Virus record (IMG/VR): IMGVR_UViG_3300010045_000003
Location: 1-42,299 of that record
Strand: one strand, 5' to 3'
From: a virus
DNA length: 42,299 nt
Position 1 is the first letter of the stretch; every line of letters starts with the position of its first letter. This document shows positions 1 through 42,299 of this stretch, piece by piece. Both the position numbers and the translations under genes were made by a program. The notes under the pieces were generated by a model that worked only from the letters and a program-made list of their open reading frames with translations, had not been told where the DNA came from and did no database searches.

Positions 1-3000
1 GGCGTCGGCTCCCGATTCCTCCATCCACTCCATGTAGCCCTCGATCATGGCGCGTTCGAGGACAGCGACGGACTCCCACTTCTTCGCGACCGCTTCGAAG
101 CCGTCGGACTCCGGCGAGAGCTGCATCCTCTCCAGGGTCTTGTTCCAGTCCCGTCCGATGGCCTCTCGCAGGACGTCACGCGGGTCCTGGCGCTCAGTCC
201 CCTCGGGGACGTACCAGGCTGCGAGAGCCTCGTGCACGCGGATCCCGGTGTTACGAACGTCGGTCAGGTCGGTGACGGAGTCGAGCTGCCGGTACCAGCG
301 CAGCCACCATTTCCGCTTGCACTGCTGCCAGTCGTTGATCTTTGTGGCGCTGACGATCTGATCCGGCAGGACTCCAGTCGGGAGGGGAGCAGTGGCTGGG
401 GCTGTCGTGATGACCAGAGCAGCGGACGGTACACCAGTATCCGGATCGTGCTCCGCACCGATAGGGAACGGTTCGACTTCTTCCTGCTGTTCGTTCGGTG
501 ACAGGTCGATAACTGCCTCGCCCGGGGACCAGACACCCGTGATCTCGTGCCCGGCGAATGAGTACCCGTCCAGACTGACGGGAGTCGGGGTGTGCTCCTG
601 CTGGTTCATCTCCTGCATCTGAACGTTGTTCTCGTGCTCTCCCTGTTCCACTGCGATCGGGTCATTGAGAACGTAGGACGAACCATCTTCCTTCGTCACG
701 AGGCAGATGATCCCGGCGCGGGCCGCTTCGTCCACGGTGTGACTGGCACCTCGTGAGTTGTTCTTGATGAACGCCAAGCAGATGTCGGCACCGAGGTCGA
801 CCATCTCTCGGTTGCGCCGGAACCCGGCCTGCTTGCCATATTCATCCCACTCAGCGGGATGACGCTCGATCGATCCTCCGTGGTACCCCCACAGATACTC
901 AGCGTGGGCATCGGCTCCGGTCGGGCACGCACCAGAGATAAGGACGGCATCCGGGTACTGCCGGACCGCATACTCAATCTTGTCTCGCAACATCTCGTAT
1001 TCCGTGAGGGCGACTGGAGTCAGTTGCCCGTGGTCGTCCGTCTCGGCACCCCAGGTACGGGACCCTGTCACCAGGACCCGGCGTCGCGTTTCCCATGTCC
1101 CACAGTGCACGCATGACATCTGCCCGGAAGGGACACGGTAGGTGAATCCATCACCGTGCTCGCAGTGCTCCGGCTTCACTGATTCGCCGTCCTGCCATGG
1201 ACCGGCTGGAAGTTCGACCTCGTCAACCGATCGGGGACCAGGTGTCGTGTCCTCGTGAGCGTGCGGCAGTGGCTCACCACACCGGACACACATCTCGATC
1301 TCCGGCTGGTCCTTCATGTCGATTCGAGTGCCGTCCTCCAGCACCTTGATCGGGTAATCACTCCCACCCGCACACCGCTCGTCCTGGGGATCGAGGTGAG
1401 ACCGGGCCCGCCCGTTCTTCGTCAGCTCCACGGTGGTCCCACAGCCGGTCGGCCCGGCGGGAATCCGGCACACGTACCCACGGACCGGCTGCTCCGCAGG
1501 GAGCACCCCGTCCGTGCCCGCCTCACCGGGCGGGGGGAAGGCGGTCGTCCACGGTTTTCCGACGGCGAGACACCGGCGCGAGTCGGCACTGAGGCGGCAC
1601 TCGTCCTTGTCGGAGAAGTGATACCGGATCGTCCCGTCCCCGTTGACCTTCGTGCTCTTCCCGCAGCACGGGCACGGCATACGTTCCGGCTGAGTCAGTC
1701 CGGCATCAATCGCCTGCTGCTCGGTCGGCCCACCGGGGTTGTCGTGGTAGAGATCCACGGCAGTGTTCAGTGTCTCTAGGGCGGTTCCGATCGGATCAGC
1801 CATCCGGCGATTGATCTCCGCCTGCTGCTCGGGTGTCCGTCCGTCAGCGCGCACGAGAGGCATCCCCAAGCTGATCTCGAAGGACGGGGGGAAGGTGGGC
1901 TCCACGTACGGAGCCGTGTCACTGAAGTGCTCCCGGAGCTGGTCCCGGAACTCCTCCGAAGTCTCATCTCCGAGCCGCGAGGGTGCCGTTCCTGCTCCGG
2001 CGAGGACGTCAGCACTCAGGAGGAACTCTGCCTCCGCCACGAGGTCAGGGTCCTGCTCTTCCTGCGGAACGTTCGCCGTGTCCCGGTTGATCTCTTCCAG
2101 GCGCATCAGCTTCTGTGTGAGACGGTCGACCTGGTCCTCCTCGATCGTTCCCTGGGTGACGATGTCGATGATCTGCACAGTGCTGTGGATCTCGGATCCG
2201 ATCCGGTGCACCCGGCCTTCCGTCTGCACGGCCTGGACCATGGACCATGGTCGCTGGACGTTGACGAGGAGATCGGCCGCCGTCATGTCGAGACCGACGG
2301 AGCCGGCCGCGACGGTGAACAGCAGGACGCGGTCATGCCCGCTCTGGAAGCGCGTCAGGGCGACGTCCCGCTCCGCCGGCGTGTAGTCCCCGGTGATGAT
2401 GCCGTGTCCGACCTTCAGGTCCGTGAGCCGGTTCGAGATGAGCCGGACCAGGTCTTTGTGCACGGCCGCGACGGCGACGCCGGGGCCGGCGCCGGTGAGG
2501 TATCCGCCGTCCTCCAGGATCTCCATGAGGATGTCCACCTTGGGGGACGGGTCCTTCATGGTGATCCGCCATGTCGAGATGTCGTCCTCGTCCGGCTTCT
2601 CGATCTCCACGGCCGCAGCCGCAATCTGCTGGAGGCGGTCCGCCTTCGTGAGGTTCGAGTGCGTGATGATCAGATCACCGTTGCCGAGATCCCCGAAGAG
2701 CGTGTTCGCCACGTCGTTGTAGATCTTCTGATGCTTCGCGGCGAGAACCGCTGTACGGGTCTCGCGCAGCACAGGCGGCAGCTGCGGTGAGGTGACCGCC
2801 TTGAGCATCCGCCGGAAGTGGGGATCGAGGATTCCGTACAGCTCGTCCCGGGTGGCGGGGTTCAGGCCGATGATCTCGGGTGCGCCGATCGGGTTCGCGC
2901 GCGTCAGGCAGTACCGGTCGATCGCCTTCGACTTCACCGGGAAGTCATCGGGGAGGATGGCGTGAAGGACGGACCAGAGGTTTCCGAAGTGATCGGACTG

Positions 3001-3894
3001 GACGGTGCCGGACAGTCCCCACCGGTATTCCACGCCGGCGCTGTTCATGACGTGCCACACCGCGCGGGTCTGCTTCGACTCGGGGTTCCCGATCCGGTGT
3101 GCCTCGTCCAGGAAGACGGACCGGAAGGCGATCCCGTTCAGCTCCTTCTCGTGGATCTCGCACTGGCTGGCCTTGATGTCGTCCCCGTGCTTCGGGTCGC
3201 ACTCCTGGCACCGGCGCAGACGGATCGAGCCGTATGCGGAGAGACGGCTGAAGGCCCGGACCGACTCCAGGTTGATGATGACGAGTGCGTTCGGATCGGC
3301 TGCCGCTGCCTTCAGGATCTTGCGTCGGGCGACGGCGGATCCGTCGACCACGTAGGGGACAGCGCGCGGTGCCCATCGGGGAGCGAGATTCTTCCAGTGG
3401 TACTTCACGGAGTTCGGTGCGACGACGAGAGCGGGCAGCGCACCTTCGATCCGGTCGATGAACGTAAGGGACTGGACCGTCTTGCCGGACCCCATCTCGT
3501 CACCGAGGATGCCGGACTTGACGATGCTCATCCACTCCACACCGGCCGCCTGGAACGGTCGGAGACCGGAAGCACTCCACGCGAACTCCGGGTCGTACTC
3601 AGTCCACGGGTCCATGTCCGCGTAGCCAGTCGCCATGCGGAGTCCGAGACCCGGCGTGACGACCTTCGCCCGGTGCTCGGACGCCCACTCCCCGAGGGTC
3701 TGCGACAGCCGGAGTTCACCGCCGAACATCCCCCGCAGCACGAGGCACGAGCCCCACGAGAGGGGCAGGGAGACGATGTCCCGGCCGTGTGCGTCGCGCC
3801 GGTACCGGGCGCCCGGCAGCATGAGAAGCCGGTCCTTCTCGTTCCATCCGAAGAGGCAGTCGATCCGGTCCTCGTTGCGGTCCGCGTACGGCAT
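1..3894 (-). CDS. SNF2-like helicase / zinc / SLOG (DUF2493-like) / PD-(D/E)XK nuclease fusion, 3' end outside window
   Basis: One open frame runs from the ATG at 3894 off the left edge (at least 1298 codons; I checked much of the frame triplet by triplet and found no stop). Residues about 100-600 look like an SF2/SNF2 helicase: Walker A GDEMGSGKT near 135, Walker B FLDEAH near 261, motif VI EGRVHRIGS near 561. Residues about 740-930 hold several Cys pairs (CPCC, CVRC, CVHC), probably zinc-binding. Near 945 begins a Rossmann-like SLOG/YspA domain (VLVTGSRTW, then SGACPTGAD, then FRRNREM). Near 1180 begins a RecB/Cas4-type nuclease N-terminus (QCKRKWWLRWY, GIRVHEAL); its catalytic residues would lie outside the window. 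The start overlaps the upstream stop by one base behind an AGGAAG ribosome site. Probable role: DNA remodelling or end processing in replication/recombination. The domain combination is unusual. Confidence 0.85.
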   Translation of the reverse strand, partial: MPYADRNEDRIDCLFGWNEKDRLLMLPGARYRRDAHGRDIVSLPLSWGSCLVLRGMFGGELRLSQTLGEWASEHRAKVVTPGLGLRMATGYADMDPWTEYDPEFAWSASGLRPFQAAGVEWMSIVKSGILGDEMGSGKTVQSLTFIDRIEGALPALVVAPNSVKYHWKNLAPRWAPRAVPYVVDGSAVARRKILKAAAADPNALVIINLESVRAFSRLSAYGSIRLRRCQECDPKHGDDIKASQCEIHEKELNGIAFRSVFLDEAHRIGNPESKQTRAVWHVMNSAGVEYRWGLSGTVQSDHFGNLWSVLHAILPDDFPVKSKAIDRYCLTRANPIGAPEIIGLNPATRDELYGILDPHFRRMLKAVTSPQLPPVLRETRTAVLAAKHQKIYNDVANTLFGDLGNGDLIITHSNLTKADRLQQIAAAAVEIEKPDEDDISTWRITMKDPSPKVDILMEILEDGGYLTGAGPGVAVAAVHKDLVRLISNRLTDLKVGHGIITGDYTPAERDVALTRFQSGHDRVLLFTVAAGSVGLDMTAADLLVNVQRPWSMVQAVQTEGRVHRIGSEIHSTVQIIDIVTQGTIEEDQVDRLTQKLMRLEEINRDTANVPQEEQDPDLVAEAEFLLSADVLAGAGTAPSRLGDETSEEFRDQLREHFSDTAPYVEPTFPPSFEISLGMPLVRADGRTPEQQAEINRRMADPIGTALETLNTAVDLYHDNPGGPTEQQAIDAGLTQPERMPCPCCGKSTKVNGDGTIRYHFSDKDECRLSADSRRCLAVGKPWTTAFPPPGEAGTDGVLPAEQPVRGYVCRIPAGPTGCGTTVELTKNGRARSHLDPQDERCAGGSDYPIKVLEDGTRIDMKDQPEIEMCVRCGEPLPHAHEDTTPGPRSVDEVELPAGPWQDGESVKPEHCEHGDGFTYRVPSGQMSCVHCGTWETRRRVLVTGSRTWGAETDDHGQLTPVALTEYEMLRDKIEYAVRQYPDAVLISGACPTGADAHAEYLWGYHGGSIERHPAEWDEYGKQAGFRRNREMVDLGADICLAFIKNNSRGASHTVDEAARAGIICLVTKEDGSSYVLNDPIAVEQGEHENNVQMQEMNQQEHTPTPVSLDGYSFAGHEITGVWSPGEAVIDLSPNEQQEEVEPFPIGAEHDPDTGVPSAALVITTAPATAPLPTGVLPDQIVSATKINDWQQCKRKWWLRWYRQLDSVTDLTDVRNTGIRVHEALAAWYVPEGTERQDPRDVLREAIGRDWNKTLERMQLSPESDGFEAVAKKWESVAVLERAMIEGYMEWMEESGADA

Positions 3895-4103
3895 CAGTCC
3901 CCACTTCCTTTGATCACGATCGTGTGAACACGAGCCCATGGCTTGGCCCACTTCACGAACCGTTCGGCGGTCACCTCATACGCTCCGGGCCCGATGTTCG
4001 GCTTCGGAACCCACCGGAACCGGTACCGGTGTACACCGATCTGCCGGTACCACTGGTAACTCATGTACTGCCGGGGACCGATCACCTCGGACTGCTTAGC
4101 CAT
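3894..4103 (-). CDS. Small hypothetical protein (69 aa)
   Basis: Starts MAKQSEVIG and ends VIKGSGD. It is basic and rich in Trp, Tyr and Arg (YQWYRQ, YRFRWVPK), so nucleic-acid binding is possible but unproven. A longer frame extends upstream to 4283, but that part overlaps the neighbour and reads as shadow, so the ATG at 4103 is chosen. It overlaps the upstream gene by 8 bp and the helicase start by 1 bp, which fits translational coupling in the leftward operon. No family recognised. Confidence 0.6.
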   Translation of the reverse strand: MAKQSEVIGPRQYMSYQWYRQIGVHRYRFRWVPKPNIGPGAYEVTAERFVKWAKPWARVHTIVIKGSGD

Positions 4104-4425
4104 GATCGCGCTCCCTCTCATGGAGGATCTCCATGGCGTAGTCGTAGCCGGACCAGTTGTCGACCCCGGCCGCTTCGAGAGCGGACAGCTTCGCCGCGTC
4201 TTCACGAAGCGAATCCAGATCGTCTGTGCCCCCGGTCTCCGTGTTCTCCGCGACCCACTGGCGGACAACCCGCTCGATCTCACGGGAGGCGTTCAGAGTC
4301 CGCTTGTCTGCGCCCTTCTGCTTACCGACCATGCACCAGGCGAAGCGGAGGACGAGGGTCGGTGCTGCCAGCTTGTTGATCAATGAGAGTGCCTTCTCAG
4401 CAGCCTTTACGTCTTGGTACTCCAT
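4096..4425 (-). CDS. Hypothetical protein with RQWVAENT motif (109 aa)
   Basis: Begins MEYQDVKAAEKAL, mostly helical and charged, with no membrane segment. Residues about 53-64 (VVRQWVAENTET) repeat almost exactly the C-terminus of the next upstream protein, and the DNA encoding them is a 29-bp near-identical direct repeat. The ATG at 4425 follows a GGAAG ribosome site at normal distance and the junction TGACCATG, in which the upstream stop TGA lies two bases before the ATG. Function unknown. The shared segment suggests partial gene duplication between neighbours. Confidence 0.65.
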   Translation of the reverse strand: MEYQDVKAAEKALSLINKLAAPTLVLRFAWCMVGKQKGADKRTLNASREIERVVRQWVAENTETGGTDDLDSLREDAAKLSALEAAGVDNWSGYDYAMEILHERERDHG

Positions 4426-4427
4426 GG

Positions 4428-4898
4428 TCAGTCCCCACTTCCTGTGTTCTCTGCGACCCACTGGCGGACGACGGCGACCAGTGCCAGAAGATCGGCAGTG
4501 CCCTCGTTCCAGTTCTGAGCCTTCCTGTCCTCACCGATACGGCGGTCCCTGTCGTCATCTGTCGGCAACCACCGGGCGCTGTTGTACGCCTTGAAAAATA
4601 CGTCGTCCAAGGCGTGCAGCAGATCGAGAGCTTCGGCGATGTCGATCGGGCTGCGCTCGATCCGACGCACGGGCTTGGACAGCAGCCGACGTGCGTACTC
4701 CTCCACGTGGCTCGCGTGCTTGTCCTTGTTTGTGTGGCGGACGGGCATCTCCCCGACAGTGGCACCGCAGCCATGCCGACGGCACTTCATCTGAGGGTTG
4801 TGGAGCTTGATCCATCCCCGGTTGATCTGCTGCTCGACACGTCCGCAAGACGGGCAGATCAACGACACGCACAGTGGGCATACAGGTCGGGGCTTCAC
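4428..4898 (-). CDS. Zinc-ribbon-like hypothetical protein (156 aa)
   Basis: GTG start at 4898, two bases after the upstream stop, behind a GGGAGGG ribosome site. The N-terminus has CPLC and CPSC knuckles, followed by CRRHGCG, giving two plausible Cys/His metal-binding sites in the first 60 residues. The rest is helical and acidic and ends RQWVAENTGSGD, the motif shared with the next gene. A longer frame to 5357 is rejected because it lies over the neighbouring gene. It may bind nucleic acid or protein through the zinc site. No named family recognised. Confidence 0.7.
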   Translation of the reverse strand: MKPRPVCPLCVSLICPSCGRVEQQINRGWIKLHNPQMKCRRHGCGATVGEMPVRHTNKDKHASHVEEYARRLLSKPVRRIERSPIDIAEALDLLHALDDVFFKAYNSARWLPTDDDRDRRIGEDRKAQNWNEGTADLLALVAVVRQWVAENTGSGD

Positions 4899-4900
4899 AG

Positions 4901-5329
4901 TCAGCCCTCCCAGATGTGGACCGGCGGAAGGATCCAGGTCGGCGCGGTTCCGAGGGTGACGGCACGAACACGCCACCCGTACATCTCCAGACCGAACTGC
5001 TCTTCCTGCATGCGGGCACAGTCGACGTCCAGCTCCATCCAGAGCTGCGCGTCCCGCAGGTCCGCGATCCGGTGCCTGTCCTCCAGGGACTCGTCCTTGA
5101 GATAGCCGAGTCCGATCAGCTGACTGCCCAGGATGACCACGTCGTAGATGGTGCCGACGTTCTGTGCCCGGCCATCGATGTGGTGCCGTACGGGCATGAG
5201 TCCGTCCGGCCGGATCGCACAACCCGTCTGAGGCCGGTGCAGGATCCGGGGGTACGCCTCGTTGGTCGGGGTCTCGATGAACCCCAGACAGGCGATAAAG
5301 CGACGCGTCCCACGCGCCGACGTGGTCAT
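4901..5329 (-). CDS. Hypothetical protein (142 aa)
   Basis: Starts MTTSARGTRRFIACLGF. A second ATG lies two codons upstream (5335), but the ribosome site AAGGAGG sits only two bases before that one and eight before 5329, so 5329 is preferred. Mixed alpha/beta composition with no membrane segment; the middle reads YDVVILGSQLIGLGYL and the C-terminus GTAPTWILPPVHIWEG. It is the first gene after a short A+T-rich gap (5336-5373). No family recognised. Confidence 0.65.
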   Translation of the reverse strand: MTTSARGTRRFIACLGFIETPTNEAYPRILHRPQTGCAIRPDGLMPVRHHIDGRAQNVGTIYDVVILGSQLIGLGYLKDESLEDRHRIADLRDAQLWMELDVDCARMQEEQFGLEMYGWRVRAVTLGTAPTWILPPVHIWEG

Positions 5330-5373
5330 GGTCATTTCCTCCTTGGGCGGGCACCACTGCTATTTGATTTAGC

Positions 5374-5850
5374 TTAATCTATCAGAGCGCTCCTGACCAG
5401 CCGCTGGAACAGACTGGCGTGATGCCGTGCCATGTACAGAACCGCGTGACGGACGGCCATGCGGACGTCATCCGCGTCGGCCTGTCGGACGTCGGAGGCG
5501 AGCGGCCACAGGCCGGCGCGCTGGAGCAGCGGACCCTGTCCGATGGCGAGAGCGTCCGACGGCGCCTGGAGGTCGACGCTCACGCCGTGGTGATGGCCAG
5601 CACGCAGCACGAGGCCGACCATCTGCTGTGCCTCCGGCTGGTGCGAGTGCGCCTGGTTGCCCTGGATGAACCGCTCACAGGCGATGGACACCCTGCGGTC
5701 GGCATGCCCCGAGTGGTCCTTGAGGATCAGCTCAATCAGATCCATGGCCTGTCCGCCCGGTCCCTGAAAGATCCGAACCATCCGGCCGTCCACGATCTCG
5801 GCTACGCCGGCGGACTTTCCCGGGTCTACTCCGATGATCACTACGCTCAT
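5374..5850 (-). CDS. RuvC-like Holliday junction resolvase
   Basis: 158 aa. The N-terminus IIGVDPGKSAGVA is the first RNase H-fold strand of RuvC-like nucleases, with catalytic Asp9. The second acidic residue is likely Glu59 in SIACERF, and a C-terminal cluster DADDVRMAVRH (Asp125/127/128, His135) supplies the rest of the metal site. The length is typical of phage RuvC-like enzymes, which cleave branched DNA before or during packaging. It sits in the replication operon, overlapping its upstream neighbour by an ATGA junction. The stop lies in an A+T-rich patch at the gap before the next gene. Confidence 0.8.
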   Translation of the reverse strand: MSVVIIGVDPGKSAGVAEIVDGRMVRIFQGPGGQAMDLIELILKDHSGHADRRVSIACERFIQGNQAHSHQPEAQQMVGLVLRAGHHHGVSVDLQAPSDALAIGQGPLLQRAGLWPLASDVRQADADDVRMAVRHAVLYMARHHASLFQRLVRSALID

Positions 5851-6053
5851 GCTGATGCCTCCGTGATCTGGATCTTCTGGGTGTCCCCGCCGGCTCGGGT
5901 GACGATGATGCAGGACGACCGTCCGAGATCGACGCTGTACTCCTTCGCCACATCGAGCAGCACGATCCCGAAGATGTCGGCGAGGTCCCGCTGTACCTCG
6001 GGATCGGGATGCATGCTGATGTCAAGGGCGATCCGGACGCGCTCAGTAGTCAT
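5847..6053 (-). CDS. Small hypothetical protein (68 aa)
   Basis: Starts MTTERVRIALDISMHPD. Predicted strand-helix-strand pattern (RVRIALDI, LADIFGIVLLDVAKEY, CIIVTRAGG), soluble and slightly acidic. It overlaps the ParB-like gene upstream by 11 bp and the resolvase by 4 bp. No family recognised. The tight coupling suggests co-expression with the resolvase. Confidence 0.6.
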   Translation of the reverse strand: MTTERVRIALDISMHPDPEVQRDLADIFGIVLLDVAKEYSVDLGRSSCIIVTRAGGDTQKIQITEASA

Positions 6054-6396
6054 TGACCATCTCCGTCACTTCGAAGGGAAGCGGAACGTTCTGTGTGGTC
6101 CGACTCCCCAGCCACACCCACCGGTAATGGAGCCAGGGGATCCGGACGTCCATCGCAGCCAGCACCCGGTGCTGTCCGTCATCAACGAAGACGGCCCCGG
6201 AGTCCCGGGCGACCGCCAGGCGGATCGGTTCTACCGCGTCACCCTTGGACATCTGTCGCCCGTACTCGAACACGGTCTTCCGGTCGTCAGCGAATCGGTT
6301 GAAGTAGGCCCGGCACTCGGACCAGGTGGCGAACCGGCCGGGGTGGACCCTGTCGGTTCGCAGGGAATGGATGGAGAGCTGTCCTCGGTAGCTCAC
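6043..6396 (-). CDS. ParB/Srx-like domain protein (117 aa)
   Basis: GTG start at 6396 in a GTGA overlap with the upstream stop. Residues about 75-100 read VFVDDGQHRVLAAM, then IPWLHYRW; DGxHRxxAA is the core phosphate/nucleotide-binding motif of ParB/sulfiredoxin-fold proteins. No HTH partner domain is present. The gene directly upstream has the same motif and the same YRW tail, so the two look like tandem paralogues. Such stand-alone ParB-like proteins occur widely in phages; nuclease, NTPase or modification roles have been proposed. The exact function here is unknown. Confidence 0.65.
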   Translation of the reverse strand: MSYRGQLSIHSLRTDRVHPGRFATWSECRAYFNRFADDRKTVFEYGRQMSKGDAVEPIRLAVARDSGAVFVDDGQHRVLAAMDVRIPWLHYRWVWLGSRTTQNVPLPFEVTEMVNDY

Positions 6397-6764
6397 AGGG
6401 CTGCCTTCCTGTTGAGTGCTTCCAGGACGTGACCGGGCAGGGGATCCCGGGGACGAGGGCGGTCGAGGCCCTTCGGAGAAGTCCAGCTCCATCGGTACGG
6501 AAACTTCCGGATCCTTAGCATGTCAAGAGCGACCGCCCGGTGATGTCCATCGCGCAGAGACAGACGGCATGTCCCATTGGTGACCTCAATCCACAACGGC
6601 TCCAAGAGTCCTTCCTGCGGGATCGACTCAAGGAGTTCGTCCAGGATGGCTCGGTCCGCCCTCCTGGTCTTGATTGTCTTGAGCGCGGTGTACCAGTCCC
6701 GGTAGTCCCCGGACTCGATCAGTCCATCGTCCAGGAAGTCCAGGGGGAGCGAGGGATGCGCCAT
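6393..6764 (-). CDS. ParB/Srx-like domain protein, paralogue of the next gene (123 aa)
   Basis: Starts MAHPSLPLDFLDDG; an ATG two codons upstream (6770) is also possible after the AAGGAG ribosome site. Core motif LSLRDGHHRAVALDMLRI followed by FPYRWSW matches the downstream neighbour's DGQHRVLAAM and HYRWVW. The N-terminal half (YRDWYTALKTIKTRRADR) is a basic helix. Two adjacent copies with different N-termini suggest duplication and divergence. Role unknown beyond the ParB-like fold. Confidence 0.65.
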   Translation of the reverse strand: MAHPSLPLDFLDDGLIESGDYRDWYTALKTIKTRRADRAILDELLESIPQEGLLEPLWIEVTNGTCRLSLRDGHHRAVALDMLRIRKFPYRWSWTSPKGLDRPRPRDPLPGHVLEALNRKAAL

Positions 6765-6784
6765 GTTCATCTTCTCCTTCTCGG

Positions 6785-6988
6785 TCAGCGTTCTTCAGTC
6801 CAGTTCGCCCGAACGACCCGGTCGTAGTTACCGCCGTTCCCTTCGATTCGGACTGAGGCGCCATCCGGTACACCGGCTGCGCGCATGGTGGTGATGGCAT
6901 CGAGGAGTGCGTCCAGCCGTACACCATCCTTGCGAGTGCCGTCCGGCGACTTCTTCGCGACGATCTCTGTGCTCTGTTCAATCCTCAT
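6785..6988 (-). CDS. Small hypothetical protein (67 aa)
   Basis: Starts MRIEQSTEIVAKKSPDG and ends RVVRANWTEER. The middle (VRLDALLDAITTMRAAGVPDGASVRIEG) is a helix followed by a glycine turn and strand. It overlaps the polymerase stop by 4 bp (ATGA), so it should be translated with it. No family recognised. Similar small acidic proteins next to polymerases in actinophages are mostly uncharacterised. Confidence 0.6.
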   Translation of the reverse strand: MRIEQSTEIVAKKSPDGTRKDGVRLDALLDAITTMRAAGVPDGASVRIEGNGGNYDRVVRANWTEER

Positions 6989-8820
6989 GACTTCAGCTCC
7001 TCCAAATCTCCCCAGTTCTGACCGATGGACACGGATGCAGTGATCGGGACGGACAGCATCTTGTCGTCGTTCATGACCTCACTGACCGTCCGGATGACCT
7101 CATCACGGCGGTCCATGGGGACCTCCATGTCAATCTCGTCGTGGACGGGGAACATCATGAGATCCCCGAGTCCGGCCGCGTCGAGCTGGAGGATCTTGTA
7201 CTTCATGATCTCGGCCGCCACCCCCTGGACGTAGTAGTTGACCAGGGCGTACTCACGCCCCCGGTCACATGTGATCCGACGCCCGGTGAGCGGGGACCGT
7301 ACATACCCGACGCCCTCTTCGCGCTGCCGCTTCTCGCCCGCCTTGATCACGGCATCGGCGAAGCGCGGGACACCCGGGTACATCTTGTCCACGGCGCGAA
7401 GGAACCTGTCCGCCTCTTGGATTAGCGGCACCTTACGGCCATGTTCGTCGGCATGAATGAGACCGGCGGTGACAGCAAATTTCGCCGCGCCGGCGCCGTA
7501 GATCTTCGCGTACATTCCGTTCTTGATCAGCTGTCGTCGGGGGTCTTCCTTCTCGAACCCTGGCTCACTGAAGACGTTGCGCCCCATGACCACGAAGAAG
7601 TCGTCCGGATCGAGAAACGCAGCCTTCAGGCCGGGGTCCTGTGACGCATGCGCCATGCCGCGCATCTCGACCTGGTCGAAGTCGGAGGACAGCCAGAAGC
7701 AGTCGTCGGCCGCGCGGAACGACCGGCGGATGGCCGTCTTGAACTCCCCGCGCTTCGGGACGTTCTGGAGGTTCGGGTCGTTGGCCGATGACCGGCCCGT
7801 CCGCACACCGTCCTGACCCCCCGGCTCGAACGGGTTCTTGGCCCGGCCGCCGACGGAGTTGATCGAGGGGTGGATGCGGCCGTCGTACTGGCTCAGATCG
7901 AGGTACCCATGGAGGTAGGTGGACGTCAGCTTGGAGATCTTCCGGTACTCCAGGACCAGAGTGGCCAGAGGGTGGTCGATCACCGAGAGTGCTTCCTTGT
8001 CCGTGGAGTACGCATCACCCTTCGGGGTCAGCTTGACCAGTTCCACCCCGTCCGCCTGGAGCCGGGAGATGACCTCCTTGGCCGACCCCGGGGACACGCG
8101 CCACTCGTCCTCGATCGTCTTCCGCAGCCGGAGTTCCCGCTCGTCCAGTTCGGACGTGAGCCGCTCCACATAGGGGCGGTCGACCATGGCGCCCTTCCGG
8201 CACATGCGCTCGATCACCCAGGAGACGGCGAGTTCCAGTTCGTACGAACGGGGCGAGATGCTCATCACCTGAGGCCGGAGCACCTTGTCGAGCTGGTACG
8301 TCTCACAGGTGTCGACACATCCGTACTGCCAGTACTGGGGGAAGTCCCACGGGACGGTGGACCAGTTCCACTTGTGCTGGGCGAACGCCGCCTTCAGGTC
8401 GTCCTGGAGCATGGCGCCACGTTCGTCCACGTGCTGGCTGTACAGGGGCTTGAGCCCCAGGGGGCCCTTGGAGTACAGCACGTGCGCCTGAAGCAGCGTG
8501 TTGTGGGTGCGGTGCCGGGGGAGGACGACTCCGTCCTTCGCGAGCATCGCGAAGTCGTACGGTCCGTTGTGTGTGATCCACTCACCCTGGAAACGCTTCA
8601 CCGCGTCCAGGACGACCATCTTGTTGATCTCGAACGGGATCGCCCATGCCTCACTGCCGTTACCGAACTGCGTGAGGCGGACGTGGTCCCGTTCGGGAGA
8701 GAGGCCGGTGCCCTCCGTGTCGATCGCGCAGTCCTTCTGGAGGGACAGCCACCTGAGGAACTCGAATGCCTCGTCAGTGTTCGTGACCAGGTGCAGGTTC
8801 GTGATGTCGTCAAGGCTCAC
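6985..8820 (-). CDS. DNA polymerase I (family A) with 3'-5' exonuclease
   Basis: 611 aa from a GTG at 8820 (GTGA overlap with the upstream stop; a longer frame to 8913 is shadow). Exonuclease motifs: Exo I AIDTEGT (Asp34, Glu36), Exo II HNGPYDF (Asn85, Asp89), Exo III YGCVD (Tyr166, Asp170). Polymerase motifs: A, SSDFDQVEMRGMA (Asp380, Glu385); B, KNGMYAKIYG (Lys433, Tyr441); C, FPVHDEIDME (His560-Asp561-Glu562). There is no 5'-3' exonuclease domain, as is usual for phage PolA. It is the replicative polymerase candidate, encoded with the helicase fusion and resolvase and opposite the primase-helicase. Confidence 0.95.
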   Translation of the reverse strand: MSLDDITNLHLVTNTDEAFEFLRWLSLQKDCAIDTEGTGLSPERDHVRLTQFGNGSEAWAIPFEINKMVVLDAVKRFQGEWITHNGPYDFAMLAKDGVVLPRHRTHNTLLQAHVLYSKGPLGLKPLYSQHVDERGAMLQDDLKAAFAQHKWNWSTVPWDFPQYWQYGCVDTCETYQLDKVLRPQVMSISPRSYELELAVSWVIERMCRKGAMVDRPYVERLTSELDERELRLRKTIEDEWRVSPGSAKEVISRLQADGVELVKLTPKGDAYSTDKEALSVIDHPLATLVLEYRKISKLTSTYLHGYLDLSQYDGRIHPSINSVGGRAKNPFEPGGQDGVRTGRSSANDPNLQNVPKRGEFKTAIRRSFRAADDCFWLSSDFDQVEMRGMAHASQDPGLKAAFLDPDDFFVVMGRNVFSEPGFEKEDPRRQLIKNGMYAKIYGAGAAKFAVTAGLIHADEHGRKVPLIQEADRFLRAVDKMYPGVPRFADAVIKAGEKRQREEGVGYVRSPLTGRRITCDRGREYALVNYYVQGVAAEIMKYKILQLDAAGLGDLMMFPVHDEIDMEVPMDRRDEVIRTVSEVMNDDKMLSVPITASVSIGQNWGDLEELKS

Positions 8821-9071
8821 TGATTGCGCTCCCGTGAGTCCATGGCGCCCAGAAGGAATTGCGCGACCTGCGTAGTCAGCTCCGTCCGCCGTTCCGTGTC
8901 GGCTGCGTCCCACTCTTCACGGTCGATGTACGCCTTCCACCCGTGAAGATGGTTTCCGATGCGGAACTGAAGGTTGATCATCACCTTCTTTTTCTTCAGG
9001 TCCGGTCGCGTGTCCCGTGCCTTGACACTCTCCGCGACCTCGCCGCCGTAGTGTCCTTCGTTCATGGTCAT
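8817..9071 (-). CDS. Small hypothetical protein (84 aa)
   Basis: Starts MTMNEGHYGGEVAESVKARD. The ATG at 9071 overlaps the upstream TAA by one base (TAATG) behind GAGGAG; a second ATG follows two codons later. A lysine run (DLKKKKVMINLQF) sits in the middle and the C-terminus is helical. It is coupled to the polymerase by a GTGA overlap. No family recognised. Confidence 0.6.
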   Translation of the reverse strand: MTMNEGHYGGEVAESVKARDTRPDLKKKKVMINLQFRIGNHLHGWKAYIDREEWDAADTERRTELTTQVAQFLLGAMDSRERNQ

Positions 9072-9484
9072 TATCCCAGCTCCTCTTCTTTGATCACTTC
9101 GGCTGTGCCGTCCTCGGACACCTGGATCACTGTGATGCCGGACGGACCGGTCTGCGACGGGTCAATGCCGACACGGATCATGGACACCGGGATCTCCTCA
9201 GTGATCGCGTCAGCCGACGGCGGGTCCCACGCTTCCAGGGCGTCGATGACACTGATGGAGTCGGCGCGCCGGATCGTGCGCTCATACGCGGCGTTTACAG
9301 CCCCCCATGCCGTGCCCGGTACCGGCTCGTACGTCTCCTTCAGCCTGACGGCTTCCTGGAACGCCTCGGACCACTGCTCTTCCAGGGTGCGGAAGGCGCG
9401 CTGGAGACGCTGGTGCTCAACGGTCAGATCCTGGAACCTCCGGCGCAGTCCGCGCCAGGGGACCTGTGCCTTGTGCTTGGCCAT
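9071..9484 (-). CDS. Hypothetical protein with N-terminal coiled coil (137 aa)
   Basis: Starts MAKHKAQVPWRGLRRRF; an ATG two codons upstream (9490) is an alternative. A basic N-terminus leads into a helix of about 45 residues (DLTVEHQRLQRAFRTLEEQ) likely to form a coiled coil. The C-terminal part has strands SMIRVGIDPSQTG and GITVIQVSEDG; GIDPSQTG recalls the first strand of RNase H-like folds, but no further acidic motif confirms a nuclease. It belongs to the polymerase operon. Confidence 0.6.
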   Translation of the reverse strand: MAKHKAQVPWRGLRRRFQDLTVEHQRLQRAFRTLEEQWSEAFQEAVRLKETYEPVPGTAWGAVNAAYERTIRRADSISVIDALEAWDPPSADAITEEIPVSMIRVGIDPSQTGPSGITVIQVSEDGTAEVIKEEELG

Positions 9485-9540
9485 GGTCATTGTCCTGTCA
9501 GGTCGGCGGCCGGGAGCGGTGTGCCCCCGGCCGGATTATG

Positions 9541-9810
9541 TCATCGATCGAAGAAGTCGTCCCGGGTATCCTGCGCCCGGGTGAAGCATGTCTCACAGGC
9601 GATCTCGCCATCCACGAAGGCGGCCTCGTCGCCCTCGGAGATCTCGTCGATGCACTCGTTCCCGGAGTACCCCGACTCGCACGTCTGGTCCCGTACCGAG
9701 GAGAACGACCGACTGACCTTCGGCAGATCGTCCGCGCCCGTCCTCCGGTTCGTCTCCTGCCGGCGTGTGGAGGCGGGCATGTCCGCGAAGGACCGGCCGT
9801 CGTCACCCAT
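9541..9810 (-). CDS. Small Cys-containing hypothetical protein (89 aa)
   Basis: Starts MGDDGRSFADMPASTRR. The C-terminal half contains TCESGYSGNECID and IACETCFTRAQDT, four cysteines that could bind one zinc ion. The ATG at 9810 follows GGAGG at six bases and the junction TGACCATG with the upstream stop. The protein is acidic overall. No family recognised. The 50 bp downstream (9491-9540) hold nothing clear. Confidence 0.6.
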   Translation of the reverse strand: MGDDGRSFADMPASTRRQETNRRTGADDLPKVSRSFSSVRDQTCESGYSGNECIDEISEGDEAAFVDGEIACETCFTRAQDTRDDFFDR

Positions 9811-9812
9811 GG

Positions 9813-10049
9813 TCAGTCCTCCGTCGGTGCGATGGAGAACGACGCAGCCGACGGACCCGGAGTGATCAGTCCGTCGGACAGGTCCAAGGTGAGTTCGACC
9901 TCGGACCCATCCTCGGACACCACGGCGTCCATCACCTTCGCCGTTCCCTCCGTCTGGCGTACGGGAACGGTCTTGCCGATCTGTGTGGACATCATCCCGG
10001 AATCGAACACAGATCCGGCTTCAGCCCGCTGCACGAACTTCACCTTCAT
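9813..10049 (-). CDS. Small hypothetical protein (78 aa)
   Basis: Starts MKVKFVQRAEAGSVFDSG. The ribosome site GGAGG lies 2 bp before an ATG at 10055 and 8 bp before 10049, so 10049 is preferred. Strand-rich sequence (VKFVQR, KTVPVRQTEG, VMDAVVSEDGSEVELTLDL) ends in an acidic tail SIAPTED. It resembles a small beta-barrel or sandwich, but no family is recognised. Confidence 0.6.
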   Translation of the reverse strand: MKVKFVQRAEAGSVFDSGMMSTQIGKTVPVRQTEGTAKVMDAVVSEDGSEVELTLDLSDGLITPGPSAASFSIAPTED

Positions 10050-10129
10050 GGTCATTTCCTCCTTCATCACCGATACCGGGGGAGGTGTCAGAGCGCACTG
10101 GCGTCCTCCCCCGGCGGTCTATCTGATCA

Positions 10130-10282
10130 TTAGCGTGTCGTGCACCCGGGACGGGGTGACTCACGGTAGCAGTCCTCCCGCTTCGTGCCGTGATCCGTCC
10201 CCACTGCCGTCGCGAGGACAGCGGCGGTGATCAGGAACCACAGCAGGAAGCCGGTCTTTTCCGTCGGCTGACGGTCCTTCAC
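10130..10282 (-). CDS. Tiny single-pass membrane protein (50 aa)
   Basis: GTG start at 10282 behind GGAG; the frame ends at a TAA. Residues about 9-28 (KTGFLLWFLITAAVLATAVG) form one hydrophobic segment flanked by Lys/Arg, followed by a basic tail with two cysteines (EDCYRES, PGCTTR). It sits directly after the upstream stop in the same operon. Such small phage membrane proteins may act on the host membrane or lysis timing; no specific role can be assigned. Confidence 0.55.
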   Translation of the reverse strand: MKDRQPTEKTGFLLWFLITAAVLATAVGTDHGTKREDCYRESPRPGCTTR

Positions 10283-10297
10283 AGGGTCTCCAGGATC

Positions 10298-10579
10298 TCA
10301 GTTGCTGTGTACGTAGACGTTGAGCAGCTCATCCAGCTCTGCTTCCTCGTCCTCGGTCAGAGAGTCTTTCTCCAGCAGGTGGTTCATGCGGGTCCGGTCC
10401 CTGACGCGCATCCCGGGACGGGGGCTCAGGCTCCGGCCGATCTGTCCCATGCGTGCCGCGCGCAGTGCCTGGTAGTCGATCCCAGGGCCCGGCTGGCACT
10501 GCCTGCACGAACATCCGGGCGCGGTCGCTGTCTTGTTCCGGCAGCCACAGCGGCAGGGTGCGTACGTGCTGTCAGCCAT
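10298..10579 (-). CDS. Cys-rich hypothetical protein (93 aa)
   Basis: Starts MADSTYAPCRCGCRNKT. Five cysteines in the first 30 residues (CRCGC, CSCRQC) indicate a compact zinc-binding knuckle. The C-terminal third is a highly acidic helix (KDSLTEDEEAELDELLNVY). It overlaps the preceding small membrane protein gene by 8 bp. No family recognised; a protein-protein or nucleic-acid adaptor is possible. Confidence 0.6.
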   Translation of the reverse strand: MADSTYAPCRCGCRNKTATAPGCSCRQCQPGPGIDYQALRAARMGQIGRSLSPRPGMRVRDRTRMNHLLEKDSLTEDEEAELDELLNVYVHSN

Positions 10580-10682
10580 TGATCACGTCCAGGATCCACA
10601 TCGCCGCGAGAGCGGTGAGGAGCAGCACCCAGAAGATGCCCTGGGAGAAGACGGTCCGGCTGCGCCGGCGAGGGCACCTCAT
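10572..10682 (-). CDS. Tiny single-pass membrane protein (36 aa)
   Basis: ATG at 10682 in an ATGA overlap with the upstream stop, behind AAGGGGA. The first nine residues are strongly basic (MRCPRRRSR), followed by one membrane segment of about 20 residues (IFWVLLLTALAAMWILDVI). The positive-inside rule predicts a cytoplasmic N-terminus. It is the second such protein in this operon. Function unknown. Confidence 0.5.
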   Translation of the reverse strand: MRCPRRRSRTVFSQGIFWVLLLTALAAMWILDVING

Positions 10683-10867
10683 CGGCTTGTCCCCTTCGGA
10701 TGAGCGGGGCAGATGTTCCGGCCGGTCTTGTCCTTGCGCCACCCGCGCTGACTGTGGGCGACATGCTCAACTCGCGCCTTGGGCACATAAGCGCCCCAGT
10801 GGACACTGGCGTGACAACCTTTCACGTCACAGCGGAGAGTCGTGGTGGCTGTCCGACGGATGCTCAT
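10679..10867 (-). CDS. Small zinc-finger-like protein (62 aa)
   Basis: Starts MSIRRTATTTLRCDVKGCH and later reads NICPAHPKG: a Cys-x4-Cys pair and a Cys-x2-His pair about 35 residues apart, with His and Trp between. It is basic throughout, so nucleic-acid binding is plausible. It overlaps both neighbours by 4 bp (ATGA). No named family. Confidence 0.55.
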   Translation of the reverse strand: MSIRRTATTTLRCDVKGCHASVHWGAYVPKARVEHVAHSQRGWRKDKTGRNICPAHPKGTSR

Positions 10868-11538
10868 CGGCGTATGCTTCCGCCGACACCGCCCGGGGTC
10901 ATCCCCAGTCCCATCCCGGTGGCGTAGAAGTCCCGCATGGACGCCTTGTAGTACCCACGCTCCGGGCCCCCGTTGGCAACGCTCTCAGCATGCCGTGCCT
11001 TGCAGATCTCGATCCAGGAGGAATACTCCCGGCGCGCGTGCGTGCCGAGGGTGAGCGCGTCCAGCAGGATGCGGTTCGCGATCCGGTACGGACGTCCGTC
11101 CGTACCGCCGTCGGCTGCGGGACTGGAGGCCGCGTATCCGCGCTCGTTGCAGAGATCGCAGTGACAGTCCAGGATCTGACCGAGGAACGGGGCGAACTCC
11201 GTCCGGCCGGGTGCTGGGTCCGTCCAGATCTTCAGCGTCCGGTCACACCGGACGGTGACGCTCTCCCGTGCGGGGGTCCGGAAGTCCTCCGGCTCCCGGA
11301 GGTACCGGAGCTGGTCCGGGCGCAGGTCGTGTACGGCCCGGGACACCCAGCGGGACAGCACCGGCGTGGCGTACCCCTCGGTCTTCTCGGTCCCGGCACT
11401 CAGCACCGCGAAGGTGTCCCGACCGTGGTTGCGGGAGCGGAAGAGGTCTCCCACTCCCAAGCGTCCGAAGTGCACAGTGGTCCACTGCTCCCGGTCGAAT
11501 CCGGGGGCGTCCTGGATCACCCAGTCAACTGCTTTCAT
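10864..11538 (-). CDS. Hypothetical protein with Cys cluster (224 aa)
   Basis: Starts MKAVDWVIQDAPGFDREQW at an ATGA overlap. Mixed alpha/beta protein; the centre contains ILDCHCDLCNERGYA, a compact Cys/His cluster likely to bind metal, and the C-terminus is Gly-rich (GMGLGMTPGGVGGSIRR). No catalytic motif is recognised. It is the second gene of the leftward operon, so it is probably expressed early. Confidence 0.65.
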   Translation of the reverse strand: MKAVDWVIQDAPGFDREQWTTVHFGRLGVGDLFRSRNHGRDTFAVLSAGTEKTEGYATPVLSRWVSRAVHDLRPDQLRYLREPEDFRTPARESVTVRCDRTLKIWTDPAPGRTEFAPFLGQILDCHCDLCNERGYAASSPAADGGTDGRPYRIANRILLDALTLGTHARREYSSWIEICKARHAESVANGGPERGYYKASMRDFYATGMGLGMTPGGVGGSIRR

Positions 11539-12002
11539 CCGCTGGTCCTCATCACTGCGTAGAAGGATTCGATCCTGTCGCTGTAGTCGGCCGCCATCTC
11601 CAGCGCGCGGGCAACCGGGGGGATCACCTTGTGCGATCCGTCCGGCTGGAGAGTGAGCACCTCAAGCAGCTCCCCCAGGTCGGTCGCGTATCCGAAGGTC
11701 ACGAAAGTGACCTCACCCGGCACGGCGGAACGGCCCTGTGAGATGACGACGTACCGGCCGTCCTCGTCCTTGGTTCCCTCCTGGAAGATCCAGGTCTCGT
11801 ACCAGCGGCATGTGGAGCAGTGATTACCGCGCTTCGAGTAGGGCGGGTACACGTGGTTGTGGGCCGGGCGGAAGGACGAGCCGAAGCCGAGGAAGTCCGC
11901 ATCGATCACGGCTGTCGTTCCGTTACGGTCGGTCACTTCCCACGTGCCGTGCATGCCGGCGTCGTCAGGGCCGGGCAGTGTGTTGGCGGGGGGTGTACTC
12001 AT
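11535..12002 (-). CDS. Hypothetical protein, first gene of leftward operon (155 aa)
   Basis: Starts MSTPPANTLPGPDDAGM. The ATG at 12002 lies six bases after AGGAGG; an in-frame ATG at 12008 touches the ribosome site and is less likely. Residues about 50-70 read NHCSTCRWYETWIFQ, a His/Cys knuckle seen in small phage zinc proteins. Mostly beta strands otherwise (YVVISQGR, VTFVTFGYA). It is the first gene transcribed from the divergent control region toward the left, so likely early. No family recognised. Confidence 0.65.
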   Translation of the reverse strand: MSTPPANTLPGPDDAGMHGTWEVTDRNGTTAVIDADFLGFGSSFRPAHNHVYPPYSKRGNHCSTCRWYETWIFQEGTKDEDGRYVVISQGRSAVPGEVTFVTFGYATDLGELLEVLTLQPDGSHKVIPPVARALEMAADYSDRIESFYAVMRTSG

Positions 12003-12146
12003 GGTCATCCTCCTGGGTCGTGGTCATGGTCATCGCCCACTGTACCTGTGACGGGCCCGCTGCTCCCTCTTCGTGCACTTCCGGTACCACGTTACGGTGC
12101 GGTCCGCTCTGTTGCAAGATGTAGCAACGACTCGTAACATGTCGCC
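12003..12146. promoter_or_regulatory. Divergent control region with rightward promoter and inverted repeat
   Basis: Rightward: TTGCAA (12112-12117), 17-bp spacer, TAACAT (12135-12140). The predicted RNA start falls at the ATG of the HTH gene (12147), giving a leaderless mRNA; no ribosome site is present. The -35 lies inside an inverted repeat GTTGC (12111-12115) / GCAAC (12124-12128), a possible operator. Leftward: a TACAGT element (12041-12046, read on the minus strand) precedes the 11535-12002 gene, but no good -35 is seen. Between 12009 and 12034, TGACCATG-like repeats encode a possible short leader peptide ahead of that gene. Confidence 0.5.
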
Positions 12147-12350
12147 ATGACTAGCAATCAGACCTGGGAGACTCTGCTCTCCAGGAGGCAGGCACACGAG
12201 AAGACCGGTGTGCCCATGCGGACGCTCGATCACTGGCTCGCGAACGGACGCCTGACCAAGTATGTGGATGGCCGGCGCCGCGTAGGGATCGACCCGGACG
12301 AGCTGGACCGTGTGCTGACTCCGAAGGCTCCGGAAGCGGCAGTACGGTGA
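12147..12350 (+). CDS. Small HTH protein (excisionase / MerR-type)
   Basis: 67 aa. SRRQAHEKTGVPMRTLDHWLANGRLTKYVDG fits the winged-helix DNA-binding domain of excisionase/MerR-type proteins (written here as one region, residues about 12-42), followed by DPDELDRVL. It is expressed from the putative leaderless promoter and is the first rightward gene before the primase-helicase. No integrase is visible, so a role as early regulator or origin-binding protein is more likely than excision. Autoregulation through the overlapping inverted repeat is possible. Confidence 0.7.
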   Translation: MTSNQTWETLLSRRQAHEKTGVPMRTLDHWLANGRLTKYVDGRRRVGIDPDELDRVLTPKAPEAAVR

Positions 12351-12367
12351 CCGGACACACGCAGAAA

Positions 12368-12396
12368 CCCCCGGCCGGCGGACATCCGGTCAGGGG
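12368..12396 (+). terminator. GC-rich hairpin between HTH gene and primase-helicase
   Basis: Arms CCCCCGGCCGG (12368-12378) and CCGGTCAGGGG (12386-12396) pair at ten of eleven positions with a seven-base loop. No U-run follows. It could attenuate transcription or act as an operator between the HTH gene and the downstream gene, whose ribosome site (GGGGAG) follows. Confidence 0.4.
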
Positions 12397-12423
12397 CTCA
12401 TCGAAGCGGGGGAGCGCGTCTCC

Positions 12424-14904
12424 ATGACTGATCTTACACAGGACGAGGCTGTCCCGGCCGAAGACCGGATGGCGTATGCGGCATGGAGCTATGCCGCAAC
12501 GGACGAGGGGCGCCGACTCGGCTGGAGGGTGCTGCCGGTCTACTGGATCATGGAGAACGGTCTGTGCGCATGCCGGGCAACGCCTTGGATGTCGGAATGT
12601 CCGTCCCAACCGGGGAAGCACCCGGTACATACCGACTGGACGACGGCCGCGACCACGGACGGGGAGCAAATCGCTCAGTGGTGGGCTGAACACCCAGAGG
12701 CAAACGTCGGGGTCGCCACGGGCGCCGGATCCGGCATCTGGGTGCTGGACGTGGACGAGGGTGTACGCAGTGACGGTACGTACAAGGAGGGACTGGACTC
12801 CCTCACACGTCTGATCATGGATCACGGCGATCTGCCTGAGACGTTCACGACCCGGACCGGCGGTGGCGGATCCCAGTACTTCTTCCTGCTGCCCGACGGC
12901 ATCACAGTCCGTAATGGTGTAGGTGCGCTCGGCAAGGATTTCCCCGACATCGACACGAGGGGAGAGGGCGGGCAGGTCGTCGTACCGCCTTCGGTGTCTG
13001 GCAAAGGGCCGTACTCGCTGGAGGTCGACGTCCCTCCGGTACATGCTCCCGAGTGGCTGATCCAGCTGCTCCTGGACGTCGGCACAGCCGTGCCCTCAGA
13101 ACGCCCTGCTGTGCACCAAGCACCTCGGAGCACGCCTGTGGCGGATGGTCCGACACCTGCGATTGCTCTGTCGCAGGGGACGCCTCCTCCGACATGGCTT
13201 GCCGCGTCGATCTCCTCGAAGCTCCAAGCCGTGCGCGACGCGCCGGACGGGCAGGGCAACGACACGATCAACCGCATGGCGTACATGCTCGGGCAGTACG
13301 TTCCCAATGGGTGGATCACCTACGAGGACGCTCACGCGTGGCTCATGGACGCGGTCCGGACGTGGGCGCACCCGCATCCGTCGGCCGACTATACGATCAC
13401 CCGGGCGCTCAGTCAGGGCCAGCAGCACCCGTACGAGGATCTGTCGGCCGTCGCGACGTCGGGTGACCTCTCGGACGCAGTTATGGCGGACCGGGTGTGC
13501 AGTGAGCTGCTGTCGGGTCTGTACTGCTGGTCCGCCGGCCTGGAGTGGCTGCGCTGGACCGGGCAAGTCTGGGAGCCGTCCACGGACGTGGAAGTGACCG
13601 AGGCAGTACGGCTATACGTACTGGACGAGGTGCGCCGGACGTTGCCCTCGGTGGCTGGCAACAACCAGGCACGGCGTGCGGTCACCGATCTGATGTCGCG
13701 CGGGAAGATCAACAACATGGTGCAGCTCGCACGTGGGCCGTTGCTGGTTGATGCACGCCGGTTCGACTCGTACGCGGATCTGCTCAACACCCCCTCGGGA
13801 GTGATCGATCTGCGGGACGGAAGCATGCGTTCCCATGATCCTGGTCTGTACTTCACCAAGATCACGATGGCGGACTACGTGCCCGATGCCACGCACCCGG
13901 ACTGGGACGGTCCGAACGGGGCACTCCAGGCCCTCCCGCCCGGATGCCGGGACTGGTTCCGGCTCCGGATCGGTCAGGGGATCACCGGACACATGACGCC
14001 GGACGACACGCTGCTCCTGATGCAGGGCGCCGGCGAGAACGGCAAGACCACGTGCTTGGCAGCGATCATGAACGCGGTCGGCTCTGAGTCCTTTGCCGTG
14101 GACGTCCCGAAGAACGTCCTCGTGGGCAAGAGCGACGACCCGCACGCACTGATGCCGTTCCGGGGCGCACGTCTCGCGGTGATCGAGGAGCTGCCGGAAG
14201 GGCGCCGGCTGTCGGCCACGCGGATCAAGGAGACCGTGGGCACCCCGCACATGTCCGGCCGCTTCATGTACAAGAACCTGATCACGTGGAAGGCCAGTCA
14301 CAGCCTGTTCCTGACCACTAACTACATCCCGAGCGTGGCGGAGACAGATCACGGAACGTGGCGGCGTCTGCTCATGCTCAAGTTCCCGTACCGGTTCGTG
14401 AAGCCGGGTGTGCCCCTCTCACGGCCGAACGACAAGCGGGGGGATCCGCACCTGCGGACGCGACTGATGAGTGGCAGGGAGCAGGCGACGGCGGTCCTGG
14501 CGTGGGCCGTGCGCGGCGCCATCGAGTGGTACCGGGCCGGACAGATCATGCCGCTCGTTCCGGACGAGGTGATGGCGGACACGGAGCAGTGGCGGACCGA
14601 ATCGGATCTTGTCCTGGCGTACTGGCGGGACCGACTGGAGAGAGACCCACAGAGCTGGGTCATGTCCGAAGATCTGTTCACGGACTTCCGGTACTGGCTC
14701 GGTGCGAAGGGGCACCCCAACGCGTGGTCGAACAACCTTGTGAGCCAGCGTTTCGAGGCACACGACGAGACGGCTGCTGCTCATCTGGTCAAGGTCTATC
14801 CGGTGGTTGACGACCGAGTCTCACGGCCGGGCGGTCAGGGACCCGGCGACCACAGAGATAAGCAGCGCAAGGGCTGGGCAGGGGTTCGGTTCAAAAACCT
14901 CTGA
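12424..14904 (+). CDS. DNA primase-polymerase / SF3 helicase (D5-like)
   Basis: 826 aa. The N-terminus is an archaeo-eukaryotic primase/prim-pol: a Cys cluster CACRATPWMSECPSQPGKHP (48-67), then the metal site VLDVDEG (Asp109, Asp111) and a strand/Gly motif TRTGGGGSQYFF. Residues about 400-520 are the D5-type linker. A superfamily 3 helicase follows: Walker A QGAGENGKTT with Lys541, Walker B LAVIEELPE near 587, sensor LFLTTNYIP. Such proteins prime and unwind DNA at the phage origin. It partners with the PolA encoded on the other strand. The gap just downstream has origin-like features. Confidence 0.92.
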   Translation: MTDLTQDEAVPAEDRMAYAAWSYAATDEGRRLGWRVLPVYWIMENGLCACRATPWMSECPSQPGKHPVHTDWTTAATTDGEQIAQWWAEHPEANVGVATGAGSGIWVLDVDEGVRSDGTYKEGLDSLTRLIMDHGDLPETFTTRTGGGGSQYFFLLPDGITVRNGVGALGKDFPDIDTRGEGGQVVVPPSVSGKGPYSLEVDVPPVHAPEWLIQLLLDVGTAVPSERPAVHQAPRSTPVADGPTPAIALSQGTPPPTWLAASISSKLQAVRDAPDGQGNDTINRMAYMLGQYVPNGWITYEDAHAWLMDAVRTWAHPHPSADYTITRALSQGQQHPYEDLSAVATSGDLSDAVMADRVCSELLSGLYCWSAGLEWLRWTGQVWEPSTDVEVTEAVRLYVLDEVRRTLPSVAGNNQARRAVTDLMSRGKINNMVQLARGPLLVDARRFDSYADLLNTPSGVIDLRDGSMRSHDPGLYFTKITMADYVPDATHPDWDGPNGALQALPPGCRDWFRLRIGQGITGHMTPDDTLLLMQGAGENGKTTCLAAIMNAVGSESFAVDVPKNVLVGKSDDPHALMPFRGARLAVIEELPEGRRLSATRIKETVGTPHMSGRFMYKNLITWKASHSLFLTTNYIPSVAETDHGTWRRLLMLKFPYRFVKPGVPLSRPNDKRGDPHLRTRLMSGREQATAVLAWAVRGAIEWYRAGQIMPLVPDEVMADTEQWRTESDLVLAYWRDRLERDPQSWVMSEDLFTDFRYWLGAKGHPNAWSNNLVSQRFEAHDETAAAHLVKVYPVVDDRVSRPGGQGPGDHRDKQRKGWAGVRFKNL

Positions 14905-14915
14905 CCTGCGGATAT

Positions 14916-14991
14916 GAGGCACATGAGCCTTTACTAAACTTCTCTCCATCCATATATACGCGATGAAGTAGTAGAGTGCCTCATGTGCCTC
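14916..14991. repeat. 12-bp perfect inverted repeat around A+T-rich gap (possible origin/operator)
   Basis: GAGGCACATGAG (14916-14927) and CTCATGTGCCTC (14980-14991) are exact inverted copies 52 bp apart. The spacer is far more A+T-rich than its surroundings (around CATATATACG). TGCCTC also occurs twice in direct orientation at the right arm. Location directly after the primase-helicase suggests a replication origin; an operator for the following operon is the alternative. No clear promoter was found within it. Confidence 0.5.
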
Positions 14992-15036
14992 TTACTGATC
15001 AAGACCTACGAAAGATCGAACAAGAAGGAGACGACT

Positions 15037-15588
15037 ATGTTCAAGCCGACGATCCAAGCCGTTCCGACTCTCTACGCCGGCGTCCTGTTCCGTTCCAGGC
15101 TGGAAGCCAGGTGGGCGGTGTTCATGGACGCGGTTGGTCAGGGGTGGACGTACGAGCCGGAGCGGATCGCTCTCCCGGGAGGTGGTACCTACCTCCCGGA
15201 CTTCGTCACCGAAGAGGGCGGCTACCTGGAGATCAAGGGCGCAGAGGAGAACCTCGACAAGCCCTACCTGATCCGTGCGGCGGCAGCACTCGGGAACCTC
15301 AGCATCCTCGGGCCCATCCCGAAGTGCCGGAGGGGGGTGCCGATACGGACCGCGCTGCACGCCCCGGGAGGCAACACAGTGGACCACGTCCGAATGCTGC
15401 GTGCCTGGTTCGACTACCGTCCGGGAAGTGATCAGTACGCAGTCTGGTCCGACTACTGGGAGTCAACAGATCCCGATCACTGGCTGTCACCCGGTGTGTT
15501 CGAGGACCGGCCCTGCAAAGGCAACTGCCCCTACGACGCGGCGCGCGGAGCACGGTTCGAGCACGGAGAGAGCGGGGCGGTCCGGTGA
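15037..15588 (+). CDS. PD-(D/E)XK family nuclease-like protein (183 aa)
   Basis: The start at 15037 is set by AAGGAG seven bases upstream; a longer frame from 14983 has no ribosome site. LFRSRLEARWAVFMDAVG (17-34) followed by TYLPDF (Asp55) and GGYLEIKG (Glu65, Lys67) is the classic PD-(D/E)XK arrangement with the upstream Glu23. It resembles small phage nucleases of the VSR/VRR-like group. Role may be DNA processing or host DNA degradation. The C-terminal third contains CKGNC and may bind zinc. It heads the operon after the origin-like repeat. Confidence 0.75.
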   Translation: MFKPTIQAVPTLYAGVLFRSRLEARWAVFMDAVGQGWTYEPERIALPGGGTYLPDFVTEEGGYLEIKGAEENLDKPYLIRAAAALGNLSILGPIPKCRRGVPIRTALHAPGGNTVDHVRMLRAWFDYRPGSDQYAVWSDYWESTDPDHWLSPGVFEDRPCKGNCPYDAARGARFEHGESGAVR

Positions 15589-15992
15589 AGCGCGAAGAGA
15601 AGTTCGTGATCAGCCACAAGCCGTTCGCCATCAACCTGTCCACGGTGCGCTTGGAGGCCACGGAACGGGACGGGGTGTACTGGCTGTCCGGCGGGTGCCA
15701 AGCGGTCTGGTACCGGCGCAAGAGCGGGACCACGTACGCCTGTCTCGGGACGCTCGCCCTGTGGGCTCAGTGGCGCAGGGAGGCGCCGGACCTGTCCAGC
15801 CCTGAGGCCATGCTCGGCAACGACCTGGACAGCCGGTACGGCGGCGATCCGGCCGGCCGGTGGGACGGAGAGCGTTACTGGGGATCACAGAAGCCGTTCG
15901 AACAGGCACTGCACCTGACAGTCCTCGAACCGATGGTCAAGGACTATCCGGTGATTCCCGAGGGCTACGACGGGTGGTGGACGTTCAGGTGA
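15585..15992 (+). CDS. Hypothetical protein (135 aa)
   Basis: GTG start at 15585 in a GTGA overlap. Begins VKREEKFVISHKPFAIN. Rich in aromatic residues (GVYWLSGGCQAVWYRRKSG, YDGWWTFR), no membrane segment. The Trp/Tyr-rich centre could form a small beta domain. No family recognised; it is translationally coupled to the nuclease-like gene. Confidence 0.6.
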   Translation: MKREEKFVISHKPFAINLSTVRLEATERDGVYWLSGGCQAVWYRRKSGTTYACLGTLALWAQWRREAPDLSSPEAMLGNDLDSRYGGDPAGRWDGERYWGSQKPFEQALHLTVLEPMVKDYPVIPEGYDGWWTFR

Positions 15993-16333
15993 CAGTCAAC
16001 GCAGTGTTCCGCGTCCAGTGTGACGGACCGTGCAGGGGGTGGCTGTCCCCCCCGGACGGGTACCACTACACCCTCGGCACAGAGACCCGCTACGCCGAAC
16101 TGGTTGTGCGCCCTGAGGCGGAGCGTGCGTGCACGTGGACCGGAGAGCGGTCCGCACGGCGCGCCGCGCAGGGCAGCGGCTGGGACGTCCAGCCGGGGAG
16201 GTGGCTGTGCCCGGCGTGCAAGCTCAACCCGCTCGGGATCCGGCTCCCTCCGCCGGGGATAGAACGGTTCGAAGACACACGCAGTGACGACCCCATCGAC
16301 TGGATGCCCGGAGACCGGGGATGGACGGGGTAA
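15989..16333 (+). CDS. Zinc-binding hypothetical protein (114 aa)
   Basis: GTG start at 15989 (GTGA overlap). The N-terminus VTVNAVFRVQCDGPCRGW and the later WLCPACKLNP provide a Cys-x3-Cys and a Cys-x2-Cys pair, a likely single zinc ribbon. The C-terminus is acidic (DTRSDDPIDWMPGD). Proteins of this form recur in actinophage early operons without known function. Confidence 0.6.
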   Translation: MTVNAVFRVQCDGPCRGWLSPPDGYHYTLGTETRYAELVVRPEAERACTWTGERSARRAAQGSGWDVQPGRWLCPACKLNPLGIRLPPPGIERFEDTRSDDPIDWMPGDRGWTG

Positions 16334-16391
16334 GAACGAGTCAAGCGCGGTAGAGTAGGTACAGGTAAATGACCAAAGGGAGATGATGACC

Positions 16392-16862
16392 ATGACTGTG
16401 GTTCAGGTTGTGATCGAGAACGATGAAGCGGGGAATCGGGTCGCCCGGATCCCCGAGGGGTGGGAACCGACGGCCCCTCTGATCAACACGTGCGCTTACT
16501 GCGCGCACGGCTCGCACATACTCGGGTCGTGCACGGCAGGTGAGACGGACAGGTGCGAGTGCGTGTTCGGTATCCCGCTGCGCCCGGGGAAGAAGCACAC
16601 GGAGCACGACATGCGATTGCAGGAGCTGACGCTGACGGCCGTCAGTGCCGAGTACATCCGGGCCCACGCCAAGCACAAGGGGCGCACTCCGAAGTCCCCG
16701 GACATGACCGACGGGGAGCGGCTCGCGATCCTCGGTGAGGAGTTCGGCGAGGTGTGCCGGGCCCTGACGTACGACGAGGGCGACCGCTCGAACCTCGTCA
16801 AGGAGCTGATCCAGCTGTCCGCCATGGCCGCCGCATGGGCAGAGCAGGCGGAGGGAAGCTGA
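16392..16862 (+). CDS. MazG-like nucleotide pyrophosphohydrolase with N-terminal Cys cluster
   Basis: 156 aa from the ATG at 16392, nine bases after AGGGAG; in-frame ATGs at 16383 and 16386 sit too close to that site. Residues about 108-152 read LAILGEEFGEVCRAL and LVKELIQLSAMAAAWA, the EExxE...helix pattern of all-alpha MazG NTP pyrophosphatases. The N-terminal third adds CAYC, C and CEC, a likely zinc site not part of the MazG fold. Phage MazG-like enzymes may clean the nucleotide pool or lower (p)ppGpp-type alarms. ThyX nearby supports a nucleotide-metabolism cluster. Confidence 0.7.
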   Translation: MTVVQVVIENDEAGNRVARIPEGWEPTAPLINTCAYCAHGSHILGSCTAGETDRCECVFGIPLRPGKKHTEHDMRLQELTLTAVSAEYIRAHAKHKGRTPKSPDMTDGERLAILGEEFGEVCRALTYDEGDRSNLVKELIQLSAMAAAWAEQAEGS

Positions 16863-16864
16863 CC

Positions 16865-17335
16865 ATGCAGAGCAAGTCACAGAGGGTCAGGGACGCGGAT
16901 GACCGGGCACATGAGCTGTGCGTGTTCCTCGGGGGCGATGACGTCGCCCTGAAGGTCTCCCGGCTGCTGAGGCGGTTCGGGTACGTGAAGACCATCGATG
17001 AACTCCGGGACGAGTACAGGCGCGGCCCTCAACCGGGCTACTACTTGCTGGATGTCCAGGGCATCGGCACCAAAGCCATCGAGCGGATCAAGGAGAAGAT
17101 CGAGGGGCCCACGCCTCCAGTCATGGACGTTCCGACGGCGAGTCTGATCATCCGCATGGAACTGGCGCTCACGGACGAGGGCATCGGTCCGCGTGATCTA
17201 TGGCAGGTCACGTCCGCGATCACCGCTGAGCCCGTGGACACGAAGCACGAGGACCGGGCCGTACTCAAACAGGCGGTGAGGGTCGCCGGCCACCTGTTCA
17301 CCGTCTCCACACTCCAGGACGCGGGGCTGATGTGA
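16865..17335 (+). CDS. RNA polymerase alpha-CTD-like / helix-hairpin-helix protein (156 aa)
   Basis: Starts MQSKSQRVRD at TGACCATG, the upstream stop two bases before. Residues about 27-80 contain ALKVSRLLRRFGYVKTIDEL, then YYLLDVQGIGTKAIERIKEK: the order and spacing of the alpha-subunit C-terminal domain (a helix pair, then a Gly-x-Gly hairpin and KxxxExIKEK helix). The same fold also occurs in other HhH DNA-binding proteins. The C-terminal half is helical with no known domain. It could contact promoter UP-elements or host RNAP partners. Function is inferred from motif only. Confidence 0.55.
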   Translation: MQSKSQRVRDADDRAHELCVFLGGDDVALKVSRLLRRFGYVKTIDELRDEYRRGPQPGYYLLDVQGIGTKAIERIKEKIEGPTPPVMDVPTASLIIRMELALTDEGIGPRDLWQVTSAITAEPVDTKHEDRAVLKQAVRVAGHLFTVSTLQDAGLM

Positions 17336-17733
17336 CCGACGAACAGCCAGTGATCAAACGGCGCAGTCTGTCCGACTCGCTACGCTACCTCGCCGGGAAG
17401 CTGGAGGTAGCGCTGAGTGACGTGGAGCGCGCGGGTGTCGCGGTCACACTGAACGCTCTCGCTGACGAACATGACGCACGGCCGACCTACGTCGTCGCCT
17501 CCAAGCACGAATACGCGTTGCACTACTGCCGCGCCGTAGGTGCTCCCCGGTCCTGGAAGATCGTGATCGACGCTGAGCGCTTGCAGGCCATTGGACGTGG
17601 TGCTCTGTTGATCATCGTGGACACGGGCAGCAGCCTCCGTCCAGGCGTTGCCGATCGTCTCGTGGTCCTTGAACATCAGGGGACTGAGATCCGATGGGTG
17701 AACCTCGACAGGGTGATGGGGGGTGGACCGTGA
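17332..17733 (+). CDS. Hypothetical protein (133 aa)
   Basis: GTG start at 17332 overlapping the upstream stop. Begins VTDEQPVIKRRSLSDSLRYL. Mixed helices (VALSDVERAGVAVTLNALADE) and strands (LLIIVDTGSS, RLVVLEHQG). The second half looks like an alpha/beta sandwich. No catalytic motif or family recognised. It overlaps thyX by 4 bp. Confidence 0.6.
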   Translation: MTDEQPVIKRRSLSDSLRYLAGKLEVALSDVERAGVAVTLNALADEHDARPTYVVASKHEYALHYCRAVGAPRSWKIVIDAERLQAIGRGALLIIVDTGSSLRPGVADRLVVLEHQGTEIRWVNLDRVMGGGP

Positions 17734-18434
17734 CCGAGGTCAGACTGATCAGTGAGATCGAAGTGGAGCTGGTTCGCGCCATGGCTTCGGACGAGGCCGT
17801 GGCTGAGGCCGCACGGGTGTCGACCGCGAAGGACCGGGCAGCCACAGGGCGCCCGGTCCAGGGGCTCATCGGCGCCCTCATGCGGGAGAGGCACGGCTCC
17901 CCGTTCGAGCATGGCATGTTCACGTTCCGTGTCCACGCCCCGATCTTCGTCTTCCGGGAGTGGATGAGGCATAGGGCAGGCTGGTCGTACAACGAGCAGT
18001 CCGGCCGGTACACCGAGTTCGAGCCGGTCTTCTACGTGCCCGCTCCGGGGCGCCCTCTCGTGCAGCAGGGAAAGGCCATGGACTATGACCTGAGGCCCGG
18101 CTCGGACGGGCAGTACGTGACTGCCCAGATGGACCTGGAGGACGGATGCCGGGAGGCGTACGAGCGGTACCGACGGATGCTGGGGGAAGGCATCGCCCGG
18201 GAGGTCGCGCGCATGGTGCTCCCCGTGTCCACGTACTCGACCATGTACGCCACATGCAACCCCCGCTCCCTCATGCACTTCCTCAGCCTCCGCACCCGGG
18301 AGGACGACGCTGCGTATCCGTCCAAGCCACAGGTCGAGATCGAGTGGGCTGCGCGCCAGTGCGAGAAGGTGCTGGAGGACTCCATGCCGGTCACGTACGC
18401 GGCGTGGCACGCGAACGGTCGGGTGGCGCCTTGA
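17730..18434 (+). CDS. thyX: Flavin-dependent thymidylate synthase
   Basis: 234 aa from the GTG at 17730 (GTGA overlap). It carries the ThyX signature MRHRAGWSYNEQSGRY (79-94), containing Arg80-His81-Arg82 and the downstream Ser-x-Arg-Tyr; the spacing is one residue longer than the usual RHR-x7-S. Further conserved elements are HGSPFEH (55-61) and PVSTYSTMYATCNPRSLMHF, which holds the folate/FAD-binding Arg. It makes dTMP from dUMP with methylene-tetrahydrofolate and FAD. Phage copies raise dTTP for replication. Neighbours include the MazG-like gene. Confidence 0.95.
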   Translation: MTEVRLISEIEVELVRAMASDEAVAEAARVSTAKDRAATGRPVQGLIGALMRERHGSPFEHGMFTFRVHAPIFVFREWMRHRAGWSYNEQSGRYTEFEPVFYVPAPGRPLVQQGKAMDYDLRPGSDGQYVTAQMDLEDGCREAYERYRRMLGEGIAREVARMVLPVSTYSTMYATCNPRSLMHFLSLRTREDDAAYPSKPQVEIEWAARQCEKVLEDSMPVTYAAWHANGRVAP

Positions 18435-18826
18435 GTGGCTACGAGAAGACGACCGGCCACCTGATCAACTGCCTCAGCATGGCCAGTGGCGCCAGCGATC
18501 CCGACTGCCCCGCCTGCTTGGACGCTGCTGTGCCGCCTGCCGCAGACCGGGTCGACGAGTTTGAGAAGCTCGTGCGCTGGCACCGCGAGGACGGCATGTC
18601 GCTCGCCGAAATGCGAACCACGATCGAGCGGCTGCGCGCCGAGCTGAAGCAGCAGCCCGACCGGGCGGACGTGCTGCGGGAAGCCGCCAGCCACTTGGAT
18701 ACGCTCGACCCCGTCGAAGCCGCACTCGCTGGGCAGCACGCGTGGAAGGACGCTGCCGCTGAGCTGCGCCGTATGGCCGACGAGACGCCACGGGATGGGA
18801 TGACAGGGGACGGCACGGATGACTGA
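18431..18826 (+). CDS. Hypothetical protein, TTG start (131 aa)
   Basis: The stop of thyX (TGA 18432-18434) overlaps a TTG at 18431, the only start that keeps the frame tightly coupled. Begins SGYEKTTGHLINCLSM after the start residue and contains DPDCPACLDAA, a Cys-x2-Cys knuckle. The middle is helical (MRTTIERLRAELKQQPDRAD) and likely a coiled coil. It resembles small Streptomyces proteins with similar helix-rich tails, but no family is certain. Confidence 0.5.
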   Translation: MSGYEKTTGHLINCLSMASGASDPDCPACLDAAVPPAADRVDEFEKLVRWHREDGMSLAEMRTTIERLRAELKQQPDRADVLREAASHLDTLDPVEAALAGQHAWKDAAAELRRMADETPRDGMTGDGTDD

Positions 18827-19109
18827 GCCGTCCCAGGTCGACATCGAGTTCGTGGGCGGTCCGTACGACGGGAAGGTGATCGGGGTGCCGGATGCCGGAG
18901 AGTCGGCACCCGAGTACATTCAGATGATCGTTGACCCACCGTCCGACTACGGCGACTGGCCTGAGACCCTGTCACCGGGAGCGGTCGTCGACCGGTACCG
19001 CGCGCCGGCGCCGGGAGCGGAGACCGACGAGGCGGTCCAGGCGTACGGCGAAGGGAAGCCGGTCAAGTACCGGTACGTCGGAGTGGTGACACAGGACGGC
19101 GCTGACTGA
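18819..19109 (+). CDS. Hypothetical protein (96 aa)
   Basis: Starts MTEPSQVDIEFVGGPYDGKV. The FxGGPxDG start is common to many small phage and actinobacterial proteins that fold as a small beta domain. The end is KPVKYRYVGVVTQDGAD. The ATG overlaps the upstream stop. Function unknown. Confidence 0.65.
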   Translation: MTEPSQVDIEFVGGPYDGKVIGVPDAGESAPEYIQMIVDPPSDYGDWPETLSPGAVVDRYRAPAPGAETDEAVQAYGEGKPVKYRYVGVVTQDGAD

Positions 19110-19121
19110 GAGAATGAGACT

Positions 19122-19859
19122 GTGACAATGACCAGAGAGAAGATCATCATGTGCGCCCACGCTCCCGCTCGTCCACGGCTCCTGGATCTGTTCTCCTGTT
19201 CCGGTGGCATGGGCAAGGGATACGACGACGCCGGCTTCGAGGTCGATGGATGTGACATCGTCGACCGCCCGCGCTACCCCTTCCCGTACCACCGGGGTGA
19301 CGCGCTGGAGTACCTGGAGCGGCTGATCGAATCCGGGGAGATCAAGCGGTACGCACTGATCCACGCTGCTCCGCCGTGCCAGGACAAGTGCGCACTGACC
19401 GTGGGTACGAACGCTTCACGCGGATGGGGCGGCACGCACGTCGACCTCGTGGCGCCCACCCGCGTGCTCCTCGAACGGACCGGTCTGCCGTACGTCATCG
19501 AGCAGCCCAACGGGCGCGCCAAGATCCGCAAAGACCTCTCCCTGTGCGGCGAGATGTTCGGTCTCGGAGTGCTGCGTCACCGAAACTTCGAGCTGGGCGG
19601 CTGGACCACGGCCAAGGTGAAGCACGTCAAGCACAGGGGCTACGTGCGCGGTTGGCGTCACGGCGAGTACCGCGAGGGCCCCTACGTCGCCGCGTACGGG
19701 GACGGTGGGGGGAAGGCCAGCATCCCCGAGATGCAGGAAGCCATGGGCATCGACTGGACCGACGTGCGCGAGGAGCTGACCGAGGCCATCCCGCCGGCGT
19801 ACGCGGAGTTCATCGGGCGCCGGTTCCTGTCCATGATCAGTGAGAGGAGCAGTCGATGA
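19122..19859 (+). CDS. C5 cytosine DNA methyltransferase
   Basis: 245 aa; GTG at 19122 with an in-frame ATG two codons later. Motif I: LLDLFSCSGGMGKGYDDAGF (21-40), the SAM site. Motif IV: HAAPPCQDKC with the catalytic Cys86 (PPCQ). Motif VI-like: IEQPNGRA. Motif X-like: AIPPAYAEFIGRRFL. It is short compared with full-length Dcm-type enzymes, as many phage versions are; the target-recognition region is reduced. It may methylate phage DNA to evade host restriction. No cognate endonuclease lies next to it, so it is probably an orphan enzyme. Confidence 0.88.
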   Translation: MTMTREKIIMCAHAPARPRLLDLFSCSGGMGKGYDDAGFEVDGCDIVDRPRYPFPYHRGDALEYLERLIESGEIKRYALIHAAPPCQDKCALTVGTNASRGWGGTHVDLVAPTRVLLERTGLPYVIEQPNGRAKIRKDLSLCGEMFGLGVLRHRNFELGGWTTAKVKHVKHRGYVRGWRHGEYREGPYVAAYGDGGGKASIPEMQEAMGIDWTDVREELTEAIPPAYAEFIGRRFLSMISERSSR

Positions 19860-20128
19860 TCAAGACCCTGCTCAAGTGGGCATTCGGCGCTCCGATGCAC
19901 ATCGACGACGAGGACTGGGAGGACGGTCCTCCCGAGACCAGTGAGGGGTTCCCTCACAGCGTCGAGTTCCGGGTCTCGCCGTCGACCGGACAGATCGCCA
20001 TCTGGAACCCCCGGCTGAGGAAGTGGATCGTCTTCCACGACGTTGTGGTGGACCGTGAGGTACACCCGCTGGACACGGGGATCCTGGACGGATGGACGCG
20101 GTACCTCGCGATCGAGGACGGAGAGTGA
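19856..20128 (+). CDS. Hypothetical protein (90 aa)
   Basis: Starts MIKTLLKWAFGAPMHID at an ATGA overlap with the methyltransferase. A short hydrophobic N-terminus is followed by acidic and beta-rich sequence (VEFRVSPSTGQIAIWNP, WIVFHDVVVDREV). No family recognised. Confidence 0.55.
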   Translation: MIKTLLKWAFGAPMHIDDEDWEDGPPETSEGFPHSVEFRVSPSTGQIAIWNPRLRKWIVFHDVVVDREVHPLDTGILDGWTRYLAIEDGE

Positions 20129-20130
20129 CC

Positions 20131-20670
20131 ATGACCATTACCACGATCAACATGCTGTGCTTCGGTGGAGCAGCAGGAGGCATGCTGTTCGCCCTCTGGA
20201 TCTCCACGAAGATCATGTTCGGTGAGGACGGACGGTACGCTGTCCCGAACGCCTTTAACTGGATCATCGAGCACACCTACGGCCGCCGGCGCTGGAAGGC
20301 GGAAATGGAGGCCGAAGGACTCGCGCGCCGGATCGCCTGGCTGGAGAGCTGCTCCCGCCAGTGGACGGAGCTGCGCATGCAGGGACGTGAGCCGATGTAC
20401 TCGGACACTCTGGGCTGGGTCGCCGCTGCCGATGTGTGCCCGTGTGGATACCTCACCGAGTGCGCCATCTGGTGTGGCAATGGGCATGCGGACGGTGGAT
20501 GGGCCTTCGCCACGGATGGCACCGGCTGGCAACGACAGGAGCCATCCTGTCCAGACCGCTGCGGAAGGAAGACTCCGGATGCGGACTTCTCCGAGTTCCT
20601 GGCCGCTGATGCTGTCTTCCTTCCGCTGCTGTGGGACGTGAAGGGAGTGGGTGGAACGTATGAGCGGTGA
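20131..20670 (+). CDS. N-terminal membrane protein with Cys-rich domain (179 aa)
   Basis: The ATG at 20131 lies two bases after the previous stop (TGACCATGACC). Residues about 8-28 (MLCFGGAAGGMLFALWIS) form one membrane segment, after which a long helix (RRRWKAEMEAEGLARRIAW) and a Cys cluster (CPCG, CAIWCG, CPDRCG) follow. Likely inner-membrane anchored with a cytoplasmic zinc-binding domain. No family recognised. Confidence 0.55.
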   Translation: MTITTINMLCFGGAAGGMLFALWISTKIMFGEDGRYAVPNAFNWIIEHTYGRRRWKAEMEAEGLARRIAWLESCSRQWTELRMQGREPMYSDTLGWVAAADVCPCGYLTECAIWCGNGHADGGWAFATDGTGWQRQEPSCPDRCGRKTPDADFSEFLAADAVFLPLLWDVKGVGGTYER

Positions 20671-20908
20671 CCACATCACGGTGGCGTTCGTGTCCGAAGA
20701 GGCAATGATCGAGTTCCCGTGTCCGACCGGTGCCGACCACACGGATCAGGTTCCGGTCAGACCGCAGACGGTCGCGTACTGCCTGTGCGGATGGGCCTTC
20801 GTCCAGCCGTTCAGTCCCGGGTGGGGGAGCGCTTCCGACGTTGCCCAGACCCTCGCCGTCATGCAGGCACGAGAGCACCTGCGCAACCCGCTGAAGGGAA
20901 TGACCTGA
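20660..20908 (+). CDS. Hypothetical protein (82 aa)
   Basis: The ATG at 20660 overlaps the previous stop; a GTG at 20651 is also possible. Starts MSGDHITVAFVSEEAMIEF. Contains EFPCPTG and AYCLCGWAF, four cysteines suitable for one zinc ion, and ends with the helix VMQAREHLRNPLKGMT. The pattern is that of a small zinc-ribbon protein. Confidence 0.5.
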   Translation: MSGDHITVAFVSEEAMIEFPCPTGADHTDQVPVRPQTVAYCLCGWAFVQPFSPGWGSASDVAQTLAVMQAREHLRNPLKGMT

Positions 20909-20910
20909 CC

Positions 20911-21273
20911 ATGGCAGAGGTGACCCTCTGGAACGATGGGGACGGCATGCACACCGAGGTGAAGAACGGGACCGCGCAGGACGTGAGTCACACCGACCTC
21001 GTGTGTCCGCTGTGCGGCAGGCCACCGATGTGGCTGATCGCGCATTACGATCTTTCCCACGTTCAGGACTCGTTCACGTTCCAGCCCCTCGCCTGTCAGC
21101 ACGAACTGGACACCCGGGTATGGGAGCTGTTCATCACGAGGACTGGGGATGTTGAGCACTGGGAGTTCCGGCGCCGTGATGGCGCGCCACCAGTGCTCAT
21201 CCCTGACTCGACCGCCGCACTCCGTGTCATCATCGAGCGGTGGTCCGCTGAAGACGAGCACATCAGAGAATGA
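20911..21273 (+). CDS. Zinc-knuckle hypothetical protein (120 aa)
   Basis: Starts MAEVTLWNDGDGMHTEV two bases after the previous stop (TGACCATG). LVCPLCGRPP plus later CQHELDT give three Cys and a His for metal binding. The C-terminal half is a mixed strand/helix region (FITRTGDVEHWEFRR, TAALRVIIERW). No family recognised. Confidence 0.6.
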   Translation: MAEVTLWNDGDGMHTEVKNGTAQDVSHTDLVCPLCGRPPMWLIAHYDLSHVQDSFTFQPLACQHELDTRVWELFITRTGDVEHWEFRRRDGAPPVLIPDSTAALRVIIERWSAEDEHIRE

Positions 21274-21287
21274 CCAAGGAGGAGAAC

Positions 21288-21779
21288 ATGATCAGTACTG
21301 AACAGATCGATGACTGGCTGAAGGACCACTGTCGGCAAACCATCCACGGTCTCGTCTGGCCCTGGGGTACGGTCCACTCGTCTGAAGTGTCGCGGAAGAT
21401 CGTTAGGACCTACATGGCTCTGGGTCTTGAACCGAGTGAGACGGTTTCGATTGATCTCGTCAGCTCCCTTGTCCACCGGTTCGAGGTCCTTGAGCACGCT
21501 GTAGCGGAGTATGACCGGCGCGCGAGGCTCACGACCCGGATGGACATGCCGGATCCGAACCACTGGTCCTCGTGGACGTCCGATCCTGGCAGTTCCCACA
21601 GCGGAGCGGAGGGGCGCGCTATGGCGGAAACGGTTCGGGAAGCGCATGGCGCCGTGGACGCAGTTCGGATTGCTCTGTGCCCCTGTGTCCATCCGGCCAC
21701 GAACATGCTGTGCTCAGAGGAAGACCGGCACATCGGGGGTCACGTGTTCAACCGGTCACCTGAGGGGGTACAGCCGTGA
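21288..21779 (+). CDS. Hypothetical protein (163 aa)
   Basis: The ATG at 21288 follows AAGGAGGAG at good distance; a frame from 21270 runs over that ribosome site. Starts MISTEQIDDWLKDHCRQ. Helix-rich, with a C-terminal Cys/His set (LCPCVHPATNMLC, DRHIGGHVF) that may bind zinc. No family recognised. Confidence 0.55.
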   Translation: MISTEQIDDWLKDHCRQTIHGLVWPWGTVHSSEVSRKIVRTYMALGLEPSETVSIDLVSSLVHRFEVLEHAVAEYDRRARLTTRMDMPDPNHWSSWTSDPGSSHSGAEGRAMAETVREAHGAVDAVRIALCPCVHPATNMLCSEEDRHIGGHVFNRSPEGVQP

Positions 21780-22039
21780 TGGACTTCGCGTGCGTAGAGA
21801 CGCCGGAGATGATCCAGCACCGGGAGGACTGGGTGAACCGGACCCTCCGGGACACCTACCCCGACGCCAGGGTGTGTCTGCACGCAGACCGCACCACGTC
21901 CGTATGGCGCAGCGACGCGGACGGACAGGGCTGGATCCGGACCGAGTGTGACTACTGCCCGTCCTTCACCATCACTCTGACCAGCTGCACGGTCCATCTC
22001 GCAGCGTGGTACTTCACCGATGGTCCGGCAGCTCTATGA
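21776..22039 (+). CDS. Hypothetical protein (87 aa)
   Basis: GTG at 21776 in a GTGA overlap (an ATG follows one codon later). Contains FACVETPEMIQ and TECDYCPSF, a Cys-x2-Cys knuckle, then a hydrophobic C-terminus (CTVHLAAWYF). Too short to classify. Its last bases carry the possible promoter (TATGAT) of the next gene. Confidence 0.5.
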   Translation: MMDFACVETPEMIQHREDWVNRTLRDTYPDARVCLHADRTTSVWRSDADGQGWIRTECDYCPSFTITLTSCTVHLAAWYFTDGPAAL

Positions 22040-22046
22040 TCGGCGC

Positions 22047-22610
22047 ATGACCGCAGCCACACCGAAGACCGTGTTCATCGAGATCCGTGACGTTCCCGTG
22101 TCACAGCTGACCCCGTTCCCGGGGAACGCGAAGCGCGGGAACGTCGGCATGATCAAGGACTCCATCATGGAGCACGACCAGTACCGTGCCCTTGTGGTGC
22201 GGCACACGCCGGATGACCACCTCGTGGTGCTCGCGGGGAACCACACCCTTTAGGCGATCATGCAGCTCGGCCGGCCAGTCGTACGCTGCGAGATCATTGC
22301 CTGTGACGACCGGACAGCGAAGAAGATCAACCTTGTCGACAATCGGTCAGCGGACACTGGGACGTATGACGATGAAGCCCTGAACGCCATCCTGAGGAGC
22401 CTCGAAGGCGACTTCGCCGGAACTGGCTACGCCCCCGAAGACCTCATGCCCTCCGTCCCGGAACCAGACGCCCCCGTGGACGTGATCCAGCGGCAGAGCG
22501 GGCACCGGGAGTCGAGCGAGGGGCGGAACGGCCCGGAGAAGGTCACACAGCGCTCCGGATCCGCACCGCGTGGGACACTGTGTGATCACTGTCCCTGCCG
22601 CGACACGTAG
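22047..22610 (+). CDS. ParB-like protein interrupted by in-frame amber codon
   Basis: The frame from ATG 22047 runs 68 codons (start MTAATPKTVFIEIRDVPVSQ) to a TAG at 22251-22253, then continues open and in the same frame to 22610 (119 codons before the final stop). The break falls in the ParB/Srx core: VVLAGNHTL, TAG, AIMQLGRPVVRC, where relatives read GNHxxxAAxxLG. Downstream, NLVDNRSADTGTYDDEAL and GTGY match the usual C-terminal part of phage ParB-like proteins, so both halves belong to one gene. A TATGAT element ends six bases before the ATG and no ribosome site is seen, suggesting a leaderless mRNA. Readthrough, an amber mutation, or a sequencing error are all possible. Confidence 0.7.
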
Positions 22611-22619
22611 GAGGAAGCC

Positions 22620-23246
22620 ATGGGCATGCCGCACCACCAGCACGACAACGCGGACCGCCACGACGTCGCAAAGCGCCGTGCCGCTGCTATCGCCCTGGTG
22701 AACTCGGGACTCACGCAGCGCCAGGCGGCCGAGCAGCTCATGGGGCAGTACCCGCACTACCAGGACGCGCAGGGACGGCCGCACCAGGGCCGCATCGCGG
22801 AGGACATCTCCCGTGCCCTGGAGCAGCAGCGTGCGGAGCTGAACCAGAACCTCGAAGAGATGATCCAGCTCGGGAACCTCCGCCTCCAGGCCATGCGCCG
22901 GATCGTGTACGGAGTGATCGCCCGGCCGCACTACGTCATGTACCAGGGCATCTTCGTGATCGACGAGGACGGCAACAAGGTCCGTGATGACGCTCCGATC
23001 CTTCAGGCCGTGGACCGGCTGACGAAGATTGAGGAGCGTTGGGCCAAGCTGAACGGCGCGGACGCCGGGCAGGAACTGAAGATCGCGATGGAGCGCCGCT
23101 CCGACATGGAGGCCACCGTCGTGACGGAGGCGATCCTCGCCGGCTTCGACGCCGTGGAGATGGACCCCGGTGTGCGTCAGCGCGCGCTGGAGGCGGCACA
23201 GGCGCGTATGGCGGTGATCGATGCCGAGATGGGAGAAACGATCTAG
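22620..23246 (+). CDS. Candidate terminase small subunit (HTH, helical)
   Basis: 208 aa. TAGGAGGAAGCC precedes the ATG (the upstream TAG stop overlaps the ribosome site). The N-terminal segment AIALVNSGLTQRQAAEQLM is a helix-turn-helix, followed by long charged helices and a repetitive helical C-terminus (LEAAQARMAVIDAEM). This composition suits a DNA-recognising small terminase that loads the large subunit, but the large subunit lies 2.3 kb downstream beyond two other genes. A general phage HTH protein is an alternative. Confidence 0.45.
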   Translation: MGMPHHQHDNADRHDVAKRRAAAIALVNSGLTQRQAAEQLMGQYPHYQDAQGRPHQGRIAEDISRALEQQRAELNQNLEEMIQLGNLRLQAMRRIVYGVIARPHYVMYQGIFVIDEDGNKVRDDAPILQAVDRLTKIEERWAKLNGADAGQELKIAMERRSDMEATVVTEAILAGFDAVEMDPGVRQRALEAAQARMAVIDAEMGETI

Positions 23247-23257
23247 TGCGAGGGTCG

Positions 23258-23285
23258 TTGCCGAATGTTGGATTAGCTATACCAT
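23258..23285 (+). promoter_or_regulatory. Possible promoter before the double-HTH regulator
   Basis: TTGCCG (23258-23263), 16-bp spacer, TACCAT (23280-23285), in the gap after the 22620-23246 gene. An overlapping TATACC would give a 14-bp spacer. Read by eye; moderate to weak match. Confidence 0.3.
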
Positions 23286-23332
23286 CCCAGTAGGGCTGCT
23301 CCTTCGGTGACCGACCCGGACCGGCAGTGTGA

Positions 23333-23363
23333 GGCGCCCCGGCGCGTGGGGTGACGGGGCGCC
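23333..23363 (+). terminator. Hairpin GGCGCCCC / GGGGCGCC
   Basis: Perfect 8-bp arms (23333-23340 and 23356-23363) with a 15-base loop, just upstream of the double-HTH gene. No U-run follows. It could be an actinobacterial terminator/attenuator or an operator for the regulator gene it precedes. Confidence 0.45.
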
Positions 23364-23395
23364 GTTCAAGAAAATGACCATGAACAGGGGTGACC

Positions 23396-25140
<1,745 letters not shown>

Positions 25141-25216
25141 TCTGGCACTGCTCGACTCCACGCCAGGTACGAGGACCGTTCGTGTTTGACGGCGCGGGCG
25201 TACAACTCCACAGGCG

Positions 25217-25255
25217 ATGCCCCCGGTGGACGCGGTGTCCACGGCCCGGGGGCAT
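25217..25255 (+). terminator. Strong terminator hairpin after lysin
   Basis: ATGCCCCCGG (25217-25226) pairs perfectly with CCGGGGGCAT (25246-25255); inside is a second 5-bp hairpin, TGGAC / GTCCA. A T-containing stretch (TTGTCG) follows. It lies just after the lysin stop and probably ends that transcript. Confidence 0.7.
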
Positions 25256-25274
25256 TGTCGTATCCTGAGGGTGT

Positions 25275-25342
25275 GGCGGAGGTCGCTGGTTCGAATCCAG
25301 TCACTCCTTCGTGGGTGTAGCGCAGCTTGGTAGCGCGCCGTC
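25275..25342 (+). other. tRNA-like halves in permuted order (3' half before 5' half)
   Basis: First: GGCGG (25275-25279, anticodon-stem-like), AGGTC variable, T-arm GCTGG-TTCGAAT-CCAGT (25285-25301), then CACTCCT (25302-25308). Two bases later: GTGGGTG (25311-25317), TA, D-arm GCGC-AGCTTGGTA-GCGC (25320-25336), G, then CCGTC (25338-25342). CCGTC pairs with GGCGG over five positions (one G-U). GTGGGTG pairs with CACTCCT at six positions including two G-U, with one T-C mismatch. So the parts of one tRNA cloverleaf are present but circularly permuted. No uridine follows CCGTC where position 33 is expected, so decoding is doubtful. Confidence 0.45.
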
Positions 25343-25347
25343 GGCAG

Positions 25348-25370
25348 AAGCGGGTCCTAGAGGCCCGCTT
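25348..25370 (+). terminator. Hairpin AAGCGGG / CCCGCTT with TCCTAGAGG loop
   Basis: Seven-bp stem (25348-25354 / 25364-25370) and a nine-base loop that contains CTA, followed by TGTCG. It ends the tRNA-like segment and may be a terminator or a structural element of the RNA. Confidence 0.5.
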
Positions 25371-25386
25371 TGTCGTACCCTGAGTT

Positions 25387-25407
25387 TGATGACCCGCCCG
25401 GTCATCA
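25387..25407 (+). other. Hairpin TGATGACC / GGTCATCA
   Basis: Perfect 8-bp arms (25387-25394, 25400-25407) with a CGCCC loop. No T-run follows. Candidate operator or RNA structure in the interval before the large terminase. Confidence 0.45.
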
Positions 25408-25453
25408 CGGCGCCGTGGTCTAGGCTTCGGCCGGTGTAAGCGGTTCCGCACTA

Positions 25454-25489
25454 CCCCCGTGTCCAGCCTTCGTGTTGCGGTCACGGGGG
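25454..25489 (+). terminator. Terminator before large terminase
   Basis: CCCCCGTG (25454-25461) pairs with CACGGGGG (25482-25489), loop of 20 bases, followed by CTTTGTGTTT, the best T-run in the region. It would stop transcripts from the left, so the terminase probably has its own promoter (a CATACT element at 25511-25516 lies 7 bp before the ATG). Confidence 0.6.
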
Positions 25490-25523
25490 CTTTGTGTTTC
25501 CCGGACGCGGCATACTGATCGAC

Positions 25524-26888
25524 ATGGGTGAGGTCGGACGGCTGGCACGGAGGATCAACCTCCTGGACGCGGACCGTGTCCACCGGCAGACGCGGAAGTG
25601 GCACCCGGAGCCGCACCAGGTGCCTCCTCCGGGTGAATGGCGCGGCTGGGCTCTGCTTGCCGGCCGTGGGGCCGGCAAGACCGACGCGTGCGCGGCGTAC
25701 GTCCAGCAGCACGTGGCCGGACCACCGTGCCTACCCGGCCCGGTCCCGCACTGGATAGGGATCATCGCTCCGACTCTTGGTGACGCGGCCACGTCGTGCT
25801 TTTCCGGTCCGTCCGGGATCCGCGTCCACTCTCCCGGAGCGAAGCTGGTCAATTCCATCGGTGGTGCCACGGTCCGGTGGCCGAATGGCTCAGAGGCGAA
25901 GCTCTTCGGTGCGCATACACCAGAAGACGTCGAACGTCTACGTTCTGGCGGAAATCGCTGCCTGAATTGGCTCGAAGAATTGGCCGCGTGGCGGTATCTG
26001 GACGCCGCGTGGGCGCACATGCGCTTCGGACTGCGTGTCGGCCCCCGCCCGCACTGGATCGCGTCGACCACTCCCAAGCCGAAGATGCTGATCAAGAGGC
26101 TGAACAACGGGGAGATGACCGGTGTGGTCGTCACCCGCGCCTCGATGTACGACAACCCCCACCTCCAGGACGACATCAAGGAAGCCCTCGAAGAGGAGTA
26201 CGGCGGCACGCAGCTGGGGCGTCAGGAACTGTATGCCGAGGTCATGGAACAGGACGAGAACGCCCTGTGGACCCGTGACCTGATCGACATGTCACGTGTC
26301 CTGCGGGACGCCACACCGGACATGGTCCGTCGGACCGTGGGTGTGGACCCGTCTGGGGGCGCCGGCGAACAGGGGATCGTTGTTGTCGGCAAGTCGATGC
26401 AGCGACGGGAGCACGAGGACCCGCGCAAACGCGTGGAGCTGCCGCACGGGTACGTCCTGGCGGACCGCACGGTCCAGCTCTCTCCGGACGGATGGGGCCG
26501 GCGCGCGGTACAGGCGGCCGTCGACTACGAGTGCGACGACATCTGTGTCGAGATCAACTACGGCGGGGACATGGCGGTGTCGACCATTCGGTCCGCCGCT
26601 GAGCACATGGGGATCAACATTCCGATCCGTGTCGTGAGGGCAACGCGCGGGAAACGCGTCCGTGCGGAGCCGGTGGCCGCTCTCACGGAACAGGGCCGGT
26701 GGCATGTCGTAGGCAACCTCCCCGCGCTGGAGAACCAGCTGACGACCTGGTACCCAGAGCTGAACTGGAGCCCTGACCGGCTGGATGCGATGGTATGGCC
26801 CGGCTGGCACCAGAAGATCGTCAAGCTGACCATGACGGGAACCGCTACGCCCGGTGGCATGTCTTCGATCAATAGGAAGATCGCCTGA
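25524..26888 (+). CDS. Terminase large subunit
   Basis: 454 aa from the ATG at 25524; a GTG at 25494 would add ten residues. No ribosome site precedes it, but CATACT is placed for a leaderless start. Walker A LAGRGAGKT (47-53 region), Walker B-like CLNWLEELAAW, coupling region WIASTTPKPK, then the RNase H-fold nuclease: GVDPSGGAGEQG (Asp near 275) and later DAMVWPG. It is the ATP-driven motor that cuts and packages phage DNA through the portal. Order with the portal and capsid genes supports the call. Confidence 0.92.
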   Translation: MGEVGRLARRINLLDADRVHRQTRKWHPEPHQVPPPGEWRGWALLAGRGAGKTDACAAYVQQHVAGPPCLPGPVPHWIGIIAPTLGDAATSCFSGPSGIRVHSPGAKLVNSIGGATVRWPNGSEAKLFGAHTPEDVERLRSGGNRCLNWLEELAAWRYLDAAWAHMRFGLRVGPRPHWIASTTPKPKMLIKRLNNGEMTGVVVTRASMYDNPHLQDDIKEALEEEYGGTQLGRQELYAEVMEQDENALWTRDLIDMSRVLRDATPDMVRRTVGVDPSGGAGEQGIVVVGKSMQRREHEDPRKRVELPHGYVLADRTVQLSPDGWGRRAVQAAVDYECDDICVEINYGGDMAVSTIRSAAEHMGINIPIRVVRATRGKRVRAEPVAALTEQGRWHVVGNLPALENQLTTWYPELNWSPDRLDAMVWPGWHQKIVKLTMTGTATPGGMSSINRKIA

Positions 26889-26921
26889 GACGGAATGGCC
26901 GTCCCGCGCTACGGTCGAGCT

Positions 26922-27098
26922 ATGACCATGTCCATCTGGGTAATCCTTCTGATCATCGCTCTCGCACTCCTCACCGGCAGTGCTGCACGGACCAAGGCAG
27001 CGGCCGGACTGCTGCTCGTGGTCGGCTTCATCCTCGGAGCGACGCACGCCGGCGGACTGCGCGAGACCCTCGGGTACATCGCGGATCTGTTTTCCTAA
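26922..27098 (+). CDS. Small two-pass membrane protein (58 aa)
   Basis: The ATG at 26922 sits six bases after TACGGT with no ribosome site, again fitting a leaderless start (an ATG two codons later also exists). Two membrane segments (IWVILLIIALALLTGSA and AGLLLVVGFILGATHAG) joined by a short Arg/Lys loop. Next to a holin-like gene, it may be part of the lysis cassette (holin, antiholin or pinholin). Function not proven. Confidence 0.6.
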   Translation: MTMSIWVILLIIALALLTGSAARTKAAAGLLLVVGFILGATHAGGLRETLGYIADLFS

Positions 27099-27150
27099 GT
27101 CCACTGCTACATTCCTTGGTGGGATGTGCACTCCCACCTCAGAAGGGACC

Positions 27151-27522
27151 ATGAAAATGGGCAAGGTACTCGGACGCGACCCGGCGGTCATTCTCGCCGC
27201 CGTCGGTGCGTTCTGGCAGATCCTCTCTGCCTTCGGGCTCAACTTCGACGGCCAGCTCCAGGCCATCGTCACGGCGGTTGTCGCGGCCGTCCTCGGTCTC
27301 GTGGTCGCCGTACAGGTCGGTGATGGTGTGATCGCGGCCGTCACCGGTCTCATCACGGCGGGCATCTCGCTGGTCTCGTACTTCGCCCTGGACTGGTCGG
27401 CCGAGACACAGGCTCAGGTCGTCGGAGCCATCATGCTGATCGTCGCCGCGTTCGTCGTCATGCCGCGTGTCACCGCCCCGGTGCCGGCGGAGGTCTCGCC
27501 TCCGGGCAAGCTCCTGGAGTGA
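27151..27522 (+). CDS. Holin-like membrane protein (123 aa)
   Basis: The ATG at 27151 follows AGAAGGG; another ATG comes two codons later. Three hydrophobic segments (VILAAVGAFWQILSAFG, AIVTAVVAAVLGLVVAVQV, and the pair VIAAVTGLITAGISLVSYF / VVGAIMLIVAAFVVM), then a Pro-rich tail. Size and topology fit phage holins, and the gene lies in a run of membrane proteins. It would permeabilise the membrane at lysis, though the lysin here has its own signal. Confidence 0.6.
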   Translation: MKMGKVLGRDPAVILAAVGAFWQILSAFGLNFDGQLQAIVTAVVAAVLGLVVAVQVGDGVIAAVTGLITAGISLVSYFALDWSAETQAQVVGAIMLIVAAFVVMPRVTAPVPAEVSPPGKLLE

Positions 27523-27538
27523 CGGAACCGTGAGGTGT

Positions 27539-27573
27539 GGCCGGACGTCATCCGCAGTGCGGGATGTCCGGCC
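27539..27573 (+). terminator. Hairpin after holin-like gene
   Basis: GGCCGGAC (27539-27546) pairs with GTCCGGCC (27566-27573); the loop itself contains CATCCGC / GCGGGATG pairing. A strong G+C hairpin without a T-run, between the holin-like gene and the DUF1360-like gene. Confidence 0.55.
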
Positions 27574-27610
27574 GCGACCGCCTCCAGCTATGCAGCAGGG
27601 CATCCCGTAC

Positions 27611-28111
27611 ATGACCAGAAAGGAACTGATCAGCATGGATATTGTTGTGATCATTCTTCTCCTGCCGGTTGCGTCCTACAGAATTACCCGATTGATCACC
27701 AAGGACACCTTCCCCCCGATCCTGTGGCTCCGGGACCGTATCGCCGGAGGGTGGCGCCCGCTTACCCCTAAGGAGTGGGATCAGTTCTTGGCGGCGAAGC
27801 GGGAACCGCTGTTGTCCGGGACGGTGATGAAGCTTGCAGACGACATTCCGGGGTGGATGAAGTCCGTGAAGTCGATCGATTTCGAAGGCGCCCGAGGTAC
27901 GCAGGAAGCCAGGTATGTGACCAGGGCTTCATGGTCTCCGTACTGGCTGGCCGAACTCCTGTCCTGCCCGTGGTGTGCGTCCGCATACGCGTCGGCGGGC
28001 TTGACGGCCTATGGCGCGTGCCTCGACTGGTACACGTGGCCGATGGCGCTCCTCGTCTGGCTGTATGCGTGGGGTATCGCGGCCATGGTCGCGTCGAAGG
28101 AGTGGGCCTGA
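27611..28111 (+). CDS. DUF1360-like membrane-associated protein (166 aa)
   Basis: The ATG at 27611 is chosen; an ATG at 27635 with a better-spaced AAAGGA is possible. N-terminal segment IVVIILLLPVASYRITRLI (residues about 11-29 from 27611) and a C-terminal one (WPMALLVWLYAWGIAAMV). SPYWLAELLSCPWCASAYASAG is the hallmark of DUF1360 proteins (a run of over 20 residues, at about 120-142). Its role is unknown; such proteins occur next to phage structural and lysis genes. Confidence 0.65.
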   Translation: MTRKELISMDIVVIILLLPVASYRITRLITKDTFPPILWLRDRIAGGWRPLTPKEWDQFLAAKREPLLSGTVMKLADDIPGWMKSVKSIDFEGARGTQEARYVTRASWSPYWLAELLSCPWCASAYASAGLTAYGACLDWYTWPMALLVWLYAWGIAAMVASKEWA

Positions 28112-28218
28112 TGCCCGACTGGCTCGCGATCACCATCGGTGCCGTCCTCGGAGTCCTCACCGGTCTTGGGTTCGGCCGTCTCCTATTCGCCTGGTACATG
28201 AAGCGGGACGTGCTCTGA
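28111..28218 (+). CDS. Tiny membrane protein (35 aa)
   Basis: The ATG overlaps the upstream TGA by one base. One membrane segment (LAITIGAVLGVLTGLGFGRL) and a basic C-terminus (YMKRDVL). Its own stop overlaps the next ATG. Could act as an accessory lysis protein. Confidence 0.5.
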   Translation: MPDWLAITIGAVLGVLTGLGFGRLLFAWYMKRDVL

Positions 28219-28496
28219 TGACCGAACCGACACAGCCCCCAGCAGCCGACCCCGGCAACCCATTCCTGTCCATCGGCCCGTGCTCCCTGACGACCACGAT
28301 CATCGACACACCGGCGGGACAGCGGATGCTGGCAACGATCCGGACCGCGTCCACCACCCTTACCGTGTTCCTGGAGAAGCAGGACGCGGAGAACTGGGAG
28401 AACGTGATCAAGTCGGAGCGGGAGAAGATGACGTCCCTCGTGGTCGCCCCTGCCAACGTCCGCCTTCCGAACATGAATGGACACCCGCGTGGCTGA
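28218..28496 (+). CDS. Hypothetical protein (92 aa)
   Basis: Starts MTEPTQPPAADPGNPFLS; ATGA overlap with the upstream stop. Beta-rich core (GPCSLTTTIIDTPAGQRM, STTLTVFLEKQDAENW). The pattern resembles small Streptomyces phage proteins of unknown role. No membrane segment. Confidence 0.6.
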   Translation: MTEPTQPPAADPGNPFLSIGPCSLTTTIIDTPAGQRMLATIRTASTTLTVFLEKQDAENWENVIKSEREKMTSLVVAPANVRLPNMNGHPRG

Positions 28497-29091
28497 GTAC
28501 CGACTGTTCGAGGGGGACGTGCCGTACGTCTCCACGGCGGAGTTCCATGCCGACCGGGAGCGCGCGCCGCATCTGGAACAGGGATTCCACCGGCCGCGTC
28601 TGGAGGCTGCTGCCGCGTTCGTCCGGGAGACCGCAGCCACCCATGGAGGTGCCACGGTGTCCGATCTCGGATGCGGGGACGGAGGTCTCCTCTCCCTCCT
28701 CAAGGAGGATCCGGTTGTCCTCGCAGCATGGGGATACGACTTCTGTCCGGCGAATGCGGCCGGGTGGGAGGAACGGGGTGTGAAGGCGTACGCCGGAGAC
28801 GTGTTCGGCCGGGACTGGGAGCAGACGGTGTTCGGGGACATCGTTGTGATGACCGAGACGCTTGAGCACCTGGCCGACCCTCATGGAGTACTCCGGAACG
28901 TGATCGCACAGAAGAGCGTCAGCTACCTCGTCTGTTCGTCACCGTGGAACGAGACCCCGAACGGGCACAGCCCTGAGCACGCGTGGGCATGGGATTTCGA
29001 AGGCTACGCCGCCATGATCCAGGGTGCCGGATGGGAGATCGTCCGGCATGAACAGGCCGGTCTGTTCCAGGTCGTCTTGGCGAAGAAGTAG
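28477..29091 (+). CDS. Class I SAM-dependent methyltransferase
   Basis: 204 aa from ATG 28477 (a GTG at 28489 is possible). Motif I: VSDLGCGDGGLLSLL (61-75), then WGYDFCPANA (motif II-like) and VMTETLEHLADP (motif IV-like), with a final strand GLFQVVLAKK. The fold is that of small-molecule or protein/RNA methyltransferases; no DNA target domain. A methyltransferase between membrane proteins and the portal is unusual. The substrate is unknown. A terminator follows. Confidence 0.75.
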   Translation: MDTRVAEYRLFEGDVPYVSTAEFHADRERAPHLEQGFHRPRLEAAAAFVRETAATHGGATVSDLGCGDGGLLSLLKEDPVVLAAWGYDFCPANAAGWEERGVKAYAGDVFGRDWEQTVFGDIVVMTETLEHLADPHGVLRNVIAQKSVSYLVCSSPWNETPNGHSPEHAWAWDFEGYAAMIQGAGWEIVRHEQAGLFQVVLAKK

Positions 29092-29105
29092 GCTCATCCA
29101 GTACC

Positions 29106-29142
29106 TGAAGTCCCGGTCGACCACCCGTAGACCGGGGCTTCA
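29106..29142 (+). terminator. Terminator after methyltransferase
   Basis: TGAAGTCCCGGTC (29106-29118) pairs with GACCGGGGCTTCA (29130-29142), 13 bp with one G-U, loop of 11. It separates the lysis/methyltransferase genes from the head operon. Confidence 0.6.
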
Positions 29143-29154
29143 TCACGTCTGGAA

Positions 29155-29182
29155 TTAGGTCAACCTTGATCGCCTCTATGAT
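29155..29182 (+). promoter_or_regulatory. Possible promoter for head genes
   Basis: TTAGGT (29155-29160), 16-bp spacer, TATGAT (29177-29182), placed between the terminator and the portal ribosome site (GGAGG). Good -10, weak -35. It would drive late structural genes. Confidence 0.35.
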
Positions 29183-29208
29183 GACTCCGACGTGATCGGA
29201 GGATGTCA

Positions 29209-31032
29209 GTGGCTTGGTATCACGCAATCACGCGGCCGGGTCAGCGGTCGCTCACCGCGTCCGCGTCCGTGTCGCCACCTGTCGAACCACAGGCGGTCAC
29301 CGCTGCCGCGTCGCCGGTGAAGGGGCCACAGGCCCAGTTCATCCGTCACCCCGACGCGTGGCAGAACGAGGTATGGGACTTCCACGACGGCCTTGGTGAG
29401 TACAACTACGGCGTCTGGTGGCTGTCCAACATGCTCAGCCGGGTCCGGCTGCGCGCCGCGAAACTCCAGTCCGACGCGGATGAGCCGGAGATCCAGACCA
29501 AGGGCGTGGCCGCTGAACTGATGATGCGGCTCCACGGAGGCGTGGCCGGGCAGGCGCAGATGATGAAGCGTCTGACGGTCCAGATCTCTGTGCCCGGTGA
29601 GGGCTACCTCGTCGGTGAGACCGAGGGCAAACGGGAGACCTGGAAGGTCCGCTCGGTCGATGAAGTGCGCGCGCAGTCCGGCAAGTACCAGGTCATGAAC
29701 GAGGACAACGTGTCGACCGGGCAGGAGTGGCGCGACCTCGCGAAGGACAACCTCGTGGTCCGGGTGTGGCGTCCACACGACCGCTGGTACCACCTAGCCG
29801 ACTCGCCGTCCCGGTCGGCGCGCGCGATCATGCGTGAACTGGAACTCGTCAACCGGAAGATCGTCGCTGACTACCTGTCCCGCCTCGCGTCCGCCGGCGT
29901 CGTCGCCATGCCGGACGAGATCAGCTTCCCGGTGCGCGAGGAGTTCGCCGACGCACCGAACCCCTTCATGGCCGAATGGATCGAGACGGCCGCTGAGGCG
30001 ATCAAGAACCCGGGCACCGCATCCGCCGTCATCCCCATTCCGATGGTGGGTCCGGCGGATGCGCTGAAGGAGATCCGGTTCATCGACTTCAGTGTCCGGG
30101 CGGACGAGAAGATCATCGAGAAGCGGGACTCGGTGATCAAGCGGCTGGCCACGAAGATGGACATGCCCGCTGAGATCCTTCTTGGAATGGGCGACGTCAA
30201 CCACTGGTCCGCGTGGCAGCTCGAAGAGGGCGCACTGAAGACCCACATTGCCCCCGTGGCGGAACTGATCTGCGACGCCCTGACGACCGGGTATCTCCAG
30301 CCCCGGCTGGAAGCAGCCGGCGAGGATCCGTCCGACTGGGTCGTCTGGTATGACATGAGCGAACTCGCCATGCGACCGGACAAGTCGGCCAACGCGAAGG
30401 ATGCGTACGACCGGCTTGAGCTGAGCGGAGCGGCGTACCGGCGTGAACTCGGCTTCGATGAGGACGACAAGCCGACCGATGACGAGCTGAAGGAACAGGC
30501 ACTCAAGGTCATCATCCGCATCCTCCCGGATGGCGCCGCGTCCGCCCTCGCGCAGCTCATCGGTGAGAACATTCCGCAGATCGTTCCGGTGTCTCCGCAG
30601 GGTTCGGACAACACATCTCCACCGGGAGAGACCGCACCTCCGGGAGCACCAGATGCATCGTCGGAGAGGACACCGACAGGACCGCCGGACACACAAGGCG
30701 ACGGCCCACCGGAACCGGACGAAGCCAGCCGGAAGGCAGCGCGTGCGGCACGTCTCGTCGTGCAGGGTGGCACACAGCACATGCTCCGGTTCGGTGTCGG
30801 CAAACGGTGGGACCTGTTGCATCCGAAGCTGTGTACCGAGCACGAGTATTCATGTCCGTTCACGCGGGCTGTCCAGACAGCGGCACCGGCCGTCCGGCCC
30901 GGCCTGGGAGGAACATACCTGTGCCGCCTCGACACCTTCGGCCGTCTCGTCATCGACGGTCCGGCCATGTACGCGGACACCCGCAGCATGATCAGTACGT
31001 CGCTTGTCCCGGTGGTGAACGGTTATGGCTGA
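29209..31032 (+). CDS. Portal protein
   Basis: 607 aa from the GTG at 29209, six bases after GGAGG; the ATG at 29203 touches the ribosome site. Predicted layout is typical of SPP1/HK97-type portals: an N-terminal segment, a clip/stem-like region (WWLSNMLSRVRLRAAKLQ), a long central alpha/beta core (FIDFSVRADEKIIEKRDSV, DMPAEILLGMGDVNHWS), and a Pro/acidic C-terminal tail. WSAWQLEEGALKTHIAP is a familiar actinophage portal element. It forms the dodecameric DNA entry ring and works with TerL. Followed directly by a MuF/protease gene. Confidence 0.85.
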   Translation: MAWYHAITRPGQRSLTASASVSPPVEPQAVTAAASPVKGPQAQFIRHPDAWQNEVWDFHDGLGEYNYGVWWLSNMLSRVRLRAAKLQSDADEPEIQTKGVAAELMMRLHGGVAGQAQMMKRLTVQISVPGEGYLVGETEGKRETWKVRSVDEVRAQSGKYQVMNEDNVSTGQEWRDLAKDNLVVRVWRPHDRWYHLADSPSRSARAIMRELELVNRKIVADYLSRLASAGVVAMPDEISFPVREEFADAPNPFMAEWIETAAEAIKNPGTASAVIPIPMVGPADALKEIRFIDFSVRADEKIIEKRDSVIKRLATKMDMPAEILLGMGDVNHWSAWQLEEGALKTHIAPVAELICDALTTGYLQPRLEAAGEDPSDWVVWYDMSELAMRPDKSANAKDAYDRLELSGAAYRRELGFDEDDKPTDDELKEQALKVIIRILPDGAASALAQLIGENIPQIVPVSPQGSDNTSPPGETAPPGAPDASSERTPTGPPDTQGDGPPEPDEASRKAARAARLVVQGGTQHMLRFGVGKRWDLLHPKLCTEHEYSCPFTRAVQTAAPAVRPGLGGTYLCRLDTFGRLVIDGPAMYADTRSMISTSLVPVVNGYG

Positions 31033-31342
31033 TCTGATCGATCTAGGAGAAGGGCACACATGCGAATTCGCGCAGTGGGCTCCCGACCGTGATCTCAATC
31101 CCCATGTAGCCGATGTCCCGGATGAGCCTCGATACGCTCTTTTGATCCATCACCAGAATCCAGCTGGTGAAGGGTGCGCAGGGATGGTCACTTTCGCCGG
31201 TGATGTACAGAGACGGGTAGAACCGGACCGGCCGAACGTCTGGGACGTTCAGTCCTGGGATCCGCTGACGATCAGCCCGTCTGTGCTGTGCTCCTGTGGG
31301 GACCACGGATTTATCCGGGAAGGACGGTGGGTCCGTGCCTGA
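31025..31342 (+). CDS. Hypothetical protein (DUF6527-like, 105 aa)
   Basis: Starts MADLIDLGEGHTCEFAQW; overlaps the portal by 8 bp. The C-terminus SPSVLCSCGDHGFIREGRW matches the recurring LC-CGxHGFI-xGxW tail of a small phage/bacterial family. A Cys pair and His suggest metal binding. Function unknown. It is coupled to the next gene by a GTG inside its end. Confidence 0.6.
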   Translation: MADLIDLGEGHTCEFAQWAPDRDLNPHVADVPDEPRYALLIHHQNPAGEGCAGMVTFAGDVQRRVEPDRPNVWDVQSWDPLTISPSVLCSCGDHGFIREGRWVRA

Positions 31343-34313
31343 GATCGAGGTGAACGAGGGCGGCGACATGCTGCGCGCGCAGATCCGGCTGCCAGACAGA
31401 GCTGTCATCCGGATGCACCGACGCGGTCACCACATCCAGAAGGCGCATGGTCGCCGGATCGCACTCGCGGCCGACACCAGCCATCAGGCCGGAGGCATGA
31501 TCGCGCTGATGCCGACGGCGGCCGATGCGAAGCGTCTCGCCATGCAGGGCGGTGAGGCAGCGGCAGAGCTGCACTGCACGCTGTTCTTCCTCGGAGACGA
31601 CGGCGCAGTCTGGACCGAGGAACAACGCAACGAGCTGGAAGCGCTGATCCGCAGCCGTGCCGAGGAGCTGCCTCCGGTGAACGCGCGCGTGTTCGGCGCC
31701 GCGCACTGGAACGGTGACGGAGAGAAGCCCTCGTGGGTGTGGTCCGTCGGAGATGATCCCGAAGCGGGACTGGCGGACAGCTCCCTGAACGAGGCGCGCT
31801 ACCTTGCACAGGATGCACTGGAGTCTACTCACGAACGCCCGGAGATTCCGCAGCAGCACTCTCCATGGGTCGCGCACATCTGCGCAGCGTACAGCGATGA
31901 CCTCACCCTGGTCCGGGGACTGGAGAAGCGACTCGGTCCGGTCACCTTCGACCGGATCCGGCTCTCCTTCGGGGACGACGATCGGGACATCCCTCTCGAA
32001 GGGACGGCCGGCAGCCTCACCGCCGGCGGACTGCGCCGTGACGTTCTGCCGCATGAGGACGCAGTCGACTTCGCGGAACACAACCGGCAGTGGGAGGGCG
32101 CCGTCGACTCCACGGCCAATCAGCTGTCCGGTGTTCTGGCGCAGTGGCGTACGTCGCTCACGGACCAAGTCGCCGCACTGATCAACGATCCCGGTGACCT
32201 GTCCGCTCTCACGCTCGATGCTGCACCGGCTGTGGAGATCCTCGACAGCACCATGAGCGCACTTGCCATCCGAGCCGGCCAGGCACTCCAGCGTGAAGCG
32301 GAGAAGCAGGGCGTGGACGTCGGGCAGTGGTCTCTTCCGGATGATGTGATCACGGCGGCCGTGGGAGGCAAGAAACTGCTTCGCTCGGTCGCTCAGATGA
32401 CGTCTGATCTCATGGCGTCCAGCATGGTCCAGCGGGTACGCCGGACGGTCCTCGGACTGCTCACTCGGTCGGGAGAACCCCAGCAGATCGCGGACGAGAT
32501 CGGCCGTGTGCTCAGCGACGAACAGGCACAGCTGCTCAGGGGACCGGTCGGCACGGCCATGTCCACGGCGCAGACAGCGGGCCGACAGGCGGTCCTTGAG
32601 GCCGCCCCACCTGGGGAGTATTACGCCAGTGAGGTGCTCGACAAGAACACGTGCGGGCCATGTAAGGCGGTCGACGGTGAACAGTTCGGTGACCTGGAGC
32701 GCGCGATCAAGGCGTACCCCGTCATGGGCTACAAGGACTGCGTCGGATCGAAGTACGGGAACCCCTGCCGAGGGATGATCATCGCCCGGTGGCAGACCGA
32801 TGAGGACGAAGCACAAACCGCTTCAGCGGCTACCATGCGCGCAGATCACGCGTCGGAAGGAGACGCCACGATGACCACCGAAACCTTGAAGCAGGGCGAC
32901 CCGAACCAGGGGACGAAGAAGGACAAGAGGCTCAAGGAGAACCAGTACGGCGGCATGGAGAACGACTGCCCCGACGGCATGGAACCGGACCAGCAGACCG
33001 GCAAGTGCGTGGAGATGGCGGCCGGTGTCCAGACGCTGGAGGTACAGGGCCCGGCTCCCGAGGACATCGGCGGCGAGAACACGGCGCCGTGGCGCGGACC
33101 GCTCACGGTGGAAGGCATCGAGACCGGTGATGGCCGGGAGTTCGATGCCGAGTCCCTCACGTGGGCCGACCTTCCCCTCCCGCTCCGCTGGAATAAGGAG
33201 GACAGCCACGGCGGTGAGCCGCGCACCATCGCCGTCAACGTCGGACGCATCGACAAGATCTGGCGCGAGGACTCCGGCCTGATCATGGGCGAAGGACTCC
33301 TCGACCTGTCCGACGACGACGGCCGCAAGGTGCACGGCAAGATCAAGGGCAAGTTCCTCCGTGGTGTCTCGGTCGACGTCGACTCGGTCAAGGGCGCCGA
33401 CATGGAGATGGTCTGGCCAGACCAGCCGGACGGTGAGGGCGACGACCCGGATCCGTTCATGCAGATGTTCGCGGAACCGGAGAAGGTGGTGTTCCACAAG
33501 GGACGCATCCGCGCCGCGACCCTCGTCGACATCCCCGCATTCGCTGAGGCGTACATCGCTCTCCTCGATGAGGGCGGCGCCGTCGTCGCCGGCGGGGAGC
33601 CGATCGGCGCACTGCGCGCGGGACAGGCACCCCGGCACCGGTCCTTCGCCGTCGCCGTCCCCACCCGGGCGCCGGTCGACTGGTTCGCCAACCCGGATCT
33701 TTCCGTACCGACTGGGATCACGGTTACCGCCGACGGCCGGGTCTACGGGCACGCGGCCCTGTGGGGGACGTGCCACATCGGACAGGCCGGAGTCTGCGTC
33801 ACACCCCCGCAGGAGGACAGCCACCCGTACTTCATGACCGGCAACACCTGGACCGAGGACGGCGGATCAGTCTCCGTCGGACAGATCACCGTCGGCACCA
33901 GGCACGCCCCGCTGACGGCCGGACACCGCGCGGCCTCCGACCACTACGACAACACCGGCGCCGCAGTCGCGGATGTTTCTGTCGGGAACGACGCGCATGG
34001 GATATGGGTCGCCGGCTCGATCCGGCCCGGCGCTTCCGCCGAGCGGGTGCACGAACTCCGGGCGGCCGGACAGGTGTCGGGTGACTGGCGACGCATCGGC
34101 GGCCAGCTCCGCCTGGTCGGACTCCTGGCGGTCAACGTCCCTGGCTTTCCGGTGCCCAAGCTGGGGACCGCGCTGTCAGGCGGCCAGCAGTTGGCGCTGG
34201 TCGCGGCAGGGATGCCCAACCTGACGGAGCAGCTGACGGAAGACGAGCTGGACCAGATGGCCTACCGTAGGATCATGCTCAAGCTGAACGAACGAGTGCA
34301 CGGAAAGGGTTGA
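31335..34313 (+). CDS. 2H phosphoesterase / MuF-like head protein / prohead protease fusion
   Basis: 992 aa, GTG at 31335. Residues about 45-235: 2H phosphoesterase-like, with HCTLFFLGDD (His80, Thr82) and SPWVAHICAAYSDD (His181; Cys183 in place of the second Ser/Thr). Residues about 240-500: MuF-like, a long helix bundle then CGPC (440-443), GYKDCVGSKYGNPCRGM. From about 513: a protease-like domain (WADLPLPLRWNKEDSHGG, KGKFLRGVSVDVDSV), as in fused MuF/maturation proteases. At 32871 an in-frame ATG follows AAGGAG, so the protease may also be made separately. Roles: head morphogenesis, capsid maturation, and possibly RNA or cyclic-nucleotide cleavage. Confidence 0.75.
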   Translation: MPEIEVNEGGDMLRAQIRLPDRAVIRMHRRGHHIQKAHGRRIALAADTSHQAGGMIALMPTAADAKRLAMQGGEAAAELHCTLFFLGDDGAVWTEEQRNELEALIRSRAEELPPVNARVFGAAHWNGDGEKPSWVWSVGDDPEAGLADSSLNEARYLAQDALESTHERPEIPQQHSPWVAHICAAYSDDLTLVRGLEKRLGPVTFDRIRLSFGDDDRDIPLEGTAGSLTAGGLRRDVLPHEDAVDFAEHNRQWEGAVDSTANQLSGVLAQWRTSLTDQVAALINDPGDLSALTLDAAPAVEILDSTMSALAIRAGQALQREAEKQGVDVGQWSLPDDVITAAVGGKKLLRSVAQMTSDLMASSMVQRVRRTVLGLLTRSGEPQQIADEIGRVLSDEQAQLLRGPVGTAMSTAQTAGRQAVLEAAPPGEYYASEVLDKNTCGPCKAVDGEQFGDLERAIKAYPVMGYKDCVGSKYGNPCRGMIIARWQTDEDEAQTASAATMRADHASEGDATMTTETLKQGDPNQGTKKDKRLKENQYGGMENDCPDGMEPDQQTGKCVEMAAGVQTLEVQGPAPEDIGGENTAPWRGPLTVEGIETGDGREFDAESLTWADLPLPLRWNKEDSHGGEPRTIAVNVGRIDKIWREDSGLIMGEGLLDLSDDDGRKVHGKIKGKFLRGVSVDVDSVKGADMEMVWPDQPDGEGDDPDPFMQMFAEPEKVVFHKGRIRAATLVDIPAFAEAYIALLDEGGAVVAGGEPIGALRAGQAPRHRSFAVAVPTRAPVDWFANPDLSVPTGITVTADGRVYGHAALWGTCHIGQAGVCVTPPQEDSHPYFMTGNTWTEDGGSVSVGQITVGTRHAPLTAGHRAASDHYDNTGAAVADVSVGNDAHGIWVAGSIRPGASAERVHELRAAGQVSGDWRRIGGQLRLVGLLAVNVPGFPVPKLGTALSGGQQLALVAAGMPNLTEQLTEDELDQMAYRRIMLKLNERVHGKG

Positions 34314-34318
34314 TCACC

Positions 34319-34408
34319 ATGCGTCTGATCGTGGAACTGAGTTGCGGATGCAACCAGCCCGCACCGCCTCCGCCTCCCCCGCAGCCCGTCGGTGGCGGGC
34401 AGAGTTAA
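34319..34408 (+). CDS. Tiny Cys/Pro-rich protein (29 aa)
   Basis: ATG at 34319 with AAGGG about ten bases upstream. Reads VELSCGCNQPAP, a run of six prolines, and a Gly-rich end. Small like many actinophage head-region peptides. Expression is plausible but unproven. Confidence 0.4.
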   Translation: MRLIVELSCGCNQPAPPPPPPQPVGGGQS

Positions 34409-34425
34409 CCGCTGACCTGCGGATT

Positions 34426-34482
34426 AACCGGATTGACTTAGGATAATGGTCCTTTGTCGATCCGGTTTTCCATTGCTATCCT
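34426..34482 (+). promoter_or_regulatory. Promoter and inverted repeat before major capsid gene
   Basis: TTGTCG (34454-34459), 17-bp spacer, TATCCT (34477-34482): the best-spaced promoter in the window. AACCGGAT (34426-34433) and ATCCGGTT (34460-34467) form an inverted repeat around and into it, a possible operator or hairpin. It would give extra capsid expression. Confidence 0.5.
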
Positions 34483-34526
34483 GCGGCTGACGAAGCGATC
34501 ATCGGCCATGCCCTCGGAGGTCTGCT

Positions 34527-36308
34527 GTGCCGGAACCGGAGCTTTTCACCGCACCCGCCGACCTGAAGCTGGTCGGTGACAGCGATCTCTCCCAGCTGGA
34601 GTCGGAAGCGGTCAGCGAGTACGACAGGGTCAACGGCCTGACGGCTCTGACCTCGGATCACACCGAGTACGCGGAACGCCTCGTGGGCGACCTGGACCGG
34701 ATCCGTGCAGAACTCCGGGTCCGCACGACACGCGCCGAACAGGCGACTCTCCTCGCGCAGCAGGAGACCGAGCGCAAGATGTCCGCCCTCCGCGAGCGTG
34801 TCCACGGTCCCGACGGCGGCACGGCGCCCGTGAGGGCGACGACCACGGAGGGCGTCATCGACCTCGGTGCTCTCACCCAAGCGACGGCGCAGGGTGTCGC
34901 TCTCGCTCTGTTCGGTGACGACCCCGTCAAGCTGGAGCAGGCGAAGACCCGCTTCGCGTCTCTGTCCGCCACCCAGCGCAGGGCGCCGGACCCGAAGGTT
35001 CAGGAGCGTTCGGTGAACGCGGTCACCGCGTCCGTCGACATCCCCGGCGTGGCGACCGGTCAGGAACTCCCGTCGCTGGAATCCCTCGGTCATGCCTTCC
35101 AGGCGAAGGCCAAGGCGATCCCGATCACATCGGCCGGACGGGGAGCGTCGCGCCACCTGGTGGCCAGTGTCCGCAACCAGTTCGAGCACACCATCGACGA
35201 CCGCACCAGTGCGGCCGACGTCGAGCGGCTGTGGCACTCGATGCTGGACCAGAAGCAGAACGCGGAAGCCCTCGTGGCCGGTGGTGGCTGGTGTTCGCCG
35301 TCGCAGATCAACTACGACTTCTTCAACATCGCCGGTACCCCGAAGGTGATCGACCTTCCCACGGTCGGTGTCTCGCGCGGCGGTATCCGCTTCCCGGTCT
35401 CCCCCGCGATCGGTGACGTGTTCTTCCAGAACGCCGGCTCCAGCCCCGCATCCGGCATGGGCGGATTCGCTTACGCCTTCGGCAACGGCACCGACCCGTG
35501 GCTGTGGACCGAGTCGGACGACGCGCTCACCGTCACCGGCTCGATCAACAAGCCGACCCTACGGGTCCCCTGCCCGACGTTCTCCGAAGCCCGGCTGGAG
35601 TGCTACGGCATCAGCCTGACGGCGGGCAACCTCACGGACGACGCGTACCCGGAGGCCACGCAGAACTTCATCAAGCTCCTGCGTGCCGCGTATGCACACG
35701 CGATCAACGCCCGTCTGATCGCGCTCATGGTCGCCGCGTCCGAAGCGGCCGTCAACATCGGCACCGCAGCGAACGCCGCTGTCCCGCAGCTGGTCAACGC
35801 TGCGGCCCTGGCGGCGACCGACTACCGCAACCGCTTCGCCATGGACGAGGATGCGATCCTCGAAGCGGTCTATCCGTACTGGACCCTGGAGGCCATGCGG
35901 TCGGACCTCGGGTACCGGCCGGGCATCGACAGTCCTGCGCTCCTGTCCGTGGTCGATGCGCAGATCATCAGCCTCTTCACATCGCGCAACGTCCGTCCGC
36001 AGTTCGTCTCGGACTACCAGGTGCGCGCGACCGGTCTTCCCGGTGTGTCCACCAACAACCTGGCCGCATGGCCGGTGGCGGTCACGTTCATGCTGTACGC
36101 GGCCGGAACGTTCATGCACGGCACCGGTCTCCAGCTGGACCTCGGTGTCATCCGGGACTCGGTGCTCAACGCGGAGAACGACTTCACCGCCCTGTGGGCG
36201 GAGGAGTGCCACCTGATCGCCAAGGTAGGACATCAGTCGCGCCAGTACACCGTGGCCTTCAACGTCGGCGGCAATCTCGCCGTCGGTGTGACCGGTCCGA
36301 AGGTCTGA
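34527..36308 (+). CDS. Major capsid protein with N-terminal scaffolding-like domain
   Basis: 593 aa, GTG at 34527 seven bases after GGAGG. Residues about 20-110 form a charged coiled coil (ELRVRTTRAEQATLLAQQ), like the HK97 delta/scaffold domain that is removed on maturation. The rest is capsid-like: FNIAGTPKVIDLPTVGVSRGG... at about 270 (run over 20 residues), VSPAIGDVFFQNAG, and WPVAVTFMLYAAGTFMH. The protease in the preceding gene would cut it. Strong upstream promoter and position right after the protease support the call. Confidence 0.8.
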   Translation: MPEPELFTAPADLKLVGDSDLSQLESEAVSEYDRVNGLTALTSDHTEYAERLVGDLDRIRAELRVRTTRAEQATLLAQQETERKMSALRERVHGPDGGTAPVRATTTEGVIDLGALTQATAQGVALALFGDDPVKLEQAKTRFASLSATQRRAPDPKVQERSVNAVTASVDIPGVATGQELPSLESLGHAFQAKAKAIPITSAGRGASRHLVASVRNQFEHTIDDRTSAADVERLWHSMLDQKQNAEALVAGGGWCSPSQINYDFFNIAGTPKVIDLPTVGVSRGGIRFPVSPAIGDVFFQNAGSSPASGMGGFAYAFGNGTDPWLWTESDDALTVTGSINKPTLRVPCPTFSEARLECYGISLTAGNLTDDAYPEATQNFIKLLRAAYAHAINARLIALMVAASEAAVNIGTAANAAVPQLVNAAALAATDYRNRFAMDEDAILEAVYPYWTLEAMRSDLGYRPGIDSPALLSVVDAQIISLFTSRNVRPQFVSDYQVRATGLPGVSTNNLAAWPVAVTFMLYAAGTFMHGTGLQLDLGVIRDSVLNAENDFTALWAEECHLIAKVGHQSRQYTVAFNVGGNLAVGVTGPKV

Positions 36309-36348
36309 TCCTCTTCCCGATCAACTGGTTGCGAAGGGAGCCTGATCC

Positions 36349-37239
36349 GTGGCCGGACCGCGTTACATCCTCAGCAGCAGCCCAGCCTTCGAGCCGCTCC
36401 CCCACGGGCTGTGGGATGTCGCAGAGAAGCCCTCTGTCGAAGGGCCGCACTGGCAGAACGGCGTCACGTGGGAGGAGCACTGCGACGCCGGTGCGACCAC
36501 GTACGACGAGTGCATCGCGGTGACCGGTGTCGGGGCGCAGGCACCCCCGGCTCCGGCCTCGAAGACCGACAACGTCACGCAGGCCTACCGGGGAGCAACA
36601 CCGTTCACGGTGTTCACCGAGTACACGTGCGCTCCTATCGGCAACGAAGGGGTCCAGGCGTTCGCGGAGGAAGCGCTCCTGAAGGTGGAAGCGTGGCAGG
36701 CCGAGCGCGCGTTCTGGACCGGCACCGCCGGCAACCAGAACACGGTGTGGCCACACCTTGCCGAAGACACCTCCCTGAGTGACCCGCAGGGCATCGTGCT
36801 CCAGAATGCCGCGTCCCAGCTCGTTACCGGCGGAGGCGACATCGCGCACACCCTGGGTGTGCTGGAAGCCGGTCTCGCTGACTGCTACCACGGGAAGGGT
36901 GTCATCCACGTTCCGATGGTCGCTCTCCCCACACTGACCGCTGAGTCTCTCGTCAAAGACGAGGGCGGCACTCTGGTGACAGCGGCGGGGAACAAGGTCA
37001 TCGCTGGGAGCGGGTATACCGGGTCGTCACCGGCCGGCGTGGCAGCTGCTGCTGGGACAGCGTGGATCTACGCCACCGGACCAGTGTTCGCCTTCCGGGG
37101 TAACGTCCGCGCGACACCCCTCTCCGAGTCGTTCGACCGGGCGGAGAACACCGTCCACATGCTGGCTGAACGTACCTATGTGATCGCATACGAGTGCTGC
37201 CTCCTGGCGACCCTCGTCACGCTCGGCGTACCCACGTAA
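36349..37239 (+). CDS. Putative structural protein (296 aa)
   Basis: GTG at 36349 after GAAGGGAG. Starts VAGPRYILSSSPAFEPL. Contains AYRGATPFTVFTEYTCAPIG and a long alternating region (GTAWIYATGPVFAFRGNV). It lies directly after the capsid gene. It resembles capsid-associated proteins of actinophages (a minor capsid or decoration protein), but no sequence motif proves this. Confidence 0.55.
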   Translation: MAGPRYILSSSPAFEPLPHGLWDVAEKPSVEGPHWQNGVTWEEHCDAGATTYDECIAVTGVGAQAPPAPASKTDNVTQAYRGATPFTVFTEYTCAPIGNEGVQAFAEEALLKVEAWQAERAFWTGTAGNQNTVWPHLAEDTSLSDPQGIVLQNAASQLVTGGGDIAHTLGVLEAGLADCYHGKGVIHVPMVALPTLTAESLVKDEGGTLVTAAGNKVIAGSGYTGSSPAGVAAAAGTAWIYATGPVFAFRGNVRATPLSESFDRAENTVHMLAERTYVIAYECCLLATLVTLGVPT

Positions 37240-37249
37240 GGGGTGAACA

Positions 37250-37948
37250 GTGGTAGCAACGGTTTCCCAGTGCGCAACCCCGATCAAGGGAACGCACATG
37301 CGGGTTGTCCGGATCGACGCCTGTGGACTTCCGGTGACCGGCTCGGGATCCATGGTCATCGTGTCCAAGGGCTTCGTCCAGGTGCAGAACGAGCCGCAGT
37401 ACGAGGACGGCGAAGAGTTCTTCGAGAGGACCGCCGACGGCACCGTCTGCGTGAACCAGAAGGACGACCCGGTCCTCAAGCGGTTCCAGACCACGATCGA
37501 CTTCTGCGAGGTCAACACCACGATGTTCGCGTTCATCGCGAGCGCCCGTGAGCTGACGGCCTCAGCGGCAGGAGTCACCGGATTCGGCTTCGCGTTCGCG
37601 GAGGGCTCTCCCTCCAACCGGTACTCCCTGGAGATCTGGCAGAAGGTGGCCGGCTCCGGCGCGTGTGACGCCTCTGGCGCGCAGCGGTACGTCTACAACG
37701 CATGGCCCAACCTGGGTGCCAGCAAGATCGGTTCGTACACCATCGAGAACGGCCGGTCCACGTTCCAGGTCGTCAGCGAGTCACAGGCGGGATCGACCAC
37801 GGCCACCACGGGCTGGCTCAATGGGCCGGGATCCGGAACAAGCTGGCTTCCCACCGGGGAGACGCTCGGGGTCGGAGAGCACTGGCTGTGGAACGTCACC
37901 ACCACGGCTCCGCCGACAGCGGCCTGTAACCCGACGACCCTCACGTGA
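37250..37948 (+). CDS. Putative structural protein, capsid or tail-tube-like (232 aa)
   Basis: GTG at 37250 after AAGGGG. Starts VVATVSQCATPIKGTHM? the first residues read VATVSQCATPIKGTHMRVV. Beta-rich (VSKGFVQVQNEPQYEDGEEF, TTMFAFIASARELTAS), ends TTAPPTAACNPTTLT. Such beta-rich proteins can be tail tube or head decoration proteins. Position before the adaptor genes favours a head-associated role. Uncertain. Confidence 0.5.
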   Translation: MVATVSQCATPIKGTHMRVVRIDACGLPVTGSGSMVIVSKGFVQVQNEPQYEDGEEFFERTADGTVCVNQKDDPVLKRFQTTIDFCEVNTTMFAFIASARELTASAAGVTGFGFAFAEGSPSNRYSLEIWQKVAGSGACDASGAQRYVYNAWPNLGASKIGSYTIENGRSTFQVVSESQAGSTTATTGWLNGPGSGTSWLPTGETLGVGEHWLWNVTTTAPPTAACNPTTLT

Positions 37949-38241
37949 TCCTTGCTGGAGAGCAGCACTGGGGCTGCCCCAACTGTCCGGCCACGGCCGT
38001 GACAGTGGGACAGCCCAACCGGCTGCACACCTGTCCGGGACTACGGGGGCTGATTGCCCCCCTGGTCCTGGACGGTGTGCGCTGCACGGTCGTGGCAGAG
38101 GAACGACAGGACTACGTCGGCCGGGAGAACGTCCGGTACGACAACGAGGGACGAGCGGTCATGGCGGTCCGCACCATACGGGACGACGGAGAAGACTTGC
38201 TGGTACTCGCCCCGACGGCCAACGTGAGGGTAGGGCACTGA
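37945..38241 (+). CDS. Zinc-ribbon hypothetical protein in head operon (98 aa)
   Basis: GTG at 37945 (GTGA overlap). WGCPNCPATAVT and HTCPGLRG give a Cys-x2-Cys and a further Cys/His. The C-terminus is beta-rich (RAVMAVRTIRDDGEDLLVL). Similar proteins occur in actinophage head clusters without known role. Confidence 0.6.
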   Translation: MILAGEQHWGCPNCPATAVTVGQPNRLHTCPGLRGLIAPLVLDGVRCTVVAEERQDYVGRENVRYDNEGRAVMAVRTIRDDGEDLLVLAPTANVRVGH

Positions 38242-38244
38242 GTC

Positions 38245-38727
38245 ATGGCCTGGACCGACAGCCGCGTGTTCCGGGAGTGGGTCGCCGGTCCGATGATGCA
38301 GGCGTCCGGGACGGGCTATACCGGTCTGGACAGTGACACAGTCAAAGCTGCGCTCTTCAACAACACCGTGATCCCGGACCGGGACGCGGCGGTCGCATCC
38401 ACGGGACTCAACACCGGTGTCTGGACCCCGGCCAATCAGGTCACTGACGCCACCAACTGGCAGTCCGGTGGCCGGACGCTCGCCTCCAAGACCTTCACCA
38501 CGCCTTCGTCCGGACTGGCGGTGTTTGACGCGGCCGACCTCTCCGGCGGAGGAACCGTGACGATCACCAACGCGTACGGGTGCCTGGTGTATGACGACTC
38601 GATCAGCGGCGGAACCGTGGTGGACCAGGGTGTGTGTTTCAACTACTTCGGGGGCGCTCAATCGGTCGTCGCAGGTTCGTTCACCATCGTCTGGAACTCC
38701 GACGGAATCATGAAGATCACGACCTGA
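38245..38727 (+). CDS. Putative minor structural protein (160 aa)
   Basis: Starts MAWTDSRVFREWVAGPM. Ser/Thr/Gly-rich beta pattern (VKAALFNNTVIPD, GTVTITNAYGCLVYDD, SFTIVWNSDGIMKI). The layout resembles phage decoration or fibre-associated beta-sandwich proteins. It precedes the beta-helix gene and may bind it. No enzymatic motif. Confidence 0.5.
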   Translation: MAWTDSRVFREWVAGPMMQASGTGYTGLDSDTVKAALFNNTVIPDRDAAVASTGLNTGVWTPANQVTDATNWQSGGRTLASKTFTTPSSGLAVFDAADLSGGGTVTITNAYGCLVYDDSISGGTVVDQGVCFNYFGGAQSVVAGSFTIVWNSDGIMKITT

Positions 38728-38739
38728 CCGAGGTGTTCC

Positions 38740-40866
38740 ATGCCGATCCCCGCAGGTGTCGAGACCGTCACGCTGACCGACGGAGGCGTTTCCGTTGTCG
38801 CTCCGGACGGCACTGTCCTGAATGGCTACCTCACCGTGACCGGGGTCGACCTCGGAACCGTGAGTGAGGACGATCTTGTCTTTGGCGGGTACGCCCGGCG
38901 CCCGGTGGTTGACGGACGGTTCAATGCTCTGGTGCTGATCGCTTCCGACGCGACTGGCATCGACCCCACGGGCGCCACGTACATGATCAAGTTCACACCG
39001 CTCGCAGGAAGTGGAGGCGCCACTTGGACCCGCTACCTGCTGCTGCCGAAGGCGTCGCCCACGGTCAAGCTCGCGGACGTCCTGCTTCCGGACCCGGTGA
39101 CCGGTTCCTACAGTGTCCTGGTGAACCCCTCCGGACTTCTGGCTCAGAGTGCCAACCTGTCTGATCTGGACGACCCTGCTGAGGCGCGCGACAACCTAGA
39201 GCTGGGGAACTCCGCAGTCCGGGATGTCGGGACGACAGCGGGCACGGTGGCCGCCGGCGACGACTCCCGCTTCACGGCCGCTGCTGAGTGGGTGTTCGAT
39301 GTCACGGAGTACGGCGCCGTGGGGGACGCGCGCGTGGTGGGCGATGGTGCCATGGGGTCCGGAACGGCCGTACTCACCAGCGCGACCGCCAACTGGCCGA
39401 TTGACATCGCGGGAAAGTCGATCTCGGTCAAGGGCGCCGGCCCGGCCGGGATCACCACACTGGTCACCACCGTGGCCAGTCGGCAGAGCGCCACGCAGAT
39501 CACCCTCAGTGCGGCGAACGCCTCCGGAGGGGCCCTCGCCAACGCTGTAGTCTTCTGGGGCACCGACGACACCACCTCGATCCAGGCGGCCGTGGACGCG
39601 GCGGAGGCGTACCTGAACTCGGGACACACGTACGCGAAGGTGTACATCCCGCCTCGGGGACACATCATCGCCGGACCGCTGAACAACACCAAATCGGGCA
39701 ACGGCCAGATCGTCTTCGGGATTTACGCGGCGACCGGTGTGAAGAAGATCCTGGAATTCGCGTCCGACAACACCGGAGCGGCGGCCGTCCGGCACTGGCA
39801 GCAGCTGGTTCCGCAGTACGGGGGCGCGTGCCTCATCTCGTTTGGGATGTACGCGTCCACGGTGGCGCAGACCGCCAACATCAACGCGGACGGGAATCCG
39901 GGCGTCATCTCGGGACCGAACGAAGGCTTCGGCTACGGGGCCGCAGCCCTGTTCAGCAACGTGATGCCGGTGCTGACCAACATCAGCTTCCTCACCGCGC
40001 ACAGCTCCTTCGGGCTCACCTACGGGGCCGCCAACTTCTACGGCTGCGCCAACTCCCACATCACCAACTTCTCCACCAGCACAACGGGCATCGTAGCGAT
40101 CGGCAGCGACTATTCCTCTCCGGGCACCTTCGGCACCGGACTCTCCGTCGGTCTGCTGCTCCCTGCTCCGGGCAACAATCACCACGTCGTCTGTGACAAC
40201 GTGTCCATCCAGGGCGGGTACACCTATGCGATGTTCTGCACAGAACACGCCCTGGTCAAGCGATACATGGCCCTGTACTGCTGGGCTGGACTGGTCGCGG
40301 TCGGCAACTACTTCGGATCGGTCGGCAGTGTCCATGCCATGCGGATCCTCGCTGCTGGTATCGAGGCATGTGTCACCGAGGTGTACATCCTGGGTGTGGG
40401 TAGCGGAGGCGTTGGACCGATCCTCCACGTGGACGAGCTGAGCACCGAGTCCTCCACCCCCAACATCGGCGGGCAGGCGTCGCACATGGCCGCTGCCCGG
40501 GGTTGGGTCGTGTGGACGGGCCTGTTCACCGAGAGCGGGTTGACCCATGACAACCCGACCGGGATCGTTTCTTCCGACGGTCAGACCGCTAGTGATGTCC
40601 GGACCGTCACGGGAGCTGTCACGGTCCGGCCGATCGACAGGGTCCTCAAAGCGAATGCGGCCGGAGGCGTCGTTACGGTCAACCTGCCGTCGGCCGCTCC
40701 CAACCTCGTCACGTACACGGTCATCAAGTCCGATGCCACCGGCAACACGGTGACGATCGACCCGGCCGGGACAGAGACCGTCAACGGCGCAGCCACACGC
40801 GTCCTGTCCTCGCAGTGGGAGACTGTGACTCTCAAGTCCGACGGGTCCAACTGGATCGCTGTCTAG
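38740..40866 (+). CDS. Right-handed beta-helix (pectate-lyase-like) receptor-binding or fibre protein
   Basis: 708 aa. After an N-terminal module (residues about 1-150), WVFDVTEYGAVGDARVVG marks the usual start of pectate-lyase-fold tailspikes, followed by DDTTSIQAAVDAAEAYL. Long repetitive strand runs (AALFSNVMPVLTNISFL, ANFYGCANSHITNFST) fit a parallel beta-helix. The last part (VRPIDRVLKANAAGG, VTVNLPSAA) looks like a C-terminal trimerising/beta domain. It could bind or cut host surface polymers. It lies between capsid and head-tail adaptor genes, not after tail genes, so a head fibre is possible. Confidence 0.7.
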   Translation: MPIPAGVETVTLTDGGVSVVAPDGTVLNGYLTVTGVDLGTVSEDDLVFGGYARRPVVDGRFNALVLIASDATGIDPTGATYMIKFTPLAGSGGATWTRYLLLPKASPTVKLADVLLPDPVTGSYSVLVNPSGLLAQSANLSDLDDPAEARDNLELGNSAVRDVGTTAGTVAAGDDSRFTAAAEWVFDVTEYGAVGDARVVGDGAMGSGTAVLTSATANWPIDIAGKSISVKGAGPAGITTLVTTVASRQSATQITLSAANASGGALANAVVFWGTDDTTSIQAAVDAAEAYLNSGHTYAKVYIPPRGHIIAGPLNNTKSGNGQIVFGIYAATGVKKILEFASDNTGAAAVRHWQQLVPQYGGACLISFGMYASTVAQTANINADGNPGVISGPNEGFGYGAAALFSNVMPVLTNISFLTAHSSFGLTYGAANFYGCANSHITNFSTSTTGIVAIGSDYSSPGTFGTGLSVGLLLPAPGNNHHVVCDNVSIQGGYTYAMFCTEHALVKRYMALYCWAGLVAVGNYFGSVGSVHAMRILAAGIEACVTEVYILGVGSGGVGPILHVDELSTESSTPNIGGQASHMAAARGWVVWTGLFTESGLTHDNPTGIVSSDGQTASDVRTVTGAVTVRPIDRVLKANAAGGVVTVNLPSAAPNLVTYTVIKSDATGNTVTIDPAGTETVNGAATRVLSSQWETVTLKSDGSNWIAV

Positions 40867-40876
40867 GAGGATCCCG

Positions 40877-41050
40877 ATGCCGACTCGTTGTTCCAGTACC
40901 GAGATCATCGAGCTGGACGGGGAAGACCTGACCCTCCAGTGCGTGGAGTGGTCGGAAGACCCGGAGGGACGGCACGGAGGGGATCACAGCGCGCACGTCT
41001 CGCCGGCGCTCGGACACGTACGGAAGTGGCCGAACGAGAACCCCCTCTAA
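40877..41050 (+). CDS. Small acidic protein (57 aa)
   Basis: ATG at 40877 with TAGGAGG seven bases upstream, an excellent ribosome site. Reads EIIELDGEDLTLQCVEWS, then a His-rich centre (GRHGGDHSAH) and WPNENPL at the end. It follows the beta-helix gene closely. Function unknown. Confidence 0.6.
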   Translation: MPTRCSSTEIIELDGEDLTLQCVEWSEDPEGRHGGDHSAHVSPALGHVRKWPNENPL

Positions 41051-41083
41051 GCTGATCCCGCACACCCGCGAGAGGAGACACCG

Positions 41084-41875
41084 GTGACCGCAGAGTTCGG
41101 GCCATGCGCCGACTGGCCTGTCTACTGGACGTGCGACATATCCGGGTATGCTCCCGCGCTCACCGGATACGCCGTGACCATGGCAACCCGCGTCCTGTGG
41201 GCTCTGTCCGGGCGTCGGTTCGGAACGTGCACCACCACGCTCCGCCCGTGCCGCCGGGACTGCTACGACGCGTGGCCATGGGGATGGAGCCAGTGGGGAG
41301 CGGACACCGGCTTCGCGTCTTCCCCGTACGGGGACTGGAGGTACTGGTTCCCGATGTCCTGCGGGCAGTGCTCGGGACCCTGCGGGTGTGGTTCCCTGTC
41401 GGAAGTCGTTCTTCCCACTCCGGTCAGTGAGATCGTCTCGGTGAAGCTGGACGGGGTCGCGGTGACCGGGATCTACCGCGTCGACAACAACCGGCTGTTG
41501 GTGCGGACAGACGGCGGGCAGTGGCCGTACTGCAACGACCTGTCGAAGAACGACACAGAGCCGGGCACGTGGTCCGTGACCGCCTCATATGGCGAGGACG
41601 TTCCGGATGGTGCGCGGCTGGCCATGGGGGAACTCGCGTGCGAGATCCTCAGGGCGTCTTCGAATCAGGAGTGCAAGCTTCCCGCTGGGATCCGGTCCAT
41701 CGTCCGTCAGGGCGTGGAGATCGAATACCTGAACCTGAACGATCTCCTGGAGAAGGGCCGCACCGGTCTGAAGCTCGTCGACCTCTTCCTGGCGTCGGAG
41801 AACCCCCACAACCTCCAGCAGCGCGCCCGGGTATACAACGTCGATCGCATGCTGCACCGGAGGGCCGGGACGTGA
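41084..41875 (+). CDS. Head-to-tail adaptor-like protein (263 aa)
   Basis: GTG at 41084 after GAGAGGAG. N-terminal half is Cys/Trp-rich (CRRDCYDAWPWGWSQW, CGQCSGPCGCGSL); C-terminal half is helical (LAMGELACEILRAS, LLEKGRTGLKLVDLFL). The long cysteine-rich insertion with a helical C-terminus recurs in Streptomyces phage head-tail connector proteins (adaptor 1). It would bridge portal and tail. Confidence 0.6.
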   Translation: MTAEFGPCADWPVYWTCDISGYAPALTGYAVTMATRVLWALSGRRFGTCTTTLRPCRRDCYDAWPWGWSQWGADTGFASSPYGDWRYWFPMSCGQCSGPCGCGSLSEVVLPTPVSEIVSVKLDGVAVTGIYRVDNNRLLVRTDGGQWPYCNDLSKNDTEPGTWSVTASYGEDVPDGARLAMGELACEILRASSNQECKLPAGIRSIVRQGVEIEYLNLNDLLEKGRTGLKLVDLFLASENPHNLQQRARVYNVDRMLHRRAGT

Positions 41876-42299
41876 TCACTGGATCTACACGCTGGTACAC
41901 CGTCGGCACCTATCTGGTCACGTCGGTCTACGGCGGGCTGAGCAGCAAGCCCGCCCGGTATGGACTCGTCCCCGGAGAGATCGCATGGGACGAGTGCGAC
42001 TGTGCCGGTCTCCTCGCCGTGACGCTCCCCCGGGTATACCTCTCGGAACTGTTCCCTGAGGAAACGGACTCGGTCACCGGCGGGAAGTGCAAGGCGCCGT
42101 ACGAGGTTGGAGAATTCACCGTCTCGATCGTCCGGTGCGCACCGACAGCTGTGCCTCCGGACATCGCACCGACCGTCGAAGAGCTGGACGCGACCGCCGG
42201 ACTGCTGATGCAAGACACGGCGGAAACGATGGACGCGCTCAGTCGTGCGCTCTGCCTGTACCAGGACAGTGACATGATCTCTGACTATCTGATCACACC
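41872..42299 (+). CDS. Head-tail connector-like protein, 3' end outside window
   Basis: GTG at 41872 in a GTGA overlap; the frame is still open at the right edge (142 complete codons). Begins VITGSTRWYTVGTYLVTS and contains WDECDCAGLLAVTLPRVYLS and a helical part (ATAGLLMQDTAETMDALSRA). Position right after the adaptor suggests another connector or tail-completion protein. Truncation by the window limits the call. Confidence 0.5.
   Translation, partial: MITGSTRWYTVGTYLVTSVYGGLSSKPARYGLVPGEIAWDECDCAGLLAVTLPRVYLSELFPEETDSVTGGKCKAPYEVGEFTVSIVRCAPTAVPPDIAPTVEELDATAGLLMQDTAETMDALSRALCLYQDSDMISDYLIT

Follow-up and report, generated by a model that had tools for sequence, protein, structure and literature searches.

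Gene neighborhood and structure of the element

The DNA analyzed here (hereafter, the window) comprises all 42,299 nt of IMG/VR record IMGVR_UViG_3300010045_000003, the partial genome of a Streptomyces-type phage related to Streptomyces phages, with relatives of up to 99 kb. On its plus strand, to which all window coordinates below refer, an intergenic stretch is bounded by a lysin-like gene with a LysM end (23,431–25,140) and by terL, the gene for the large terminase subunit (25,494–26,888), and holds, in this order, a hairpin designated HP1, a tRNA-like module, a second hairpin, HP2, and a terminator-like hairpin with a T-rich tail (25,454–25,489), after which terL begins. No sigma-70-like promoter was found in the region of the element. 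Elsewhere in the window, a single frame of 1005 aa (31,296–34,310) gives an RNA-ligase profile match near its start and portal and protease profile matches further on.

The module (25,275–25,342) consists of a T-arm, an acceptor-like hairpin, and a D-arm in permuted order, held together by a five-pair closing stem that resembles an anticodon stem. The pairing of the two strands of this stem, GGCGG (25,275–25,279) and CCGTC (25,338–25,342), over five positions had been pointed out in a preliminary description of this DNA and was confirmed (5/5). The T-arm (GCTGG-TTCGAAT-CCAGT, 25,285–25,301) is paired at 5/5 positions around the loop TTCGAAT, and the D-arm (GCGC-AGCTTGGTA-GCGC, 25,320–25,336) at 4/4 positions around the loop AGCTTGGTA. 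The acceptor-like hairpin (CACTCC-TTCG-TGGGTG, 25,302–25,317), separated from the D-arm by the dinucleotide TA, forms five pairs, including one G-U, with a C.U mismatch at the tetraloop. The six of seven acceptor pairs reported earlier are obtained when this hairpin is read with a 2-nt loop; the gap between the two strands is, however, better interpreted as a UUCG tetraloop, and the whole as a capped hairpin. The conserved loop motifs are intact, and two stem positions carry swapped pairs that keep the pairing, namely T-A instead of the usual G-C at T-stem position 3 (T3) and G-C instead of the usual T-A at D-stem position 3 (D3). Inspection of the element revealed no anticodon arm, discriminator, or CCA.

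The computed minimum free energy (MFE) structure of the module is a different fold (−25.3 vs −20.7 kcal/mol for the tRNA-like fold, a gap of 4.6 kcal/mol), and in longer sequence context the pair probabilities of the tRNA-like fold are near zero; similar or larger gaps are seen in several modules linked to Ro60 genes. Because the module keeps its T and D arms, in which the pairs at T3 and D3 are swapped, we think that it probably still folds as a tRNA mimic.

Assignment to the YrlA family

The only RNA family in Rfam that matches the element is YrlA (RF02553), which aligns to 25,277–25,341 through model positions 23–86 of 114, that is, through its tRNA-like domain, with 38.9 bits (E = 3.5e-5 over the window). 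This is under the curated gathering score of 69, a threshold that does not discriminate for phage members, given that phage Y RNAs adjacent to Ro60 genes score just 26–55 bits. A covariance model (R1) built from 27 phage modules, with the window left out of the training set, matched 25,273–25,344 with 54.7 bits (E = 1e-19). Across these 27 modules, 18 of the 21 pairs showed two-sided changes, among them every one of the seven pairs in the acceptor-like helix, and 89% of the cells were paired, compared with 69% in shuffles. The permuted tRNA-like topology proposed in the preliminary description was borne out, and the compensatory changes that it proposed to look for in related phages are seen in these modules.

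In mycobacteriophage Sparky, a homologous module precedes the Ro-like gene by about 300 nt, and the same module adjoins the Ro60 genes of other actinophages and of Streptomyces. Altogether, our scans yielded 227 distinct modules, many of them beside Ro60 genes, a set that includes some from Streptomyces chromosomes and some that possibly overlap ordinary tRNAs. Permuted tRNA-like modules are therefore common in phages, contrary to the earlier remark that no phage example was known. A search for near relatives using the window's own motif yielded six matches, all of which overlap or resemble the T-arms of ordinary tRNAs and were rejected.

In sequence, topology, and family, the element represents the tRNA-like module of a Y RNA of the YrlA type. 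We file it neither as a full Y RNA nor as a permuted tRNA gene; it is not filed as a full Y RNA because the module is present but no canonical basal stem was found, with the search for a linked Ro60 gene covering a partial genome.

Flanking hairpins and direct repeats

HP1 (25,213–25,259), upstream of the module, has a 14-bp outer stem, the longest GC-rich stem of the region, and a 5-bp inner stem, whereas HP2 (25,342–25,375), downstream of it, is a 14-bp stem with one bulge. Both are more stable than shuffled sequence (−35.3 kcal/mol, z = −4.4, and −21.1 kcal/mol, z = −3.85, respectively), and the outer stem of HP1 weakly matches a Y-RNA outer stem (E = 0.015 in 601 bases).

The 15-bp flanking repeats on which the preliminary description had drawn do exist, with 14 of 15 positions identical between TTGTCGTATCCTGAG (25,255–25,269) and TTGTCGTACCCTGAG (25,370–25,384). 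They are not traces of a permutation, but the ends of the 3′ arms of HP1 and HP2 together with the adjoining tails; the arms GATGC/GCATT and GAAGC/GCTTT differ by a single T-A to A-T swap that preserves both stems. Since the repeats are arms of two hairpins, a history of duplication and loss is unnecessary, and for the same reason the possibility that they are Ro60-binding 5′ strands like those of Sparky was dropped. Their interpretation as an operator or promoter family was rejected, with just two copies present and no sigma-70-like promoter in the region. The sole exact match to the repeat in IMG/VR lies in an apparent coding sequence of an RNA-phage-like contig and is attributed to chance.

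Ro60 linkage and synteny in related phages

The basal stem of a Y RNA is formed by its paired 5′ and 3′ ends and carries the Ro60-binding site. A second model (R2), built from 22 full-length actinobacterial Y RNAs (phage and Streptomyces), matched Ro60-linked Y RNAs over the full span of positions 1–141 with 49–129 bits (best match per locus); end-to-end matches were also obtained outside the training set, in a related phage (G026, 89.6 bits), in S. africanus (120.6 bits), and in Sparky (49.3 bits). In the window, by contrast, only positions 44–113 were matched (33 bits), and two other viral loci (L012 and L015) likewise matched in the module part alone. Pairing between the flanks of the window module was the weakest among the 162 modules ranked (z = +1.7, compared with a median of −2.0). 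Near the element, the 5′ and 3′ Ro-site profiles scored at background, and two motifs that vary little or not at all across the training sequences, TACTTC and GATCTC, are absent. Hence, by the span of the R2 match and by flank pairing, no canonical basal stem with a Ro60-binding site surrounds the module.

No gene for a TROVE (Ro60) protein was found in the 42-kb record, an incomplete genome. Among 46 relatives identified through TerL, three (G009, G026, and G044; TerL 59–72% identical to that of the window phage) encode Ro60, and all three also carry YrlA, whereas the other 43 yielded no convincing YrlA; of three weak matches among these, two, in G021 and G034, lie at ordinary tRNA genes, and the third is in G017. 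In G044, lysin and terL are followed by g27, g27b, the Y RNA, Ro60, a methyltransferase-like gene, and portal, in this order; the cassettes of G009 and G026 likewise lie between terL and portal. In the window, this backbone recurs without the cassette, with no Ro60 in the slot between g27b and the methyltransferase-like gene, and the module is located upstream of terL instead. Neither a module scan nor a reading of 29 upstream regions revealed the same element between lysin and terL in any of the relatives. The co-occurrence of YrlA and Ro60 in relatives hints that a Ro60 is either encoded nearby in the genome or supplied by the host.

Possible readings: an orphan module, a remnant, or a remodeled Y RNA

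The reading that we favor, while giving it about as much doubt as belief, is that a Streptomyces-type phage has retained the tRNA-like (effector) module of a YrlA-type Y RNA but not the basal stem through which Ro60 is usually bound. Such an orphan tRNA mimic probably uses the Ro60 of the host or none. Its transcript would be a small structured RNA with HP1 and HP2 on either side of the module, would fold as a tRNA mimic, and would bind a host protein that recognizes the shape of tRNA, serving as a tether or a decoy; PNPase, or else a tRNA-modifying or tRNA-cutting enzyme, would be the most likely partner. In YrlA, the tRNA-like domain is bound by PNPase and is a substrate for modification by tRNA enzymes (PMC8394870), and by analogy the module probably binds a protein of this kind; the idea of a nuclease decoy has been raised previously (PMC7790460). 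The module may once have belonged to a Y RNA-Ro60 cassette like those of the relatives. Several observations count against the orphan reading: the record is incomplete, and Ro60 could lie outside its 42 kb; YrlA goes with Ro60 in the TerL relatives; an outer stem is possible (see below); and the tRNA-like fold is not the MFE structure. The module may act alone, with host Ro60, or via a remodeled outer stem.

The element could also be what is left of a YrlA gene in decay, with no present function; we consider this unlikely, although it is the best of the alternatives. The failure to find a Ro60 stem or a Ro60 gene in this partial record, the imperfect acceptor hairpin, and a position unique among the relatives would all fit decay. 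The T-arm, D-arm, and closing stem are, however, fully paired, with the swapped pairs at T3 and D3 keeping that pairing; the conserved loop motifs are intact; and the strong flanking hairpins share a swap within paired arms.

Slightly more doubtful is a complete Y RNA with a remodeled basal stem (25,181–25,208 paired with 25,382–25,410) around HP1, the module, and HP2, for which Ro60 would come from the host or from the unsequenced part of the genome. This outer stem is present in both the MFE and the centroid structures of 25,178–25,413 (z = −4.45), and the duplex of the flanks stands at 1% of shuffles for the whole flanks and at 0.4% for chosen sub-flanks. Its 3′ strand contains TTTGAT at the expected place (compare TTTGATCTC in Ro60-linked Y RNAs), a motif with just five copies in 42 kb, and also a competing local hairpin, TGATGACC/GGTCATCA (25,387–25,407). 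The tracking of Ro60 by YrlA in relatives and the presence of a TROVE protein in 81 of 150 sampled Streptomyces genomes fit this scenario as well. Against it stand the R2 match that stops at the module, the background scores of both Ro-site profiles, the missing TACTTC and GATCTC, and a length of about 230 nt, compared with the 90–150 reported for YrlA (PMC8394870). We regard the predicted outer stem as suggestive only.

Ordinary and permuted tRNA genes

The preliminary description proposed a circularly permuted tRNA gene, the product of which would mature into a tRNA; this is now very improbable. The arms are indeed in permuted order and repeats are present on both sides, but the element has no anticodon arm and no discriminator or CCA, its acceptor strands are joined by UUCG, and its best match among RNA families is YrlA. 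A score with a covariance model was not accepted as proof of a module on its own, given that tandem ordinary tRNAs reach 64 bits with the module model; because tandem tRNA genes score well in this way, complementarity was tested directly. The same motif was used to select 99 tandem pairs of ordinary tRNAs; in no pair did at least 6/7 acceptor pairs coincide with a closing stem of 5/5, a combination found in the window and in six of nine other loci without an ARAGORN tRNA. The alternative that the preliminary description itself had raised, two tRNA remnants side by side, is refuted by this pairing test and by the absence of any ARAGORN tRNA call in the window, and we discount it almost completely, the high scores of tandem tRNAs and the matches of the YrlA family in control genomes notwithstanding.

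Related module loci

Modules without full Y-RNA stems also occur in other viral contigs. In L061 (IMGVR_UViG_3300005529_000005, minus strand, about 2161–2310 of the reverse complement), two tandem permuted modules, each with its own closing stem, precede a hairpin that has a T-rich tail, and no TROVE gene was found in the 74-kb contig. L012 (IMGVR_UViG_3300005511_000096, 8950–9084), where the full Y-RNA model matches the module part only, likewise has two tandem modules, with the closing stems CACG/CGTG and CGGGGG/CCCCCG. In L015 (IMGVR_UViG_3300015263_000597, 11,350–11,480), a permuted module apparently replaces the anticodon arm of a tRNA-like body, so that two bodies share one stem. Apparent chains of modules linked by short hairpins are seen at L391 and L349. 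Just upstream of a Ro60 gene, a tRNA match in L143 (2658–2782) is interrupted in its anticodon region by a 59-nt insert resembling Y-RNA strands, and in Rhodococcus phage Trina (L148, 2143–2351) an annotated 209-nt pseudo "tRNA-OTHER" overlaps Y-RNA-like modules upstream of Ro. In our survey, the permuted tRNA-like module was common in viral contigs, mostly unannotated, and missed by tRNA finders.

Tentatively, and with the expectation that it is rather less likely to hold than to fail, we raise the possibility that phages carry a class of Ro60-independent, YrlA-derived tRNA-mimic RNAs, single in the window, tandem in L012 and L061, and fused in L015, that would act alone on host enzymes recognizing tRNA. 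Should the module function independently of Ro60, the part of Y RNAs that mimics tRNA would be separable from the protein ring, which would suggest that phages use it on its own, for instance as a means of steering PNPase or of distracting tRNA-modifying or tRNA-cutting enzymes.

Comparison with known systems

The order of its halves is what the element has in common with the circularly permuted tRNA genes known from algae and archaea, from which it differs in having no anticodon, acceptor end, or processing junction. With L012, L061, and L015, it shares a module without full Y-RNA stems in a contig without TROVE; the window has a single module, unlike the tandem pairs of L012 and L061 and the fusion to a tRNA-like body in L015. 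Bacterial YrlA is modified by the tRNA enzymes TruB and DusA, and such a Y RNA forms the RYPER particle with Ro60 (Rsr) and PNPase. In contrast to the YrlA/Ro60 system, the element has no recognizable Ro60-binding basal stem and its record no Ro60 gene, and it has two additional strong flanking hairpins and a location between lysin and terL. Compared with the window, the cassette of G044 lies between g27b and the methyltransferase-like gene and comprises full Y-RNA stems, mini Y RNAs, and Ro60. The unusual part of the element is what is missing, the canonical Ro60-binding stem and, in this partial record, Ro60; the module itself belongs to a known RNA family. As in YrlA, a T-arm, an acceptor hairpin, and a D-arm in permuted order are combined with a closing stem resembling that of an anticodon, and the acceptor hairpin is capped by UUCG as in many phage members. 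The same module is part of the Y RNA and Ro60 cassettes of actinophages, including Sparky, Gordonia, Microbacterium, and Streptomyces phages and the relatives G009, G026, and G044, to the last three of which the window phage is also related in its backbone.
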